NCBI GenBank assembly: GCA_903893815.1
Contig: CAITNS010000053.1
Coordinates: 62,001-126,000, forward strand
DNA from: an uncultured Bacteroidota bacterium
Lineage (GTDB): Bacteria; Bacteroidota; Bacteroidia; B-17B0; Aurantibacillaceae
Length of the DNA: 64,000 bases
Direction of reading: 5' to 3'
The notes beneath the pieces were generated by a model that saw only the letters and a list, made by a program, of their open reading frames with translations, was not told the origin of the DNA and ran no database searches. The first letter of the stretch is position 1; each line of letters starts with the position of its first letter. A program made the position numbers and the translations under genes. Positions 1-64,000 of this stretch are shown here, piece after piece.

Positions 1-40
1 AGAAAGTATTGAAAAAAGGGTAGCTTCTATAATTTTCTAA
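1..40 (+). CDS. C-terminal tail of an upstream gene (partial)
   Basis: The frame beginning at base 2 is open from the window edge to a TAA at 38-40 and reads ESIEKRVASIIF. The next gene starts about 46 bases later on the same strand. Twelve residues are too few to identify a family, and chance openness over 36 bases is easily possible, so this is only a plausible gene end. Confidence 0.3.
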   Translation, partial: ESIEKRVASIIF

Positions 41-85
41 GACCAAAATATACTATGTTTCGATGTGGTTACAAAATATAAAAAA

Positions 86-835
86 ATGATTGCTTCTGTT
101 TTTCATAAAGGAAAAGATTATAAGATTGATTTATATCAACCAATTGATATTTCGATTCCGTTAAGCAATGATAAAAATTGTACAAGTGCATGGTATATTG
201 AACCTATGAAATTAGAACCAGTTACTAACGGTTCGTGGATTGGTGATGTAAACAAAGGTGGCGCAGTTAATTTCAGAAATATCACCTTTAATCCTCATGG
301 AAATGGCACTCACACCGAGTGTGTAGGACATATTAGTAAAGAATTTGTGACCATAAATAAATGCTTAAAGCAATTTATGTTTTTAGCAGAAGTTGTTACT
401 TTATTACCAACTCAAATTGAAAATGGTGACTTTGTGATTACAAAAAAACAATTAGAAATTGCTTTAGAAAAAACAAAACCTGAGGCGATAGTAATTAGAA
501 CTTTATCAAATGGGTTAAATAAATTAACGATGCAATATTCTAACACCAATCCGCCGTATATTTTACAAGACGCGATTGTATTTTTGAATGAAAAAGGCAT
601 TGAACATTTACTGATAGATATGCCATCTATTGACCGCGAAAATGATGAAGGAAAATTATTAGCACATCATGCTTTTTGGCAATATCCAAACAACACTCAA
701 TTTCAAAAAACAATTACCGAATTTATTTATGTACCAAATGAAATAGATGATGGCACTTATATTTTAAACCTACAAATTGCGAGCTTTGAAAATGATGCGA
801 GTCCTAGTAAACCTATTTTGTATAAAATATTTTAA
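86..835 (+). CDS. cyclase family protein (kynurenine formamidase-like metal hydrolase)
   Basis: Predicted 249-residue member of the cyclase family (PF04199), metal-dependent amide or lactone hydrolases that include bacterial kynurenine formamidase. The signature is visible as HGNGTHTE at about residues 71-78, followed by a further His at 82, matching the family pattern HxGTHxDxPxH with Glu for Asp and a spacing difference. A GTG at 65 is in frame and would add seven residues (MVTKYKK). I prefer the ATG at 86 because family members start close to this point. No tryptophan-pathway gene is adjacent, so the substrate is open; some relatives act on other N-formyl or cyclic compounds. Length and C-terminus look complete. 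Confidence 0.72.
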   Translation: MIASVFHKGKDYKIDLYQPIDISIPLSNDKNCTSAWYIEPMKLEPVTNGSWIGDVNKGGAVNFRNITFNPHGNGTHTECVGHISKEFVTINKCLKQFMFLAEVVTLLPTQIENGDFVITKKQLEIALEKTKPEAIVIRTLSNGLNKLTMQYSNTNPPYILQDAIVFLNEKGIEHLLIDMPSIDRENDEGKLLAHHAFWQYPNNTQFQKTITEFIYVPNEIDDGTYILNLQIASFENDASPSKPILYKIF

Positions 836-842
836 GAACACT

Positions 843-956
843 TAACCGCAAAGAGGCAGAGAAAATAACGCAAAGAACACAAAGAAATTAAATTGAAACA
901 TTAAACTAAAAAAAACTCCGCAGCCTTTGCAAAACAACTTAGCGTGTTTGCGGTTA
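843..956. repeat. intergenic element with terminal inverted repeats (CGCAAAG-rich)
   Basis: The gap between the cyclase gene and ispG is bounded by TAACCGCAAA (843-852) and its exact reverse complement TTTGCGGTTA (947-956). The left half carries further copies of CGCAAAG/CACAAAG, the right half TTTGC and GCGTGTTTGCGG. The same TAACCGCAAAG beginning recurs at 27301, where a second palindrome interrupts it. It looks like a small non-coding repeat family. I see no gene in it. It runs into the in-frame GTG at 944, one reason to start IspG downstream at 965. Confidence 0.5.
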
Positions 957-964
957 TAAACAAA

Positions 965-2923
965 ATGAAATTATACCTACCATATAGCAACTCTTTAACA
1001 GAATATAAACGCTTTTTAACTCGTGAAGTAAAATGCGGCGATGTTGGAATTGGCGGCAACAACCCTATTCGATTACAAAGTATGACAACCACTGATACCA
1101 TGGATACAAAAGCAACTGTTGCTCAAAGTATCAGAATGATTGAAGCTGGTTGCGAGTTAGTAAGAATTACAGCACCAAGTATAAATGAAGCAAAAAATTT
1201 AGAAGTCATAAAAAAAGAATTAGTAGCCGCGGGATATAAAACTCCTCTTGTTGCCGATATTCATTTTACACCTAACGCTGCTGAATTTGCTGCGCGTATT
1301 ATTGAAAAAGTAAGGGTAAATCCAGGTAACTATGCGGATAAGAAAAAATTTGAAGAAATAGAATATACCGACTCAGCTTACGAGCAAGAATTAGAAAGGA
1401 TACGTCAACGTTTTACGCCCTTAGTAAAAATTTGTAAAGAATACGGAACTGCTATGCGAATTGGCACCAACCATGGTTCGTTGAGCGATCGGATATTAAG
1501 TCGTTATGGCGATACGCCATTAGGAATGGTGGAATCTGCTTTTGAATTTTTGCGAATTTGTGAAGATTTAAATTACCACAATATTGTGATTTCGATGAAG
1601 GCAAGTAACACTCAAGTGATGGTACAAGCTTACAGACTATTAGTACAAAAAATGATTGAAACCAATCGTAATTATCCTTTACATTTAGGTGTTACCGAAG
1701 CTGGAGATGGTGAAGATGGTAGAATAAAATCTGCTGTTGGAATTGGAACGTTATTAGAAGATGGATTAGGCGATACGGTAAGGGTTTCGTTAACAGAGGA
1801 TCCTGAATTTGAAATTCCAGTTGCAAAAGCACTAGTTGATAGGTACAGTTCTGAAAAATTAAGTAAATTTCAAGTTATTGAGCCCTTAAAAACTGAAAAT
1901 GGTAAAATTAATTTATCGTATAATCCATACGATTATCAAAGACGAGAATCGATTTCTGTAAATAATATTGGAAGTCATAACGTTCCGCGTATTATAGCCG
2001 ACTTTAGTTCAAGAGATTCAATTAGTCAAGCCACCTTATTTCCGGTAGGCTACAACTATTCGGTACCATTAGATAAATGGAATATTAGTGATTTAGCATG
2101 CGATTATGTATATGTAGGCAACAACCATGTTGATTTTGATATTCCTGGAACATTAGGAATTATTTATAATTCGGAGGCATGGAAAGAATTAGAAAATCCT
2201 TTAAGACAATATCCTGTATTTTGCGGAGAAGAATTTTTTAAAAGCGAAAAAACGCATCCTGAATTAAATTTTGTAGCCGTTACAAAAGATGTGTTAACTC
2301 CAGAATTTGTTTCAAAAATAAAAAACACTAAAAATATTGTTTTAATTGCGGATAGTTTTAATCCTCATGCAATGCCTGAATTGAGAAGATTGTTTATTTC
2401 ATTAACAGAGCAAGGAGTTCAACTCCCAATTATCGTTAAACGAAATTATAAAGATATTTCTGAGCAAGATTTTCAATTAGGTTCATCAGCGGAAGTTGGA
2501 GCTTTATTGCTAGATGGCTTAGGAGATGGTTTATGGTTAAAACAACAAAATTGCACTTCGCCACAAGTAGCTAATTCAACGGCATTTGGCATTTTACAAG
2601 CTACAAGAACTCGCATCAGTAAAACAGAATACATTAGCTGTCCAAGTTGCGGAAGAACCTTGTTTGATTTACAGGAAACTACACAAAACATTCGTGAACG
2701 TACAGATCATTTAAAGGGAATAAAAATTGGCATTATGGGCTGTATTGTAAATGGTCCAGGTGAAATGGCTGACGCGGATTATGGATATGTAGGTGTAGGT
2801 GTTGGAAAAATTTCTTTATATAAAGGGAAAGAAGTCGTGAAAAAAAATGTGCCTAGTGATAATGCCGTGAACGAACTAATTGATTTAATTAAAGAACATG
2901 GAGATTGGGTGGAAAAAAATTAG
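965..2923 (+). CDS. ispG: (E)-4-hydroxy-3-methylbut-2-enyl-diphosphate synthase
   Basis: IspG/GcpE catalyses the penultimate step of the MEP isoprenoid pathway, reductive ring-opening of MEcPP to HMBPP with a [4Fe-4S] cluster. The 652-residue length is the long form found in Bacteroidota, Chlamydiae and plants: an N-terminal TIM barrel, a large insert domain and a C-terminal iron-sulfur domain. Cluster ligands are visible as CPSCGR (C559, C562) and GCIVNGPGE (C593, E600). The N-terminus QSMTTTDTMDT is also characteristic. An in-frame GTG at 944 lies inside a repeat element. The ATG at 965 (MKLYLPYSNSL) aligns with the usual start and is chosen. It stands alone, with no other isoprenoid gene nearby. 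Confidence 0.95.
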   Translation: MKLYLPYSNSLTEYKRFLTREVKCGDVGIGGNNPIRLQSMTTTDTMDTKATVAQSIRMIEAGCELVRITAPSINEAKNLEVIKKELVAAGYKTPLVADIHFTPNAAEFAARIIEKVRVNPGNYADKKKFEEIEYTDSAYEQELERIRQRFTPLVKICKEYGTAMRIGTNHGSLSDRILSRYGDTPLGMVESAFEFLRICEDLNYHNIVISMKASNTQVMVQAYRLLVQKMIETNRNYPLHLGVTEAGDGEDGRIKSAVGIGTLLEDGLGDTVRVSLTEDPEFEIPVAKALVDRYSSEKLSKFQVIEPLKTENGKINLSYNPYDYQRRESISVNNIGSHNVPRIIADFSSRDSISQATLFPVGYNYSVPLDKWNISDLACDYVYVGNNHVDFDIPGTLGIIYNSEAWKELENPLRQYPVFCGEEFFKSEKTHPELNFVAVTKDVLTPEFVSKIKNTKNIVLIADSFNPHAMPELRRLFISLTEQGVQLPIIVKRNYKDISEQDFQLGSSAEVGALLLDGLGDGLWLKQQNCTSPQVANSTAFGILQATRTRISKTEYISCPSCGRTLFDLQETTQNIRERTDHLKGIKIGIMGCIVNGPGEMADADYGYVGVGVGKISLYKGKEVVKKNVPSDNAVNELIDLIKEHGDWVEKN

Positions 2924-2981
2924 TAGTATTACAACTGATTACTCTTTTTGAACACAAGATAATTTTGAATCGAATAAATAA

Positions 2982-3686
2982 GTGAAATTAAATCTATACT
3001 ATATAATCATTGCTTTTGTATTTTTATTTTTTAGTTCTTTTAGTCAAACTAAGAGACAAAAAATTAAAGAAATATTTCAGTCCAAAAATTATCAATTAAC
3101 AATTGATGAAATCAATTCAATGAATTCATCCGAGATACATTTTGACACTATGCTTTATATAAAAGCTTATTCTCAAATTAAATTAAATCAATTAAAAGAT
3201 GCTGCAAATTCTATTTCTCAGTTACAGCAATTAAATCCCAATTATTATGAGTTGTATTTTTTAAAAGGATTAATTTCCGCTAAAAAAGAAAATTATCCTG
3301 ATGCAATTTCTAACTTCAATAAGGTAATAGATGTTAATCCTAATCATGAAAAGGCTCTTTATAATAGAGCTTTATCTAAAGGATTATTAGAAGACTACAA
3401 GAATGCAATAAAAGATTTAGATAAATGTCTTGCCGTAAATCCTAATTATGCTATGGCATATTACAATAGAGGATATTGGTATGAAGTGACTGAAAAATAT
3501 ACGCTTGCAATTTCTGATTACAAGAAAGCCTTAGAAATTGAAAAACAATTTAGTGAAGCTTACTTTGCGCTCGCGTATGCTTATTCTAAAAATGGAGATA
3601 ATAAGGATGCTTGCGAAACCCTCAATTCAGCTAAAGAAAAAGGATTTGAGGCGGCTAACGATTTAATAGAAGAGTTTTGTAAATGA
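2982..3686 (+). CDS. secreted tetratricopeptide repeat protein
   Basis: A 234-residue protein with an N-terminal signal peptide (hydrophobic residues about 5-19, then FSQ) and at least three TPR units between about residues 75 and 220. Recognisable TPR blocks include YFLKGLISAKKENYPDAISNF, split by helices, then ALYNRALSKG and AYYNRGYWYE. TPRs mediate protein-protein contacts. The start is GTG at 2982. A -7-like TAATTTTG lies at 2960-2967 but I see no -33 element at the right distance. Its last codons overlap the next ATG (ATGA at 3683), so it is probably translationally coupled to a T9SS-sorted protein and a PorP-like protein. Its role in that cassette is inferred, not known. Confidence 0.8.
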   Translation: MKLNLYYIIIAFVFLFFSSFSQTKRQKIKEIFQSKNYQLTIDEINSMNSSEIHFDTMLYIKAYSQIKLNQLKDAANSISQLQQLNPNYYELYFLKGLISAKKENYPDAISNFNKVIDVNPNHEKALYNRALSKGLLEDYKNAIKDLDKCLAVNPNYAMAYYNRGYWYEVTEKYTLAISDYKKALEIEKQFSEAYFALAYAYSKNGDNKDACETLNSAKEKGFEAANDLIEEFCK

Positions 3687-4231
3687 TAAAATATTACTAC
3701 ACAATTATACTATTTATTGCGAGTTATGCAGCTCTAAAGTCTCAAAATTTTAGTGTTACATTAAATAAAGTAGAAAGAGAGTGCGGATTAGCACAAGCTA
3801 GTGTTTCGGTAATTAGCTCTACAAACTATACAGTAAGCTGGAGCAATGGATCAATTCTTAATAGCATAAATGAACTTGAACCAGGCGAGTACTCAGTAAA
3901 TATTACAAACAGTCAAAATAATGATACTACTATTTATTTCACCATTGAAAAGTTAATTTGTGAACCAATAGCTCAAAATCATTTTACTCCAAATGGAGAT
4001 GGTTTTAATGATACATGGAATATACAGCGCTTAGAAAACTTTCCGGATTTTGATTTATATGTATACAATCGTTGGGGACAACAAGTACATCATCAAATGA
4101 ATCAATATATTCCATGGGATGGTTCTAGTTTAAATATTCCATTGCCAGATGCAACCTATTACTATGTGCTGTTTTTTTCAAAATCAGACAAAAAGAATTT
4201 TATTAAAGGTGATATTAGCATAATTAAATAA
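3683..4231 (+). CDS. short secreted protein with type B (CHU_C) T9SS sorting domain
   Basis: A 182-residue protein made of a signal peptide (about 1-20), a small beta-rich region and a C-terminal gliding-motility-associated/CHU_C domain from about residue 95. Hallmarks are HFTPNGDGFNDTWNI, YVYNRWGQQV, PWDGSS and LPDATYYYVLFF. The type B domain directs export through the type IX secretion system. It overlaps the TPR gene by four bases and the following porP-like gene by one base (TAATG). Small type-B proteins placed directly before a PorP/SprF gene are common in Bacteroidota and may pair with that PorP at the surface. The pairing here is inferred from gene order. Confidence 0.85.
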   Translation: MIKYYYTIILFIASYAALKSQNFSVTLNKVERECGLAQASVSVISSTNYTVSWSNGSILNSINELEPGEYSVNITNSQNNDTTIYFTIEKLICEPIAQNHFTPNGDGFNDTWNIQRLENFPDFDLYVYNRWGQQVHHQMNQYIPWDGSSLNIPLPDATYYYVLFFSKSDKKNFIKGDISIIK

Positions 4232-5190
4232 TGAAGTATATTTTTTACATAATTTTATTTTTAAACATAAAAATTTATTGCCAACAAACAGGCCAATACT
4301 CGCAATTCACTTTCAATAAATATTGCTATAATCCAGCTGCTGCTGGAATAAATATAAACTCTAATGTAGAGGCTATTATTGGAACAAGGCAACAATGGGT
4401 TGGTTTTAAGCGCGCTCCAAACACCAATTTTTTAAGTATTAACTACACTATTAAACCTCAAAGAAGTTACAAGAGATGGCATAACTTTGGACTTTATATA
4501 TCGAAAGAAAAAGTGGGAATTTTTCGTAATGAAGGTTACTACTTGTCTTACACGTTACATCTTCCAGTATCAAAAAAAATTAATATGTCGTTTGGTGTTT
4601 TTGGCGGAGTTCGAAACTTAGCCATAGATAGGAATCTCATTTCAAATTCAGATCCAATATATTATAAAACATACACTAATTATTTTTTCGCTTATCCAGA
4701 TTTTATACCTGGCATGAGAATTTATAGTAAGAGAGCATTTTTTGATATCTCCGTTCAACAATTGTATAAAAACAGACAAGTACAGGGAAATAAACAAATT
4801 GGAAATAAATCGAAATTAGTTCCACAGATATATGTATCGTTTGGGAAAAAATATAATTTAAATAATGATTTAGTATTAGTACCTGCTGTAAACGTTCATT
4901 CGTCAATTACAAATATACCAAGTGTTGAATTAAATTTAATGGCATATTATTATAAGAGAGTTGGAGTTGGTGTAAGTGTTAGAAATAGAGATTTTATTTC
5001 TGGTATTTTTCAGATTAGACTTTTTGGAAATGTTACAGCTGGATTTTCTTATGATTACAGTATAAATAAATTGAATGCTGTATCACCGCGCACAGTAGAA
5101 TTTATGTTAGGACTAACTCCTTTAATAGCACTTTTTGGGAATGATAATGAGAGGTATAATGTTGCTAGATGCCCAAGTTTTGATTTTTAA
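4231..5190 (+). CDS. PorP/SprF family type IX secretion outer-membrane protein
   Basis: A 319-residue predicted outer-membrane beta-barrel of the PorP/SprF family. It has a signal peptide (residues 1-18, ending YCQQ), then the family opening QYSQFTFNKYCYNPAAAG, GTRQQWVGFKRAPNT and alternating aromatic strands. SprF/PorP proteins are linked to T9SS and to anchoring of specific type-B cargo. The start overlaps the stop of the CHU_C gene (TAATG), so the two are almost certainly co-expressed. It lacks the C-terminal OmpA domain carried by its larger paralogue at 37831. The C-terminal stretch after YSINKLNAVSPRT probably contains the last strands. Confidence 0.85.
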   Translation: MKYIFYIILFLNIKIYCQQTGQYSQFTFNKYCYNPAAAGININSNVEAIIGTRQQWVGFKRAPNTNFLSINYTIKPQRSYKRWHNFGLYISKEKVGIFRNEGYYLSYTLHLPVSKKINMSFGVFGGVRNLAIDRNLISNSDPIYYKTYTNYFFAYPDFIPGMRIYSKRAFFDISVQQLYKNRQVQGNKQIGNKSKLVPQIYVSFGKKYNLNNDLVLVPAVNVHSSITNIPSVELNLMAYYYKRVGVGVSVRNRDFISGIFQIRLFGNVTAGFSYDYSINKLNAVSPRTVEFMLGLTPLIALFGNDNERYNVARCPSFDF

Positions 5191-5202
5191 TTTATCACCG
5201 GT

Positions 5203-6630
5203 TTGAATAATTATTTTAACAAAAATTCTTTCACAACTACTTTTCTTAGTTATTTAAACTTTGTACCAACTACTGATCAATCTCAATTAATTAATTTATT
5301 ATCAGAATTTATTTCCAATACTAATGAAAGAGAAATTCTGGTAATAAAAGGTTATGCTGGCACCGGTAAAACAAATATGGTGGCAGCATTATCAAAAACA
5401 TTACCATCATTTAAATGGCGAAGTGTTTTATTGGCTCCAACAGGCCGTGCCGCCAAAGTTTTATCAAACTATTCAAAAAAGCCAGCGCAAACTATACATA
5501 AAAAAATATTTATAAAAATACCAACGCACGATGGCGGTGTAGCCTTTTCGTTAGCCGAAAATAAACACACCAACACCATTTTTGTAGTTGATGAAGCCTC
5601 GATGATTGGTTTAGATAATCCATCGTCAGATTCGATTTATCATAGTTTATTAGAAAGTTTGTTAGAGTATGTTTTTAGTGGCACAAATTGTAAAATTATT
5701 TTAGTAGGAGATACCGCTCAATTACCGCCAATTGGCAGCAACGAAAGTCCTGCTTTAAATATTGATTACTTAAAAGCAAGTTATAATTTACAAATAAAAC
5801 ACATTGAATTAAAACAAGTAGCAAGACAAGAAGATGCCAGTGGAATTTTAAAAAACGCTACTCATTTGCGCGAATGCATTATTAATTTTAAAGATGAATT
5901 CCCGAAAATAAGTTTGCATAAAGATGTTGTTAGATTAACCGGTGAAGACTTGGAAGATGCCTTGAATACTGCATATAGCAACTACGGTTTTAATGATGTG
6001 TTATTAGTAACTCGTAGTAATAAAAGAGCAAATTTATTTAACCAAGCAGTTCGCGCCCGGGTTCGTTACATGGACGAAGATTTGTGTGGTGGCGATTTGA
6101 TGATGGTGGTAAAAAATAATTATTTTTGGTTAGATGAAAAATCGGAAGCTGGTTTTATAGCTAATGGAGATAGTTTAGAAATTAAAAAAATTGTAAGACG
6201 TAAAGAATTATACGGATTTAATTTTGCGGAATGTATTGTAAAATTAAGCGATTACGAAAACATACCCGAACTAACGGTAAATTTATTATTAGATTCAATT
6301 TACACTGAAGTTCCATCATTAACAAAAGATCAACAGCAAGAATTGTTTACAAATGTGATGGAAGATTTAGCTGATGAACCCATCATGGGTTTACGGATGG
6401 CTTATTTGCGAAAGAACCCCTATTTTAATGCCTTGCAGGTTAAATTTAATTATGCTGTTACTTGTCATAAAGCTCAAGGTGGGCAATGGCCATGTGTTTT
6501 TATAGACCAAGGATATTTAACTAAAGAGATGCTAAATGTAGAATACATCCGTTGGTTGTATACGGCTTTTACCAGAGCAAGTGAAAAAGTTTATTTGATG
6601 AATTTTTCTGATGATTTTTTTGAGGTTTAA
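5203..6630 (+). CDS. RecD-like/AAA ATP-dependent DNA helicase (superfamily 1)
   Basis: A 475-residue helicase of the RecD-like SF1 group. Walker A is GYAGTGKT (50-57), motif Ia LLAPTGRAAKVL, Walker B DEAS (130-133), motif III LVGDTAQLPPIG (168-178). The C-terminal motifs are VTCHKAQGGQW and WLYTAFTRASEKVYL, typical of UvrD_C_2. It presumably unwinds DNA during repair or recombination. The family is common in Bacteroidota as a stand-alone gene, without RecB or RecC. The start is TTG at 5203, 13 bases after the porP stop; no ATG precedes Walker A in frame. Sharing an operon with the porP cassette is possible from spacing alone. Confidence 0.85.
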   Translation: MNNYFNKNSFTTTFLSYLNFVPTTDQSQLINLLSEFISNTNEREILVIKGYAGTGKTNMVAALSKTLPSFKWRSVLLAPTGRAAKVLSNYSKKPAQTIHKKIFIKIPTHDGGVAFSLAENKHTNTIFVVDEASMIGLDNPSSDSIYHSLLESLLEYVFSGTNCKIILVGDTAQLPPIGSNESPALNIDYLKASYNLQIKHIELKQVARQEDASGILKNATHLRECIINFKDEFPKISLHKDVVRLTGEDLEDALNTAYSNYGFNDVLLVTRSNKRANLFNQAVRARVRYMDEDLCGGDLMMVVKNNYFWLDEKSEAGFIANGDSLEIKKIVRRKELYGFNFAECIVKLSDYENIPELTVNLLLDSIYTEVPSLTKDQQQELFTNVMEDLADEPIMGLRMAYLRKNPYFNALQVKFNYAVTCHKAQGGQWPCVFIDQGYLTKEMLNVEYIRWLYTAFTRASEKVYLMNFSDDFFEV

Positions 6631-6700
6631 CCGAAAAGATCGCTATGTTTTTTCGCAAAGAAAGCAGAGAAAGAAGAGTTTTAGTCTTTGGTGCTTAAAC

Positions 6701-6767
6701 TAGCCCCGATTGCAGCGGTATACTTTTTGGCTTTTTTCATAGCCAAAAAGATAAAGCGGAAAGCGGG
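6701..6767 (+). ncRNA. structured intergenic element (nested hairpin), possible small RNA or terminator
   Basis: Between the helicase and the aminotransferase there is a compact element. CTTTTTGGCT (6723-6732) and AGCCAAAAAG (6741-6750) form a perfect 10-bp stem with an 8-nt loop. It is enclosed by TAGCCCCGAT...GCGGTAT and ATAAAGCGGAAAGCGGG, in which CCCG (6705-6708) can pair with CGGG (6764-6767). From memory, very similar blocks occur in many flavobacterial intergenic regions. A relation to the Rfam Flavo-1 motif is possible but unverified. The flanking CGCAAAGAAAGCAGAGAAAG at 6654-6673 resembles the CGCAAAG repeats at 843. Confidence 0.4.
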
Positions 6768-6851
6768 AAAAAGTTCCAAATTATTTTCATAGTCAAGCGA
6801 TTAAAGTTTAGCAAAATCGTTATATTCGCATGATACAATTTGAAGCATAGA

Positions 6852-7991
6852 ATGGCGACTCTTAGCAAAAAAATACAAATGGTTGACCTAAAAGGTCAAT
6901 ACGAAAAAATAAAAGCAGAAGTTGATGCTGGTATTCAAGAAGTGATTAATACCACGGCTTTTATTAATGGTCCAGCGGTAAAAGAATTTCAAGCAGATTT
7001 AGAAAAATATTTAAATGTAAAGCATGTAATTCCATGCGCTAATGGAACGGATGCTTTGCAAATTGCTATGATGGCTTTGGATTTAAAACCAGGTGATGAA
7101 GTTATTACTGCTAGTTTTACTTATGTAGCAACGGCAGAAGTAATTGGACTTTTAGGTTTAACGCCTGTTTTAGTGGATGTTTACCCTGACACCTTTGATA
7201 TTAATATTGAGGCAATTGAAAAAGCCATTACCCCAAAAACAAAAGCGATTGTTCCTGTCCATTTATTTGGACAATGTGCAGATATGGAGCGTATTATGGC
7301 TTTGGCAAAAAAACATAATTTATATGTGATAGAAGATGTGGCACAAGCTATTGGTGCTGATTATACATTTAGTAATGGAACAAAAGCAAAGGCTGGAACT
7401 ATTGGAACAATTGGTTGTACATCTTTCTTCCCAAGTAAAAATTTAGGTTGCTATGGTGATGGTGGTGCTATTTATACGAACGATGATGAATTAGCGAAAA
7501 AATTACGCATGGTGGCGCATCACGGCCAAAGTGTGCAATACGTGCATGATGTGTTGGGAGTTAACTCTCGGTTAGATACCATACAAGCGGTTGTATTAAA
7601 AGCAAAATTAAAACACTTAGATGAATATGCTGCTGCTAGAAATAAAGCTGCTGACTACTATGATAAAGCATTAGCCAATCATCCAAAATTAAAAACACCA
7701 ATAAGAACAAAAAACTCAACACATGTGTTTCATCAATATACATTGCAATTAGCTGGAGTTGATAGAAAATTTTTACGAGAGCAATTAACTGAGAGAGGAA
7801 TACCAGCAATGATTTATTACCCAATTCCGTTGCACGAACAAAATGCGTATAAAAGCGATCGGTTTAATAAAGGCGATTTTGCAGTAACAGAAAAATTATG
7901 TGCAACGGTTTTATCGCTGCCTATGCATACAGAAATGGATGAAGAAACGTTGAAGTACATTACAGATAACCTTTTAGAATTAGTTAATTAG
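6852..7991 (+). CDS. DegT/DnrJ/EryC1/StrS-family sugar aminotransferase (WbpE-like)
   Basis: A PLP-dependent aminotransferase of 379 residues acting on a nucleotide-linked keto-sugar. Visible features: NGTDAL near residue 64-69 for phosphate binding, the ED-x-x-Q-A-x-GA block at 161-169, and the PLP-binding lysine K196 in SFFPSKNLG. The opening QMVDLKGQYEKIKAEV and GDGGAIYT resemble WbpE/WlbC, which make UDP-diacetamido uronic acids. The frame runs upstream to a TTG at 6840, but ATG 6852 (MATLSKKIQM) fits the family. Its neighbours are ugd and a UDP-glucuronate decarboxylase, supporting a role in polysaccharide precursor synthesis. The exact sugar is not determinable. Confidence 0.85.
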   Translation: MATLSKKIQMVDLKGQYEKIKAEVDAGIQEVINTTAFINGPAVKEFQADLEKYLNVKHVIPCANGTDALQIAMMALDLKPGDEVITASFTYVATAEVIGLLGLTPVLVDVYPDTFDINIEAIEKAITPKTKAIVPVHLFGQCADMERIMALAKKHNLYVIEDVAQAIGADYTFSNGTKAKAGTIGTIGCTSFFPSKNLGCYGDGGAIYTNDDELAKKLRMVAHHGQSVQYVHDVLGVNSRLDTIQAVVLKAKLKHLDEYAAARNKAADYYDKALANHPKLKTPIRTKNSTHVFHQYTLQLAGVDRKFLREQLTERGIPAMIYYPIPLHEQNAYKSDRFNKGDFAVTEKLCATVLSLPMHTEMDEETLKYITDNLLELVN

Positions 7992-8016
7992 TCAATGTGA
8001 CTATTAGACAATGGAG
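7983..8016. repeat. left flank repeat of IVP gene 1
   Basis: The aminotransferase stop is followed by TTAGTCAATGTGAC and TTAGACAATG. The right side of the IVP gene (8368-8406) in reverse complement reads TCAATGAGTTAATTC then TTTGACAATGAG. The two flanks are thus imperfect inverted repeats sharing TCAATG...GACAATG. Related AATTTGACAATGAG blocks occur at 21726, 21758, 54224 and 61481. Confidence 0.4.
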
Positions 8017-8373
8017 CAAAAAGATAATCCCATATTAAATTTAACAATAGACTTTTCCATTGCAGTGATTTCTTTTGTTGAACAATTAGAAGAAAAAAGA
8101 AAATTTGTAGTTGCTAATCAATTATTGAAATCTGGAACTTCAATTGGAGCAAATGTTCATGAAGCTCAAAATGCTGAAAGTAAGCTTGATTTTATTCATA
8201 AATTAAAAATAGCACATAAAGAAGCTGATGAAACAATGTATTGGCTAACTATATGTGAAAAATCTCATTCTTACCCTACAAGTGATTTAAAAGACAAACT
8301 TCAAATCATAATAAAAATTTTATCAAAAATAATCGCATCAACTAAAAATAATTTAAAAACTAAAGTTAATTGA
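8011..8373 (+). CDS. four-helix-bundle protein (23S rRNA intervening-sequence protein family), copy 1
   Basis: A 120-residue all-helical protein of the S23/IVP family, recognisable by NQLLKSGTSIGANVHEAQNAESKLDFIHKLKIAHKEADETMYWL. The family was first found encoded in insertions inside 23S rRNA genes and is related in fold to Avd of diversity-generating retroelements. Stand-alone copies are common in Bacteroidota and their function is unknown. A close paralogue lies at 57247 in this window. This gene sits between the aminotransferase and ugd, with imperfect inverted repeats on both sides, which suggests it arrived as a small unit rather than belonging to the sugar pathway. Confidence 0.85.
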   Translation: MEQKDNPILNLTIDFSIAVISFVEQLEEKRKFVVANQLLKSGTSIGANVHEAQNAESKLDFIHKLKIAHKEADETMYWLTICEKSHSYPTSDLKDKLQIIIKILSKIIASTKNNLKTKVN

Positions 8374-8406
8374 CTCATTGTCAAATTATCGAATTAACTC
8401 ATTGAA
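8368..8406. repeat. right flank repeat of IVP gene 1
   Basis: AATTGACTCATTGTCAAATT and GAATTAACTCATTGAA follow the IVP stop and run to within a few bases of the ugd start. In reverse complement they match the left flank (TCAATG-n-G and GACAATG blocks). They may mark the ends of an inserted unit. Confidence 0.4.
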
Positions 8407-8409
8407 CAT

Positions 8410-9732
8410 ATGAAAGTAGCAATAGTAGGAACCGGATATGTAGGATTAGTAACAGGTACATGTTTTGCTGAAGTTGGCATGGATGTAACTTGTATTGATA
8501 TTGATCAAAAAAAAATTGAGAATTTAAATAATGGAATTTTACCGATTTACGAGCCAGGTTTAGACGAAATGGTAAAACGCAATGTTGATAAAAAGCGTTT
8601 ACATTTTTCAACCTCTTTAAAAGATAGTATTCAAGGAGCTGAAGTAGTTTTTATTGCAGTTGGTACCCCACCAGATGAAGACGGTTCCGCTGATCTAAAA
8701 TATGTGTTAGCGGTTGCTTCAAGTATTGGTGAGCACGCAAACAATAATTTAGTAGTTGTTACTAAAAGTACTGTGCCCGTTGGTACTGCCGAAAAAGTAA
8801 GAGGCGCTTTAAAAGCTCAATTAGAAAAACGTGCATCCAACTTGCAAATTTATGTAGCTTCAAATCCTGAATTTTTAAAAGAAGGTGCTGCGATTGAAGA
8901 TTTTATGAAACCAGATAGAATTGTAGTTGGTGTTGATAGACCAGAAGCAGAAGACTTAATGCGTAAATTATATAAACCATTTCTAATGAACGGACATCCA
9001 ATTTATTTTATGGATATCCCGTCGGCTGAAATGACAAAATATGCGGCGAATGCTATGTTAGCTACCAAAATTTCTTTTATGAATGATATTGCAAACCTTT
9101 GTGAAATTATGGGCGCTGATGTAAACATGGTTCGTAAAGGTATTGGTAGTGATACGCGTATTGGAACAAAATTTATTTACCCAGGTGTTGGTTATGGTGG
9201 AAGTTGTTTTCCGAAAGATGTAAAAGCATTAATTAAAACAGCTAAAGAAAATAAATACAATATGCGTATTTTAAATGCTGTTGAAGAAGTAAACGAAAAT
9301 CAAAAAGAAGTATTATTTACGAAAGTAAAAAATCACTTCAATGACGATTTAAAAGGAAAGAAATTCGCCTTATGGGGTTTATCATTTAAACCAAAAACAG
9401 ATGATATGCGTGAAGCACCATCGTTGGTGATTATTGAAAAATTATTGAAAGCAGGTGCTAGTGTTGTTGCTTACGACCCAGTAGCTATGAAAGAAGCGAA
9501 GCATACTTTAAAAGATACAATTGAGTATTCATTAGACATGTACGATAGTTTAGATGGAGCTGATGCATTATTAATTGTAACAGAGTGGCCTGAGTTTAGA
9601 GTGCCTGATTTTGATGAAATCAGTAAACGTTTAAAACAAAAAACGTTATTTGACGGAAGAAATATTTTTGACCCTCAAGACATGAAAAAATTAGATTACA
9701 GCTATTACTGTATAGGAATTAGAACTAATTAA
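8410..9732 (+). CDS. ugd: UDP-glucose 6-dehydrogenase
   Basis: UDP-glucose/GDP-mannose dehydrogenase family, 440 residues. It oxidises UDP-glucose to UDP-glucuronate with two NAD+. The N-terminal NAD motif GTGYVG spans residues 7-12. The catalytic cysteine is C266 in GVGYGGSCFPKD. The C-terminal UDP-binding domain contains FKPKTDDMREAP. The product feeds the UDP-glucuronate decarboxylase two genes downstream (10316), with only an ORF6N gene between them. A 33-nt perfect palindrome starts seven bases after the stop and could terminate the transcript. ATG 8410 is the natural start. No missing residue is seen. Confidence 0.95.
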   Translation: MKVAIVGTGYVGLVTGTCFAEVGMDVTCIDIDQKKIENLNNGILPIYEPGLDEMVKRNVDKKRLHFSTSLKDSIQGAEVVFIAVGTPPDEDGSADLKYVLAVASSIGEHANNNLVVVTKSTVPVGTAEKVRGALKAQLEKRASNLQIYVASNPEFLKEGAAIEDFMKPDRIVVGVDRPEAEDLMRKLYKPFLMNGHPIYFMDIPSAEMTKYAANAMLATKISFMNDIANLCEIMGADVNMVRKGIGSDTRIGTKFIYPGVGYGGSCFPKDVKALIKTAKENKYNMRILNAVEEVNENQKEVLFTKVKNHFNDDLKGKKFALWGLSFKPKTDDMREAPSLVIIEKLLKAGASVVAYDPVAMKEAKHTLKDTIEYSLDMYDSLDGADALLIVTEWPEFRVPDFDEISKRLKQKTLFDGRNIFDPQDMKKLDYSYYCIGIRTN

Positions 9733-9738
9733 TTAGAA

Positions 9739-9771
9739 AATCTTGAGGTTTCAAATTGAAACCTCAAGATT
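9739..9771. promoter_or_regulatory. 33-nt perfect palindrome between ugd and ORF6N gene 1
   Basis: The arms are AATCTTGAGGTTTCAA and TTGAAACCTCAAGATT around a central A. It lies 15 bases before the GTG of the ORF6N gene and just after the ugd stop. Its central 27 nt (9742-9768) match a palindrome inside the ORF6N coding sequence (9969-9995) at 26 of 27 positions. It could be a terminator for ugd, an operator for the ORF6N gene, or a copy of a palindromic mini-element. Confidence 0.65.
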
Positions 9772-9786
9772 AAAATAAAATTCAAA

Positions 9787-10314
9787 GTGGATATTCAACT
9801 CATACAAAAAAAGATATTTATAATCCGAGGACAGAGAGTGATGCTTGATAAACATCTCGCTGAAATGTATGGAGTGCCAACAAAATCAATAAATTTGGCG
9901 GTAAAAAGAAATATAAAGCGCTTTCCTAGTGATTTTATGTTTCAATTGTCTAAAGAAGAACTCCAAGACTTGAGGTTGCAAATTGAAACCTCAAGTTGGG
10001 GTGGTAGCCGTTATATTCCAAATGCCTTTACAGAACATGGTATTACAATGCTATCCAGCATCTTAAAAAGCGAAACTGCTATAAATGTAAATATCGCAGT
10101 AGTGAGGGCTTTCATTTTTTTAAAACAATACAATTCCGATATAAAAATACTTCAACATAGAATACAAGAATTAGAATCAAAATTCAATAAGAAAATTGAT
10201 AATATTAATGAGGTTATAGAGTTTCTGTTGACAGATCCACCTCAAAAGCAAAAGGTAAAAAAAGAAACAAGAACTAAAATAGGATATAAACTTCCTTCAA
10301 AATCAAAAAAATAA
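9787..10314 (+). CDS. ORF6N domain protein, copy 1
   Basis: A 175-residue protein with the ORF6N domain, a phage-type DNA-binding module related in context to KilA-N. Family motifs: [20 protein letters not shown] (about 11-30), [20 protein letters not shown], and [18 protein letters not shown] coiled-coil stretch (about 115-145) and a basic tail ([12 protein letters not shown]) follow. The start is GTG at 9787. The family is spread through Bacteroidota chromosomes and phages; its role is usually unknown and often assumed regulatory. Codons 61-70 ([10 protein letters not shown]) are encoded by a 27-nt near-perfect palindrome repeated upstream of the gene. It separates ugd from its pathway partner, suggesting later insertion. 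Confidence 0.85.
9969..9995. repeat. intragenic palindrome in ORF6N gene 1
   Basis: Arms CTTGAGGTTGCAA and TTGAAACCTCAAG around a central A, with one mismatched pair. It encodes residues 61-70 of the ORF6N protein. It is 26/27 identical to the palindrome at 9742-9768 and shares the core AGGTnnCAAATTGnnACCT with the palindrome at the homologous codons of the second ORF6N gene (32164-32190). Confidence 0.75.
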
Positions 10315-10315
10315 T

Positions 10316-11305
10316 ATGGCACAAAAAAGAATTTTAATAACAGGAGCAGCAGGATTTTTAGGCTCGCATTTATGCGACCGTTTTATTAAAGAAGGTATGG
10401 CCGTTGTTGCCATGGATAATTTAATTACAGGCGATTTAAAAAACATTGAACATTTATTTAAGTTACCTCAGTTTGAATTTTATCATCATGATGTCAGTAA
10501 ATTCATTCATGTTGCTGGTAACATCGATTATATTTTACATTTTGCATCGCCTGCAAGCCCAATTGATTATTTAAAAATTCCTATTCAAACTTTAAAGGTT
10601 TCTTCGCTAGGAACACATAACGTTTTAGGATTTGCACGTGTTAAAAAAGCAAGAGTATTAGTTGCCTCTACGAGTGAAGTCTATGGAGATCCTGCAGTGC
10701 ACCCTCAAACAGAAGAGTATTGGGGAAATGTAAATCCAGTTGGACCTCGTGGTTGCTACGATGAAGCAAAACGTTTTATGGAAGCTTTAACTATGGCATA
10801 TCACGAAACACATGGTTTAGAAACTCGTATCATTCGTATTTTTAATACTTACGGACCTAAAATGAGATTAAACGATGGACGCGTGTTGCCTGCATTTATT
10901 GGACAAGCTTTGCGTGGCGAAGATTTAACTATGTTTGGTGATGGCAGTCAAACGCGTAGTTTTTGTTTTGTAGATGATTTAGTAGAAGGCATTTATCGTT
11001 TACTAATGAGTGATTATCACTTGCCAGTAAATATTGGAAATCCTGATGAAATTAGCATTAAAGATTTTGCTGATGAAATTTTAAAACTAACTGGTTCTAA
11101 TCAAAAATTAATTTCGTTAGCTTTACCTAAAGATGATCCAAAACAACGCAGACCAGATATTACAAAAGCTCAGGAAATTTTAGGATGGAACCCGAAAGTT
11201 AACAGAGCTGAAGGGTTGAAAATTACTTACGACTATTTTAAATCACTTTCAAAAGAAGAATTAAATAAAACGGAACACCGCAATTTGGAGACGTTAAATA
11301 AATAA
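10316..11305 (+). CDS. UDP-glucuronate decarboxylase (UDP-xylose synthase), SDR family
   Basis: A 329-residue extended short-chain dehydrogenase. The NAD-binding motif is GAAGFLGSH (10-18), the catalytic set is STSEVYG (118-124) with Y148-x3-K152 in [28 protein letters not shown] and [17 protein letters not shown] are characteristic of UXS enzymes, which convert UDP-glucuronate to UDP-xylose (or the 4-keto-pentose intermediate). It follows ugd in the same direction, giving UDP-glucose to UDP-glucuronate to UDP-xylose, with an ORF6N gene between them. The ATG lies one base after the ORF6N stop, so co-transcription is likely. A dTDP-glucose dehydratase-type function is less likely given the motifs. 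Confidence 0.88.
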
Positions 11306-11306
11306 T

Positions 11307-11579
11307 TTGATTCGTCATTATAACATAACCGTTAAAGGAAAAGTACAACGTGTATCTTATCGTTTTTGCACACATGCACAAGCTATTAAATGCAATCTAA
11401 CTGGTTATGTAAGAAACCTACACAGTGGCGATGTATTAATTGAAGCCGAAGGTTTAGAAGATGACATTAACAAATTAATTGATTGGTGCTATGTTGGCTC
11501 TCCCCTATCTAAAGTAACTGAAGTGATTGCCGAAGAAGGTGAAGTGAGAAATTTTGAAACCTTTGAGGTGAAGAAGTAA
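11307..11579 (+). CDS. acylphosphatase
   Basis: A 90-residue protein with the acylphosphatase fold signature KGKVQRVSYRFCTHAQA and LTGYVRNLHSGDVLIEAEG. Acylphosphatases hydrolyse carboxyl-phosphate bonds. The catalytic arginine (R19) and asparagine (N37, in VRN) are present. In the phosphate loop the usual VQGVxFR appears as VQRVSYR, so the conserved glycine is Arg15. This may alter the loop, but the fold assignment is clear. The start is TTG at 11307, one base after the decarboxylase stop, suggesting one transcript with the sugar genes. A convergent gene and a terminator-like palindrome follow. Confidence 0.82.
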   Translation: MIRHYNITVKGKVQRVSYRFCTHAQAIKCNLTGYVRNLHSGDVLIEAEGLEDDINKLIDWCYVGSPLSKVTEVIAEEGEVRNFETFEVKK

Positions 11580-11735
11580 ATTACTTTAAAAAATATTTGT
11601 TTTAATATTGTTTAACCACACTACTTGTTGAGTAATGATCCAATAATCCTGAGCTTAGCGGGCAGAAAGGGATTCGAACTTTTCAAAAATCAGCATTTAC
11701 CAAAGATATTACATTTTTTCCTCTTTTTCTGAATG

Positions 11736-11761
11736 AAAATCTACGATACATCGTAGATTTT
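11736..11761. terminator. near-perfect palindrome between convergent genes
   Basis: Arms AAAATCTACGAT and ATCGTAGATTTT flank a two-base centre, in the 278-base gap between the acylphosphatase (+) and the GT2 gene (-). Placement between convergent genes and A/T-rich ends fit a bidirectional terminator. The very short loop also fits a palindromic repeat unit. The rest of the gap holds a short tRNA-3'-end-like block at 11657-11680 and nothing coding. Confidence 0.5.
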
Positions 11762-11857
11762 ACAAAATTAAACAAAATCACAGATTTTTGATTTTTGGGA
11801 GCAATTAGGTATACAAGCATGGCCTGCTGAAAATTAAATAGTATTTTATAAAAAATC

Positions 11858-12607
11858 TTACTTTTTAAATAACTGAATAATCTTTCTCAACGGCTTTAAA
11901 TACAAAGTATAGAAGTGTGGTTTTAAACCATTTATTTTCCAAGCTTTTCTATCTTCGTTATTGGCTCTAATCCTGTTTTGAAGAGAAACGTTGCTCTTTC
12001 CTCCTACTCGCATTTTTATTGCAAATTCAGGCAAGTATGCCAACTTAATTTTGTGTTTATGAATAAAGCGTAACATTAGCTCATAATCGGCCGCTGATAC
12101 TAAATCTAAATTAAAACTTCCGTGTTTTTGATAAACTGAACGTTTGACGAAGAATGTTGGATGTGGTGGCATCCAGCCATTCATAAACATACCATGCTTA
12201 TAATGTCCAGATTCCCATTTACGATGTATTTTATTGGTGTCGTTTTTATCTACGTAATATAAATCAGCATATACAGCATCTGCCTGATTTAATTTAAAGG
12301 TGTTTACTGCGTTTTCAATAATATGATGATTGGTATAAAAATCATCGCTATGTAAAATACCAATCACATCACCGCTAGCCATCGAAATGCCTTTGTTCAA
12401 GGCATCGTATAGACCATTATCTTTTTCTGAAACTACTTTAGCTATTTTATCTTTGTAAGAATGAATGATAGATAACGTACTATCTGTAGATGCTCCATCT
12501 ACAATAATGTACTCAATATCTTTATAGGTTTGATTTAATACAGAGTCAATCGTATCTATTAAGGTTGATTCGCTATTATAGGTGATGGTTATGATTGATA
12601 TTTTCAA
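11858..12607 (-). CDS. glycosyltransferase family 2
   Basis: A 249-residue GT-A glycosyltransferase. Features: SIITITYNSESTL at the N-terminus, IVDGASTDSTL (about 36-45), EKDNGLYDALNKGISMASGD and a DxD-type HSDD at 86-89. WMPPHPTFFVKRSVY and SAADYELMLRF (acceptor/catalytic region) resemble the WcaA-like subgroup that adds sugars to lipopolysaccharide or exopolysaccharide. It is the last gene of the run gmhA-hddC-gmhB-GT2, so the transferred sugar may be a heptose, though this is inference. The start is TTG, six bases after the gmhB-like stop. A cluster of basic residues at the C-terminus (LKPLRKIIQLFKK) suggests membrane association. Confidence 0.85.
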   Translation of the reverse strand: MKISIITITYNSESTLIDTIDSVLNQTYKDIEYIIVDGASTDSTLSIIHSYKDKIAKVVSEKDNGLYDALNKGISMASGDVIGILHSDDFYTNHHIIENAVNTFKLNQADAVYADLYYVDKNDTNKIHRKWESGHYKHGMFMNGWMPPHPTFFVKRSVYQKHGSFNLDLVSAADYELMLRFIHKHKIKLAYLPEFAIKMRVGGKSNVSLQNRIRANNEDRKAWKINGLKPHFYTLYLKPLRKIIQLFKK

Positions 12608-12613
12608 AATATG

Positions 12614-13162
12614 CTATTGCGTTAATGAGTGTGCAAAATAAATCAACGACTTAAAATTAAAATCAATACGATCATCTACTTTTGCTTCTGGGCTAATATA
12701 AACTGTTTTCATTCCGGCGTTTCTGCCAAACTCCATATCACTCATGCTATCTCCAACCATAATAGATTTATTAAAATCTATATGTGGAAAATCTTGTTGC
12801 GCCTGTAAAGCCATTCCAATAGATGGTTTACGTGTAGGGTGATTTTCGATTGCTAAATAAGGGGAATGATATATTTTATCAATTCTTCCTTTCAAGTAAT
12901 TAACTTCATACATCATGTTTTGATGAATCAAATCTAAATCTTGTGGGAAAATAATTTTCTTTCCAATGCATTGCTGATTAGTTACAACCACTATAGTTTT
13001 AAATAGTGGGTTTAACATTCTCAGTGCATTTAATGTTCCATCTATGAATTCAAACTCCGTTGTGTGTTTCACATAATCGTCTTCCAACTTTTTGTTTATC
13101 ACACCATCTCTGTCTAAAAACAAAGTCCATGTACTATCTATATTTAAATCCTTTAAAGTCAT
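12614..13162 (-). CDS. HAD-IIIA phosphatase, GmhB-like (heptose-bisphosphate phosphatase)
   Basis: A 182-residue HAD phosphatase. Motif I is FLDRDGVIN (D17, D19), motif II VVVTNQQCIG, motif III K112 with MVGDSMSD (D138, D142). It resembles GmhB, which removes the 7-phosphate from heptose-1,7-bisphosphate. Typical GmhB proteins carry a Cys3His zinc loop before the RKP; here that stretch reads YHSPYLAIENHPTRKP with no cysteine, so the zinc site is absent. The frame extends to 13195, but ATG 13162 (MTLKDLNIDS) fits the family. Even so it overlaps the end of the hddC-like gene by 29 bases, implying tight coupling. Histidinol-phosphatase activity is the main alternative. Confidence 0.8.
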   Translation of the reverse strand: MTLKDLNIDSTWTLFLDRDGVINKKLEDDYVKHTTEFEFIDGTLNALRMLNPLFKTIVVVTNQQCIGKKIIFPQDLDLIHQNMMYEVNYLKGRIDKIYHSPYLAIENHPTRKPSIGMALQAQQDFPHIDFNKSIMVGDSMSDMEFGRNAGMKTVYISPEAKVDDRIDFNFKSLIYFAHSLTQ

Positions 13163-13847
13163 CTTGCGCTTTGTTATAATCTTCTGGTATACCAATGTCT
13201 ATGAAATAACCATCGTATTCAAACCCAAAAATATGTAATTCATTAATTCTACTTTCATAAAAATCTTTCTCTATCGAAAAAGGAACCGCTTCGTTTGTTT
13301 TACTCAAATATAACTTCCTGTTTAAAATATAAACGCCACCATTAATTAAACCAGTTTGCTCAATATTATTTTTCTCTTTAAAGGTTTCAATTGCATTTCC
13401 AATACCAAGCAAAATAGTGCCATAACGTGAAGCATTAAAAACTTTGCGTAATGCTAAACTACAATCAGCTTGTTTTGAAATATGATTATTGAAATGATCT
13501 GTTATATTAACATCAAAGAAAGAATCACCGTTTAAAACTAAAACATCGCTAGTGTAGCATTTTGTCATAGCCAAACGAATTCCTCCCCCAGTTCCTAAGG
13601 GAGTTTCTTCTTTAGTATACGAAATTTTAATTCCTCTGTATTCGTTTTTGTAGTAATCTGAAATTTTATCTGCTAAATAACCTGTAGATAAAACCACATG
13701 TTCTATTTTATAATGCAGTAAATAATCAAACACGTAATTTAAAAAAGGTTCATTATTTATTGGAGCCATGGGCTTAGGCACATCGCTCACAACTGCTTGC
13801 AATCGTGTTCCAAATCCTCCTGCTAATATAATCGCTTCTTTAAGCAA
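13134..13847 (-). CDS. heptose-1-phosphate nucleotidyltransferase (HddC-like)
   Basis: A 237-residue sugar-phosphate nucleotidyltransferase. LAGGFGTRL (8-16) and PKPMAPI (24-30) form the nucleotide site. ETPLGTGGGIRLA and LVLNGDSFFDV (metal-binding D108) follow, and GYFIDIGIPEDYNKA closes the domain. The pattern fits HddC, which makes GDP-D-glycero-alpha-D-manno-heptose. It is flanked by gmhA and a gmhB-like gene, so a nucleotide-activated heptose is the likely product. No hddA-type heptose kinase is in the window. The start is TTG at 13847, five bases after the gmhA stop. Glucose- or mannose-1-phosphate transferase activity is the alternative. Confidence 0.82.
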   Translation of the reverse strand: MLKEAIILAGGFGTRLQAVVSDVPKPMAPINNEPFLNYVFDYLLHYKIEHVVLSTGYLADKISDYYKNEYRGIKISYTKEETPLGTGGGIRLAMTKCYTSDVLVLNGDSFFDVNITDHFNNHISKQADCSLALRKVFNASRYGTILLGIGNAIETFKEKNNIEQTGLINGGVYILNRKLYLSKTNEAVPFSIEKDFYESRINELHIFGFEYDGYFIDIGIPEDYNKAQDDFKGFKYR

Positions 13848-13852
13848 GTGTA

Positions 13853-14434
13853 TTAAGGTTTAGGGAATAAAGCAATTTCAACCAATTCACAAATGGTATG
13901 TCCTAATATCATGTGACATTCCTGAATACGAGGTGTATCTTTAGAAGGAATATTGATTAAGTATTTAGCCGTATCTTTCATTTTACCGCCTGTTTCGCCA
14001 GTGAATGCTACCGTTACCATTCCAATTTGATTAGCAACTTCTAATGCTTTAATGACATTAGTTGAGTTACCACTAGTAGATAAACCAATTAATACATCGC
14101 CTTTACGGCCCATGGCTTGGGTTAAACGGCTATAAATCACATCATAACTATAATCGTTAGCCACAGCTGTTGTGTAACTTGTATTCACATGTAATGCTTC
14201 GCTAAACAATGGTGGTCTATCGTAATAAAAACGTCCGCTTAATTCAGCTGCTAAGTGCTGAGCATCAGCAGCAGAGCCGCCATTACCTGCCCATAATACT
14301 TTACCGTCATTTTTATAACACGTTACAATATCATTTACAATGTTTTGTACATTATTTAAAATAGCATCATTGGATAATAAAGACATTTTTAAATCAATAG
14401 ACGCTTGAATGCGTGATTTTAATAGTTGTATCAT
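13853..14434 (-). CDS. gmhA: sedoheptulose-7-phosphate isomerase
   Basis: A 193-residue SIS-domain protein. GNGGSAADAQHLAAELSGRF (50-69) is diagnostic of GmhA, as are VLIGLSTSGNSTNVIKAL and the C-terminal CHMILGHTICELVE with catalytic and zinc-binding histidines. It converts sedoheptulose-7-phosphate to D-glycero-D-manno-heptose-7-phosphate, the first step of nucleotide-heptose synthesis. It heads the four-gene run gmhA-hddC-gmhB-GT2, all on the minus strand with 5-6 base gaps or overlaps. The start is ATG at 14434. A 53-base gap separates it from the GT-C gene upstream. Confidence 0.92.
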   Translation of the reverse strand: MIQLLKSRIQASIDLKMSLLSNDAILNNVQNIVNDIVTCYKNDGKVLWAGNGGSAADAQHLAAELSGRFYYDRPPLFSEALHVNTSYTTAVANDYSYDVIYSRLTQAMGRKGDVLIGLSTSGNSTNVIKALEVANQIGMVTVAFTGETGGKMKDTAKYLINIPSKDTPRIQECHMILGHTICELVEIALFPKP

Positions 14435-14487
14435 AGTATGTAAATTTATAACATTTTTTTAAATTCTTTTTAATTGTATTCGGATGA

Positions 14488-16503
14488 TTATTGAAATACC
14501 TTTATCTCAAAATCATCAAAATTCAAGGTATTCTTACCTCTATTCCAAATTACCACAGCTAGTGTCGATTCTTTCTCACTAATTTTTGGTAAATTAAAAA
14601 TAAATTCTTTGCCGTTCCAGTTTTCATTTATATTAAAATACTGCAAATTATTAACCGAAAACAAAATGTCTTTATCACCACTCTTAATTGAAACACAAAG
14701 TAAACATTCCTCCAAATTAACTTTTGAAGTGAAAAAAGCTTTAATTTTTAAAATAGAAGGAGCATCATTAAGACATTGTAAATTTTCAATCTTATAATTA
14801 AAACCCCACTCTGTATCAGGCAACACTAATCCTGCTTTTTTACCACTATAACAAAAATCACTCAAGGTATCTATTCCGCCGCAATTGCTAGGAATACTAT
14901 CAAAACTAACATTTTGCTCAAATTTAATTGACTTAGTGTTTAAATTAAAAAAAGAATCAAAATCATTACGTTCATTATTTTCTTTCTTAATAAAAACAGA
15001 TATCTCATCATTATTAGCTATTTTTTGAACTTCATTTAAAATATTCGGATAGTAAGGATAAACTGTATTAACTAGCTTTTGGTTTTCAATCACTAAATAA
15101 TCATAAGGCCAATTTAAGCCCTTTGCAATACGCTCAGGTTCTGGATAAACCATGCCAAAACCTTTTCGTTTCATTAAAATAAATGAATTGTTTGGACCAT
15201 CGGCACCCATCACTAATATTTTAGCATCTCTTGGTATTTGAAGCGCATCTAAAAACAGATCAGAATTTTTAAAGGCATTTGCTGTAGGACCAGGGTTCGG
15301 TTTTTCAGACTCCTGAACTTGGGTTGCATATATTATTGCAGGAATAAATAGCAACAATAAACAAACATTTATTGAATAAGAAACTTTTACGTTTTGAAAA
15401 GAAGGCATCTTAATAATTAAAAACACAACCAATAGAATAAATGGCAGGTAAAAAGTATCTAAAAAATAATAGTCGTGATCCAAAAACTGAAAACTCATTA
15501 AAAGGTAATAAAGTATGCACCCAAAAAATAGAATAGAACACAACCAAATTAATTTTCTTTCTAAATCAGATAGACTGATTTTTTTCATGATAGCATTAAT
15601 CAAAAATAATATGCCTAGAACAATAATTAATACATAATGAAATTGCGAAAAATACTTAAAAGCCCATCGTTCGTATACAGCAATCATAAAATCTTTTAAA
15701 TCATTCCAATTTGCTGCTGGAATTACATAATTCAAAAATAAAGAACCATATTCTGCTCTCAGAAATTCATTATACTTATAGTAAGCGCCAACACAAGCAA
15801 AAGAGACAAAAAACAAAATCCATTTAAAAAAATGTATTTTCTTTTCTTTTATAATCATCAAACATTCTAAACACATTACCGCAACTAATACAATAGCAAA
15901 TGGTAAACGAGCCAATATAGCGATAGTTAAAAAAAAGATGAACCAATAAAAATCTTTCTTTGTATTTTCTTTATAAAATTTAAACAAAAAATATAAAGCA
16001 ATCATACAATTCGCCAAGGATGGAATAGTTGGCAAAAAACCAGCCTGATAATAAAGAAAGGTTGGTGAAGTTAATGCAAACAATACCACAACAGCAGATT
16101 TAACAACAGAATTAGTAAAAAGAGTAGTTAGTTTGTACAGAAAAAATAAACCGATAATACTGTACAGAAAAACAAAAACTCGAAAACACCAAGGATCCGT
16201 GCTTCCTGAAATACGCATCACAAAAGATACCAAATAATCATAGATAGGAAAATCAACCGATGTGATAGATGACTTCATCACCGTCATAAAATTACCATCT
16301 GGAAACTGATTATTGTAAATAAACGTTTCAGGATGAAAAAAATCGCCCCCATTATTTACAAAACCAAGTGCTATAGCATACCTATCACATTGAGCCCAAC
16401 TATGTTTGTATTGTGGAAATTCATTTAATGTTTTAAATTGAAATAGTAAACCAATAGTACATATGATCAATAAAACAATGTATTTATGATAACTTGATTT
16501 CAA
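14488..16503 (-). CDS. polytopic GT-C (family 39-like) glycosyltransferase
   Basis: A 671-residue membrane protein with roughly ten hydrophobic segments in residues 7-400 and a soluble C-terminal domain of about 250 residues. The N-terminal HSWAQCDRYAIALGFVNNGGDFFHPETF has the acidic residue after TM1 expected of GT-C enzymes. ISGSTDPWCFRVF follows before TM2-3. Such enzymes move sugars from polyprenyl-phosphate carriers to lipids, glycans or proteins on the periplasmic side. The last ~150 residues look like a beta-rich carbohydrate-binding-type domain. The start is TTG at 16503, nine bases after the LtaS-like gene, so both are probably one operon. Donor and acceptor are unknown. Confidence 0.7.
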   Translation of the reverse strand: MKSSYHKYIVLLIICTIGLLFQFKTLNEFPQYKHSWAQCDRYAIALGFVNNGGDFFHPETFIYNNQFPDGNFMTVMKSSITSVDFPIYDYLVSFVMRISGSTDPWCFRVFVFLYSIIGLFFLYKLTTLFTNSVVKSAVVVLFALTSPTFLYYQAGFLPTIPSLANCMIALYFLFKFYKENTKKDFYWFIFFLTIAILARLPFAIVLVAVMCLECLMIIKEKKIHFFKWILFFVSFACVGAYYKYNEFLRAEYGSLFLNYVIPAANWNDLKDFMIAVYERWAFKYFSQFHYVLIIVLGILFLINAIMKKISLSDLERKLIWLCSILFFGCILYYLLMSFQFLDHDYYFLDTFYLPFILLVVFLIIKMPSFQNVKVSYSINVCLLLLFIPAIIYATQVQESEKPNPGPTANAFKNSDLFLDALQIPRDAKILVMGADGPNNSFILMKRKGFGMVYPEPERIAKGLNWPYDYLVIENQKLVNTVYPYYPNILNEVQKIANNDEISVFIKKENNERNDFDSFFNLNTKSIKFEQNVSFDSIPSNCGGIDTLSDFCYSGKKAGLVLPDTEWGFNYKIENLQCLNDAPSILKIKAFFTSKVNLEECLLCVSIKSGDKDILFSVNNLQYFNINENWNGKEFIFNLPKISEKESTLAVVIWNRGKNTLNFDDFEIKVFQ

Positions 16504-16512
16504 GACTTAAAA

Positions 16513-18387
16513 CTAAAATTGATTTTTATTAATTCGATAACTAAATACTTGAATATAAGCTTTTACTAAATCTGTTAATTCATCTACCTTTTTTTGGTTA
16601 CTTTCATCAATCACCATTTCCTTAATACTTCTTTTATCATTAAATATCCAAAATTTAGTTGTTTTCTTAGATGTATTATCAAATTCTAATGCATAAGGGT
16701 AATCAAATAAATGAAATAACCCATTTCCAACATATTTAATCGTGAGATGATTATTAGCTGAAAGTGCCGAACTACCAATACTTACAAAAGGTTTATTGTA
16801 TCCTAAATAATTTAATACGGTTGGATACATATCAATTTGAGAAATGGAATGATCTTGCATTTTATTAAATGAAGTGTCGCCATAGCTATAAAATGAAACA
16901 GGAATTGAAAATTCATTTACTGGGTTACATTCGTAAAAACCCAAACCACTCGAATTATGATCGGCGCAAATAGCAATAATCGAATTTTTAAACCAAGGTT
17001 CGTTTTTAATTTTACTAAAAAATAATTGAAGAGATAAATCTGTGTATTTGACACTTTTTTTAATAGGATCTTTAATGGAATCTAAAAGTGTTTTATAAGG
17101 CTCTGGAATGGGAAACGGATGGTGCAAAGAAAGTGTTAGAAGGGAAGCGCAAAATGGTTGTGGCATCGTTTTTAATTTACTAGCAACAAATGGTAAAAAT
17201 AAATGGTCATCAACGCCCCAACCTTCATTTTCATAATGGCTATCATAATCTCTTTGATCAAAATACTGTTTAGTAAAATTAATATTGGTAAAACTTTCAA
17301 AGCCAAAAGTAGTTTTTATACCTCCATAAAAAAAAGCGGTTGAATAACCTTCCTTTTCTAATATAGAAGAAATGCCATGTACATTATTATTACTGTAATT
17401 TGAATAACAATAATTTTTATCCATAAAAGAGGGAATGCTCGACAATACAGATGGAAGTGCATCAATGGTCATTCTGCCATTGGCCATAACGTATTTGTAG
17501 GTTCTGGCATTACCCAATAATGAATCCATAAATGTCGTGTAACCATTCATTTGAGGACTTAAAAGACCAATGCGTTCCGAACAAAAACTTTCTAAAATAA
17601 TGAATAGGATGTTTTTCTTTTTGAACTCTTTAGAAACAAATTGTTTTTGAAACCCAATTATTTTCTCAGCTTCATCTTCCTGAAAATAGGTTTCAATTTT
17701 AATATTTTTATTATTTAATGTATGCAAAAACTGAAAAGGCGTATTGCTTGCCAACCACTGTAATTTAGGGTTAACAATTACGGGTATATCAAATGGAATA
17801 AAAGGTTTGTCTTTAATTCCACCTCTCGCAATAAACAAAAATGAAAGTATAACAATTACATAGTTAATCAATTTAACCTTAATACTCTCTAGATTATTTT
17901 TATAATTGAAAATTTGTTTCTTGAAAAGATAAAAACAAGCACTAAAAAAAACGAGTAGTAAAATAACTAAATACCAGTAGTCTATCAGATAAGTGCTCAA
18001 TAACGCTGGAACTTCTGGCAAAATATCTAGCAGTTCTGCTCCCATTCTTTTTTTAGTGATGGGATAATAGCCTAAGTCGGATAAGTTTAAAATACAAATC
18101 GCAAAAAATCCAAAACCGAAAAATGTTAGAGAAGTGTATTTAATGATTTTGTTTTCAATATTTCCGAATAGCAAGATGAGCCACATGGGCAATAAAAAAT
18201 AAATAGAGGCAATGGCATCTGTTAAGCTTCCAATTAAAAATGCCTTTACATAATCCAAAAAATAAACATCATTAAATTGATCATGAAACATGAATAAAAA
18301 AAGAAGGCGATGCATAAACAAAAACAACAAACAAAAGCCCAGAAGCTTAAATAAAAATAAAGGCTTATGAAATTGTTGTTTCATCAT
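16513..18387 (-). CDS. LtaS-like membrane sulfatase-fold phosphotransferase
   Basis: A 624-residue protein with five N-terminal TM helices (about 13-33, 44-72, 83-103, 134-156, 172-188) and an extracytoplasmic sulfatase-fold domain. NILFIILESFCSERIG carries the metal-binding E266. NGRMTIDALPS gives the nucleophile T307, and WGVDDHLFLPF, HHPFPIP and ICADHNSS supply further ligands. The family includes lipoteichoic-acid synthase and phosphoglycerol or phosphoethanolamine transferases. In a Gram-negative a role in decorating membrane glycans or lipids is likely. It precedes the GT-C gene by nine bases and abuts the mutarotase-like gene upstream, consistent with an envelope-modification operon. 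ATG 18387 or 18384 could start it. Confidence 0.82.
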   Translation of the reverse strand: MMKQQFHKPLFLFKLLGFCLLFLFMHRLLFLFMFHDQFNDVYFLDYVKAFLIGSLTDAIASIYFLLPMWLILLFGNIENKIIKYTSLTFFGFGFFAICILNLSDLGYYPITKKRMGAELLDILPEVPALLSTYLIDYWYLVILLLVFFSACFYLFKKQIFNYKNNLESIKVKLINYVIVILSFLFIARGGIKDKPFIPFDIPVIVNPKLQWLASNTPFQFLHTLNNKNIKIETYFQEDEAEKIIGFQKQFVSKEFKKKNILFIILESFCSERIGLLSPQMNGYTTFMDSLLGNARTYKYVMANGRMTIDALPSVLSSIPSFMDKNYCYSNYSNNNVHGISSILEKEGYSTAFFYGGIKTTFGFESFTNINFTKQYFDQRDYDSHYENEGWGVDDHLFLPFVASKLKTMPQPFCASLLTLSLHHPFPIPEPYKTLLDSIKDPIKKSVKYTDLSLQLFFSKIKNEPWFKNSIIAICADHNSSGLGFYECNPVNEFSIPVSFYSYGDTSFNKMQDHSISQIDMYPTVLNYLGYNKPFVSIGSSALSANNHLTIKYVGNGLFHLFDYPYALEFDNTSKKTTKFWIFNDKRSIKEMVIDESNQKKVDELTDLVKAYIQVFSYRINKNQF

Positions 18388-19263
18388 TTAAAAAAAGACG
18401 ACATCAAATGAGCAATCATAATTTTCTTCTGACTTTAATTTTATAATTCCGGTTTTTTGTGAGAAGTCTCCATTAGCATCATCACTATCAGCAATTCCTT
18501 GCCAGGGCTCCAAACAAATAAACTGATTGGTGTTCTTCTTAGTCCAAATACCATAAAATGGCCAATCTTTTGAGATTAAAGACACGCCATGTTTTGATTT
18601 TGTTGACACCAATTGTACTTCATCTATCTGCGAATTCATTAACACTAAAGCATCATTATCAAACAACTGTTTAGTTACTTGTAGTTTATGATTCTTCAAC
18701 TCAATGTTTTTTATTTGAGAGGTAATTAATCCATCCTTTAATGTATTAATAGTAAAATTATCTTTTGACGGAAATACCAATTCATAATCTTCAAACAATT
18801 CATCCACTTGTAAAGGGCAATTAAATGCTGGATGAGCGCCTACCGAAAAATACAAATCATAATTATCTGGATTAAAAACAGAGTAACTCGTTATGACTTT
18901 ATTATCAATTAATTTATACCCAACCTGAAAGCTAAAGTGAAAAGGATAATTGACTAATGTTTTATCGGATGCCGTTAATTCAAACAACACATAATCATCA
19001 GTTTGTTCAACACAAATAAACTCATTATCTCTTGCAAAACCATGCTGTGGTAATTGATACGTTTTTGATTGGTATTGAAACTCTCCACCTTTTAATTTAC
19101 CTACAATAGGAAATAAATTGGGTGCATGTCGCGCCCAGACACTTTCATTGGCTTGCCAAATATATTCTATATCAGTTTCTTTTGAAACCACAGAACATAA
19201 TTCGGCACCAAACGAATTGACTTTTACAGATAGTAGATTATTTTTTATTTCAAAAACTGGCAT
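18388..19263 (-). CDS. aldose 1-epimerase family protein
   Basis: A 291-residue galactose-mutarotase-like protein of the LacX/YeaD-type group. Features: FGAELCSVVSKETDIEYIWQ, HAPNLFPIVGKLKGG, LPQHGFARDNEF, the catalytic His in FSVGAHPAFNCP, and the Glu in CLEPWQGIADS. It interconverts sugar anomers or binds phosphosugars; specificity is unknown. The ATG overlaps the stop of the DUF493 gene by one base and its own stop abuts the LtaS-like gene, so it is part of a tight operon. All family residues I can place appear present. Confidence 0.88.
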   Translation of the reverse strand: MPVFEIKNNLLSVKVNSFGAELCSVVSKETDIEYIWQANESVWARHAPNLFPIVGKLKGGEFQYQSKTYQLPQHGFARDNEFICVEQTDDYVLFELTASDKTLVNYPFHFSFQVGYKLIDNKVITSYSVFNPDNYDLYFSVGAHPAFNCPLQVDELFEDYELVFPSKDNFTINTLKDGLITSQIKNIELKNHKLQVTKQLFDNDALVLMNSQIDEVQLVSTKSKHGVSLISKDWPFYGIWTKKNTNQFICLEPWQGIADSDDANGDFSQKTGIIKLKSEENYDCSFDVVFF

Positions 19264-19538
19264 TATAACGACATCACTCCTTCTATTTCTGCTGCTTTTT
19301 CATAAATCGTAATAATTTCATCGATACTCATTACAACTTGCTTTACTGTAATACTAATGTAATTTCCTTTTGCGGATTGCTTTTGAATAATATCAGCAGC
19401 ATCATCAAATATCACTTCTACTAATGCCATCGTTTTATTATCAGCTTTAATAATAAACTTAAACATATAAATATAAGGGAATGACATGCCACTCTCTTCT
19501 AATTTTTTCCTTAATTCGTCAAATGTGCCTGCTACCAT
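19263..19538 (-). CDS. DUF493 family protein
   Basis: A 91-residue protein of the DUF493/YbeD-like family with an ACT-like ferredoxin fold. FDELRKKLEESGMSFPYIYMFKFIIKAD, YISITVKQVVMSIDEIITIYEKAAEIEGVMSL and the short beta-alpha-beta pattern fit. The family is thought to be regulatory; no defined function is known in Bacteroidota. It overlaps the neighbouring genes on both sides by one base, so its translation is coupled to LysE upstream and the mutarotase-like gene downstream. Confidence 0.82.
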   Translation of the reverse strand: MVAGTFDELRKKLEESGMSFPYIYMFKFIIKADNKTMALVEVIFDDAADIIQKQSAKGNYISITVKQVVMSIDEIITIYEKAAEIEGVMSL

Positions 19539-20179
19539 TATTTATTGAAATAGTGATTGTAAATTAATATGAGTCCAAAAATAATTAATGCAGAACCTGT
19601 AATGTAATTTACAGTTGTCATAATTTTTGGTGTTAAGTAGTGCTTAATTTTGCCTGCCAACTTTACTTTAAATAGTTCTACGGCTAAAACTGTGCCTAAT
19701 ATGATGCTAAAAAACACAATCATTTTAATTATGGAGTAATCCAATGTTTTACTAATGGCGGTAACATTTGCCAGCCAGAGTAACCAAACCGTTGGATTAA
19801 ATAAATTTAAGAAGAAGCCTTTAAGCAACATAATTTTAGGGCTTGGCAATTGATTATCAATATCAATAGTTTCATCTGTTTTTACAGGGACCTTCTTAAA
19901 AAAAAACGCACCAAATACAATTAACACAATACCTCCAATAATTGCGAAAAAGGTTTGCATTTCAGATGAATGTAATAAATTAGCCATCCCAAAATACACT
20001 AAAAAGCAAACAAGCATGCATAAAAAGAAATCACTAAACACAACTCCTATAGCCAAAAAAGAACCTGTACGATAACCAAACTTAATACCTGTATTTATTA
20101 ACGCAAAAAATGCTGGTCCAAACGAAAACGTAAGGAGGGTGATAATAATAATTGCTTGATATATTAAACTTAAAATCAA
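19538..20179 (-). CDS. LysE family translocator
   Basis: A 213-residue inner-membrane protein with about six hydrophobic helices. The family opening TFSFGPAFFALINTGIKFGYRTG (the LysE/RhtB small-molecule exporter signature) is clear, with LLKGFFLNLFNPTVWLLWLANV as a second conserved block. LysE-type proteins export amino acids or similar solutes; the substrate cannot be read from sequence. The start is a TTG whose bases overlap the stop of the GH3 gene (TTGA), indicating coupling. It is followed immediately by DUF493. Confidence 0.85.
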   Translation of the reverse strand: MILSLIYQAIIIITLLTFSFGPAFFALINTGIKFGYRTGSFLAIGVVFSDFFLCMLVCFLVYFGMANLLHSSEMQTFFAIIGGIVLIVFGAFFFKKVPVKTDETIDIDNQLPSPKIMLLKGFFLNLFNPTVWLLWLANVTAISKTLDYSIIKMIVFFSIILGTVLAVELFKVKLAGKIKHYLTPKIMTTVNYITGSALIIFGLILIYNHYFNK

Positions 20180-21711
20180 AATGTATTTTTATAATTAGCA
20201 ATAAAGCTTTGCCACTCTTCTAATAATTTTCCTTTTAAAACTCGTGGGAATTTATGTGCAGAACCGAGTTTTCCTTTAGTTCCCATAAAATCAATAAAAG
20301 CATCATCAGGCAATACCTTTACATACACGTCTCTTAAAGCGGCAATTCTTTCCGTGCGATAATCATCATTAATTTCTTTTAAATGAAAATCTAAACGTTG
20401 TTTAATATCTTCTTCTGAGGTAGCCTTATTAGAACCCACATACCATTGATGAGCGAATAAAGTCCCATGAGGAACACCAGCTACGGCAAATTCATTTAAT
20501 TCAATTTTTAAATCATCGGCCGTTAATTTAATAGCGCGGCTCATATTCTCAACTGATAAATGTTCGCCACATAAACTCAAGTAATGTTTGGTGCGGCCAG
20601 TAATAACAATCTCTCCATGCTCCAAATCAGTAAAACGAACCGTATCGCCAATTAAATAACGCCAAGCGCCTGAGCAAGAAGTAAGAAGCAAAGCATAATC
20701 TTTTCCTAGCTCTACATCTTTGATAGTTAATGCTTTTGCGCCTTGCTTCATGTTTCCATCCGAATCAAAATTATCTTCATTGAAAGGAACAAACTCATAA
20801 AAAATACCATTGTCCAACAGCATACGCATGCCTTGCGACGGGTTTGGTCTTTCTTGATAAGCTATTAATCCTTCGGAAGCTAAATACGTATCCGAAAAAA
20901 TTAAAGGAAAGGCAGTTAGTTTAGCAATACTTTTACGGTAAGGCTCAATAGAAACTCCTGCATGCACATAAGCTCTTAGGTTTGGCCAAATATCATGGAT
21001 GGTATCTACTTTATAATGTTCAATAACGCGTTCCATAATAATTTGTACCCAAGCTGGTACACCAACAATTACACCAATGTCCCAATCTTTGGCACTCTTT
21101 ACAATCTCTGCTAATTTTGTTTCCCAATCTTTATATTTAGAAATTGTTTTTCCTGGTTTATAAAATCGCTGAAACCAAACTGGAATATTTGCTGCTGTAA
21201 TTCCGCTCAAATCTCCTTCGTAATGACTACCATTAAAATCCAACAAGGTACTTCCACCAATCATTAACATTCCTTTTGAGAAATGCTCTTTCGGGAAATC
21301 ATAATTTGCTTGTGCAACTAGTTGTCTTACACTCCCACGTTTAAAAGCTTTCAACATTTCTTTTGTTACAGGAATATATTTACTTGCTGCTTCAGAAGTT
21401 CCAGAACTTAAGGCGAAATATTTAATATGATTTGGCCAACATACATAAGGTTCTCCTTTGTGCGCTCTATACCACCACTCTTTATAAATACTGCTATAAT
21501 CATACATTTTTACTGTAGACTGAAAACCTTGTATTGGATTTTTTTGCTGCAATAATTTTGTAAAATGAAAATGCTCACCAAAAGCTGTATGCTCGGCTTT
21601 AGTCATTAGTTTTTTTAAAACCTTTGTCTGCTGAGCATAATAGTTAGTTCGTTTAGGAATTTTGTTTCCTAATTTAACTGCACCTTTTAATATAGAATCA
21701 ATTATAGCCAT
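20176..21711 (-). CDS. GH3 family acyl-adenylating protein
   Basis: A 511-residue member of the GH3 family (named after plant auxin-responsive GH3). The N-terminal adenylation motif is FALSSGTSEAASKYIPVT, with FSDTYLASEGLIAYQ and LGKDYALLLTSCSGAWRYLIGDTVRF as further motifs. TGRTKHYLSLCGEHLSVENM links to the C-terminal domain. Plant GH3 enzymes conjugate amino acids to acyl acids. The Bacteroidota homologues are widespread but uncharacterised. It begins the run GH3-LysE-DUF493-mutarotase, separated from the M42 peptidase by 62 bases containing a palindromic repeat. The start is ATG 21711. Confidence 0.88.
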   Translation of the reverse strand: MAIIDSILKGAVKLGNKIPKRTNYYAQQTKVLKKLMTKAEHTAFGEHFHFTKLLQQKNPIQGFQSTVKMYDYSSIYKEWWYRAHKGEPYVCWPNHIKYFALSSGTSEAASKYIPVTKEMLKAFKRGSVRQLVAQANYDFPKEHFSKGMLMIGGSTLLDFNGSHYEGDLSGITAANIPVWFQRFYKPGKTISKYKDWETKLAEIVKSAKDWDIGVIVGVPAWVQIIMERVIEHYKVDTIHDIWPNLRAYVHAGVSIEPYRKSIAKLTAFPLIFSDTYLASEGLIAYQERPNPSQGMRMLLDNGIFYEFVPFNEDNFDSDGNMKQGAKALTIKDVELGKDYALLLTSCSGAWRYLIGDTVRFTDLEHGEIVITGRTKHYLSLCGEHLSVENMSRAIKLTADDLKIELNEFAVAGVPHGTLFAHQWYVGSNKATSEEDIKQRLDFHLKEINDDYRTERIAALRDVYVKVLPDDAFIDFMGTKGKLGSAHKFPRVLKGKLLEEWQSFIANYKNTF

Positions 21712-21725
21712 TTTATTAATAAGTC

Positions 21726-21770
21726 AATTTGACAATGAGCCATCCGATAGCTATCGGATTTGACAATGAA
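21726..21770. repeat. ATTTGACAATGA direct repeat interrupted by a palindrome
   Basis: AATTTGACAATGAG (21726-21739) and ATTTGACAATGAA (21758-21770) flank the 18-nt perfect palindrome ATCCGATAG/CTATCGGAT (21742-21759). The flanking block is the same family that borders the IVP gene at 8011. The palindrome is one base off at each end from TCCCGATAG/CTATCGGGA found at 27312 and 42702. This looks like a mini-element nested in another repeat. Confidence 0.55.
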
Positions 21771-21773
21771 AGA

Positions 21774-22880
21774 TTATTTTAAATAACGGAAATCGTGGTT
21801 GTTTTTAATATTTTTTAAGGAAGCAATTATTAATTTAATTACATTCTCTACATCATCTTTATGAACACTTTCAACTGTTGTATGCATATAACGTAAAGGC
21901 AACGAAATTAAAGCGGATGCTACGCCATCATTACTGTATGCAAACGCATCTGTATCAGTACCTGTTACTCTGCTTGCTGCTTGACGTTGAAAATCAATTT
22001 TATTTTTTGTAGCGGCTTCAATAATTAATTTCAATAAATTATTTTGCACTGCTGGTCCGTATGATAATACTGGCCCTTTACCACAAGCTAAATCCCCACT
22101 CACAATTTTATTCATCATTGGTGTTTGCGTATCATGGCAAACATCAGTAATAATAGCGGCATTAGGTTTTATTTTGTGAGCAATCATGGTTGCTCCATTT
22201 AAACCAACTTCTTCTTGCACGGCGTTTACTATATATAATCCAAATGGCAATTTAGTTTTACTTTCTTTTAATAAACGAGCAACTTCAGCAATCATAAAAC
22301 CACCTACTCTATTATCTAACGCTCTGCCTACAAAGTAACGGTCATTTAATACCATAAATTCATCTTCGTAAGTTACCACACAACCAACATGCACGCCTAA
22401 CTCTTCAACTTCTTTATCGCTTTTGCAGCCTAAGTCTAAAAAGATATTTTTTAACGTTGGCGTTTCTTCTTTAGCAGCATCACGCACATGAATTGCTGGC
22501 CATCCAAAAATACCTTTCACAATTCCTTTATCTGTAAAAATATTAACGCGTTTAGATGGTGCAATTTGATGATCGCTTCCTCCATTACGACGTAAATAGA
22601 TAAATCCATCTTTGGTTATATAGTGCACAAACCACGAAATTTCATCCGCATGTGCTTCTATCACCACTTTATAAGGAGCTTCTGGATTTACAATACCAAC
22701 TACTGTTCCGTAAGTATCCACATAATGTTCATCAATAAAAGGCTTAATGTAGTTTAGCCACATTTTTTGTCCTGCACTTTCAAAACCTGTTGGTGAAGGA
22801 TTATTTAAATAATCTTTTAAGAATGTTAAAGAATTTTGAGTGAAAATACTTTTCTCTTTTTTAGTTATTTTCTTTGCCAT
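21774..22880 (-). CDS. M42 family aminopeptidase/endoglucanase-type metallopeptidase
   Basis: A 368-residue di-metal peptidase. Ligands are visible: H77 (EAHADE), D189 (ALDNRVGG), E223/E224 (VQEEVGLNGA), D246 (ITDVCHD) and H333 (RYMHTTVE). M42 enzymes are cytoplasmic aminopeptidases that form large oligomers; some were first misnamed endoglucanases. No signal peptide is present (MAKKITKKEK). It is monocistronic or heads the minus-strand run, 62 bases upstream of GH3. The gene across the gap (rnhA) is divergent. Confidence 0.92.
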   Translation of the reverse strand: MAKKITKKEKSIFTQNSLTFLKDYLNNPSPTGFESAGQKMWLNYIKPFIDEHYVDTYGTVVGIVNPEAPYKVVIEAHADEISWFVHYITKDGFIYLRRNGGSDHQIAPSKRVNIFTDKGIVKGIFGWPAIHVRDAAKEETPTLKNIFLDLGCKSDKEVEELGVHVGCVVTYEDEFMVLNDRYFVGRALDNRVGGFMIAEVARLLKESKTKLPFGLYIVNAVQEEVGLNGATMIAHKIKPNAAIITDVCHDTQTPMMNKIVSGDLACGKGPVLSYGPAVQNNLLKLIIEAATKNKIDFQRQAASRVTGTDTDAFAYSNDGVASALISLPLRYMHTTVESVHKDDVENVIKLIIASLKNIKNNHDFRYLK

Positions 22881-23010
22881 ACGCTCAGTATATATAGATT
22901 TTAAATATATAAAAAATTGGGGGATTTAAGCATGTATTTTCTAAACTATTTTATGTAAATGAAGCGTAAGAAATATCATATTTTACGGCAAAAAAACTAT
23001 ATTTACCGAA

Positions 23011-23499
23011 ATGATGAATAGCGATGTCATAGAAATATATACGGACGGTGCATGTAGTGGTAATCCTGGCCCAGGTGGACTTGGCATCGTTATGAAATAC
23101 AAAGACCAACGTAAAGAATTAGCATACGGATTTAAATTAACTACTAATAATCGTATGGAACTCATTGCCATTATTGTGGCTCTTGAAACGTTAAAAAAAG
23201 AAAATTCAAACGTAGTGGTTTATTCCGACTCAAAATATGTGGTGGATTCGATTAATTTAGGTTGGGTATATGGCTGGGTAAAAAAAGGATTTAAAGACAA
23301 AGCCAATCCCGATTTATGGAAACGTTTTTTAGAAATTCAAAAAAAACATAACATCAAATTTGTATGGGTAAAAGGTCATGCATCCAATAAAGAAAATAAC
23401 CGCTGCGACGAATTAGCAGTAGCGGCAAGCAAAAGCAAGAATTTGTTGATTGACGAAGGTTATGAATTATCTAAAAAAGGAAGCGGGTTAGATTTATGA
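23011..23499 (+). CDS. rnhA: ribonuclease HI
   Basis: A 162-residue type 1 RNase H that cleaves RNA in RNA-DNA hybrids. The opening YTDGACSGNPGPGG is diagnostic. Catalytic acidic residues are D12, E50 (NNRMEL), D73 (YSDSKYV) and D133 (NNRCDELA); the basic-protrusion region GWVYGWVKKGFKD is present. Two consecutive ATGs (23011, 23014) can start it. It is divergent from the M42 gene and convergent with the flavin reductase gene five bases downstream. It is slightly longer than E. coli RnhA because of a short C-terminal tail. Confidence 0.95.
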   Translation: MMNSDVIEIYTDGACSGNPGPGGLGIVMKYKDQRKELAYGFKLTTNNRMELIAIIVALETLKKENSNVVVYSDSKYVVDSINLGWVYGWVKKGFKDKANPDLWKRFLEIQKKHNIKFVWVKGHASNKENNRCDELAVAASKSKNLLIDEGYELSKKGSGLDL

Positions 23500-23503
23500 T
23501 AAT

Positions 23504-24031
23504 CTAAAACTTCAAAAAGCCTTCTAACTGAATATCAATAACCTTTTGAGTTTCAGCGTCAGTTAAATTTCCATTAGCGTCTAGCAATGTATCCACTCTG
23601 CTAATTGGCAATTTATTATGATAGACATTGATTTTCAAGTAATTTAAAATATTTGTCAAATGTTCCATTCCTCTCAAGTTACCTGCTCTTCCGGTTGATA
23701 CGCCCACTAAACAGGCTTTGTTTTCCGTCCATATACGCGGAGGAACAGCATCTAAAAACACTTTTAAAACACCAGCAAAACTGCCATTATACTCAGGAGA
23801 AATGAAAATAAACTTGCTTTGTTTATCAACGTAAGTGTCTATTATTTTCTGAAAGTCTTCTGAGCGTTTTCCATACATATCGGTATGTAAAACCGATTCA
23901 GGTAAATCTTTTAAGCTAAACAACTCAACATCAACACCTTTACTTTTTAAGGCAGATTTATAATAAGTAGCAACTTTTTCGGTGTTACTATCAACCCTGT
24001 TAGTTGCCGATATGATTGTAATTGAATGCAT
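23504..24031 (-). CDS. NADPH-dependent FMN reductase family protein
   Basis: A 175-residue flavodoxin-fold oxidoreductase. ISATNRVDSNTEK at the N-terminus is the FMN phosphate loop, FISPEYNGSFAGVLKVFLDAV (about 76-96) is the hallmark flavin-binding block, and VGVSTGRAGNLRGMEHL follows. Relatives reduce FMN, quinones or chromate with NAD(P)H. It is cytoplasmic and has no obvious operon partner: convergent with rnhA and divergent from the MBL-fold gene. The substrate is unknown. Confidence 0.85.
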   Translation of the reverse strand: MHSITIISATNRVDSNTEKVATYYKSALKSKGVDVELFSLKDLPESVLHTDMYGKRSEDFQKIIDTYVDKQSKFIFISPEYNGSFAGVLKVFLDAVPPRIWTENKACLVGVSTGRAGNLRGMEHLTNILNYLKINVYHNKLPISRVDTLLDANGNLTDAETQKVIDIQLEGFLKF

Positions 24032-24151
24032 TATATTATTAACATTTTTGCGAAGTTATGAATTTTACTGTTAAAAACTAAAAACAGATAAACCCCCTAA
24101 ATAGTTTAAATTTACGGTAATAACTAAGTACTATTTTTTGAATTTTTAATA

Positions 24152-24832
24152 ATGAATATATCGTATTTCGGCCATTCGTGCTTTGGAGTTGAAATTAATG
24201 GCAAGCATTTATTGTTTGATCCATTCATTACTCCTAACGAATTAGCAAAAAGCATTGATGCCAGCACTGTAAAAGCAGATTATATATTAATTACACACGG
24301 ACACGAAGATCATATTGCAGATGCTATCTCTATTGCCAACCGCACCAAAGCAACCGTTGTTTGCAATTGGGAGATATACGTTTGGCTTAGTAAACAGGGC
24401 GTTGAAAACATTCATCCAATGAATATTGGCGGAAAAAAGTTATTTGATTTTGGCTCCGTAAAATGCGTTAATGCGGTTCATAGCAGTAGTTTGCCTGATG
24501 GAACTTACGGCGGAAACCCTATGGGATTTGTGATTGAAAGCAATGATAAAAACTTTTATTATGCTGGCGATACAGCCCTAACAAGAGACATGAAGCTAAT
24601 TGGTGATTACCGTAAAGTAGATTTTGCCTTTTTACCAATTGGCGATAACTTTACTATGGGTGTGGATAATGCCATTATTGCTACTGAATTTATTAAATGT
24701 AACGATATTATTGGAATGCACTATGATACCTTTGGTTTCATTAAAATTGATAAACCAGAAGCCATCAACAAATTTAATAGACAAGGTAAAAAATTAAGCC
24801 TTTTAGAAATAGGAGAAACGATTAATAAATAA
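24152..24832 (+). CDS. UPF0173-type metallo-beta-lactamase-fold hydrolase
   Basis: A 226-residue MBL-fold protein of the UlaG/UPF0173 type. GHSCFGVEINGKHLLFDP is at the N-terminus and ITHGHEDH (H49, H51, D53, H54) supplies metal ligands. VHSSSLPDGTYGGNPMGFVI, YAGDTALTRDMKLIGD and GMHYDTF complete the set. It is a cytoplasmic metal-dependent hydrolase of unknown substrate. It ends five bases before parA in the same direction, so co-transcription with parAB is likely. A -7-like stretch ACTATTTTTTG lies about 20 bases upstream but does not match the consensus spacing. Confidence 0.88.
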   Translation: MNISYFGHSCFGVEINGKHLLFDPFITPNELAKSIDASTVKADYILITHGHEDHIADAISIANRTKATVVCNWEIYVWLSKQGVENIHPMNIGGKKLFDFGSVKCVNAVHSSSLPDGTYGGNPMGFVIESNDKNFYYAGDTALTRDMKLIGDYRKVDFAFLPIGDNFTMGVDNAIIATEFIKCNDIIGMHYDTFGFIKIDKPEAINKFNRQGKKLSLLEIGETINK

Positions 24833-24837
24833 AAGAC

Positions 24838-25671
24838 ATGGGAAAAATAATAGCGATTGCAAATCAAAAAGGTGGGGTAGGAAAAACAACGTCTGCCATT
24901 AATTTAGCCGCTTCTTTAGCAGTTTTAGAATATAAAACATTATTAGTTGATGCCGATCCACAAGCTAATGCTACATCAGGTGTTGGAATTGAACCGAAAA
25001 ATGTAAAAGCGGGATTATACGAGTGTATCATTGATAGCAAGCATCCAAAGGAAGTTATCTTAGAAACAGATACTCCTAATTTATATTTGTTACCAACCAA
25101 TACAGATTTAGTAGCTATTGAATTAGAAATCGTGAATCTGCCAAACAGAGATTACATGATGAAAACAGCTTTAGATAAAATAAAAGTTGATTATGATTTT
25201 ATTATTATCGATTGTTGTCCATCGCTTGGCTTAACTGTAATTAATTCATTAGCTGCGGCTGATAGTGTAATCATTCCTGTACAATGCGAGTATTTTGCCT
25301 TAGAAGGCATGGGTAAATTATTACAAACTATCAAATTAATTCAAGAACATATTAATACTAATTTAGACATAGAAGGCGTTTTATTAACGATGTATGACCC
25401 TCGATTAAAATTAGCGAATCAAGTTGTTGAAGAAGTTAAAATGCATTTTCAAAACATGGTTTTTAATACGATCGTTCAGCGTAATGTAAAACTTGCAGAA
25501 GCTCCGAGTCACGGTAAAACAATTATCATGCACGATGCCATTGGAAAAGGATCATTGAATTATTTAAACTTAGCTCGCGAAATTTTACAACGTAACGGCT
25601 TAACAAAAATAAGCGACGAAGATCGTACAATGACTTTTACAGCAGAGGAATCAGAATTTAACGAAGGATAG
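24838..25671 (+). CDS. parA: chromosome partitioning ATPase ParA/Soj
   Basis: A 277-residue deviant Walker ATPase. KGGVGKTTSA (11-20) carries the signature lysine K11. LLVDADPQANATSG is the A' motif, IIDCCPSLG Walker B, and VLLTMYDPRL completes the fold. ParA binds DNA non-specifically and, with ParB, segregates origins. The adjacent parB downstream confirms it. Eight to ten extra residues with acidic character close the C-terminus. A chromosomal type is favoured by the housekeeping neighbourhood; no plasmid replication gene is present. Confidence 0.93.
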   Translation: MGKIIAIANQKGGVGKTTSAINLAASLAVLEYKTLLVDADPQANATSGVGIEPKNVKAGLYECIIDSKHPKEVILETDTPNLYLLPTNTDLVAIELEIVNLPNRDYMMKTALDKIKVDYDFIIIDCCPSLGLTVINSLAAADSVIIPVQCEYFALEGMGKLLQTIKLIQEHINTNLDIEGVLLTMYDPRLKLANQVVEEVKMHFQNMVFNTIVQRNVKLAEAPSHGKTIIMHDAIGKGSLNYLNLAREILQRNGLTKISDEDRTMTFTAEESEFNEG

Positions 25672-25722
25672 AAAAGTAGTTATGAGTTTTGGGATATGAG
25701 TTATTAGATAACGTCGATTCCA

Positions 25723-25757
25723 ATAACTTATAACTTATAACTTATAACTTATAACTA
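25723..25757. repeat. heptamer tandem repeat (ATAACTT)5 between parA and parB
   Basis: Four perfect copies of ATAACTT and a fifth differing at the last base lie just before the parB start. Upstream, GTTATGAGTTTTGGGATATGAGTTATTAG shows a looser repeat of TATGAGTT. The array is not parS (expected GTTTCACGTGAAAC-like) and is probably a slippage-prone microsatellite that could alter the parA-parB spacing. Confidence 0.7.
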
Positions 25758-25762
25758 TTAAG

Positions 25763-26659
25763 ATGAGTACCAACAAAAAACCAGCATTAGGAAGAGGATT
25801 AAGTGCATTGTTAGAAAATGCTAAAACCGATATTACAACCAAACAAACAGGCGACGCAACTCCTGTAGTAGGTTCTATCGCTATTATTAGAATAAAAGAT
25901 ATTGAAACCAATCCGTTTCAACCACGTACTAATTTCGAAGAAATTGCCTTACAAGAATTATCTGACTCCATAAAACAACATGGCATCATTCAACCAATCA
26001 CCGTTCGTAAATTAGGTTATGATAAATACCAATTGATTTCGGGTGAGCGTCGTTTTAGAGCTTCACAATTAGCTCAATTGACTGAGATTCCAGCATACAT
26101 TCGAGTAGCTAACGATCAGGCGATGCTAGAAATGGGATTGATTGAAAACATTCAACGTGAAGATTTAGATCCAATTGAAATCTCATTAAGCTACAAACGT
26201 TTAATCGACGAATGTAATATCACTCAAGAACAGTTAGGCGAAAAAGTAAATAAACAACGTAGTACGGTTACCAACTTTTTACGTTTACTAAAATTACCTG
26301 CTGTTATTCAAAAAGCGGTGCGTGATAAAGATATTTCGATGGGACACGCTCGTGCATTATTGAGTGTTGAAAATGAAGATAAGCAATTAGCTATTTTTGC
26401 TATGGCGGTTGAAAATGAACTATCGGTTCGTCAAATTGAAGAATTAGCACGTGGCGAGAAATTACAATTCAAACCAAAAACCACTCGTGTAGAAAAACCA
26501 TTAACTATTGAAGACAAACAAATTGCTAAAAAATTAGAGAAAATTTTCAGTAAATCTTTCGACTATAAACGTAGTCCAAAAGGTACTGGCTCTATCACTT
26601 TGAGCTTTAGTAACGACACCGAACTTCAACACATTTTATCTTTTTTTGACATAAATTAA
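25763..26659 (+). CDS. parB: ParB/Spo0J partition protein
   Basis: A 298-residue ParB/Spo0J protein. The N-terminus KPALGRGLSALLENA is typical. The CTPase/ParB domain has TNPFQPRTNF, GIIQPITVRK and ISGERRFRAS, with the ENIQREDLDPIE box. The HTH region follows as TQEQLGEKVNKQRSTVTNFLRLLKLP and MGHARALL. A basic C-terminal dimerisation domain ends the protein. It binds parS and loads SMC/ParA. I did not find a parS-like GTTTCACGTGAAAC site in the window. An 11-bp-stem terminator follows at 26668. Confidence 0.93.
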   Translation: MSTNKKPALGRGLSALLENAKTDITTKQTGDATPVVGSIAIIRIKDIETNPFQPRTNFEEIALQELSDSIKQHGIIQPITVRKLGYDKYQLISGERRFRASQLAQLTEIPAYIRVANDQAMLEMGLIENIQREDLDPIEISLSYKRLIDECNITQEQLGEKVNKQRSTVTNFLRLLKLPAVIQKAVRDKDISMGHARALLSVENEDKQLAIFAMAVENELSVRQIEELARGEKLQFKPKTTRVEKPLTIEDKQIAKKLEKIFSKSFDYKRSPKGTGSITLSFSNDTELQHILSFFDIN

Positions 26660-26667
26660 CTAACCAT

Positions 26668-26705
26668 TAATCACAGTAAATCTATTTATTAGCCTACTGT
26701 GATTA
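26668..26705 (+). terminator. terminator-like hairpin after parB
   Basis: TAATCACAGTA (26668-26678) pairs perfectly with TACTGTGATTA (26695-26705) across a 16-nt loop, followed by TTTTT. It lies nine bases after the parB stop and 12 bases before the next gene start, consistent with a Rho-independent terminator. Confidence 0.65.
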
Positions 26706-26716
26706 TTTTTGATTAG

Positions 26717-27295
26717 GTGAAAGTTTTATTATCATACATATTGTTGTTTATTAGCTGTTCAATTGTTCATGCTCAACAAAACGACTCCATATATCGCGCA
26801 TACAAAAAAGATTCTGTTCAAGCTAAGCGCGCTGTAAAAAAAGCAATTTATGGTAATGCTCGAAAAGCCACTATTATGAGTGCTTGCTTCCCCGGACTCG
26901 GACAAATTTATAATAGAAAATATTGGAAGGCTCCAGTTATTTATGTGGCATTAGGAGGAATTGGCTATTGGGGAATTACCAATCAAGTTAAATACAAATA
27001 CTATAGTAACAATTTAAGAGCCGCCAATGATGATGATGCAAACACTATAAATGAAACACTTTATAGTAGCGATCAATTAATTACCCAAAAAAAATACTAT
27101 CAAAAGTACAGAGACATTTCTATTATGTTAGGCGCGCTTGTGTACTTAGTTAATATTATAGATGCTAATGTGGATGCGCATTTACGAACATTTGATGTGA
27201 GTGATGATTTAAGTTTACAATTAAATCCCTACTCGAACTTAGATTACAACAATAAATTACAAGCAGGATTATCTTTGAAATTAAAATTTAAATAA
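26717..27295 (+). CDS. DUF5683 membrane protein
   Basis: A 192-residue protein with a signal peptide (residues 1-19, ending HAQQ) and the DUF5683 block RKATIMSACFPGLGQIYNRKYWKAPVIYVALGG. A second hydrophobic stretch is ISIMLGALVYLVNIIDANVDAHL. The family is almost confined to Bacteroidota and typically lies between parB and dapB, as here; its function is unknown. The start is GTG at 26717. The LGQIYNRKYW motif resembles TM2-type domains. Confidence 0.85.
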   Translation: MKVLLSYILLFISCSIVHAQQNDSIYRAYKKDSVQAKRAVKKAIYGNARKATIMSACFPGLGQIYNRKYWKAPVIYVALGGIGYWGITNQVKYKYYSNNLRAANDDDANTINETLYSSDQLITQKKYYQKYRDISIMLGALVYLVNIIDANVDAHLRTFDVSDDLSLQLNPYSNLDYNNKLQAGLSLKLKFK

Positions 27296-27311
27296 AAGCT
27301 TAACCGCAAAG

Positions 27312-27329
27312 TCCCGATAGCTATCGGGA
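27312..27329. repeat. 18-nt palindrome TCCCGATAG/CTATCGGGA inside a CGCAAAG repeat
   Basis: The perfect palindrome sits between TTAACCGCAAAG (27299-27310) and AGCAAAG, i.e. it splits the CCGCAAAG-nCGCAAAG motif also seen at 843. Other copies are at 42702 (perfect), 42583 and 42628 (one mismatch each), 21742 (end bases differ) and inside the palindrome at 41930. Confidence 0.65.
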
Positions 27330-27360
27330 GCAAAGTAAACTGCGATTAAACAATTACAAT

Positions 27361-28068
27361 ATGAACATTGCACTACTAGGATACGGCAAAATGGGTAAAG
27401 AGATAGAGTCTATCGCTTTGCAAAGAGGGCATACGATTGTTTTAAAAGTAGATGAAACTAATGCATCAACTTTTACAAATGATGAACTTAAAAAAGCTGA
27501 TGTCGCTGTTGAATTTAGCACACCTCACACTGTGATTTCAAATATTAAAAAATGTTTTGATGCACAAGTTCCAATTGTAGTTGGTACAACTGGTTGGTAC
27601 GATTCTTTTACAGAAATTGAAAAAGAATGTCAGCAAAAAAACGGTGGTTTATTTCACGCTACTAATTTTAGCTTAGGCGTTAATTTATTTTTCAAAGTCA
27701 ATTCGTATTTAGCGGAGTTGATGAATAAGTATGATTCCTATAATGTAGAAATGGAAGAGATTCATCACATACATAAATTAGATAAACCAAGCGGAACAGC
27801 TATATCTTTAGCAAATCAGGTACTTGAAAAAATAGAGCGTAAAAAAAACTGGAGTATTACAGATAACAATTCCGACACGTTATTTATAAAAGATGTCAGA
27901 GAAGGTGAAGTTCCAGGAACACATATTATAAAATATACTTCGGCTGTAGACGATATTGAAATCATGCACAAAGCTCATAACCGAAAAGGTTTTGCTTTAG
28001 GTGCTGTAATTGCTGCCGAGTATATTAAAGGCAAAAAAGGTATATTTACCATGAATGATTTAATTTAA
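27361..28068 (+). CDS. dapB: 4-hydroxy-tetrahydrodipicolinate reductase
   Basis: A 235-residue DapB of the lysine/diaminopimelate pathway, reducing HTPA with NAD(P)H. Visible are the nucleotide motif LLGYGKMGKEI (5-15), VEFSTPHTV, VVGTTGWY, the catalytic region EEIHHIHKLDKPSGTA (His-His-x3-Lys) and EIMHKAHNRKGFALGAV. At 235 residues it is the short form usual in Bacteroidota. It follows the DUF5683 gene and precedes lepB, the arrangement seen in many relatives. ATG 27361 is the natural start. Confidence 0.94.
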   Translation: MNIALLGYGKMGKEIESIALQRGHTIVLKVDETNASTFTNDELKKADVAVEFSTPHTVISNIKKCFDAQVPIVVGTTGWYDSFTEIEKECQQKNGGLFHATNFSLGVNLFFKVNSYLAELMNKYDSYNVEMEEIHHIHKLDKPSGTAISLANQVLEKIERKKNWSITDNNSDTLFIKDVREGEVPGTHIIKYTSAVDDIEIMHKAHNRKGFALGAVIAAEYIKGKKGIFTMNDLI

Positions 28069-28187
28069 TAAGACAAGTTGTTTGAGGAAAGTTATTTGTT
28101 ATTAGAAAAAATAAACTCTCAAACAAAATTTAAAACTTATATAACAAATTCAAATAACTAAGATCAAAAAACTAACAACATCAAAAC

Positions 28188-29939
28188 ATGGGCAACATTA
28201 TTTTTTTATTACTCGTTTTAATTTCATTTGCAGGTTTATATAAAATCTTTGAAAAGGCAGGATTACCAGCATGGAAAGCATTAATTCCCATTTACAATTT
28301 TTGGTTAGTTGGCACTATTATTAATCGCCCAAAATGGTGGGGGTTAATTATGATTGTACCTGGGGTAAATTTAATTTTGTATGGTGTATATGGTTTTCAT
28401 TTAGCGCGCGCTTTTAAAAAACGAATGAATAACGATTTAATTGCTGCCGCTTTAATGCCCTATTTATATTTTGCTTATTTAGGTTTTAATAAAGACATTA
28501 AATTTTTTGGTGTAAGTGATATCAAATCTGAATCATCTTTTATTAAAAATTGGGCAGACCCTATCATCTTTGCAGTTGTAGCTGCTTCTATTATTCGTGG
28601 CTTTTTCTTTGAAGCATTTACCATCCCTACTTCATCATTAGAAAAATCATTAATGGTTGGTGATTTTTTATTTGTTAATAAAGTATGTTACGGAGCTAAA
28701 GTTCCGCAAACACCAATGGCCTTTCCTTTTGCTCATCACACCTTACCGTTTACCACTGGAACCCAATCGTATTTAGAGTGGTTGAAATTACCATACATGC
28801 GTTTACCCGGTTACTCAAAACCAAAAAATGGAGAGATTGTAGTGTTTAACTATCCTGATGGAGATACTGTTACTATTGGTACTCAGCAATACACGAGTTA
28901 TTACGAAATGGTAAGAAGATTTGGATACACCAACATGAATAATCCAAACTTTAAAGTTGACTTAGGTGGCATGAGTATAAAAAACGGAAAAAAAGTTGGC
29001 CGCCCAGTTGATAAGCGCGAACACTATGTAAAACGCTGTGTTGGAATTGCTGGAGATAAATTAGAAATTAAAGATGGTGAATTATACATCAATGATAAAA
29101 AACAAGCCATGCCAGAGCACGCTCAGCATTTTTATGAAGTCACAACAAAATCTTTTCCTTTACATACAATTGAAGCAGATCCTCAAACTGGCAATCAAGG
29201 TTATGTAATGAATGCAGAGTTCTTAGACAATTTTGATATTTATGTAACTGAAGCATACATTAAAGATTTAAGACAAGATACTTCTGTATATCTAATGAAT
29301 ATGCCAATTGATGTTGCTGAAAAAATTAAAAATACGCCAGGAGTTATCAAAGTAAAAAAACAAATTGATCCAAAAGGAGAATATAGTTCAAGCATTTTCC
29401 CTCACAATCCAAAATTCCCATGGAATAACGATAACTTTGGTCCAATAACACTGCCTAAAGAAGGGATGACGGTTAGCATTGATACAAATAACTTATGTAT
29501 TTATGAAAAAATGTTGAGTACCTATGATAACGGTATTCATCAAATAACAACATCAGGTGCGCAAGTATTATATGATGGGAAACCTATTACGTCTTACACC
29601 TTTAAACAAGATTATTATTGGATGATGGGAGATAACCGTCATAATTCAGCAGATAGCCGCAGTTGGGGAGTAGTACCTTTTGACCATGTAGTTGGGCGCC
29701 CTGTATTTGTATGGTTTAGTATGAAAGATCCTAAAAACAATCCGATAAGTGGTAATTCAATTGTTGGTTCTTTAACTAAAAACTCTAAAGAAGGTAAATT
29801 CCGTTGGGAACGTTTTATGTGTTATGTTGGACAAGACGGATTAGTGTCATGGAAAATTCCCGTAGCCATTATTGCCTTATTAGGCTTTGGTTATAACTTT
29901 TGGAGTAAAAGAAAAGATAAGAAAAAAAATAAAAAATAG
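28188..29939 (+). CDS. lepB: signal peptidase I with N-terminal DUF5684 membrane domain
   Basis: A 583-residue type I signal peptidase, much longer than the E. coli enzyme. Residues 1-105 form a DUF5684-like membrane domain (AGLPAWKALIPIYNFW, GVNLILYGVYGFHLARAF). The S26 catalytic domain follows with serine S150 (IPTSSLEKSLMVGDF) and general-base lysine K282 (HYVKRCVGIAGDKL). The C-terminal box is MMGDNRHNSADSRSWG. A large insertion of about 150 residues lies between the two halves, and a TM segment closes the protein (IPVAIIALLGFGY). It cleaves signal peptides of exported proteins, including T9SS cargo. The long form is common in Bacteroidota. Confidence 0.93.
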   Translation: MGNIIFLLLVLISFAGLYKIFEKAGLPAWKALIPIYNFWLVGTIINRPKWWGLIMIVPGVNLILYGVYGFHLARAFKKRMNNDLIAAALMPYLYFAYLGFNKDIKFFGVSDIKSESSFIKNWADPIIFAVVAASIIRGFFFEAFTIPTSSLEKSLMVGDFLFVNKVCYGAKVPQTPMAFPFAHHTLPFTTGTQSYLEWLKLPYMRLPGYSKPKNGEIVVFNYPDGDTVTIGTQQYTSYYEMVRRFGYTNMNNPNFKVDLGGMSIKNGKKVGRPVDKREHYVKRCVGIAGDKLEIKDGELYINDKKQAMPEHAQHFYEVTTKSFPLHTIEADPQTGNQGYVMNAEFLDNFDIYVTEAYIKDLRQDTSVYLMNMPIDVAEKIKNTPGVIKVKKQIDPKGEYSSSIFPHNPKFPWNNDNFGPITLPKEGMTVSIDTNNLCIYEKMLSTYDNGIHQITTSGAQVLYDGKPITSYTFKQDYYWMMGDNRHNSADSRSWGVVPFDHVVGRPVFVWFSMKDPKNNPISGNSIVGSLTKNSKEGKFRWERFMCYVGQDGLVSWKIPVAIIALLGFGYNFWSKRKDKKKNKK

Positions 29940-30106
29940 CCACATAGAAACATAGAAAATCCAATAAAAACTATTAATAATAGTAGCAGATAGAAAACAT
30001 GTTTTTTCACATAGGCAGCTATCTTAAAGCGTAGCTTATTTGCTGGTCTTTCAAGTAACCAAACCTATGTGCCTATTCCGAAATAAATTCGGAACAAGAT
30101 GTGGTT
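29940..30106. repeat. intergenic element with CCACATAG terminal inverted repeats
   Basis: The left end reads CCACATAGAAACATAG (29940-29955). The right end in reverse complement reads CCACAT, then AGGCACATAG once an interrupting hairpin is removed. That hairpin is TTCCGAA/TTCGGAA (30076-30082, 30088-30094). So a MITE-like element carries a small palindrome inside its right inverted repeat. The centre (30000-30050) is unremarkable and non-coding. Confidence 0.5.
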
Positions 30107-30119
30107 AAAATAAAACGTT

Positions 30120-30335
30120 ATGAATCAATCAGAAGTATTATTAGAATTAGTGAAATTTAAAATGCCATTTGGCAGATATAAAGGCACTGTTTTAGCAAAC
30201 CTTCCTGTTTCGTATTTAGAATGGTTTCAGCGCAAAGGCTTTCCTGATGGTAAATTAGGAATGATGCTAGCAACTATATATGAGATAAAATCTAATGGAT
30301 TGGAGTATTTATTAGAGCCTTTAAGGAAGTTGTAA
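30120..30335 (+). CDS. DUF3820 family protein
   Basis: A 71-residue protein with the DUF3820 pattern MPFGRYKGTVLANLPVSYLEWFQRKGFPDGKLGMMLATIYEIKSNGL. The family is small, cytoplasmic and common across Bacteroidota; it has been labelled a putative quorum-sensing-regulated factor, without firm evidence. The fold resembles an exonuclease-associated domain in which GxYKG contacts nucleic acid, but I cannot confirm that. It lies between lepB and a DEAD-box helicase and is probably monocistronic. Confidence 0.8.
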   Translation: MNQSEVLLELVKFKMPFGRYKGTVLANLPVSYLEWFQRKGFPDGKLGMMLATIYEIKSNGLEYLLEPLRKL

Positions 30336-30417
30336 TTGTATATCAATTTATAAGAAATCCACGAAAATCTGCTAAATCAGCGCTATCCGTGTTCCTATTT
30401 ATCAACTAAAAATAACG

Positions 30418-30425
30418 TATCTTTG
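30418..30425 (+). promoter_or_regulatory. -7 box TATCTTTG upstream of the DEAD-box helicase
   Basis: TATCTTTG matches the Bacteroidota -7 consensus TAnnTTTG and lies 16 bases before the ATG at 30442. No clear TTTG is found about 19-20 bases upstream, so the -33 element is weak or absent. The predicted 5' leader is about ten bases. Confidence 0.5.
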
Positions 30426-30441
30426 CCAAAATTATAATGCA

Positions 30442-31773
30442 ATGATTACGTTTAAAGACCTTAACCTTACTAAACCATTACTAAACGCTTTAAGCGATAT
30501 AGGTTTTGACAACCCAACACCTATTCAGGAAAAAGCATTCCCAGTAATCATGTCGGGTAAAGATGCGGTGGGTATAGCTCAAACAGGTACAGGAAAAACC
30601 TTTGCGTATTTATTACCAATTTTGCGTCAATTAACATTCTCAGAACAACGTCAGCCACGTGTATTAATAGTAGTGCCTACTCGCGAACTAGTTGTACAAG
30701 TTGTTGATGAAGTCGCTAAATTATCTGCCTACATGCAAGCAAGATGTGTAGGTGTTTATGGCGGTGGAAACATCAACATTCAAAAACAAAAAGTATATGA
30801 TGGTGTGGATATTTTAGTTGCGACTCCAGGTCGTTTAATTGATTTAACCTTAAGTAGAACTTTACAATTTAATAGCATTCAAAAATTAGTGATTGATGAA
30901 GTAGATGAAATGTTGAATTTAGGTTTCCGCTCTCAATTAATTAAGATTTTAGATATTCTTCCTGAAAAGCGTCAAAACTTAATGTTTTCGGCTACTTTGA
31001 ATGAAGATGTAGAAATGATGATTGACAATTATTTTTACAAGCCCGAATACATTGAATTAATCAGCAGAGGAACACCATTAGAAAAAATCATTCAACAAGC
31101 CTATCATGTTCCTAATTTTTATACCAAAGTCAATTTATTAGAACACTTATTACAAACAGAAAAAAACTTCACGAAAGTATTATTGTTTGTGAAAAATAAA
31201 AAAATAGCAGATGATATTTACAAAGAACTAGAAGGCGAATTTGCAGAAGACATTGGAGTAATTCACTCTAACAAATCGCAACCACAGCGTTTTAGTGCAG
31301 TAAAGAAATTTGACGAGGGAACACATCGTTTATTAATTGCCACAGATGTAATTGCGCGTGGTTTAGATTTAAAAGATGTAACACATGTGATCAATTTTGA
31401 TATGCCATCAAAAGAAGCTAGTGCATACATTCATCGTATTGGTAGAACAGGTCGTGCAGATAAAACAGGTATTGCCATTAGTTTTATCACTAAACTCAAT
31501 TTACCAATGCAAAAGGAAATTGAAACTCTAATGAAGAAAAAATTAGAGATACTAGATATGCCCGAAGCAGTTGAAATATCAGAAAACTTAACGCAGGATG
31601 AAAAACCTGTTACTAGAGATAAATCTTTAAAAAAGATTCCAAAACACGTAACACCAACAGGTGCTTTTCATGAGAAAAAGGATAAAAATAAAAAAGTGAA
31701 CTTAGGTGGTAAACGTCGTCAGGAAAATTTAAGACGTATTGCTGAGAAAAAAGCAAGAACAAAACCTTTTTAA
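30442..31773 (+). CDS. DEAD/DEAH-box ATP-dependent RNA helicase
   Basis: A 443-residue SF2 RNA helicase of the RhlE/DeaD type. Q motif GFDNPTPIQEKAF, motif I AQTGTGKT (46-53), Ia PTRELVVQ, Ib TPGRLID, motif II as DEVD rather than DEAD (VIDEVDEML), III SAT (MFSATL), V ATDVIARGLDL and VI HRIGRTGR. A basic, lysine-rich C-terminal tail (about 370-443) likely binds RNA. It probably remodels ribosome assembly intermediates or mRNA, and such genes are often cold-induced. A TATCTTTG -7 box precedes it. Confidence 0.92.
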   Translation: MITFKDLNLTKPLLNALSDIGFDNPTPIQEKAFPVIMSGKDAVGIAQTGTGKTFAYLLPILRQLTFSEQRQPRVLIVVPTRELVVQVVDEVAKLSAYMQARCVGVYGGGNINIQKQKVYDGVDILVATPGRLIDLTLSRTLQFNSIQKLVIDEVDEMLNLGFRSQLIKILDILPEKRQNLMFSATLNEDVEMMIDNYFYKPEYIELISRGTPLEKIIQQAYHVPNFYTKVNLLEHLLQTEKNFTKVLLFVKNKKIADDIYKELEGEFAEDIGVIHSNKSQPQRFSAVKKFDEGTHRLLIATDVIARGLDLKDVTHVINFDMPSKEASAYIHRIGRTGRADKTGIAISFITKLNLPMQKEIETLMKKKLEILDMPEAVEISENLTQDEKPVTRDKSLKKIPKHVTPTGAFHEKKDKNKKVNLGGKRRQENLRRIAEKKARTKPF

Positions 31774-31808
31774 AACAGACCTCTTTCATAATTCGGTTTT
31801 CACATAAG

Positions 31809-31844
31809 CACTTCGAGTAGCGAGGAACAAGCGTATCGAGAAGG
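31809..31844 (+). repeat. REP-like unit (forward orientation)
   Basis: CACTTCGAGTAGCGAGG...GCGTATCGAGAAGG, the same unit as at 39848 and 40476. It lies between the DEAD-box helicase and the second ORF6N gene. A degenerate partner (32567-32593) lies beyond that gene. TTCGAG...ATCGAGAA gives it partial inverted symmetry. Confidence 0.6.
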
Positions 31845-31957
31845 TTTTTTTACCGGAAACAAATTCATATTGATAAAAAATTTTATATAATGCTACAATT
31901 TATAGCAGAAGCGTATTCCATTTAATTATAATTTTGTTTTTAAAAGAATAATATTTT

Positions 31958-32500
31958 ATGAATAACGCAGATAATAGTATTTTACATGAAGATTTAATTA
32001 TAAATAAAATTCACTTTATTCGAGGTCAAAAAGTAATGTTAGACAAAGATTTAGCCGAAATTTATGGGGTTGAAACCAAACGACTCAAAGAACAGGTTAA
32101 AAGGAATATTGAACGTTTCCCTTCTCATTACATGTTTGAACTCTCTAAAGGAGAAACTGAAATTTCAAGGTCGCAAATTGCGACCTTGAAGCAAGGTGAA
32201 AATATTAAATATTTACCCTATGCTTTTACAGAACATGGAATATTAATGCTATCTGCCGTGTTAAAAAGCCAAAAAGCAATATCAATCAGTATACAAATTA
32301 TAGATATTTTTGTTAAACTAAGAAAAGCTATTCTTGACAATAATGAAATACTGATTGCCTTAAGTAAATTAGATAGGAGGACAGATAATAATACTAAAAA
32401 CATAGAAATTGTATTTAGATATCTGGATGAGTTAATTGATAAACAGGAAACCACTAAACCTCGACCTAAAATTGGCTATAAATTGCCCAAAAATAATTGA
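31958..32500 (+). CDS. ORF6N domain protein, copy 2
   Basis: A 180-residue paralogue of the ORF6N protein at 9787. Shared motifs: HFIRGQKVMLDKDLAEIYGV (19-38), VKRNIERFPSHYMFELSKGE, LPYAFTEHGILMLSAVL and a C-terminal KIGYKLPKNN. Residues 69-78 (ISRSQIATLK), the same place as [10 protein letters not shown] in copy 1, are encoded by a 27-nt palindrome around a central A. REP-like units flank the gene. Regulatory or phage-derived origin is likely; function is unknown. It starts at ATG 31958. Confidence 0.85.
   Translation: MNNADNSILHEDLIINKIHFIRGQKVMLDKDLAEIYGVETKRLKEQVKRNIERFPSHYMFELSKGETEISRSQIATLKQGENIKYLPYAFTEHGILMLSAVLKSQKAISISIQIIDIFVKLRKAILDNNEILIALSKLDRRTDNNTKNIEIVFRYLDELIDKQETTKPRPKIGYKLPKNN
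32164..32190. repeat. intragenic perfect palindrome in ORF6N gene 2
   Basis: Arms TTCAAGGTCGCAA and TTGCGACCTTGAA around a central A. It encodes residues 69-78 of the protein. Its outer arms differ from those in ORF6N gene 1, but the mates change together, and the core AGGTnnCAAATTGnnACCT is shared. Confidence 0.75.
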
Positions 32501-32566
32501 TGGTTATTTTAAGTAAGCACTAAGTATGTTTTCAATCATTTCGTTCCTGCATGTAAGCTGACAATT

Positions 32567-32593
32567 AGCGAGGAACGAGCCTATCGCGAAGGG
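32567..32593 (+). repeat. degenerate REP-like unit downstream of ORF6N gene 2
   Basis: AGCGAGGAACGAGCCTATCG followed by CGAAGGG matches the right two-thirds of the unit at 31809 with several changes. TCGTTCCT at 32541-32548 pairs with AGGAACGA at 32571-32578, so a local hairpin is possible. Confidence 0.45.
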
Positions 32594-32616
32594 TTTTTAT
32601 TGTTGTCTCAATACAT

Positions 32617-32985
32617 TTATTTATAAATCCGTTTTTTCGGCTTTGTATTTTTAAGTAATATCTGTTCAAGTCTTTCGAGTGTTTTACACATCTGTTGCAT
32701 GGTATATTTTACCTCTTCCAATTCTGTTTTAGTAGCATAATAATATTCAGATTTATTTTCTTTAAAAGCACTTACCGCAGTACCCTCATAATAAGCAAAA
32801 AAATCGTGATTTAACACTTTGCTGATGGTTTGCAATTGCCCTGTATCTATGGTTTCTTTCTCAAATACTTTATAAGCCCCGTTGCGGGTTAAATTAATGC
32901 GCTTAGCAAAATCTACAACACTCATAGGCGTTTTATCCAATACCTCTTTAATCTTTTTGCCTATATGAATTTTTGCCTTTGTCAT
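32617..32985 (-). CDS. XRE-like helix-turn-helix regulator with coiled-coil tail
   Basis: A 122-residue protein with an N-terminal HTH (IGKKIKEVLDKTPMSVVDFAKRINLTRNGAYKVFEKETIDTGQLQTISKVL, about 8-58) and a C-terminal amphipathic helix (about 83-118) ending in KPKKRIYK. It is probably a DNA-binding dimer. It is divergent from the T9SS-sorted protein gene at 33122 and convergent with ORF6N copy 2. The frame has TTG at 32988 immediately before ATG 32985; the ATG is chosen. Targets are unknown. Confidence 0.75.
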   Translation of the reverse strand: MTKAKIHIGKKIKEVLDKTPMSVVDFAKRINLTRNGAYKVFEKETIDTGQLQTISKVLNHDFFAYYEGTAVSAFKENKSEYYYATKTELEEVKYTMQQMCKTLERLEQILLKNTKPKKRIYK

Positions 32986-33041
32986 CAAAGCAAAGTTGCT
33001 TTTTTATGTTTTAGGAGCGTTTTTACAATGTTTATTAAAAG

Positions 33042-33073
33042 TTTGCATAGTGTATATATTTATTATACATTTG
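33042..33073 (+). promoter_or_regulatory. Bacteroidota-type promoter TTTG-N20-TACATTTG
   Basis: TTTG at 33042-33045 and TACATTTG at 33066-33073 are separated by 20 bases, matching the sigma-A-type consensus of this phylum. Transcription would start near 33080, about 40 bases before ATG 33122. This supports the short form of the downstream gene over the longer frame from 32996. Confidence 0.6.
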
Positions 33074-33121
33074 TTAGTATTGCTCGCCTCCACTTTTAAA
33101 ATCAAACAAATTAAACCATCT

Positions 33122-33643
33122 ATGAGATTTGATATAAAAAACCAGTTACACTTACTTTTTTGTTGCGTTTTTTTGTTGTTTAATTTGGCCTCAAAGGCTC
33201 AACTTAATACACCAAACGTTATTGCCTCAGCAGGAGGATATTTTTCAAATTCAAATTTTTCAAATTCATACACCATTGGCGAAATGTGTGTGGTTGAAAC
33301 CGCCTTCATAAATGGCGATATGCTTACGCAAGGATTTCAGCAACCCGATTACGAAGTTGAATCAGATGTTATTGAACCGGAATTTTTTATACCTAATGGT
33401 TTTTCGCCAAATGGTGATGGCTTTAACGATACGTGGGATATTCCTTATTTAAATCAATATCCTGATAGCAAGGTAAAAGTATTTAACCGTTGGGGACAAG
33501 AACTATACAGTAGCAATGGAAACTCGAACCCTTGGAATGGCACTTTTAAGGGAAAAGATTTACCAACAGCCGATTACTATTATATTATAGTTATAGAACA
33601 ATTAGAAAAAAAATTAACAGGAACCGTAACTCTTAAAAAATAA
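33122..33643 (+). CDS. secreted protein with type B (CHU_C) T9SS sorting domain
   Basis: A 173-residue protein: signal peptide (about 5-28, ending SKAQ), a short region IASAGGYFSNSNFSNSYTIGEMCVVETAFINGDMLTQGFQQPDYEVE, then a CHU_C domain from about residue 90. That domain shows GFSPNGDGFNDTWDI, VFNRWGQELY, PWNGTFKG and LPTADYYYIIV. The GFQQP segment before the sorting domain is typical of small T9SS-exported proteins. The frame is open to TTG 32996, but ATG 33122 starts a proper signal peptide. A broken copy of its first half lies at 42103. It precedes the collagen-like gene by 19 bases. Confidence 0.82.
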   Translation: MRFDIKNQLHLLFCCVFLLFNLASKAQLNTPNVIASAGGYFSNSNFSNSYTIGEMCVVETAFINGDMLTQGFQQPDYEVESDVIEPEFFIPNGFSPNGDGFNDTWDIPYLNQYPDSKVKVFNRWGQELYSSNGNSNPWNGTFKGKDLPTADYYYIIVIEQLEKKLTGTVTLKK

Positions 33644-33662
33644 ACAACTAATAATTTAATTT

Positions 33663-35666
33663 ATGAAAATCAAAAACCTACTATTAATTTTTACACTTGC
33701 CTTATTTGCAAAAAGTTTTGCGCAAGCTCCGCAAGCCATTAACTATCAAGGTGTAGTGCGTAATGCAGCGGGTAAACCTTATCCTAATCAAAATGTAGCT
33801 TTGCAAATAAGCATACATGCCAATACAGCAACTGGTAATATTATTTATAAAGAAGCCCATGCTGCCACTACAAATACTATTGGCTTATATGCACTGCAAA
33901 TTGGAAGAGGAACATCCACTGTTGGAACCTTTAGCGCGATTGCTTGGGGTACATCATCTTTTTATATGGAAGTTGAAATGGATATTAATGGCGGTACCAA
34001 CTACGTTAGTGCAGGGACTACCGAATTAATTTCTGTACCTTATGCCTTATATGCGCAAACAGCTGGCAGCTCAATACCCGGCCCACAAGGACCGGTAGGG
34101 CCACAAGGCCCAATTGGTTTAACGGGAGCAACTGGTGCTCAAGGTATTCAAGGTTTAACAGGTGCTACAGGTCCACAAGGTCCAATTGGTTCAACGGGAG
34201 CAACTGGTTCAGTTGGTGCTACCGGAGCAACAGGACCTCAAGGACCTCAAGGTTTAACAGGCGCTGCAGGTCCACAAGGTCCAATTGGTTTAACGGGAGC
34301 TACTGGTTCAGTTGGTGCTACCGGAGCAACTGGACCTCAAGGAATTCAGGGCTTAACAGGCGCAACAGGTCCACAAGGACCAATTGGTTTAACGGGAGCT
34401 ACTGGTTCAGTTGGTGCCACTGGAGCTACAGGCGCAACGGGTCCACAAGGCCCAATAGGTTTAACTGGCGCTACAGGCCCACAAGGTCCAATTGGTTTAA
34501 CGGGAGCTACTGGTTCAGTTGGTGCCACTGGTGCTCAAGGTATTCAAGGTTTAACTGGTGCTACCGGCCCACAAGGCCCAATTGGTTTAACGGGAGCAAC
34601 TGGTTCAGTTGGTGCTACTGGAACAACAGGACCTCAAGGTTTAACAGGCGCTACAGGTCCACAAGGTCCAATTGGTTTAACGGGAGCTACTGGTTCGGTT
34701 GGTGCAACAGGAGCTACAGGCCCACAAGGACCAACAGGTTTTTTAACCAATGGATCAGTAGCAGGAAACACGCCGTATTGGGATGGCACAAACTGGGTTA
34801 CTAATAGCAGCAATATTTTTAATAATGGAGGTAATATTGGCATTGGGACAATTACTCCCGATGTTTCTGCATTAGCAGAACTAAATTCATTTAATAAAGG
34901 ATTCTTGCCGCCGCGAATGACATCAGTGCAGCGTGATGCAATATTATCACCAGCAATTGGCCTAGTTATTTTTAATACAACAACCAATTGTTTAAACTTT
35001 TTCGTTGGTATTGGTTGGAATGAGACTTGTGGAACAACAATAATACCTGGTTACCCCTCTGGCTCGGTTTTTTGCAACAGTCCCACTGTGATTTTAGATT
35101 TGCTGAGCCCTACAACAGGTAAAACTTGGATGGACAGAAATTTGGGTGCCACACAAGTTGCCGCTAGTAGCACAGATGTCAATTCATACGGATATTTGTA
35201 CCAGTGGGGTAGAAGAACAGACGGGCACCAGTGCAGAACATCTGCTTCCACAACTACGCTTAGCGGCATTGACCAACCTGGAAATGGTAATTTCATCATA
35301 GCCCCAAACTCGCCATTCGACTGGCGCAGTCCACAAAACACTAACTTGTGGCAAGGGGCAAATGGAGTAAACAACCCATGCCCCGGGGGTTATAGATTAC
35401 CAACCGAAATTGAGTTGGATGCTGAAAGAGCAAGTTTTAGTGCCCAAAACAGTTCTGGTGCTTTTGCTTCACCGCTGAAATTCACCCAGGGTGGGCTTCG
35501 AAGTAATGTCGGTGGTTCATTCAACTTTGTTGGGTCCAGCGGTTTTTATTGGTCGAGTACGATTAGCGGTACTGATAGTCGTCGGCTAGGATTCAATAGT
35601 GCTGGTGCTAATTTGAATCCAAGTACTCGTGCAGATGGTTACTCTGTTCGATGTATTAAAAATTAA
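33663..35666 (+). CDS. collagen-like repeat protein with C-terminal FISUMP domain
   Basis: A 667-residue secreted protein. Signal peptide at 1-21. A beta-rich N-terminal domain ([27 protein letters not shown], about 24-135) is seen before many Bacteroidota surface repeats. About 73 Gly-X-Y triplets span roughly 139-358. A linker with [23 protein letters not shown] follows, then a FISUMP/C-type-lectin-like domain (about 466-667) with [34 protein letters not shown] and SVRCIKN. It is probably a surface adhesin or fibre. No T9SS sorting domain is seen at its end. A 169-residue helical protein gene follows. Confidence 0.8.
34078..34740 (+). repeat. collagen-like Gly-X-Y tandem DNA repeat
   Basis: About 660 bases of 9-bp-based repeats arranged in larger near-identical blocks, e.g. 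CCACAAGGTCCAATTGG then TTAACGGGAGC and ACTGGTTCAGTTGGTGC, encoding ([21 protein letters not shown])-like strings. High DNA identity between blocks implies recent expansion or slippage, so copy number probably varies between strains. Confidence 0.85.
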
Positions 35667-35696
35667 TATCGCATAAATTATAAAATTGAAAAAAAC

Positions 35697-36206
35697 ATGA
35701 AAGAAGAATTAAGACTGATAATAAGTTTTTTAGATAGAATACCACCAAATTTTAAAATGGTTTATGAAAGCACCGATTTTTTAGATCTTATTGAAAAACA
35801 GAAAGGATATGCCATTAATGGTAAACCAAGCTCTATGAAAAATTTATTTTTGGAAGCTGCAGCTAGCACATTCAAAAAATCTGATAGTGTTGTGAAAAAC
35901 CTGAACAATCTTCTAACGCAAGATAAAGAGAGTGAAAGCACTTATTTTATGTTGGAAAAGGTTGGATTAACAAGTAGCTCTTTAGCAATAAAGGGTTCCG
36001 TGTTTACAGATCTTTGGGAGAAATTTGAACTATTAATTAAAAAAGGTATAACCACCTTTACACAATTTGAACTATCAGAAAAATTTGCAAATGCATTAAG
36101 TTTTTTATCTGATTTATTAGGGAGTTTAAAAATAGTGTTTCCTGAGCTTGAGGAGTTAAAAGAATTTGTTGAACTAATGCAGGGTTTACTTAATTTATTA
36201 AAATAA
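35697..36206 (+). CDS. uncharacterised helical protein
   Basis: I do not recognise this 169-residue protein. It has no signal peptide and reads as mostly helical, with a leucine/phenylalanine-rich amphipathic C-terminus (FANALSFLSDLLGSLKIVFPELEELKEFVELMQGLLNLL). The start is ATG 35697, 30 bases after the collagen-like protein and in the same direction, so it may be co-transcribed. Acidic and lysine-rich spacers suggest a cytoplasmic protein. It could be an accessory factor of the surface protein, but nothing in the sequence proves it. Confidence 0.6.
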   Translation: MKEELRLIISFLDRIPPNFKMVYESTDFLDLIEKQKGYAINGKPSSMKNLFLEAAASTFKKSDSVVKNLNNLLTQDKESESTYFMLEKVGLTSSSLAIKGSVFTDLWEKFELLIKKGITTFTQFELSEKFANALSFLSDLLGSLKIVFPELEELKEFVELMQGLLNLLK

Positions 36207-36368
36207 AAAATCTTTGCTAATTGTGGTTAATTATAGAATAATGTACTGGGAATACTATTGTATGTTTTGTTCATTAGATTAACGATTTGTATTTAAATAA
36301 TAACATTAAAAGTTTTAATATTCATAGCTGTTTTAGAGATTAAACTAGAGCTATCTGTTTTATTGTAA

Positions 36369-37784
36369 ATGAGATATAATTTGTCAAAAATAATTATAAT
36401 TTATGCAGTGCTAACTGTAAAATTTGCTTTCTTTTTGAATGCTCAAAACATCACTGCTTCTTTTTCTATTCTTTCCAATCAAAAAATAAAATTTGGCACT
36501 TTTCAAGGCCTCCAAACAATATTACTTGATAGTACTATTGCAGATAATACAGGGTATTTTAAATTTAATTTTGATTTAAATCAACCATGCATAGGCTATC
36601 TCACTTCTTCCGAAAACACACCGTTTTTTCTTATACTTGACAAAAATGAAAATATCGAAATAAAAGGATTTACTCTTTCTACACCCGCAAGTGTGGTAAT
36701 TTTGGATGGCAAACAAAATCAAGCATTTAGTCAGTATGCTCTGGAGCGTCCAAAACGCGAACAAGCGCTCAGTGCATGGCGTTATTTGAATCAGATTTAT
36801 TCACTCGATTCATTGTTTGCCAGGGATAAAAAAGCAAAAAAATTCATTGAGTATGAATATGCGAAAATAAAAAAACAAGATCAAGATTTTTTAAATCAAT
36901 TAGACCCAAAAAGTTACGTAGCCTGGTATTTAACAGTCCGAAAATTAGTTAGTGATGTTTCAATTATTGCTCAATACAGAACTGATGAAATTCCGGCTAC
37001 GATTCAAGCATTCAGAGAATTAGATTATACCGATGCTCGCTTATATAGTAGTGGCTTGTTAAGAGATGCCTTGGAAAGTCATTTTTGGTTGTTAGAAAAT
37101 TCAGGAAAATCCTTAGATTCAGTTTACATAGAAATGAAAATCTCTATTGATTCTATGATGCCCCAATTGCTTAAAAACGAGAAAAAACTAAATGAAATAA
37201 CCAATTATCTGTTTGATTTATTAGAGCGCCAGAGTTTATTTCAAGCGTCAGAATATTTAGCTTTAAAAGTCTTAAATGAAGTAAACTGTACAATTGATAA
37301 AAATTTAGCAAAACAACTTGAGTTCTACAGAGCCATGAAAAAAGGCAACATTGCTCCCGATTTTTCTTTTTATTCTAATACCATTTTCCCTAATGATATT
37401 CTAAGAGACAGCATAACTAAACTCTCTGATTTAAAAACACCATACACACTTATTTTATTTGGGGCAAGTACGTGTCCAAAATGCGCAGATGAAATACCTC
37501 AAATAAACGAATTATACGCTAAATGGAAATCACAAGGTGTGGAAGTTGTATTTATTTCATTGGATGAATCTGAAAAAGATTTTCAGCAATTTATCAGTTC
37601 CTTCCCTTTTATTAGTTCTTGCGATTTTAAAAAATGGAATAGTCAAATTGTAGAATCCTATTATGTGTTTGGAACGCCAACAATGTTCCTTTTAAGTAAT
37701 AAACGTGAAATTCTACTTCGACCTAATTCTATAAAGCAAATGGATGCTTGGATTGATTGGTTTTTAATAAAAAACAATAATTAA
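36369..37784 (+). CDS. periplasmic thioredoxin-like (TlpA/AhpC-type) protein
   Basis: A 471-residue protein with a signal peptide (about 7-25, ending LNAQ) and a DUF4369-like N-terminal beta region. A helical middle runs about 120-330. A C-terminal thioredoxin domain contains the active site C369-PK-C372 in GASTCPKCADEIP, with the cis-proline block FGTPTMFLL. CPKC is an unusual CxxC. Such proteins reduce or transfer disulfides in the periplasm of Bacteroidota; the partner is unknown. It precedes the PorP-TSP3-OmpA gene by 46 bases, which may make them one unit. Confidence 0.8.
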   Translation: MRYNLSKIIIIYAVLTVKFAFFLNAQNITASFSILSNQKIKFGTFQGLQTILLDSTIADNTGYFKFNFDLNQPCIGYLTSSENTPFFLILDKNENIEIKGFTLSTPASVVILDGKQNQAFSQYALERPKREQALSAWRYLNQIYSLDSLFARDKKAKKFIEYEYAKIKKQDQDFLNQLDPKSYVAWYLTVRKLVSDVSIIAQYRTDEIPATIQAFRELDYTDARLYSSGLLRDALESHFWLLENSGKSLDSVYIEMKISIDSMMPQLLKNEKKLNEITNYLFDLLERQSLFQASEYLALKVLNEVNCTIDKNLAKQLEFYRAMKKGNIAPDFSFYSNTIFPNDILRDSITKLSDLKTPYTLILFGASTCPKCADEIPQINELYAKWKSQGVEVVFISLDESEKDFQQFISSFPFISSCDFKKWNSQIVESYYVFGTPTMFLLSNKREILLRPNSIKQMDAWIDWFLIKNNN

Positions 37785-37830
37785 AAAATTCAATATTTAT
37801 TCTATATAAAATAACCACTTTAATCAAACC

Positions 37831-39708
37831 ATGAAAAAATTTATAAAATATAGTTTAGTAGTTGTAGCGTTATGTTTTGCTGTTACAACAATTTTTGCCC
37901 AACAACAAAATCGTTTCACTCAGTTTATGTGGAACGAGTATGTCATTAATCCTGCTTATACAGGTGCTTTGGCGTATAACCCTGTGCAGCTTACCTATCG
38001 CAAACAATGGCAAGGGTTTAATGGTAGCCCCGAAACATTTACTTTTGGCGGGCATACGGCACTTAACGCAAAAATGGGTTTAGGAGCTATGGTGTTTAAA
38101 GATAATATGGGTGGCGCCATTACTCAAACAGGTATTATGGTTAATTATGCCTATCGGGTGCGTTTAAATAATCAATCTAATTTATCGTTTGGCTTAAGTG
38201 GTATTATTAATCAGTTTGCATTTGATAACACAAAAATTAATGCTTTAAATGCCAACGATCCAAGTTTTCAGGGCGGTATTCAAAAAAGTACTGCACCCGA
38301 TGCTATATTTGGTATCTTATATACATACAAACAAAAATTAAATATTGGTTTTAGTTCTTCGCAATTAGTACAAAGCAAACTCAAAAACTTAAACGATTTA
38401 CCTGGTGCTAATAATCGTTTAATACGTCATTACAACGCTCAATTATCCTATAAATTTATTGTGAATGATAAATTTAATATTGAGCCATCGTTATTAGCAA
38501 AAGCAACAGAGGTAACTCCCATGCAGTTAGATTTAAATTTAAGAGGCTGGTATCAAAATATATTAATGCTTGGTTTTACGTATCGTCACCAAGATGCTTT
38601 TGCTGCGTTGTTAGGAGTGAAATACAAAAATATGTTTGTTGGTTATAGTTATGATGTGAGTACATCAGCCATTCAATCTTACAATAATGGTTCACACGAA
38701 ATTGTGATGGGCTATCATTTTGCTGCAAAAACAACAGACAGCGATAAAGATGGTGTATTAGATCATAAAGATAAATGTCCGGATGCAGCGGGGCCAAAAG
38801 AAAACAATGGTTGTCCTTGGGGAGATACAGATAATGACGGTGTAGCTGATAATTTGGATAAATGCCCGGATGCAGTTGGTCCAAAAGAAAACAATGGTTG
38901 CCCTTGGAGAGATACAGATAATGATGGTGTTGCTGATAATATAGATAAATGCCCGGATGCTGTTGGTCCAAAAGAAAACAATGGTTGCCCTTGGAGAGAT
39001 ACAGATAATGATGGTGTTGCTGATAATATAGATAAATGCCCGGATGCTGTTGGTCCAAAAGAAAACAATGGTTGCCCTTGGGGCGATACAGACAATGATG
39101 GCGTTGCGGATAATTTGGATAAATGCCCGGATGCTGTTGGACCAAAAGAAAACAATGGCTGCCCTTGGGGAGATACGGATAATGATGGTGTTGCGGATAA
39201 TTTGGATAAATGCCCAGATGTTGCAGGTTCAAAAGAAGACAATGGTTGCCCATCAAAAGATACTGATAAAGATGGAATTATTGATAAATTGGATAATTGC
39301 CCAATGACGATGGGAGATGCTAAAAATGGTGGATGTCCAATAGTAACCGATAATCAAAAAGCCATTATCAGTAAAGCCATTAGTAATTTAGAGTTTGAAA
39401 ATAATAGTGGAAACATTGCTAAGGGTTCATTTATAGCATTAGACATGTTAGCCATTTTATTATCAGAAAAAAGTGATTGGAAAATGCGTTTTGCAGGGCA
39501 CACGGATAATGTTGGTAATGATGAATTTAACATGACCTTAAGTAAACAACGTTCGGAGGCTGTGAGAGATTACTTAGTAAAAAAAGGAATTGGTACTGAA
39601 CGACTTTTTGCAGAACATTACGGAGAAACAAAACCAATTGCACCAAACACTACTCCGCAAGGCCGAGAAAAAAACAGAAGGGTTGAAATGACTTTTGTGT
39701 TTGATTAA
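37831..39708 (+). CDS. PorP/SprF barrel fused to TSP3 repeats and an OmpA domain
   Basis: A 625-residue three-part protein. Signal peptide 1-23. A PorP/SprF beta-barrel (about 24-300: RFTQFMWNEYVINPAYTGAL, YRKQWQGFNGSPETF). Seven thrombospondin type 3 calcium-binding repeats (about 304-500) with D-x-D-x-D-G-V-x-D-x-x-D-x-C-P. An OmpA/MotB peptidoglycan-binding domain (about 515-625: MRFAGHTDNVGNDEFNMTLSKQRSEAV). It would place a T9SS-associated barrel in the outer membrane with a tether to peptidoglycan. The separate PorP paralogue at 4231 lacks the two C-terminal modules. The start is ATG 37831. Confidence 0.88.
   Translation: MKKFIKYSLVVVALCFAVTTIFAQQQNRFTQFMWNEYVINPAYTGALAYNPVQLTYRKQWQGFNGSPETFTFGGHTALNAKMGLGAMVFKDNMGGAITQTGIMVNYAYRVRLNNQSNLSFGLSGIINQFAFDNTKINALNANDPSFQGGIQKSTAPDAIFGILYTYKQKLNIGFSSSQLVQSKLKNLNDLPGANNRLIRHYNAQLSYKFIVNDKFNIEPSLLAKATEVTPMQLDLNLRGWYQNILMLGFTYRHQDAFAALLGVKYKNMFVGYSYDVSTSAIQSYNNGSHEIVMGYHFAAKTTDSDKDGVLDHKDKCPDAAGPKENNGCPWGDTDNDGVADNLDKCPDAVGPKENNGCPWRDTDNDGVADNIDKCPDAVGPKENNGCPWRDTDNDGVADNIDKCPDAVGPKENNGCPWGDTDNDGVADNLDKCPDAVGPKENNGCPWGDTDNDGVADNLDKCPDVAGSKEDNGCPSKDTDKDGIIDKLDNCPMTMGDAKNGGCPIVTDNQKAIISKAISNLEFENNSGNIAKGSFIALDMLAILLSEKSDWKMRFAGHTDNVGNDEFNMTLSKQRSEAVRDYLVKKGIGTERLFAEHYGETKPIAPNTTPQGREKNRRVEMTFVFD
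38763..39260 (+). repeat. 90-bp tandem repeats encoding TSP3 units
   Basis: Five to six near-identical 90-bp copies encode a 30-residue unit of the type KENNGCPWGDTDNDGVADN. The units beginning near 38902 and 38992 appear identical. Adjacent copies differ by few silent or conservative changes, indicating recent duplication and possible length variation. Confidence 0.8.
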
Positions 39709-39717
39709 ATTGTAATA

Positions 39718-39984
39718 GTCACCTCGCCCTTCGTCAAGCTCAGAAAGAGAGTGCGAGGTACGAGCGTATCGAGATGTAATTTGTTGACGAGTTCTCGATA
39801 CAGCGCAAAGAGGCGGCGGTTACTCGAACTGAAAATGTTTCAATTTAGTCACTTCGAGTAGCGAGGTACGAGCATATCGAGAAGTAGTTGATTGATTAGT
39901 TCTCGATACAAAAATTCAAAGAGGCAGAATTTTTACTCGAACTGACATAAATACAAATAGGTGGTATTTTTTACTCGAACTGAC
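39718..39984. repeat. REP-like array left of the GIY-YIG gene
   Basis: The 307-base gap after the OmpA gene is filled with REP-like units in alternating orientation: a partial forward unit (39718-39776), a reverse unit (39790-39832), a forward unit GTCACTTCGAGTAGCG...ATATCGAGAAGT (39848-39885), a reverse unit AGTTCTCGATACAAAAATTC...TACTCGAACTGAC (39898-39946) and a half unit TACTCGAACTGAC (39972-39984). Adjacent forward and reverse units can pair into long hairpins. The units reappear at 40378-40560 with one 49-bp stretch exactly repeated. Confidence 0.8.
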
Positions 39985-40016
39985 TAAAATTTAAAGCAGC
40001 ACAATTTTTTAATAAA

Positions 40017-40310
40017 TTATTTAAATTTCTTTTTAGAAAGTTTAGGTAATAAATCATAATTGCCATTTATTAATGCTTCTTTTTTTGCTCTACTCCATTT
40101 TTTAATTTTTGTTTCCCAGTCAAAAGCCAAATTAAAATCTGTAAATAATTCATGATAAACTAATTCAACGGGTAGTCTTGAATGAGTATAAGATTCTTTG
40201 TTTATTCCATCTTGATGCTGCTTAAGTCTCTTTTCAAGATTATTTGTTACACCTGTATAATATGTTTTATCAGAGCATAATAAAATATAGAGGTAAATAT
40301 ATTTTTGCAT
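40017..40310 (-). CDS. solitary GIY-YIG nuclease domain protein
   Basis: A 97-residue protein consisting only of a UvrC/Slx-type GIY-YIG domain. YIYLYILLCSDKTYYTGVTNNLEKRLKQHQ carries the paired GIY and YIG motifs and catalytic Tyr/Arg positions. VYHELFTDFNLAFDWETKIKKWSRAKKEALI contains the downstream Glu (E in WETKIKKW). Small proteins of this type are abundant in Bacteroidota with unknown role. This one is symmetrically bordered by inverted REP-like arrays (39718-39984 and 40378-40560), which is unusual enough to propose a link. Starts at ATG 40310; no partner gene is adjacent. Confidence 0.88.
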   Translation of the reverse strand: MQKYIYLYILLCSDKTYYTGVTNNLEKRLKQHQDGINKESYTHSRLPVELVYHELFTDFNLAFDWETKIKKWSRAKKEALINGNYDLLPKLSKKKFK

Positions 40311-40377
40311 TTACGAATTTATAAATTTTTTTTCAAATTCGTTTTTACAAAAGTTTGTAATGATTATTTTGATTTGC

Positions 40378-40560
40378 AGTTCTCGATACAAAAATTCAAA
40401 GAGGCAGAATTTTTACTCGAACTGACTGCGTTTGCATTTATTCACATTGATTGTGTTGTAATTGTTTTACAGTAAGTCACTTCGAGTAGCGAGGTACGAG
40501 CATATCGAGAAGTTGTTGATTGATTAGTTCTCGATACAGCGCAAAGAGACGGCGCTTACT
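40378..40560. repeat. REP-like array right of the GIY-YIG gene
   Basis: Reverse unit at 40378-40426 (identical to 39898-39946), forward unit at 40476-40513 (identical to 39848-39885), spacer TTGATTGATT, and reverse unit at 40526-40560. The forward-plus-spacer-plus-reverse block at 40476-40538 repeats 39848-39910 with one mismatch. The rest of the 380-base gap holds a promoter and direct repeat belonging to the next gene. Confidence 0.8.
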
Positions 40561-40624
40561 AGATCTTACTAAAATTGAAAGAGCTTTATCTAAGTTACCT
40601 AAAAGATAATTTTTGTAATTTATT

Positions 40625-40662
40625 TGTACTAATAGTTGTACTATCTGTCAAAAATTTTGACA
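40625..40662 (+). repeat. 38-bp direct repeat, left copy (TGTACTA motif plus TGTCA-N7-TGACA)
   Basis: TGTACTAATAGTTGTACTAT is followed by C and the inverted repeat TGTCA-N7-TGACA (40646-40662). The right copy at 41871-41908 matches at 34 of 38 positions and keeps the inverted repeat despite three changes in its centre. This copy overlaps the -33 box of the ATPase promoter, so it could act as an operator. Confidence 0.75.
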
Positions 40663-40686
40663 ATTAGTTTTTTGTTTGTATATTTG
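40656..40686 (+). promoter_or_regulatory. promoter TTTG-N19-TATATTTG of the DUF4143 ATPase gene
   Basis: TTTG (40656-40659), 19 bases, TATATTTG (40679-40686): a full match to the Bacteroidota consensus. The ATG at 40691 lies only five bases after the -7 box, so the mRNA would be leaderless or nearly so. The TGTCA-N7-TGACA inverted repeat overlaps the -33 box. Confidence 0.65.
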
Positions 40687-40690
40687 TTTT

Positions 40691-41878
40691 ATGATTATTA
40701 GGCAAATATATACCGAGCTCGAAAAGCATTTAAGTAAAAGGCAGGTTACTGTTATACTTGGTATGAGGCGTGTTGGTAAAAGCACCGCCGTTAAATACCT
40801 ATTAAGTAAAGTAAAACACAACAACAAAATTTATTTAGATTGCGAAAAAATAGAGTTTCAAACTTTATTTAATACGCCTTCATACGATTTAATTATAAGT
40901 GAGCTGGAGTTATTGGGGATTAACTTTAAATCACCTGCTGTTATTGCCTTGGATGAAATACAGCTTATTAAAACCTTGCCCAGCTTTATTAAATATGTGT
41001 ATGATACTTATAAAGTAAAGTTTATTGTAACGGGCTCAAGTTCGTATTACCTCAAAAATCAATTTACCGAGAGTTTAGCAGGGCGAAAATCAATTTATGA
41101 AATGCATCCTTTGGCTTTTGATGAGTTTTTGCTTTTTAAAGGAGAAAATCCCTTAGTCATAAAAAAATACAAGCAAATTCCTTTTAACGCAGCATGGTAC
41201 AATAAGCAGCGCGAGTTATATAAGGAGTTTCTTAAGTATGGAGGTTTCCCTGAGGTTGTACTTCAAAAAAAGGTAAGCGATAAAAAGGAATTACTGTGGG
41301 ATATTATTAATTCCTACATCGATATGGATGTTAAGTTGCTATCGGATTATTCGCTTAATAAGGATTTGTTTAACTTGGTTAAACTGCTTTCTGCTCGTGT
41401 TGGTTCAAAGGTTGATTTTACTAAACTAAGTAATGTTGCTGGCATCGATAGGCGTAAAATCAGCGACTATATTTATCTTTTTGAAAACACGTACTTAATA
41501 CATTTAGTAAAACCTTTCACTAAAAACATCGACAAAGAAGTAATTCAACAACCTAAGTTGTATTTTGCAGATAATGGTTTACTTTCTGTGTTAGGTGGCG
41601 AAAGTATTTCGAGTGGGCAATTATTCGAAAACGCTGTTTCCATCCAATTACGAAACTTGCACGAGCTAAACTATTACCAAAAAAAGAACGGACAAGAAAT
41701 CGATTTTATTTTGGATAAGAAAATAGCCGTTGAAGTAAAAGAAACCCCAATCATCCAAGACTTAGCTGTACTTAAAGCTAGGGCAGAGGAATTGGGCTTA
41801 AAAAACCGAATGCTGATTGGAAATAATAAATCTCCAGGAGATTTTAATCAATTTTTATGGGGAGGCAACCTGTACTAA
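40691..41878 (+). CDS. AAA ATPase with C-terminal DUF4143 domain
   Basis: A 395-residue P-loop ATPase. Walker A is GMRRVGKST (24-32), Walker B IALDEIQ (D88, E89), sensor VTGSSSYYL, and GRKSIYEMHPLAFDEFL follows. The middle contains a winged-helix-like region (SKVDFTKLSNVAGIDRRKISDYI). The C-terminal DUF4143 shows YYQKKNGQEIDFILDKKIAVEVKE, a PD-(D/E)xK-like arrangement. Functions of these AAA_14/DUF4143 proteins are unknown, and they are often horizontally acquired. The frame extends to TTG 40676, but ATG 40691 follows the promoter directly. 38-bp direct repeats flank the gene, one overlapping the promoter, the other the stop codon. Confidence 0.85.
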   Translation: MIIRQIYTELEKHLSKRQVTVILGMRRVGKSTAVKYLLSKVKHNNKIYLDCEKIEFQTLFNTPSYDLIISELELLGINFKSPAVIALDEIQLIKTLPSFIKYVYDTYKVKFIVTGSSSYYLKNQFTESLAGRKSIYEMHPLAFDEFLLFKGENPLVIKKYKQIPFNAAWYNKQRELYKEFLKYGGFPEVVLQKKVSDKKELLWDIINSYIDMDVKLLSDYSLNKDLFNLVKLLSARVGSKVDFTKLSNVAGIDRRKISDYIYLFENTYLIHLVKPFTKNIDKEVIQQPKLYFADNGLLSVLGGESISSGQLFENAVSIQLRNLHELNYYQKKNGQEIDFILDKKIAVEVKETPIIQDLAVLKARAEELGLKNRMLIGNNKSPGDFNQFLWGGNLY

Positions 41879-41908
41879 TAGTTGTACTATTTGTCAAAAA
41901 AAATGACA
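41871..41908 (+). repeat. 38-bp direct repeat, right copy
   Basis: TGTACTAATAGTTGTACTAT (41871-41890), T, TGTCA-N7-TGACA (41892-41908). It contains the last codons and TAA of the ATPase gene. The left copy is 1246 bases upstream at 40625. Confidence 0.75.
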
Positions 41909-41929
41909 GAAAGTTTTATTGATTTGTTC

Positions 41930-41961
41930 AAAACACCCGATAGCATGCTATCGGGTGTTTT
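41930..41961. terminator. 32-nt perfect palindrome, terminator-like
   Basis: AAAACACCCGATAGCA pairs exactly with TGCTATCGGGTGTTTT, then TTATT follows. It lies 51 bases after the ATPase stop. The core CCCGATAG...CTATCGGG is that of the palindromic mini-element, here with CATG at the centre, so a mini-element may have been co-opted as terminator. Confidence 0.65.
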
Positions 41962-42102
41962 TATTATTAAATAATATGAGCCATAATTTTTGTTATTTCC
42001 CTTTAAGCAAGTAATTTCGCAGCTTATATGCTACCATACCCCGCTGCATTTGTAATGCTGCGGAATAATCACACTAATAATTAATGCGCCTCGAGCCAGT
42101 TT

Positions 42103-42371
42103 ACACCAAACGTTATTACCTCAGCAGGAGGATATTTTTCAAATTCGTACACCATTGGCGAAATGTGTGTGATTGAAACCGCCTTCATAAATGGCGATAT
42201 GCTCACGCAAGGATTTCAGCAACCCGATTACAAGGTTGAATCAATTGGGATGGCGGAGGATATTCTGCAGGTACGTATTTTTATATTTTAGAGGCTAAAG
42301 GCGCTGATACTCAAGAAGTCTCAAAAAAACAGGCCGACACAATAGACAAAGCCCGCAACCGGAGCGATTAG
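42103..42371 (+). pseudogene. relic of a CHU_C T9SS-sorted protein gene
   Basis: Bases 42103-42242 repeat 33209-33364 of the gene at 33122 with few substitutions, minus one 15-bp internal tandem unit, and read IASAGGYFSNS-like codons through GFQQPDY. No start codon or signal peptide is attached. At 42243 the sequence switches frame into WDGGGYSAGTYFYILEAKGADTQE, the end of a CHU_C domain, stopping at 42369-42371. The central PNGDGFND...NRWGQ part is missing. It is a broken paralogue or recombination scar, not a working gene. Confidence 0.75.
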
Positions 42372-42379
42372 CGGGCTTT
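42348..42379 (+). terminator. terminator-like hairpin at the end of the CHU_C relic
   Basis: AAAGCCCGC (42348-42356) pairs with GCGGGCTTT (42371-42379) over a 14-nt loop. The following bases (ATATTCG) are only partly T-rich. It probably terminated the ancestral gene. Confidence 0.55.
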
Positions 42380-42550
42380 ATATTCGATTAAAAACTGACA
42401 AAATTACTTTTGAGACAGCCGCATCCTTTTTTTTTGGGGGGAAAAATAAACAGCTTTACAATTTAAAATCCATATTTTGGAATTTTTTAATGTTAAGAAA
42501 TCGTTATCATTAATTATTAGTTAGGTTCGCTAAAAATTATAAATTTTTGT

Positions 42551-43128
42551 GAAATAGCCATGTTTGCTAAAACACAAACACATCCCAATAGCTATCGGGA
42601 GAAGATAAACTAGCTAAACCATATGACTCCCGGTAGCTATCGGGATAAAAAACAATAATATCTACTTATGAAATAGCCATGTGCCGAAACGCACAAACAC
42701 ATCCCGATAGCTATCGGGAGAAGATAAACTGGCTAAACCATATGACAACTAAAAAACAATAATATATACATATGAAATAGCCATGTTTGCTAAAACACAA
42801 ACACAAATCAAGATAAACTGGCTAAAACATATGACAACTAAAAAACAATAATATCTACTTATGAAATAGCCATGTGCCGAAACGCACAAACACGAAGGAA
42901 GATACATGGCGTATACCATATGACAACTAAAAAACAATAATATCTACATATGAAATAGCCATGTGCCGAAACGCACAAACACGAAGGAAGATACATGGCG
43001 TATACCATATGACAACTAAAAAACAATAATATCTACATATGAAATAGCCATGTTTGCTAAAACACAAACACAAATCAAAATAAACTGGCTAAAACATATG
43101 ACAATTAAAAACAATAATATCTACATAT
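42551..43128 (+). repeat. six tandem copies of an ~89-bp leader unit before the CotH gene
   Basis: Units begin GAAATAGCCATG at 42551, 42670, 42774, 42863, 42952 and 43041, with lengths 119, 104, 89, 89, 89 and 88. The longer ones contain one or two TCCCGATAG/CTATCGGGA palindromes, each adding 15 bases. Each unit holds a stem (GCCATGT.../...ACATGGC or TAGCCA.../...TGGCTA), CATATGAC or TATACCATATGAC, an A-run, CAATAAT, eight bases and ATGAAAT. In the array ATGAAATAG is a start-Lys-stop; after the last unit ATGAAAT opens the CotH gene. The stretch 42380-42550 before it holds nothing I can identify. Confidence 0.9.
42583..42719. repeat. three palindromic mini-elements inside the leader array
   Basis: TCCCAATAGCTATCGGGA (42583-42600), TCCCGGTAGCTATCGGGA (42628-42645) and the perfect TCCCGATAGCTATCGGGA (42702-42719). 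Comparison with uninterrupted units shows that the first and third replace AAATC and the second replaces AAC, a net gain of 15 bases each. Confidence 0.75.
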
Positions 43129-45346
43129 GAAATCTTTATTACGACTTTTCTTTTTATTTTTTATTTCTTTTACAGCTAATGCACAAACGGATCATTGGGA
43201 AACAGTTGTGTATGAAAACAATATATGGAAATATGTGGTTCCCACATCTGAACCGGATACTAATTGGCGAAAAACAACATTTACACCAACAAGTTGGCTA
43301 AGTGGTCAAGGAGGTTTTGGCTTTGGTGATTCAGATGATAATACGACTTTTCCGCAAGCTACTTCAGTCTATATTAGAATTGTTTTTAATATTTCAGATA
43401 CGTCAAAAATTTCTGCAGCAATTTTAAATGCCGATTATGATGACGGTTTTGTAGCCTACCTTAATAATACAGAAATTGTAAGAGCTAATATGCCAACTGG
43501 TGCTCGCCCTCCTTATAACACCTTTGCCTCTGGTAATCATGAGGCTGTTATGTATAGTGGCGGAAACCCAAATTATTTTAATATTACTCAATCCGCACTT
43601 CATGGTATTATTCGAAACGGTACAAATGTTTTAGCCATACAAATACATAATGTAACCGCAACTTCTTCTGACCTTTCCTCACGTTTTTGGTTAAGTTTCG
43701 GGATAAAAAATACGTCAGTTTATTTTGGCACACCACCTAGTTGGTTTAATGGACCTGTTGATTTTGTTTCCTCAAATCTTCCTATTATTGCCATTAATAC
43801 AGGAACTCAAACCATTATCAATGGCACAAAAATTACAGCTGATATGGGTATCATATATAATGGGCAAGGAGTGAGAAATTATGTAACTGATCCCAAAAAT
43901 CATTATAACGGTAAAATTGGGATTGAAATAAGAGGACAGTCATCACTAAATTTTGCTCAAAAACAATATAATGTTGAAACGAGAGATATCGTAGGAAATA
44001 ATTTAGATGTATCGCTATTTGGAATGAGTAAAGAAAATGATTGGGTTTTGTATGCACCATATAATGATAAAACTTTAATGCGAAATGTTATTACATATCA
44101 ACTAGCTCGTGAAATGGGAAGGTGGGCTGCACGAACTCGTTTTTGTGAAGTGACAATAAATGGCGAATACAAGGGTGTATACGTTTTTATGGAAAAAATA
44201 AAACGTGATTCTGCAAGAGTTGATGTTAAAAAAATGAATAATCTTTATAATACAGGTGATTCACTTACCGGTGGTTATATAATTAGTATTGACAAAGATA
44301 CTCCAACATGGTACTCTGCCGTTACACCTAACAATGCTACAGCAAACCAGCAAATAGGCTTTACTATTCAGTATCCTGATTTAGCTGATGTAACTGTGCC
44401 GCAAAAGAATTATATTAAATCCTACGTAGATAGTTTTGAAACAGCACTAAATAGTGTCAACTTTCAAGATCCTTTAAACGGTTATCGAAAATATGCAGTG
44501 GTAAAATCATTTGTTGATTTTTTTATCATCAACGAATTTACACGTAATGTTGATGGATATCGTTTAAGTACTTTTTTACATAAAAACAGAAATAGCAAAG
44601 GTGGGCAAATAAAAGCCGGGCCAGTTTGGGATTTTAACTTAGGATTAAAAAATGCCAATTATTGTAATGGTTCTGATACAACCGGTTGGGCTTATAAATT
44701 TAACAATGTGTGTCCATCCGATAATTGGGTTGTTCCTTTTTGGTGGGATAAGTTAGTTGCTGATAGTTCTTTCTCTAATAAATTATATTGTAAATACACA
44801 GACTTAAGAACTAACTTGTTAGATACAACTGTGTTGTTTGCAAAAATAGATTCAATGGTTTCTGAAGTAAATGAGGGGCAGGTAAGACACTTTGCAAAAT
44901 ATCCAATTTTAGGAGTTTATGTTTGGCCTAATCCTTCCCCATATCCTCAAACTTTTAGTGCCGAAATTAGGAGCATGAAAAAATGGATTTATAAACGTTT
45001 ATTGTGGTTAGATGCTAATATGTATGGTACAGGGCCTTGTAGCGTGCCAATTTTTGCAGGTAATATAAAAAATAGTAGTAAAGATATTAATGCATATATT
45101 TATCCAAATCCATTTATAAATAATATTCATCTTGAATTGGATATTCCAAGTGAAGGATATTACCAAATAGCCCTATATGATGCGCAAGGAAAAATGATTA
45201 CAGTTTTAACAAAGGATTACTTTGAAAAAGATGCGTTTGGTTTTAATTGGAATTTTAGTAAATATAATTTACAAGCTGGTCTTTATTTTTTACAAGTTAA
45301 AGGTGATAAATCAATTAAAAACTTTAGGATAATTAAAGGAGAATAA
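43127..45346 (+). CDS. CotH family kinase-like protein with T9SS type A sorting domain
   Basis: A 739-residue secreted protein. Signal peptide 1-19 (ending ANAQ). A beta-rich N-terminal domain (about 25-195: GGFGFGDSDDNTTF, DYDDGFVAYLNNTEIVRANM) precedes a CotH domain (about 260-600: IEIRGQSSLNFAQKQYNVETRD, EYKGVYVFMEKIKRD, VWDFNLGLKNANYC). The last 85 residues are a type A sorting domain (IYPNPFINNIHLEL, YDAQGKMI, GLYFLQVKGDKSIKNFRIIK). CotH of Bacillus is an atypical protein kinase; secreted Bacteroidota homologues are uncharacterised. The start codon is the last repeat of the 89-bp leader array, so translation is probably tuned by it. Confidence 0.9.
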   Translation: MKSLLRLFFLFFISFTANAQTDHWETVVYENNIWKYVVPTSEPDTNWRKTTFTPTSWLSGQGGFGFGDSDDNTTFPQATSVYIRIVFNISDTSKISAAILNADYDDGFVAYLNNTEIVRANMPTGARPPYNTFASGNHEAVMYSGGNPNYFNITQSALHGIIRNGTNVLAIQIHNVTATSSDLSSRFWLSFGIKNTSVYFGTPPSWFNGPVDFVSSNLPIIAINTGTQTIINGTKITADMGIIYNGQGVRNYVTDPKNHYNGKIGIEIRGQSSLNFAQKQYNVETRDIVGNNLDVSLFGMSKENDWVLYAPYNDKTLMRNVITYQLAREMGRWAARTRFCEVTINGEYKGVYVFMEKIKRDSARVDVKKMNNLYNTGDSLTGGYIISIDKDTPTWYSAVTPNNATANQQIGFTIQYPDLADVTVPQKNYIKSYVDSFETALNSVNFQDPLNGYRKYAVVKSFVDFFIINEFTRNVDGYRLSTFLHKNRNSKGGQIKAGPVWDFNLGLKNANYCNGSDTTGWAYKFNNVCPSDNWVVPFWWDKLVADSSFSNKLYCKYTDLRTNLLDTTVLFAKIDSMVSEVNEGQVRHFAKYPILGVYVWPNPSPYPQTFSAEIRSMKKWIYKRLLWLDANMYGTGPCSVPIFAGNIKNSSKDINAYIYPNPFINNIHLELDIPSEGYYQIALYDAQGKMITVLTKDYFEKDAFGFNWNFSKYNLQAGLYFLQVKGDKSIKNFRIIKGE

Positions 45347-45383
45347 TTTTTATTCAGAAATTTCTTAATTAAATTTACTTAAA

Positions 45384-46103
45384 CTATTCATCGTTTTTGT
45401 ATAATAATAATATTTCTTCTTCATTTAAAACGCGATTCCAAAAACCTATATCATCTAATTTGCCTGTAAAATAGGAATCTCGAATGGGTGTGTTTGTCCC
45501 AATTTCAAGCAATGCGCCAAACGTTAAGGCAAGATTTGATGGAAGAATGTTTTTATTAAGTATAGTGTTAGACATCTGTTTACCATTAACATATTTTTTC
45601 GAATTACCATTATCAATAACACAGGTAATGTTTGTCCAAGTATTATAAAAATTATTAAAAGAAATATTTATTAAATGATGATGATTAGGGTTATCAAAAA
45701 ATAAAAACTGATTGTCAGAACACCCTAACGAATATTCATTGGATGATAAATCTCCTTTTGAAATAATGTAGGGCGAACTGTTACTATTATAATTAAGATA
45801 AACCCATACTGAAAACGAAAAATTATTTTTTAGTTGAAGTGTGCTATTTAAAATATCAACCGTAATATAGTCGTAAATACCATTAAAACTATATGCTTTA
45901 TTTGGTTTATCAAATCTGTTAGTAGTTAATTTAGCGCCATGCACTTGGCCTTCGTTGCCATTCATGCTTTCATCGTCGGCGTTACCATTAAATGGCCACC
46001 AACCAATTAACCCATTTGCAGATACAAAAGGCGGTATTGTTTGAGAAATACCAGAAGTTACAAATCTGCAACTAATCAAAAAAATAAACAACGCTTTTTT
46101 CAT
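45384..46103 (-). CDS. secreted LamG/concanavalin A-like domain protein
   Basis: A 239-residue protein with a signal peptide (about 1-20) and a LamG-like jelly-roll domain (about 30-235). GLIGWWPFNGNADDESMNGNEGQVHGA and AYSFNGIYDYITV open it. WVYLNYNSNSSPYIISKG and GKLDDIGFWNRVLNEEEILLLY close it. Such domains bind carbohydrates or proteins at the surface. No sorting domain follows, so it may be truncated relative to longer relatives that carry a T9SS tail. The gene is convergent with CotH. The 199-base gap to polA holds only a small CAGATT/AATCTG hairpin at 46190. Confidence 0.82.
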   Translation of the reverse strand: MKKALFIFLISCRFVTSGISQTIPPFVSANGLIGWWPFNGNADDESMNGNEGQVHGAKLTTNRFDKPNKAYSFNGIYDYITVDILNSTLQLKNNFSFSVWVYLNYNSNSSPYIISKGDLSSNEYSLGCSDNQFLFFDNPNHHHLINISFNNFYNTWTNITCVIDNGNSKKYVNGKQMSNTILNKNILPSNLALTFGALLEIGTNTPIRDSYFTGKLDDIGFWNRVLNEEEILLLYKNDE

Positions 46104-46302
46104 CTAACTAAACTACAACAAAAATAAATTATTGTCAAGACTTAATATTATAAAAACAAAGGTGTTGTTTTTTATAAATGTCGCTGGCTCAGATTTCTAA
46201 TCTGTCTACTGGGATAAGTTATCAATTTTTTAATTAAAATAACAACATCTACTAAATACATTAACATACTTTTTAAGTCGCATAATGAGTAACTAAAAAA
46301 TA

Positions 46303-49146
46303 TTAATGTGCCTCTAACCAATTAGCTCCTACTCCCATTCCAATCTCAACTGGCACATTTAAAGGCAGTGCATGTTTCATATGTTTTTCAATAATTGGTC
46401 TTATTAAATCCAATTCAGGTTTATAAACATCAAATACTAATTCATCATGCACTTGTAAAATCATTCTTGATTTAATATCCATTTGTTTTAATTCGTTATG
46501 AATATTAATCATCGCTACTTTAATCATATCAGCGGCTGAACCTTGTATTGGTGCATTAATAGCATTTCGCTCTGCATACGAACGAACCGTAGCATTATTT
46601 GAATTAATATCTTTTAACCAACGGCGGCGTCCCATTAAGGTTTGCACATAACCATGTTCTTTTGCAAAATTAATTTCATTGTCCATATAGGTTTTAATAG
46701 AACCATACTGAGCAAAGTAATTATCAATTAATTGTTTTGCTTCTGCCCGAGGAATATTCAAATTATCGGCTAAACCAAAAGCACCTTGTCCGTAAATAAT
46801 ACCAAAGTTTACACTCTTCGCTTTATAACGCATTTCTTTAGTTACTTCGCTTTCTTCAATCCCATAAACTTTAGCCGCAGTAGCCGTGTGAATATCCTTT
46901 CCTAAATTAAAAGCTTCACACATATTCGGGTCGCCACTGATAGAAGCTACTACTCTTAATTCTATTTGCGAATAATCGGCACTTAACAAAATATAATCTT
47001 CGTTACGCGGAATAAAGGCTTTACGAATTTGTCTTCCTCTTTCTGTACGAATAGGAATATTTTGTAAGTTAGGATTATCGCTACTTAAACGGCCCGTAAC
47101 AGCTACTACTTGGTTAAAGGTGGTGTGAATACGATGTGTTTTTTCGTTAACTAGTAAAGGTAATGTGTCAACATAAGTCGATTTTAATTTTACTAATTCT
47201 CGGTAATCTAAAATCTTAGCGATGATAGGATGCTTGCCTTCTAGCTTCGATAAAATATCCTCGCCAGTAGCATACTGACCTGTTTTTGTTTTTTTAGGTT
47301 TATCAATAATTTTTAAGTAGTCGAATAAAATTTCGCCAACTTGTTTAGGAGAAGAGATATTAAACTTCGTTCCTGCTAGGGCTTGAATCTCTGCATCCAC
47401 TTTGGTAATATCTTCTTGTAACTGAGCAGAAAATTCATTTAATCCTTGCACGTCCACATTTATTCCTTCGCGCTCCATGCCTGCCAATGCCTCAATTAAA
47501 GGCAACTCAACATCATGAAATAATTTTTCAGTTCCCGATTCTTGTATTTTCGAAACAAAAGCTTGTTTTAATTTCAAAGTAATATCAGCATCTTCTGCAG
47601 CGTAGTTTGTGATAATATCCAAAGGCACATCACGCATACTGATTTGATCTTTTCCTTTTTTACCAATTAATTCTTCAATGCTTATCGGAGAATAATCTAA
47701 ATACGTTTCTGCTAACACATTCATATTATGACGCATCTCTGGCATAAACAAAAAATGAGCAACCATGGTGTCCCACAATTTATTTTTAATTTCTACACCA
47801 TAATTTTTAAGTACTTGCATATCGTACTTAATATTTTGTCCGATTAAGGTTTTAGAAGTATCGGCAAATAAAGGTTTAAATAAATCAATCAACGCTTGTG
47901 CCTCGTCTCTGTTTGCCGACACGGGTAAATAATACGCTTCATTTGCTTTTACAGCAAAAGAAAAACCTACAACTTCAGCTTCAATCGTATCTAAGGAAGT
48001 TGTTTCTGAATCAAAACAAAACTCAATGTTTGAATTTAAAATGGAAATTAAATTGGCGATAGATTCTGTTGTATTACACAACATATAATTTGGATTGATG
48101 TCTTTAATGGTTTTAAACACTTTAGCATCTGCTTCTGTAACAGCTTCTAGATGTTCTTCGCTAAACAAATCGCCACCATTAAATAAATCTACTTTTGGTT
48201 TCGTGGTTTCTTTTGGCTTAGCTGGAGCGAAACTCGCCGAATCTTTGGCGCCACCAATATCTTCGCCTAAAACTTTTTGTGCAATGCCTCTAAATTCTAA
48301 CTCAGCAAATAATTCACGTAACACATCTTTATTAACCGACTTCAGCACTAGCTCATCTTCATTAAACTCAACTGGTACATCTAAAATAATAGTAGCCAGC
48401 CATTTTGATTGAAGCGCTTTTTCTTTATTGTTCTCAACCTTCTCTTTTAGCTTTCCTTTTAACTTATCCGTGTTTTCCAATAAATTTTCAATCGTGCCAA
48501 AATCTTTTACTAATTGAATAGCAGTCTTCTCTCCTACTCCTGGAATTCCTGGGATATTATCAACTTTATCGCCCATCAATCCTAAAATATCAATTAATTC
48601 AGATACATTGCGGATTTCCCATTTTTTACAAATCTCTTCAACGCCTAATACCTCAGCGCCGTTTCCAAAACGAGCAGGCTTATAAATAAATGTATTTTCA
48701 TCCACCAACTGCCCGTAATCTTTGTCGGGAGTCATCATGTAAGTAGTGAACCCTTTTTGCTCTGCAATTTTTGCTAAAGTACCAATGGCATCATCCGCTT
48801 CGTAACCAGGCGTTTTAATCACAGGAATATTAAACCCTTCTATCAGTTGCATAATGTATGGAATACAAATATGAAGATCTTCAGGCATTTCCTCTCTCTG
48901 CGCTTTATACTCCACAAACTCCGTATGCCTAACGGTTGCTTCAGGGGTATCAAACACCACAGCGATGTGTGTTGGTTTTTCTTTATTTAAAATTTCCAAC
49001 AAGGTATTTGTAAAACCAAAAATAGCAGAGGTATTCATCCCTTTAGAGCTAATGCGTGGATTTGTAGCAAAAGCAAAATAAGCTCTATAAATTAAGGCGA
49101 AAGCATCAAGTAAAAATAATTTCTTAGGAGTGTCTTTTGTTATCAT
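46303..49146 (-). CDS. polA: DNA polymerase I
   Basis: A 947-residue family A polymerase with three domains. The 5'-3' exonuclease (about 1-300) shows LLDAFALIYRAYFAF, YEADDAIGTLA and GDKVDNIPGIPGVGEKTA. The 3'-5' exonuclease (about 360-550) keeps its acidic residues (FDSETTSLD, IGQNIKYDMQ, YAAEDAD), so proofreading looks intact. The polymerase (about 560-947) carries SADYSQIELRV, RYKAKSVNFGIIYG and LQVHDELVFDV. It functions in repair and Okazaki-fragment processing. It starts at ATG 49146, eight bases after the upstream gene's stop. Slightly longer than E. coli PolA owing to a linker near residue 310. Confidence 0.96.
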   Translation of the reverse strand: MITKDTPKKLFLLDAFALIYRAYFAFATNPRISSKGMNTSAIFGFTNTLLEILNKEKPTHIAVVFDTPEATVRHTEFVEYKAQREEMPEDLHICIPYIMQLIEGFNIPVIKTPGYEADDAIGTLAKIAEQKGFTTYMMTPDKDYGQLVDENTFIYKPARFGNGAEVLGVEEICKKWEIRNVSELIDILGLMGDKVDNIPGIPGVGEKTAIQLVKDFGTIENLLENTDKLKGKLKEKVENNKEKALQSKWLATIILDVPVEFNEDELVLKSVNKDVLRELFAELEFRGIAQKVLGEDIGGAKDSASFAPAKPKETTKPKVDLFNGGDLFSEEHLEAVTEADAKVFKTIKDINPNYMLCNTTESIANLISILNSNIEFCFDSETTSLDTIEAEVVGFSFAVKANEAYYLPVSANRDEAQALIDLFKPLFADTSKTLIGQNIKYDMQVLKNYGVEIKNKLWDTMVAHFLFMPEMRHNMNVLAETYLDYSPISIEELIGKKGKDQISMRDVPLDIITNYAAEDADITLKLKQAFVSKIQESGTEKLFHDVELPLIEALAGMEREGINVDVQGLNEFSAQLQEDITKVDAEIQALAGTKFNISSPKQVGEILFDYLKIIDKPKKTKTGQYATGEDILSKLEGKHPIIAKILDYRELVKLKSTYVDTLPLLVNEKTHRIHTTFNQVVAVTGRLSSDNPNLQNIPIRTERGRQIRKAFIPRNEDYILLSADYSQIELRVVASISGDPNMCEAFNLGKDIHTATAAKVYGIEESEVTKEMRYKAKSVNFGIIYGQGAFGLADNLNIPRAEAKQLIDNYFAQYGSIKTYMDNEINFAKEHGYVQTLMGRRRWLKDINSNNATVRSYAERNAINAPIQGSAADMIKVAMINIHNELKQMDIKSRMILQVHDELVFDVYKPELDLIRPIIEKHMKHALPLNVPVEIGMGVGANWLEAH

Positions 49147-49154
49147 GTAATAGG

Positions 49155-49727
49155 TTAGTTGCCTGCAGCTGCTGTATTAAATTCTTTAAAATAAGCTTCT
49201 AAAGTTTCTGCATTAAATGGAATTTCTTTTTGTTCGCTAATTTTTTGAGCAAGTGGTTTATTACTTTTAAATAAATCTTTCAATTGTTTTTTAATGCTAT
49301 TGGCTGTTAATACTTTAAATTGTCCGTCACTATTTTCTTCCATAGCACAAAACACAATCATATCAGAAACAATGCCTTCCTCAACCATTTCGAAACCAGT
49401 TTGAAACAAGGATGTTTTTCCTTTACTCAATACTTTAAAATAACACGACTTATTGTTGTGGAATGCGCTGAAGTAATAGTAGTTGTCATGTCCATAACCA
49501 TTAATTTTATCTGGCGTGTACAATCTAATTTTATTGGCTTGATCTTTAAAACTAATTTTATGAAACAATTCCATTTTTTTAGCTTTTGGAATTTTAATCT
49601 GTCCTTTTACAGTATCGCCTTTTAATGTAACGATATAGGCATTTTCAAAAACATCAGGAGTTTTTTTAGCTTGAGAAAAAACAAATTGTGATTGAAAAGA
49701 AAATAATAAAATTAATACGCGTATCAT
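49155..49727 (-). CDS. secreted protein of unknown function
   Basis: A 190-residue protein with a signal peptide (about 1-18, ending VFSQ). The body begins TPDVFENAYIVTLKGDTVKGQIKIPKAKKME, an opening seen in uncharacterised Bacteroidota periplasmic proteins (YVxxxGDTxxGxI). Beta-strands with YYYFSAFHNN follow and a helical C-terminus ends the chain. I cannot assign a function. It lies eight bases upstream of polA and nine bases after the glutaminyl-cyclase gene, so it is in an operon, perhaps only by position. Confidence 0.7.
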   Translation of the reverse strand: MIRVLILLFSFQSQFVFSQAKKTPDVFENAYIVTLKGDTVKGQIKIPKAKKMELFHKISFKDQANKIRLYTPDKINGYGHDNYYYFSAFHNNKSCYFKVLSKGKTSLFQTGFEMVEEGIVSDMIVFCAMEENSDGQFKVLTANSIKKQLKDLFKSNKPLAQKISEQKEIPFNAETLEAYFKEFNTAAAGN

Positions 49728-49736
49728 TTTGTAGTC

Positions 49737-50579
49737 TTATAGTGGGAATTTAATTTCGTAAATGGTTGGCCATAATTTGCCCGTTACCATAATTTTATTT
49801 GAAATAGAATCGTAAGCAATACCATTCATTTCTAAAGCATTAGGGTTTTTTGTTTTACTTTGATAAGCTAAGTCGCTTAAATCCATTTTACCAACAACAT
49901 CACCAGTAGTTGGATCAATCTTAACGATGGTATTTGTCATCCAAATGTTGGCGTAAATAAAACCTTTGATGTATTCTAATTCATTTAGATTTTCTAAAAT
50001 ACGATTGTTCTCTGCCACTTCTAATATTTTTGTCACACTAAAATTCGTAGGATCTAAGTAAGTCAAATAACTTGTGCCATCACTCATGATGATACTTTTA
50101 CCATCTGTGGTTAAACCCCAACCTTCTTTGTTTGTATAAGTAAATTCACCTAGGCTCTTAAAATTTTTAGCATCGTAAATAAATCCCTTTTGATTTTTAT
50201 AAGTAACCTGAAAAACTTTTCCTTTTAAAATAACCATTCCTTCTCCAAAATAAGTATTCTTATCAATTTCTGCTTTCACATCAATTTTTCCATTTGCAGT
50301 ATCAACAATTCCAAATAAAGACCGTGTTTGAGGTAAGCCTGGAGAGGCACCAGTGCTTTCAAATAATTTTCCATTATGAAATAAAAATCCTTCTGTAAAA
50401 GAAGTAATATCATGAGGATGTTCCTTTACTACTGAAAAATTAATGGCCGCAATTTCAGGTTCATTTACTTCTATTGGTTGCTGAACAATTTCCTTTGGTT
50501 TATCTGTTGGATCGCAAGAAGCAATTAAAACTACACCTGAAATAATATACAGAAACGATTTTATTTTATTTTTTATCAT
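49737..50579 (-). CDS. glutaminyl-peptide cyclotransferase, lipoprotein
   Basis: A 280-residue beta-propeller-type glutamine cyclotransferase (plant/bacterial QC family). The lipobox is IASC at about 18-22, so it is probably a lipoprotein. Motifs include SFTEGFLFHNGKLFESTGASPG, NTYFGEGMVILKGKVFQVTYKNQKGF, EGWGLTTDGKSIIMSDG and LNELEYIKGFIYANIW. It converts N-terminal glutamine to pyroglutamate on secreted proteins. In Bacteroidota many exported proteins start with Gln after signal-peptide cleavage, so this is a processing step in the envelope. It lies between cysS and a small secreted protein gene. Confidence 0.88.
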   Translation of the reverse strand: MIKNKIKSFLYIISGVVLIASCDPTDKPKEIVQQPIEVNEPEIAAINFSVVKEHPHDITSFTEGFLFHNGKLFESTGASPGLPQTRSLFGIVDTANGKIDVKAEIDKNTYFGEGMVILKGKVFQVTYKNQKGFIYDAKNFKSLGEFTYTNKEGWGLTTDGKSIIMSDGTSYLTYLDPTNFSVTKILEVAENNRILENLNELEYIKGFIYANIWMTNTIVKIDPTTGDVVGKMDLSDLAYQSKTKNPNALEMNGIAYDSISNKIMVTGKLWPTIYEIKFPL

Positions 50580-50590
50580 ACTTCTAAAAA

Positions 50591-52054
50591 TTAAATACTC
50601 CAGGTAGTTCCTTCTTTGCTATCCTTCACTTGAATATTAGAAGCGGTTAATTTATTTCTAATTTCATCCGACGTTGCAAAATCTTTATTAGCTTTTGCTT
50701 TGTCTCTTAAATCTAATACTAATTGCATCACGCCTTCCAAAGCGGTAATGGCTTTACCGGTTTCTTCTTCCTTTTTCAAGCCCATGATATCAAATACAAA
50801 ATGCTGATAGATAGTATTTAATAAATCAATATCGGTTTGCGTTAAGCTTGCTTTTTTGTCGTTAGCCGAATTAATCATTCGAATAGCATCAAACAAATGA
50901 GCAATTAATACAGGTGTATTAAAATCATCATTCATTGCATCATAACATGCTCTTTCAATAGTTGCTACATTTTCAGTAGATGTAGACGACGCTTTTAAAG
51001 TTTGTAATGTTTTGTAACTTTCCATTAAACGGTTGTAAGCTTTTTCTGCTGCTTCCAACGCATCATTACTAAAATCTAAGGTGCTACGGTAATGTGTTTG
51101 CATCATAAAAAAACGAACTGCCATCGGACTAAATCCTTTTTTCAATAAAGGATGATTACCTGTAAATAACTCCATCGGTAAAAAACTATTGCCTAATGAC
51201 TTACTCATCTTCTGTCCGTTAACCGTTAGCATATTAGTATGCAACCAATAATTAGCAGGGCTTTTTCCGCAATAGGCAATATTTTGAGCAATTTCGTTAG
51301 TGTGATGTGTGGCTTGTAAATCCATACCGCCACCATGTATATCAAATTGTTCTCCTAAATATTTTGTGCTCATGGCAGAGCATTCGATATGCCAACCTGG
51401 GAAACCAACTCCCCATGGACTAGGCCATTTCATTAAATGCTCTGGCTTTGCTTTAATCCATAAAGCAAAATCTAAACGACCTTTTTTATCTTCTTGCCCA
51501 TCTAAGTCGCGAGTATTTTCTAATAACTCCTCTAACTTACGATTGGTTAATGCCGTGTAGTTATTTGTTTTTGCAAATTTTTCTACATCAAAATATACCG
51601 TTCCATGATGTTCGTAGGCCAAGCCATTTTTAATAATTTGCTTGGTTATTTCTTGTTGTTCAATAATGTGCCCCGTTGCAGTAGGCTCAATACTTGGCGG
51701 CAAGGTGTTAAACATGGCCATGATATCTCTAAAACCAACCGTATATTTTTGTACAATTTCCATTGGCTCTAATTGAGCCAATTTTGCCTTTTTCGAAATT
51801 TTATCTTCACCAACATCTGCATCTCCTTCTAAATGTCCTGCATCAGTTATATTACGAACATAACGCACCTTGTATCCCAAATGAGTTAAGTAGCGGTACA
51901 TTAAATCAAACGACATAAACGTGCGGCAATTACCTAAATGCACATCACTGTATACTGTTGGCCCACAAACATACATTCCTAAAAATGGAGGATTAATGGC
52001 TTTAAATTCTTCTTTTGTTCTGCTTAGAGTGTTATATATAAAGAGTTTTTCCAT
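50591..52054 (-). CDS. cysS: cysteinyl-tRNA synthetase
   Basis: A class I aminoacyl-tRNA synthetase of 487 residues. YVCGPTVYSDVHLGNCRTF has the zinc cysteine C30 and the HIGH-like HLGN (39-42). GWHIECSAMSTKYLG supplies further zinc ligands. TVNGQKMSKSLGN is the KMSKS loop, and the DALR-type helical C-terminus follows. It charges tRNA-Cys. The frame is open to 52120, but the extension reads through a terminator hairpin. ATG 52054 (MEKLFIYNTLS) aligns with known proteins and is used. The gene is followed by the glutaminyl-cyclase gene. Confidence 0.95.
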   Translation of the reverse strand: MEKLFIYNTLSRTKEEFKAINPPFLGMYVCGPTVYSDVHLGNCRTFMSFDLMYRYLTHLGYKVRYVRNITDAGHLEGDADVGEDKISKKAKLAQLEPMEIVQKYTVGFRDIMAMFNTLPPSIEPTATGHIIEQQEITKQIIKNGLAYEHHGTVYFDVEKFAKTNNYTALTNRKLEELLENTRDLDGQEDKKGRLDFALWIKAKPEHLMKWPSPWGVGFPGWHIECSAMSTKYLGEQFDIHGGGMDLQATHHTNEIAQNIAYCGKSPANYWLHTNMLTVNGQKMSKSLGNSFLPMELFTGNHPLLKKGFSPMAVRFFMMQTHYRSTLDFSNDALEAAEKAYNRLMESYKTLQTLKASSTSTENVATIERACYDAMNDDFNTPVLIAHLFDAIRMINSANDKKASLTQTDIDLLNTIYQHFVFDIMGLKKEEETGKAITALEGVMQLVLDLRDKAKANKDFATSDEIRNKLTASNIQVKDSKEGTTWSI

Positions 52055-52087
52055 AGATTTTAAAGTTTTAAATTTAGCAAAAAAAAA

Positions 52088-52110
52088 GACGGTAAAGTAC
52101 CGTCTTTTTT
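52088..52110 (-). terminator. Rho-independent terminator for the MORN gene
   Basis: GACGGTA (52088-52094), AAG, TACCGTC (52098-52104) then TTTTTT on the plus strand, with A-runs before it. On the minus strand it lies just after the MORN gene stop (52132) and before cysS, with U-rich tail in that direction too. It also shows that the cysS frame upstream of 52054 is not coding. Confidence 0.8.
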
Positions 52111-52131
52111 GATTTAGCAATATTTAATTAA

Positions 52132-53031
52132 CTAGTTTTCAATAGGTGCATCACCAATGTAAATACCGTTTCTGTATTTAGCGATTCGTTGTAAAATTCC
52201 ATTTGCATCATAGATGTAATCCTTACCCTCCATTAAACGATTATCTTTAAATATACCGTCTTTTGAAATTTGCTTATTTTTGTTGTAAGTAATATTTTGA
52301 CCGTTTAAAGGACCCCTAGCAGCCACACCATTTGGTTTTTCATCTGCTTTAACTACTGCTAATTTAGGAGCATTATTTAATGGCTCATCCTTAGTTTTAA
52401 CAATTGGTTTTTTAGGTTCAAATTCTTTGATAGAAGCTAAATCAACTGCTCCATCGTTATACGTTTTTTCAGCTTTTAAATCCCCATTTTCATAGTATTC
52501 TTTAATAACACCTGCTTCTTTACCGTTAACAAAATTACCTTCAATAGCTAATTCTCCATTTGGATGGTAGTACTTTACAGGTCCTTCTCTTTTTCCAGTT
52601 GTGTTAAAGTTAAATTCGTGTTGGGGAGTGCCATTTTCGTAATACAATTTGTAAGGGCCAGTCCAACGATTATTTTTCCAGTTTCCTTCTTCAGATATTT
52701 TGCCGCTTTCGTGGTACATGATAGCATATCCGTCAGGACGTCCATTTTGGAAAGTCAATTGGTTTTTCAAATTACCGTTACAATAATATTCAACCCATTT
52801 ACCAATTTTTTTATTATCGGTATACTTTCCTTCCTCAATTTTTTGATCTGGAGCAAAACAAGCACCAGGCTTATGCTTACCTCTGATAACCCATTTACCC
52901 TGCTTTTTTCCTAAAACATCAATTAAATTGATTGTATCCTTGCCCGCAAGACCTCCACTCTCGAAGGATTGCGACTGACCATGGCTTATTTGAGAAACCA
53001 AGAAAACCAGGATTAAATAAATTTTTTTCAT
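52132..53031 (-). CDS. secreted MORN-repeat (YwqK-like) protein
   Basis: A 299-residue protein with a signal peptide (1-20, ending SHGQ) and about eight MORN/YwqK-type repeats. The repeats have the pattern G-x-W-x-x-Y-x-x-N-G: GKWVEYYCNGNLKN, GYAIMYHESGKISEEGNWKN, GPYKLYYENGTPQ, GPVKYYHPNGELAIEGNFVNGKEAG. The last part (about 215-299) is more divergent. It was once annotated as a toxin-antitoxin component by similarity to YwqK, which is weak evidence. It is monocistronic, with a terminator at 52088. Confidence 0.8.
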   Translation of the reverse strand: MKKIYLILVFLVSQISHGQSQSFESGGLAGKDTINLIDVLGKKQGKWVIRGKHKPGACFAPDQKIEEGKYTDNKKIGKWVEYYCNGNLKNQLTFQNGRPDGYAIMYHESGKISEEGNWKNNRWTGPYKLYYENGTPQHEFNFNTTGKREGPVKYYHPNGELAIEGNFVNGKEAGVIKEYYENGDLKAEKTYNDGAVDLASIKEFEPKKPIVKTKDEPLNNAPKLAVVKADEKPNGVAARGPLNGQNITYNKNKQISKDGIFKDNRLMEGKDYIYDANGILQRIAKYRNGIYIGDAPIEN

Positions 53032-53188
53032 AGGTGAATATCTTCTACTAAATTATGTAAAAATTTTGTACTTTATTTCAAAAATTAGACAAAACTGCCA
53101 AAATCATCGATGATTATCTAATTTGTTTAAACCTCACAATCTTTGTACGTTTATAGTAAAAAAATAGTTACAGTATATTTAGCATTTT

Positions 53189-54133
53189 TTATGCCAAATT
53201 TTGTAACATATTGGCCACTAAAGACGAAAGGTTGTATTTAGCCGACCAATTCCAATTATTTTTGGCTTCATGGTCCAAAATACTTTGAGGCCAACTATCT
53301 GCGATCGCTTGACGGAAATCTGGTTTGTAAGAAATTGTAAAATCAGGGATGTGTTTTTGGATTTCTGCTGCTATTTGGGCTGGGGTAAAACTAATTCCTG
53401 CTAGGTTGTAGGCACCTCTTATTTTGATATTTTCGGCTGGGGCATGCATAATTTCGATAGTTGCTCTGATAGCATCTTCCATGTGCATCATGGGTAAAGC
53501 GGTGTCTTCACTCAAAAAGCACTCGTAAGTTTTCGTTTTTAAGGCTTGATGAAAAATATGTACTGCATAATCTGTTGTTCCTCCGCCAGGTGCCGATTTC
53601 CATCCAATTAAACCAGGATAGCGTAAACTTCTCACATCTACTCCAAATTTATGAAAATACCACTCGCACCAACGCTCGCCAGCTTGTTTACTAATCCCAT
53701 ATACCGTTGAAGGTTCCATCACTGTATATTGGGGTGTATCAATTCTTGGCGTTGTTGGTCCAAAAACAGCGATAGAACTTGGCCAATAAACTTTTGAAAT
53801 ATGTTTTTCTTTAGCTAAATCTAATACATTAAAAAGGCCTTCCATGTTTAATTTCCAGGCAAACATAGGATTTTGCTCGCCTGTAGCCGATAATAAAGCT
53901 GCTAATAAATACACATGAGAAATGGAATGTTTTTTAACCACATTAAAAATTGCGTCTTTATCTAATATATCCAATGTTTCAAAAGGATTATTGTCTAAAG
54001 CAGGAATTGGCTTTAAATCTGCGGCAATTACGTTACTTGAACCATATAACAAGCTTAATTCTTGTGTTAATTCAATACCAATTTGCCCACCGGCACCAAC
54101 AATTAAAATCTTATCTTCGTTATTGTACATCAT
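53189..54133 (-). CDS. L-threonine 3-dehydrogenase, SDR type
   Basis: A 314-residue extended SDR of the threonine dehydrogenase type. Rossmann motif GAGGQIG (13-19), ALLSATGEQNPMFAWKLNMEG, SSIAVFGPTTP with YGISKQAGERW (catalytic Tyr-x3-Lys). LRYPGLIGWKSAPGGGTTDYAV is specific to this subfamily. It oxidises L-threonine to 2-amino-3-ketobutyrate with NAD+. The frame is open to 54169, but ATG 54133 (MMYNNEDKILIVGAGG) is the expected start. No KBL (2-amino-3-ketobutyrate ligase) gene is adjacent. The divergent trhO gene begins beyond a leader element. Confidence 0.85.
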   Translation of the reverse strand: MMYNNEDKILIVGAGGQIGIELTQELSLLYGSSNVIAADLKPIPALDNNPFETLDILDKDAIFNVVKKHSISHVYLLAALLSATGEQNPMFAWKLNMEGLFNVLDLAKEKHISKVYWPSSIAVFGPTTPRIDTPQYTVMEPSTVYGISKQAGERWCEWYFHKFGVDVRSLRYPGLIGWKSAPGGGTTDYAVHIFHQALKTKTYECFLSEDTALPMMHMEDAIRATIEIMHAPAENIKIRGAYNLAGISFTPAQIAAEIQKHIPDFTISYKPDFRQAIADSWPQSILDHEAKNNWNWSAKYNLSSLVANMLQNLA

Positions 54134-54202
54134 ATTAATGTGTTTTGAGTTCTGACCTACTAAATGCAATGAATTCTTTTATCTACGTTTTTGGTTTTTT
54201 AC

Positions 54203-54210
54203 TACCTTTG
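54203..54210 (+). promoter_or_regulatory. -7 box TACCTTTG upstream of the trhO leader
   Basis: TACCTTTG matches TAnnTTTG. The nearest TTTG (54190-54193) is too close (nine bases), so only the -7 part is convincing. Transcription from here would produce a leader of about 160 bases including the conserved leader unit at 54290. Confidence 0.5.
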
Positions 54211-54223
54211 CAAACGTAAGAAT

Positions 54224-54260
54224 AATTAGACAATTAGACAATGTGTTAATTAGCTAATTA
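54224..54260. repeat. AATTAGACAATTAGACAATG repeat block
   Basis: AATTAGACA repeated, then ATGTG, TTAATTAGCTAATTAA palindrome. It resembles the blocks beside the IVP genes (7983, 57600-57660) and at 61481, but no IVP gene lies here. Confidence 0.4.
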
Positions 54261-54289
54261 AATATAGTATAACCTGCAATTATATCTAT

Positions 54290-54378
54290 TATGAACTATT
54301 CATCATATAAACAAAAACATCTGATAATAAGGATGATGAATATACCATGTGGCTATAAAAAAACAATAATGTTTTCAC
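54290..54378 (+). promoter_or_regulatory. single diverged copy of the leader unit upstream of trhO
   Basis: It is laid out like the 89-bp units before the CotH gene: an upstream ATGAA (54291), hairpin ATTCATCAT/ATGATGAAT (54298-54306, 54333-54341), TATACCAT (54341-54348), A-run, CAATAAT (54364-54370), eight bases, ATG (54379). The stem sequence is wholly different from the CotH units while its position and pairing are kept. The upstream ATG would open a 39-codon frame overlapping the trhO start. Confidence 0.6.
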
Positions 54379-55455
54379 ATGAAAATGCCAGAATTAAGAA
54401 ACCGTATTAACAAAGACGAGCTAAAAGTTCGTTTAGCTCAAGAAAAAATTGAGCGTATTACTTTCTCTTTTTACAGATATGTTAAAATTGAGGATCCCAA
54501 AGAATTACGTGATAATTTATTTATTCAATGGACCAATTTAAACTGCTTTGGTAGAATTTATGTAGCTCATGAGGGAATTAATGCTCAAATGAATTTACCA
54601 AAAAGTAATTGGGATAACTTTGTAGCACAATTATATAAAGATGAGCGCTTTAATAATGTACCATTTAAAATTGCCGTTGATGGTAATGGAAAATCTTTTT
54701 ACAAACTCATTATTAAAGTAAAAGAAAAAGTAGTTGCCGATGGCATTAATGACCCCACCTTTGATGCAGCAAATACAGGAACATACCTAAACGCTGAAAA
54801 CTTTAATAAAGCCATTGAAAATCCAAATACCATTGTGGTGGATATGCGTAACCATTACGAAAGCGAAGTTGGCCGTTTTGATAAAGCTTTTTGCCCTGAT
54901 GCAGATACTTTTAGAGAGGAATTACCTTTGGTAGTTGACCATTTAAAAGGCCAGGAAGACAAAAAAGTGATTATGTATTGCACTGGTGGCATCCGTTGTG
55001 AAAAAGCAAGTGCATATTTAAAACATAAAGGATTTAAGGATGTGAATCACCTGCAAGGTGGCATTATACAATATGCTAAAGAAGTAAAAGAGCAAGGTTT
55101 AGAAAGTAAATTTAGAGGAATTAATTTTGTATTTGATGAACGCATTGGAGAGCGCATTACCGAAGATATTTTATCAAACTGCCATCAATGCGGCAAAGCA
55201 TGTGATACACATGTGAATTGCAAAAATGATGATTGTCACTTATTATTTATTCAGTGTGATGATTGTACTAAAAAAATGCAAGGATGTTGTACTCCTAAAT
55301 GTCAGGAAATAGCATCTTTATCTATTGAAATGCAACGAGAATTAAGGAAAGGCCGAATTAAAAAAGGAGAAGAATCTTTATCAGTCTATAAAAGTAGATT
55401 ACGGCCGAATTTAGCTGAGATTATAAAAAATAATTTATCTTTAAATAAAATTTAA
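54379..55455 (+). CDS. trhO: tRNA uridine-34 hydroxylase, rhodanese family
   Basis: TrhO (YceA) makes 5-hydroxyuridine at tRNA position 34 using oxygen. The 358-residue protein has the N-terminal UPF0176 domain (TFSFYRYVKIEDP, LNCFGRIYVAHEGINAQM) and a rhodanese domain with the active-site loop C201-TGGIRC. A C-terminal cysteine-rich extension follows (CHQCGKACDTHVNCKNDDCHLLFIQCDDC, about 270-300). ATG 54379 sits eight bases after CAATAAT, exactly as in the CotH gene leader. The lipoprotein gene begins 11 bases downstream and may be co-transcribed. Confidence 0.92.
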   Translation: MKMPELRNRINKDELKVRLAQEKIERITFSFYRYVKIEDPKELRDNLFIQWTNLNCFGRIYVAHEGINAQMNLPKSNWDNFVAQLYKDERFNNVPFKIAVDGNGKSFYKLIIKVKEKVVADGINDPTFDAANTGTYLNAENFNKAIENPNTIVVDMRNHYESEVGRFDKAFCPDADTFREELPLVVDHLKGQEDKKVIMYCTGGIRCEKASAYLKHKGFKDVNHLQGGIIQYAKEVKEQGLESKFRGINFVFDERIGERITEDILSNCHQCGKACDTHVNCKNDDCHLLFIQCDDCTKKMQGCCTPKCQEIASLSIEMQRELRKGRIKKGEESLSVYKSRLRPNLAEIIKNNLSLNKI

Positions 55456-55466
55456 ACCCGTCAATA

Positions 55467-56024
55467 ATGAAAAAAATAATTAGTTTTTCTTTTTTAATTG
55501 CTTTACTCGTATTTGGAGTTTCTTGTAAAAAAGAAGAAGCTGCCAAGTTAACTGAGTTTGATATCAATTACTCAACCAACTTAACTATTCCTTCGGCTAG
55601 TATGACCGTTAGTAATCCGTCTTTAACCCCAACTACAGTTGAATTTACAAGTCCTAATGTTCCAACGCAACAAGCTGCAAAATTTAGTGCCGAAGGAACA
55701 GCAAAGAACTTAATTGATCAAATTAAAATGACTAAGTTCAACATTTCTGTTTCGGGAGCTGGAGCTAATTTAGATTTTTTAAAATCGTTAACCCTATATA
55801 TTAAAGCATCTGGTGTAGGCGAACAAATGGTTGCAAGCAAAACAAATATTCCTTCGGGCGTAACAGCGGTTGCAATGGATTTACAAGATGTAAATATTAA
55901 AGATTATATTTTTCAAGATAACATTCAATTTAGAGTTGTTGCCACTTTTGATGCAACAGCGGCCACCGATCAAGTTCTTAAAATGGACGAAACAGTTCAT
56001 GTAAAAGCAACACTTATTAAATAA
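55467..56024 (+). CDS. putative lipoprotein of unknown function
   Basis: A 185-residue protein with a lipoprotein signal (MKKIISFSFLIALLVFGVSC, lipobox VSCK at about 18-21). The mature part is a soluble beta-rich domain with repeated T/S/V patterns (TVSNPSLTPTTVEFTSPNVP, NLDFLKSLTLYIKASG). I do not recognise the family. It lies between trhO and hmgA, 11 and 8 bases away respectively, so co-transcription is likely but functionally unexplained. Confidence 0.7.
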   Translation: MKKIISFSFLIALLVFGVSCKKEEAAKLTEFDINYSTNLTIPSASMTVSNPSLTPTTVEFTSPNVPTQQAAKFSAEGTAKNLIDQIKMTKFNISVSGAGANLDFLKSLTLYIKASGVGEQMVASKTNIPSGVTAVAMDLQDVNIKDYIFQDNIQFRVVATFDATAATDQVLKMDETVHVKATLIK

Positions 56025-56032
56025 ACGATTTT

Positions 56033-57190
56033 ATGCCAATTTATCACCACTTAGGAAATATTCCTCAAAAACGACACACCGTATTTAAATCTCCGAAAGG
56101 CAATTTTTATTATGAGCAATTATTTGGGACAGAAGGATTTAACGGACATTCCACCTTATCCTACCATGTTCATAGACCAACACAAGTAAAAGAGATTTTA
56201 AAAAGTTACTCGGTTCAACCAAAAATTGCGATTGATAAAAATATTAAATCGCTTTTATTAAAAGGTTTTGATATAAAACCAACTGCCGATTTTTTAGAAA
56301 GTAGAAAAACGGTTTTACTAAACAGCGATTGTCATATTGGTTTAGCCGCACCAACCGAAAGTTTAACAAACTACTTTTATAAAAATGCAGACGCTGATGA
56401 ACTCATTTTTGTTCATAAAGGAAAAGGGAAATTAAGAACCTTTTTAGGTAATATTAATTTTGAGTATGGTGATTATTTAATTATTCCGAGAGGAATGATT
56501 TACCAAATAGAATTTGAAACAAGTGATAACCGTTTATTTTACGTGGAATCATTTGCGCCATATTACACTCCAAAACGTTACAAAAGTTCATCAGGTCAAT
56601 TATTAGAACATTCGCCATTTTGCGAGCGTGATTTTAAATTACCAACTGAACTTGAAACATACGATGTGAAAGGTGACTTTATCATCAAGATCAAAAAAGA
56701 AGGAATGATACACGAAATAGTTTATGCTACTCATCCTTTTGATGTGGTTGGTTGGGATGGTTACAATTTCCCTTACGGATTTAGCATTCATAATTTTGAA
56801 CCAATTACAGGCCGTGTGCATCAACCACCACCAGTGCACCAAACATTTGAAACTTCAACATTTGTAGTATGTTCATTTGTTCCTCGTTTATACGATTATC
56901 ACCCTCAATCAATTCCTGCTCCATACAATCACAGTAACATTGACAGCGATGAAGTATTATATTATGTTGACGGTGATTTTATGAGCCGTAATAATATTGA
57001 ACAAGGGCATATTACTTTACATCCGAAAGGCATTCCTCACGGTCCGGCACCTGGTGCAATGGAACGTAGTATCGGACAAACCGTTACTCAAGAATTAGCG
57101 GTAATGGTTGATACCTTTAGACCATTAATGGTAACGGAAGATGCCATGGGAATTGATGATGGAAAATATTATAAAAGTTGGGTGGAATAA
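56033..57190 (+). CDS. hmgA: homogentisate 1,2-dioxygenase
   Basis: A 385-residue bicupin iron enzyme that opens the ring of homogentisate in tyrosine catabolism. Motifs: GFNGHSTLSYHVHRPTQV, FVHKGKGKLRTFLGNINFEYGDYLIIPRG, PFDVVGWDGYNFPYGFSIHNFEPITGRVHQPPPVHQTFE (iron ligand region), NHSNIDSDEVLYYVDGDF and HPKGIPHGPAPGAMERS. Its partner hppD lies downstream, separated only by a four-helix-bundle gene. The later steps (isomerase, hydrolase) are not in the window. Confidence 0.93.
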   Translation: MPIYHHLGNIPQKRHTVFKSPKGNFYYEQLFGTEGFNGHSTLSYHVHRPTQVKEILKSYSVQPKIAIDKNIKSLLLKGFDIKPTADFLESRKTVLLNSDCHIGLAAPTESLTNYFYKNADADELIFVHKGKGKLRTFLGNINFEYGDYLIIPRGMIYQIEFETSDNRLFYVESFAPYYTPKRYKSSSGQLLEHSPFCERDFKLPTELETYDVKGDFIIKIKKEGMIHEIVYATHPFDVVGWDGYNFPYGFSIHNFEPITGRVHQPPPVHQTFETSTFVVCSFVPRLYDYHPQSIPAPYNHSNIDSDEVLYYVDGDFMSRNNIEQGHITLHPKGIPHGPAPGAMERSIGQTVTQELAVMVDTFRPLMVTEDAMGIDDGKYYKSWVE

Positions 57191-57246
57191 TAATGAGATG
57201 ATGTGTTGTTTAGATAATGAGATAGTTTAAATTACCAAAAAAAGAA

Positions 57247-57609
57247 ATGTCAGAAAATCCCAGATATAAAGATAATTTAATTATAAATCTTACTTTTGAA
57301 TTTTCTTTGAACATTATAGTATTTTCAGAAACATTAAATAAATTAAAAAAATACAATTTAAGTAATCAATTATTCAGAAGTGGTACAAGTATAGGCGCTA
57401 ATGTAAAAGAAGCTCAGAATGCAGAAAGTAAAGCAGACTTTATTCATAAAATGAAAATTGCAATAAAGGAGGCAGATGAAACTGAATACTGGCTGATGCT
57501 CTGCAAGCACTCGAAAGAATACCCAGATACTTCAGATGAACTAATGAAATTAAGCAGTATTATTAAAATATTAAACAAAATAATAGAAACATCAAAAACA
57601 AAAAAATAA
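57247..57609 (+). CDS. four-helix-bundle protein (IVP family), copy 2
   Basis: A 120-residue paralogue of the protein at 8011, with NQLFRSGTSIGANVKEAQNAESKADFIHKMKIAIKEADETEYWLMLC. It lies between hmgA and hppD and is not a known part of tyrosine degradation. The flanks carry AATGAGATG...GATAATGAGATAG on the left and CCATTAGCTAATTACCAAATCAGCTAATTACC on the right, which in reverse complement gives GGTAATTAGC repeats of the same general type as around copy 1. This points to insertion of a small unit into the operon. Confidence 0.85.
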   Translation: MSENPRYKDNLIINLTFEFSLNIIVFSETLNKLKKYNLSNQLFRSGTSIGANVKEAQNAESKADFIHKMKIAIKEADETEYWLMLCKHSKEYPDTSDELMKLSSIIKILNKIIETSKTKK

Positions 57610-57675
57610 TTATTAAATAACAAGTTAAACCCATTAGCTAATTACCAAATCAGCTAATTACCAAATTAAAACTAT

Positions 57676-58836
57676 ATGGCAAAAGAAATAAAAAACGTAG
57701 AATACGGATTAGAAAAAATATTTGAAGGAGCGCAAGATTTCTTGCCTTTATTAGGAACGGATTATGTTGAGTTTTATGTAGGCAACGCCAAACAATCGGC
57801 TCACTATTATAAAACAGCATTTGGCTTTCAATCATATGCCTATGCTGGATTAGAAACTGGCTTAAAAGACAGAGTATCTTACGTTTTAAAACAAGATAAA
57901 ATTCGTTTAGTTTTAACCACTGCTTTAACAAGCGATTCACCAATTGGTGAGCATGTTAAAAAACATGGTGATGGTGTTAAGGTAATAGCTTTATGGGTTG
58001 AAGATGCTCGTAAATCGTTTGAAGAAACTGTAAAGCGTGGCGCTAAAGTTTACATGGAGCCAGTTGTAGAAAAAGATGAACATGGCGAGGTAGTGCGCGC
58101 AGGTATTTATACTTACGGAGAAACAGTTCACATGTTTGTAGAGCGTAAAAACTACAAAGGAGAATTTTTACCAGGATTTAGAGAATGGAAAAGTGATTAC
58201 AATCCTGCAGCTGTTGGTTTAAAATTTATTGATCATATGGTGGGTAACGTAGGTTGGAACCAAATGAATGCTACCGTAAAATGGTATGAAGATGTAATGG
58301 GATTCGTTAACTTCTTAACGTTTGATGACAAACAAATTACAACTGAGTACTCAGCTTTAATGAGTAAGGTAATGAGTAATGGAAATGGTAGAATTAAATT
58401 TCCAATTAACGAACCAGCTGAAGGAAAAAAGAAATCTCAAATTGAGGAATACATTGATTTTTATGAAGGTGCTGGTGTGCAACATTTAGCATTAGCAACA
58501 GATGATATTATTAAAACGGTTGCTGATTTAAAAGCACGTGGTGTAGAGTTTTTACCACCACCACCACAAGCATACTATGATGATATTCCACGTAGATTAG
58601 GAGTGCACATGGATATAATGAAAGAAGACATTAAAGAACTTCAACGTTTATCTATTTTAGTGGATGCGGATGAAGAAGGTTACTTATTACAAATATTTAC
58701 TAAGCCAGTAGAAGATAGACCAACTTTATTTTACGAAATCATACAACGTATGGGCGCTAAAGGTTTTGGGGCAGGTAACTTTAAGGCGTTGTTTGAATCA
58801 ATAGAAAGAGAGCAAGCTTTAAGAGGAACTTTATAA
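57676..58836 (+). CDS. hppD: 4-hydroxyphenylpyruvate dioxygenase
   Basis: A 386-residue Fe(II) enzyme that makes homogentisate, the substrate of hmgA upstream. It has the two-domain vicinal-oxygen-chelate fold. Iron ligands are H187 (FIDHMVGNV), H270 (GVQHLALATDD) and E354 (LFYEIIQR). GAKGFGAGNFKALFESIE closes the active site. LGTDYVEFYVGNAKQSAHYYKTAFGF starts the N-terminal domain. A terminator at 58881 follows, shared with the convergent priA gene. Tyrosine aminotransferase is not nearby. Confidence 0.95.
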   Translation: MAKEIKNVEYGLEKIFEGAQDFLPLLGTDYVEFYVGNAKQSAHYYKTAFGFQSYAYAGLETGLKDRVSYVLKQDKIRLVLTTALTSDSPIGEHVKKHGDGVKVIALWVEDARKSFEETVKRGAKVYMEPVVEKDEHGEVVRAGIYTYGETVHMFVERKNYKGEFLPGFREWKSDYNPAAVGLKFIDHMVGNVGWNQMNATVKWYEDVMGFVNFLTFDDKQITTEYSALMSKVMSNGNGRIKFPINEPAEGKKKSQIEEYIDFYEGAGVQHLALATDDIIKTVADLKARGVEFLPPPPQAYYDDIPRRLGVHMDIMKEDIKELQRLSILVDADEEGYLLQIFTKPVEDRPTLFYEIIQRMGAKGFGAGNFKALFESIEREQALRGTL

Positions 58837-58880
58837 GTTTTGTGAGACTGAGCGGAGTCGAAGCCTCATTGTATTTGAAA

Positions 58881-58910
58881 AAATCCCGAAGAGCACTTCG
58901 GGATTTTTTT
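58881..58910. terminator. bidirectional terminator between hppD and priA
   Basis: AAATCCCGAAG (58881-58891), AGCA, CTTCGGGATTT (58896-58906) then TTTT. It sits between the convergent hppD (+) and priA (-) genes and has A-runs on the left and T-runs on the right. Confidence 0.85.
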
Positions 58911-58913
58911 TAA

Positions 58914-61436
58914 TTAAACCGGATCCGCATCTAACTGCAATCGGTAAATACTTTTTTTATTGTTGTATTGAAGTGTATCTATTTCCTGTTTCAATAAATT
59001 ACGCACTTGTGTTGGAGAATATTCTCGGTTTATTTTTAAGAGAATGCGTTTATGGTATTGGTCTTTTATTTTAGCTACTAAAGGGAATTCAGGTCCTAAC
59101 ATCATACCACCAAATAAAGGTTTGAGTTGGTTTGCTAGTTGTTGTGCGATATCATTCACCACTACAACATCTTTTGAAACCACAGACAATTCAATAACAC
59201 GCGTAAAAGGTGGGTAATGAAATTGCTCTCGCTCATTAATTTGTGATTGATAAAACTGCAAATAATTATCTGCTAACACATGGTTTATTACTGCGTGTTC
59301 GGGCTGATTAGTTTGTACATACACAGTTCCTTTTTTATCCTTACGCCCTGCCCTACCACTTACTTGCACAATTAATTGATATGCTTTTTCGTAGGAACGG
59401 AAATCAGGAAAATTTAAAACGCTATCTACATTTAAAACTCCAACCACACTGACGTTATCAAAATCCAAGCCCTTGGTAACCATTTGTGTCCCTACTAAAA
59501 TATCAATGTTCCCTAATTCAAATTCATCAATGAGTTGCTTGTATGCATATTTACTGCGAGTCGTGTCTAAATCCATACGTGCTACTTTAGCCGAAGGGAA
59601 TAATATTTCAATTTCTTCTTCTATTTTCTCCGTACCAAACCCTTTGTATTTCAAATTGTTATTTCCACAAGCGCCACAAGCTGAGGGAGGTTGCATGGTA
59701 TAACCACAATAATGACAACTTAATTTATTAGTTTGTTTATGGTAAATCAAAGCCACATCGCAATGCGTGCAATGCGGTATCCAATTACAACTCGTGCATT
59801 CGGTATAAGGAGCAAAACCTCTACGGTTTTGAAATAAAATAACTTGCTCCTTTTTAGCTAAAGCTTGTGTAATAGCTGTGACCAATTGATGGGAGAAAAT
59901 ACCTTTATTTTGATGTTGTTGATTCTCTTTTTTTAAATCACACACAACAGTGGTTGGTAAACTTGCGTTACCATGACGTTCGGCAATGCGCACCAATCCA
60001 AATTTATTGTGAAGTGCGTTATAATAACTTTCAAACGATGGTGTGGCAGTTCCTAGTAATACTTTTGCTTTATGCAAATTAGCTAAATACATCGCGGCAT
60101 CTCTTGCATGATAGCGAGGCGCAGGATCTTGTTGCTTGTATGAATTATCATGTTCTTCGTCAATAATAATTAATCCTAAATTATTAAATGGCAAAAACAA
60201 TGCTGACCGTGTTCCTAAAACAATATTAAAATGTTTAGCGTCTAATTTATTATCGCCTTCATGCAAAATAGAATTCCATATCTCTACACGTTCATTTTCA
60301 CTAAACTTAGAATGATAAATACCAACCGAGTTTCCAAATACCGCTCTAATACGATTGATTAGTTGTGTTGTTAAAGCAATTTCAGGAACCAAATACAAGA
60401 CTTGCTTTCCTTGAGCAATAACTTTATTAATTAACTCCGAATAAATTTCTGTTTTACCAGAACCAGTTACACCATGCAACAAAACGGCTTGCTTGGTTTC
60501 GAACTGTTGCTCAACATCTTTTACAGCTTGTACTTGAAAATCATTTAATGTCTTGTTTGTTTTTTCTTTATTGTCAAATAACAAACGACTCGTTTCTAGT
60601 TCCGTTTCAATCAACACTTCTTTTTTTACTAAGCCTTTAATCGCAGCACTATCAAAGGTTTTTAAGAGAACTGATTTTCTAACTAAACCTAATTGCTTTG
60701 CAGTTTCATCTGATTTTAATAAATGTAATACCGATAATAAAACCTCCGCTTGTTTGAATGCTTTTTTCTCAAGCGTATCTAACACTTCTTTTAATTTCAA
60801 TTCGTTATTTAGTAAACTTGGATTAACACCAATATAATCAACGAGTTTTGGTTTGTATTTATCTTTAATTTCTTCGTAAATAACGATGGCACCTTTTTTA
60901 ATTAATTTGCTAATAAAAACTTGAACCGTTTTTAAAGACAGCATCACGCTCACATCTTCAAAACTTAAAGAGGCATTTACCATTAATGCTTCTAAAACGG
61001 CATGTTCTTTTTCTGTAAAGTAATCGTATGGCATTTCATCCAAACTAAAATCTGGATTGATGGTAATATGCGATGTACTACTTAACTTTAATCCGCTTGG
61101 CAAAGCGGCGTTCATCACATCGCCAGGATTGCACACATAATAGTGCGAAATCCAATCCCATAATAGCAACTGAGCAGAGGTTACAATGGGTTCGTCATCT
61201 AAAATAGAATCGATATATTTAGCCGCATAATCTTTTGGTGGATTGTTGTGAACATTGTAAACAACGGCGGTATAAAATTTTGTTTTACCAAACTGAACAA
61301 TCACACGTTTACCAACAGCGATAAATTCGTTCATTTCTTTTGGAACACGGTAAGTAAATTTATTAGCTACGGATAGCGGAACAATGACATCTATAAATAA
61401 TGTTGTTTGAGAATAGTTATGTGTTGTTTGAGACAA
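58914..61436 (-). CDS. priA: primosomal protein N' (replication restart helicase PriA)
   Basis: An 840-residue SF2 helicase that reloads the replisome at stalled forks. The N-terminal 3'-DNA-binding domain (about 10-110) is followed by Walker A LLHGVTGSGKTE, DEEH (LIIDEEHDNSYKQ), GTATPSFES, the paired zinc cysteines (CTSCNWIPHCTHCDVALIYH, CHYCGYTMQPPSACGACG) and GTQMVTKGLDFDNV. QVSGRAGRKDKKG is motif VI. The start is TTG at 61436 (MSQTTHNYSQTT); the repeated SQTT reflects a small DNA duplication. The C-terminus DTLQYNNKKSIYRLQLDADPV is complete. Confidence 0.95.
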   Translation of the reverse strand: MSQTTHNYSQTTLFIDVIVPLSVANKFTYRVPKEMNEFIAVGKRVIVQFGKTKFYTAVVYNVHNNPPKDYAAKYIDSILDDEPIVTSAQLLLWDWISHYYVCNPGDVMNAALPSGLKLSSTSHITINPDFSLDEMPYDYFTEKEHAVLEALMVNASLSFEDVSVMLSLKTVQVFISKLIKKGAIVIYEEIKDKYKPKLVDYIGVNPSLLNNELKLKEVLDTLEKKAFKQAEVLLSVLHLLKSDETAKQLGLVRKSVLLKTFDSAAIKGLVKKEVLIETELETSRLLFDNKEKTNKTLNDFQVQAVKDVEQQFETKQAVLLHGVTGSGKTEIYSELINKVIAQGKQVLYLVPEIALTTQLINRIRAVFGNSVGIYHSKFSENERVEIWNSILHEGDNKLDAKHFNIVLGTRSALFLPFNNLGLIIIDEEHDNSYKQQDPAPRYHARDAAMYLANLHKAKVLLGTATPSFESYYNALHNKFGLVRIAERHGNASLPTTVVCDLKKENQQHQNKGIFSHQLVTAITQALAKKEQVILFQNRRGFAPYTECTSCNWIPHCTHCDVALIYHKQTNKLSCHYCGYTMQPPSACGACGNNNLKYKGFGTEKIEEEIEILFPSAKVARMDLDTTRSKYAYKQLIDEFELGNIDILVGTQMVTKGLDFDNVSVVGVLNVDSVLNFPDFRSYEKAYQLIVQVSGRAGRKDKKGTVYVQTNQPEHAVINHVLADNYLQFYQSQINEREQFHYPPFTRVIELSVVSKDVVVVNDIAQQLANQLKPLFGGMMLGPEFPLVAKIKDQYHKRILLKINREYSPTQVRNLLKQEIDTLQYNNKKSIYRLQLDADPV

Positions 61437-61480
61437 TGTTAGTTTAATTTGATATTAGAATTATTTGTCTTTATGTTTTA

Positions 61481-61510
61481 ATTGTCAAATTTACTCATTG
61501 CCAAATTGAC
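61481..61510. repeat. AATTTGACAATGAG-type repeat upstream of priA
   Basis: ATTGTCAAATTTACTCATTG followed by CCAAATTGAC. In reverse complement it reads GTCAATTTGG, CAATGAG, AAATTTGACAAT, i.e. the same family as the flanks of the IVP gene at 8011 and the block at 21726. Confidence 0.45.
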
Positions 61511-61518
61511 TAATTTAT

Positions 61519-62265
61519 TTAGCTAATTAATGCGGCTAAAAATACGCCAGCAATCATCGACATAATTTTAGCGAGATTATACTTGTGATTTTCTCCCGTT
61601 TCAAACATAATAGCCGTTGAAATATGAAGAAAAATACCAATCACCACCGCAAACGATAATTTCAAGAAACCGTCGTAATTTTGAACCCCTACCGAATTTA
61701 ATACATAACTAATTAAACAACCTAATGGCGCCATTAATGCAAAACCTAATAACAATAAAACCGTTTTTAGTTTAGAAGTTTTATGTTCCAACAACAATGT
61801 TACAAATGCAATGGCAATAGGTATATTATGAATGGTAATACCAAACACCAAAGATTCTTGCGTTGAAAATACCGCTTGAGCATGTGTTTGAATAATTCCA
61901 CTCTGATAAATTGGTAGGCCCTCTAACAACGAATGTAAATACAATCCGATAATCATACCCAAAGGCAAATGCTTTTCGCAAGAATGAGAGTGCGCATGCG
62001 TGTGGCCATGCTCAATACCTGTACTAAAATATTCCAATAAAATTTGAATAAAAAATCCGACTAAAATAAATAAGCCTATTGTTTTTGCATTAGTTCCTTC
62101 GTAGCATTCAGGCAATAAATGAGTCACAGATATAGAAAATAAATAAGCTGCACTAAAGGCTAATAAAAAACGTAAGTTTTGAGTCTTAATTTTTAATGAC
62201 AAGAATATAAAACCTGTAACTAAAACAGGCAAAGACAATAATATCGTTAATAACCAAAGACTCAT
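61519..62265 (-). CDS. ZIP family metal transporter
   Basis: A 248-residue inner-membrane protein with about eight TM helices. The cytoplasmic His-rich loop GIEHGHTHAHSHSCEKH (about 83-99) is typical. Conserved TM4-5 residues include IGLYLHSLLEGLPIYQSG and FGITIHNIPIAIAFVTLLLEH, which form the metal path. It probably imports Zn2+ or a similar divalent cation. The ATG overlaps the stop of the upstream methyltransferase (ATGA). No metal regulator or zinc-responsive site is seen nearby. Confidence 0.88.
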   Translation of the reverse strand: MSLWLLTILLSLPVLVTGFIFLSLKIKTQNLRFLLAFSAAYLFSISVTHLLPECYEGTNAKTIGLFILVGFFIQILLEYFSTGIEHGHTHAHSHSCEKHLPLGMIIGLYLHSLLEGLPIYQSGIIQTHAQAVFSTQESLVFGITIHNIPIAIAFVTLLLEHKTSKLKTVLLLLGFALMAPLGCLISYVLNSVGVQNYDGFLKLSFAVVIGIFLHISTAIMFETGENHKYNLAKIMSMIAGVFLAALIS

Positions 62266-62993
62266 TTTTTTTGTAATACTAAAATTAAACGTGGTGATAT
62301 GTTTACATCGAATTCTTGTAATTGATAATTTCCAAAAGTATTTAATATGGTTAAGTTACACTCTTTTGCTAAATCTTCAAAATAGGTTTTATCAAATAGC
62401 TTCACTCTTTCTTCAAAATGAAACAATTCTCCTTTATCAGTAAAGTCAATGCTTTTAATAATAGTGTTATTTTCTATTTTTTTAGAAATATTAAAAGTAA
62501 TGCCATCAATGGTTTTACTATCCCATTCAACCATCCTACTTTTCACATATTCCGAATTCAGGTAATCAAATACAAATAAGCCATTTGATTTTAATGCTTT
62601 TTGAACGGAATCAAACACGTGTAAATCATCTTCTCTTTTCTCAAAATAGCCAAAGCTTGTAAACAAATTAAACACAACTTCAAAGTAATTCGTACGAAAC
62701 AACTTTCGCATGTCATGCTGATAAAATTCTAAGGTTTCATTAGCACTATCGTTGGCTTCGCAAATACTTTGTTCTGATAAATCGGTTCCAATAACTCTAA
62801 AACCTTTTTTATTCAAATAAATACTATGCCTTCCTTTTCCGCAACACAAATCCCAACAAACGGTACTTTGTTTTATTTTTAAAAAATTGGAGACATTATC
62901 AATAAACAAAGAAGCTTCTTCATAATCTCTATTTTTATAGAGTGTATGATAATATGGAGTATCAAACCACGATGAAAACCATTCTTTTTGCAT
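62262..62993 (-). CDS. class I SAM-dependent methyltransferase
   Basis: A 243-residue methyltransferase. The N-terminus SWFDTPYYHTLYKNRDYEEA leads to VCWDLCCGKGRHSIYLNKKGFRVIGTDLSE (motif I and II, about 42-70). MRKLFRTNYFEVVFNLFTSFGYFE is post-motif II. The C-terminal half is beta-rich with FEERVKLFDKTYFEDL. The substrate is unknown; small-molecule or protein targets are both possible. The ATGA overlap with the ZIP gene links them. The start is ATG 62993, 74 bases downstream of the neighbouring gene's stop with a terminator in between. Confidence 0.85.
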   Translation of the reverse strand: MQKEWFSSWFDTPYYHTLYKNRDYEEASLFIDNVSNFLKIKQSTVCWDLCCGKGRHSIYLNKKGFRVIGTDLSEQSICEANDSANETLEFYQHDMRKLFRTNYFEVVFNLFTSFGYFEKREDDLHVFDSVQKALKSNGLFVFDYLNSEYVKSRMVEWDSKTIDGITFNISKKIENNTIIKSIDFTDKGELFHFEERVKLFDKTYFEDLAKECNLTILNTFGNYQLQEFDVNISPRLILVLQKK

Positions 62994-63014
62994 AGCCTAC
63001 AAAGGTATTAAAAC

Positions 63015-63047
63015 AAAAACACCGAACTATATAAGTCCGGTGTTTTT
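63015..63047 (-). terminator. terminator after the PorE-like gene
   Basis: AAAAACACCG (63015-63024) pairs with CGGTGTTTTT (63038-63047), with ACT/AGT extending the stem past one mismatch. It lies about 20 bases downstream of the minus-strand stop at 63068 and has T/A tails on both sides. Confidence 0.75.
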
Positions 63048-63067
63048 ATGTGATATTTTAATTAAAA

Positions 63068-64000
63068 TTATCTAGCAATGACACGAACATATTGGAATGG
63101 CCCGTATTTTTTAGTGTTTTTGTAATCAGACTCATAAACCGGACCTCTTACAGCAGCTATTTTTACAAAACTAATTTTACTACCATCTCCGCCCTTAGCG
63201 GTAACAGCAGCTCTAATTTTATCTTCCATTTTAGAAGCTCTTGACTTAGCTAATTCTTTATTACTGCTAAATAATCTAGTAGGAACTTGTGATGCACTTG
63301 AAATAATTTTTACTGTAGGATTACACTCTTTAGTTTTACTAACAATAGCGTCAACTAAAACTTCCCAGTCCTTTTTCTCATCAATGTCATTTACGTTATA
63401 ACCAAAATTTTGTTTGAACTTAACAGGTGAACCGCAAGCTACATTTGGTTTATAATCTGCATTATCTCCGCCCTTAACGGCCACTTGAGAGTCATCTAAA
63501 TACAATACTTGTGTAATAGATTTACTGCCTTTAACGCCAACTGTATTAAAAGAACTAACTTTTGATTTTTTGCCATTCACCTCAGCAACCAATGTATATA
63601 ACTTATCTGCCTCCAAAGGAGTAGCGTCTTTCTTGCCATTTGCGTCAACATCAAAATCAGTGTCTGTTCCACCTTTTTGTGTTAATGTGATTTTAGCATT
63701 TGCAACAGGTTGTTTATCTATTGCATTATTTAAAACAACTGTATTTAAAACAATACCTTTTGACTTTGTACTTGCTAATAAGTTTACAGGATCTAAATTA
63801 ATTTCTTTTTTAATTTCTTGATATGCTAAATCACTTGAAACATAGATATCTTCATTATAAAATTCCTGCCCATTTATTTGATAAGAGAAGTTATAATTTT
63901 TATTTGGTGCTAAAATCGTAGCAAATGTTCCATTTTCTTTTGGCCTGTAATTACCTACTACTTCACCTGTTTCTTTATTTGTAACAACAATTAAAATATC
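63068..64000 (-). CDS. C-terminal part of a PorE/OmpA-type envelope protein (5'-partial)
   Basis: The frame is open from the window edge through to TAA at 63068, giving at least 310 residues; the start lies beyond the window. The first part (ILIVVTNKETGEVVGNYRPKENGTFATILAP, FSYQINGQEFYNEDIYV, INLDPV) resembles the carboxypeptidase-regulatory-like domain that follows the WD40 region in PorE-type T9SS proteins. A Ca-like segment (TDTDFDVDANGKKDATPLEAD) follows. The C-terminal domain (ELAKSRASKMEDKIRAAVTAKGGDG) has OmpA-like helix signals but lacks the usual TDxxG and NxxLSxxR strings, so its peptidoglycan-binding ability is doubtful. An ATG at 63616 is internal, not the start. Confidence 0.65.
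   Translation of the reverse strand, partial: DILIVVTNKETGEVVGNYRPKENGTFATILAPNKNYNFSYQINGQEFYNEDIYVSSDLAYQEIKKEINLDPVNLLASTKSKGIVLNTVVLNNAIDKQPVANAKITLTQKGGTDTDFDVDANGKKDATPLEADKLYTLVAEVNGKKSKVSSFNTVGVKGSKSITQVLYLDDSQVAVKGGDNADYKPNVACGSPVKFKQNFGYNVNDIDEKKDWEVLVDAIVSKTKECNPTVKIISSASQVPTRLFSSNKELAKSRASKMEDKIRAAVTAKGGDGSKISFVKIAAVRGPVYESDYKNTKKYGPFQYVRVIAR

Follow-up and report, generated by a model that had tools for sequence, protein, structure and literature searches.

A six-unit array before a CotH gene in Bacteroidota as the probable pile-up of a mobile element that inserts at start codons

The described systems closest to the repeats reported here are the IS200/IS605 insertion sequences with their miniature derivatives, the REP sequences and REPtrons (TnpA-REP, RAYT), the IsrB/IscB (HEARO) elements and the free-standing IS605 stem-loops of Borrelia. 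At the left end of IS608 the order is cleavage site, guide and hairpin, with the guide lying 5' of the hairpin base and pairing with the cleavage site, and insertion is precise and beside a fixed short word (available part of PMC5934647). Canonical REPs carry GT[AG]G at their foot and are often found beside a transposase gene, according to the available text of PMC6006769, PMC3733652 and PMC8266576. The Borrelia stem-loops are gene-linked, come without a transposase and accompany lipoprotein genes, where they lie at gene 3' ends, as far as the available portion of PMC2775950 describes them.

The locus considered here lies in a window of 64,000 nucleotides, the whole stretch of DNA that was analysed, from an uncultured Bacteroidota bacterium. 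A tandem array in this window ends on the start codon of a CotH kinase family gene, and we think it fairly likely that a short, non-autonomous mobile element that inserts at start codons has piled up here, through repeated insertion and duplication. Its features are as follows.

42549-42551, + strand: GTG where native sequence meets the 5' end of the array, presumed to be the displaced native start (its position is that of the native ATG in the empty sites of other genes; inferred for CotH)
42551-42669, + strand: unit 1, 119 bp, TAGCCATGTTT type, with two additional CCCGATAGCTATCGGG-type palindromes (loop and tail)
42670-42773, + strand: unit 2, 104 bp, chimeric, with a GTGC-type 5' arm, a AAACTGGC-type 3' arm and a palindrome in the loop
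42774-42862, + strand: unit 3, 89 bp, GTTT type
42863-42951, + strand: unit 4, 89 bp, GTGC type (94.2 bits with covariance model R1)
42952-43040, + strand: unit 5, 89 bp, the same as unit 4
43041-43129, + strand: unit 6, 89 bp, GTTT type, its final three bases being the CotH start codon (96.4 bits with R1)
43045-43050, + strand: 5' arm of the unit 6 hairpin, TAGCCA, partner of 43086-43091 (covariation)
43086-43091, + strand: 3' arm of the unit 6 hairpin, TGGCTA (covariation)
43095-43100, + strand: guide-like CATATG at the hairpin foot of unit 6, complement of 43124-43129 (covariation)
43101-43123, + strand: A-rich tail of unit 6, the putative translation-initiation region of CotH (from sequence)
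43124-43129, + strand: element end of unit 6, CATATG, made up of the CotH start codon and three bases upstream; insertion boundary
43127-45346, + strand: CotH kinase family gene with a type IX secretion sorting tail

The tandem array was confirmed at 42551-43129, with units that start at 42551, 42670, 42774, 42863, 42952 and 43041 and measure 119, 104, 89, 89, 89 and 89 bp; the six repeats of about 89 bp given in a preliminary description are therefore right in number, and right in length for four of the six. Tandem Repeats Finder gives 42721-43133 with a period of 89 and a score of 587, which is the portion without the two longer units. Each unit runs from GAAATA through the hairpin, ACATATGAC or a near variant, and an A-rich tail with CAATAAT to eight bases and an ATG. 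The five internal ATGs continue directly as AAA-TAG and the sixth, at 43127, opens the 739-codon CotH frame, as had been stated, but the base triplet preceding the first unit is GTG and no ATG. There is a second pairing in addition to the hairpin, in which the CATATG at its 3' foot is complementary to the CATATG that includes the start codon. Units 1 and 2 contain additional palindromes of the TCCCGATAGCTATCGGGA type (42583-42600, 42627-42646 and 42701-42720), nested in the hairpin loop or the tail. The arms of the hairpin had been said to differ together, which is true of five units; unit 2 mixes them by eye, with the 5' arm GCCATGTGC and the 3' arm AAACTGGC. Units 4 and 5 are identical and the remaining pairs share 66-96% identity, so that recombination within the array is visible both in the mixed arms of unit 2 and in the identity of units 4 and 5. 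The CotH start is supported by the orthologue in G004, where the signal peptide starts at the corresponding position; this orthologue, the sole intact one compared, is 83% identical and without any unit in the 400 bases shown. Upstream of the array, 42090-42270 resembles by eye a degenerate remnant of the protein that 32996-33643 encodes.

The element resembles the IS200/IS605 family in its subterminal hairpin with a guide 5' of it on the antisense strand, in a pairing with the cleavage site, for which we infer the element's own end, and in precise insertion beside a fixed short word. It differs in having a single hairpin and not one per end, in a 6-bp guide that pairs with its own end and not clearly with the target (the guides of IS608 pair with the target), in a target that contains a start codon while the element supplies a translation start, and in the several copy-rich genomes without a Y1 match. 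With REPs and REPtrons it shares short palindromic multicopy repeats, arrays and mosaics, but it lacks the GT[AG]G foot, and no adjoining transposase gene was seen. HEARO elements reportedly adjoin ATGA. The target-adjacent motif of IsrB, given as NTGA in the available part of PMC9581776, is likewise one that ATGA fits; RRXRR matches above the cut-off are nevertheless missing from 60 genomes, and the omega RNA was sought through Rfam on the window only. Like the Borrelia stem-loops, the units are linked to genes and come without a transposase, but they are found at start codons. Because the link to a transposase that defines the IS200/IS605 and REP groups was not found, the element is not filed under either. 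Start-codon insertion combined with a portable leader is the unusual part.

The element belongs to a dispersed family. When the window's own genome was searched with two units (178 bases), 47 matches came up at E<=10 and 33 at E<=1e-3; many matches are followed by the beginning of a gene on the same strand. A covariance model, R1, built from 24 copies of an element of about 89-91 bp, has 50 matches at E<=0.1 in this 3.7-Mb genome; cmsearch omitted some array members, among them units 1, 3 and 5 of the CotH array, because adjacent units overlap. Matches at E<=0.01 occur in 16 of the 19 other genomes of the genus, at 1 to 50 copies each, and the model has no match at this threshold in G006, G009 and G013. 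Copy number is thus patchy inside a single genus, from 0 to 50, with 50 copies in G010, 22 in G015 and 19 in G019. When all relatives are taken together with the own genome, 31 of 60 genomes have matches, and a class-wide sample of 395 genomes contained 36 with matches (own genome included, E<=1e-4, at most 10 candidates scored per genome). In G014 five loci carry copies of one and the same sequence, which means that movement there was recent. The TCCCGATAGCTATCGGGA palindrome is nested in several G014 copies as well, and one such composite unit recurs unchanged at three loci of that genome, which shows spread of the composite as a whole. A phage or plasmid carrier is unsupported, since viral contigs had no match to two exact patterns and phage and plasmid records had none to one unit by blastn. 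Rfam gave no match for the element, at gathering thresholds over the whole window or at E<=1 over 42300-43400, and a known Rfam RNA family was rejected on these covariance models. Titles and abstracts in the literature covered, which leaves most subscription journals outside, contained no description of such an element.

As the preliminary description had anticipated, further copies precede start codons. The 208 model matches read in fetched stretches, which were chosen by best score and not at random, came to 196 after duplicate removal and to 177 judged copies once 15 array-internal ones and 4 at contig ends had been set aside. In 144 of the 177 (33 of 36 in the own genome) the ATG that ends the copy is itself the start of an open frame of 60 aa or longer. 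All 33 "short" rows were counted as misses, including two possible small genes (L178 and L356) and seven cases in which another unit, overlooked by the pattern, comes next; L355 and L122, which lie 13 bases inside a gene, were likewise counted as misses. For comparison, 54 of 118 non-coding TATGAAA words (46%) and 130 of 311 non-coding ATGAAA words coincide with a start codon, counted over the window and 40 stretches (two relatives) with gene starts set by our own rule of frames of at least 60 aa from the first ATG, and not by annotation. From these counts, random insertion with loss of the gene-breaking events predicts about 42-46%. The start-codon preference is therefore not wholly unexplained, since the target word alone predicts about half, but the observed 81% exceeds that expectation (Fisher p 3e-10), and the remainder must come from selection or from a preference for context. 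The base at -1 is T in 72% of the 127 units taken as first, compared to 41% at starts generally. The A-richness after the ATG is partly ascertainment, as the model matches end on ATGAAA by construction.

The genes that carry copies are functionally diverse; by their N-termini we take some of them to be ilvC, gcvP, gcvT, GAPDH, thyA, hemH, lepA and folB. A coding role of the internal ATGs was rejected because the frames after the guide ATG vary in frame and length between copies, and the stop in ATG-AAA-TAG is not kept in L027, L028 and the trhO copy (both by eye). The start of the same gene can have a different element subtype in each species (L110, L380 and L137 of G000; L125 and L452; L447 and L202), as if these sites had been hit independently. 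A variant with the guide CAGATG and the end CATCTG lies 13 bases inside the gene start at L355 (4899-4990) and L122 (1501-1594), apparently in the same gene at both loci, and its tail repeats the first 13 bases of that gene (ATGACAACATCTG or ATGACGACATCTG).

Sites without the element reveal the point of insertion. In 13 genes an orthologue starts with ATG and has no element in the bases shown; one of the 13, L133, depends on a weak element match, and several of the compared orthologues are merely 67-79% identical. In the filled genes the element comes after the native ATG and before codon 2 and terminates in a replacement ATG, so that insertion, judged on these 13 empty orthologues, is precise and without target duplication beyond the recognised word. 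The second copy in the window that had been pointed out earlier, before a trhO gene, is real (70.5 bits, with a different stem sequence, TATTCATCAT/ATGATGAATA) and is an example of such a site.

54291-54384, + strand: divergent single copy before a rhodanese-domain (TrhO-like) gene at 54379-55455; the site is empty in G004
54346-54351, + strand: guide of this copy, CATGTG, with its partner CACATG at 54376-54381; both sides differ from the CATATG/CATATG pair

In G004 trhO reads ...cctgcaattatatctatt-ATG-AAAATGCCAG, and in the window the 27 bases and the ATG are identical, and the element separates them from ATG-AAAATGCCAG; the bases preceding the two ATGs differ (ATTATG vs CACATG). The gcvP site is also empty in G004. 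The ilvC site is empty in G015, G004, G014, G011, G017 and G019; G003 has one unit there, and G000 has the same unit plus a second, of a different type, on the gene side. The filled ilvC genes continue as ATGAAA and the empty ones mostly as ATGGAA, which may reflect a change of codon 2 at the time of insertion or earlier. None of the five testable G000 insertions is common to its close relative G015 (96% at ilvC) and five G000 insertions are common to G019, which makes turnover quick but not total. The ilvC-like gene of G000 (C43, 129191-130654, L135) is present in 9 of 41 genomes, own genome included, at E<=1e-60, and its protein is about 90% identical to Flavobacterium copies; from sequence, these two observations suggest horizontal gain.

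Two helices are conserved across the family. Helix 1 is the hairpin, and helix 2 joins the six-base guide at its 3' foot to the element's last six bases, start codon included. Pairing is kept, and covaries in both helices, once more copies are aligned, which agrees with a second prediction of the preliminary description. In alignment A3 (56 sequences) 93.5% of cells are paired and 10 of 12 pairs have double changes, with slid partners at no more than 55.0%; in A2 (100 distinct sequences) the values are 90.7%, 9 of 12 and no more than 48.5%. Both alignments were fitted to the model, and the slid-partner controls are the guard against this. Double changes are seen in all six modelled pairs of helix 1 in A3 (91.1% of cells paired) and in five of six in A2 (85.7%), and helix 2 is paired in 95.8% of cells in both. 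Helix 2 is complete, with all six bases paired, in 133 of 160 units, and its types include CATAAG/CTTATG, CATACG/CGTATG, CATATC/GATATG, CATGTG/CACATG and CATCTG/CAGATG, as well as the CTG-ending CAGATG/CATCTG. Among units other than CATATG/CATATG, 44 of 71 are fully paired compared to a shuffled mean of 15.6 and maximum of 26 (some duplicates included), and the match of guide and end without duplicates agrees. Between guide and native target, ATG alone is constant, and three further bases match weakly (p 0.025 and 0.034).

Helices that covary over 56 and 100 distinct sequences, in copies most of which are hosted by start codons, can also be taken as a cis-regulatory RNA, in which the hairpin and the start-codon stem tune translation and the length of the array tunes CotH. 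In an RNA the start codon would be masked by helix 2, and each unit contributes several AUGs near the start; initiation in Flavobacterium johnsoniae is reduced by structure close to the start, and in Bacteroidetes such structure matters and extra AUGs are depleted there (PMC6847099, available part). Six units of the family also beat shuffles when folded as sense RNA (z -2.4 to -6.1, the last value from a unit with an extra palindrome). Four units folded as antisense DNA give a modest z of -1.4 to -4.4, weaker than the sense RNA of some units, so folding energy does not single out DNA. Many guide and end types are singletons within one genome, and these could also have arisen by compensation in place. 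However, the genes have mixed functions, the sites of close relatives are empty and no Rfam match is seen. Six insertions shared between G000 and G019 or G003 were compared by eye, and helix 2 is intact in both species in only two of them (L023 and ilvC). In the other four it is worse in G000, being lost at L128, with one mismatch each at L136 and in the first unit before L140, and a wobble at L124, and none of these changes is compensated. Helix 1 is weakened in two of these copies, L136 and the first unit before L140, in the latter through insertion of a palindrome. The tail is nearly unchanged between the shared copies L128 and L194. From these sequences it looks as if the translation start is maintained in place and pairing is needed at the time of spread. 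The uncompensated loss of pairing, in this small sample, favours mobility over regulation, and we consider the regulatory RNA an unlikely explanation. The earlier proposal of a control element that switches by repeat number does not agree with the copies before unrelated genes, the 13 empty orthologous sites and the uncompensated changes, and it is on these same grounds that the behaviour is that of a mobile element. An effect of the units on expression, including tuning of CotH by the array, is possible.

The start codon is a hazardous landing place for a mobile element. Leaders in Bacteroidota do without a Shine-Dalgarno sequence. Copies of the element begin with AAATA, followed by the hairpin, the 6-base guide, the A-rich tail and, last, a new ATG. 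Landing on ATGAAA would be tolerated, since the gene receives an A-rich leader and another ATG from the element and still has a start. As at the ends of IS200/IS605, the form that moves would be single-stranded DNA. The antisense strand has the order TTTCAT, tail, guide, hairpin and TATTTCAT; in this view the target would be TTTCAT (ATGAAA in the sense strand), the guide would lie 5' of the hairpin, and TTTCAT would close both ends. Tandem arrays would form when later copies enter at the new ATG or when recombination duplicates units.

The enzyme that might move such an element was sought among known families, and no autonomous form of the element was seen. Y1_Tnp (PF01797) has no match at E<=1e-3 in G010, G015 and G019, genomes that are 99%, 87% and 76% complete. 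A RAYT-like protein is present in G000, G014, G007, G011 and G005, although the copy in G007 contains a stop, and the match in G019 is broken. Mobilisation of REP-type repeats by a REP-associated tyrosine transposase (RAYT) would agree with units that are short, hairpin-bearing, interspersed, tandem and mosaic, and with the RAYT-like protein encoded in the copy-rich G000 and G014. The hairpin foot has no conserved GTAG (alignments A1 and A3, by eye), although the GT[AG]G foot is missing from some REPs as well, according to the available text of PMC6006769. The unit exceeds the length of a REP, neither G010 nor G015 encodes the RAYT-like protein, and nhmmer found no element at E 0.1 within about 1.5 kb on each side of 61 fetched Y1 or RAYT-like loci. 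Y1 or RAYT as the common mover was rejected, as it is absent in several copy-rich genomes and has no element beside those 61 loci, and we hold the REP reading to be very unlikely. An IscB/IsrB partner was rejected too: the RRXRR nuclease has no match above the cut-off in 60 genomes, and its sub-cut-off matches are in two genomes, neither in the genus. Reverse transcriptase, sought in 10 genomes, is absent from G010, G015 and G019 and present in the zero-copy G009 and G013, and also in G000 and G014; its presence does not track copy number, and it was rejected as a partner.

With no common mover among the families tried, one could consider a process without any enzyme of its own, in which replication switches template at the ATGAAA words that bracket the unit, promoted by the hairpin, and copies the unit to other ATGAAA sites. 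The bracketing words do exist, and the identical units 4 and 5 and the chimeric unit 2 reveal recombination. However, template switching leaves unexplained why guide and end covary and why identical copies stand at several loci, and it seems to us quite improbable. The mobile element remains our preferred reading of the array. A wider proposal, which we advance tentatively and do not expect to hold in full, is that start-codon-seeking single-stranded DNA elements occur across Bacteroidia, with a 6-base guide that matches their own end, owe their insertion at ATGAAA to an enzyme outside the recognised Y1 transposases and the RNA-guided nucleases, and have swapped the leaders of many genes. If true, it would point to an enzyme that reads a short DNA guide, and there would be a natural series of leader replacements, with 0 to 6 units, many genes and filled and empty relatives, in which one could measure how Bacteroidota choose a start site despite extra upstream AUGs.

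The window holds other repeats and one known RNA. A fusion of PorP/SprF and OmpA with thrombospondin type 3 repeats contains 6.1 copies of an 87-bp coding repeat at 38770-39302, and a 667-aa protein has collagen-like repeats at 34125-34732. A Flavo-1 RNA (Rfam RF01705, 68.5 bits) lies at 6698-6774.
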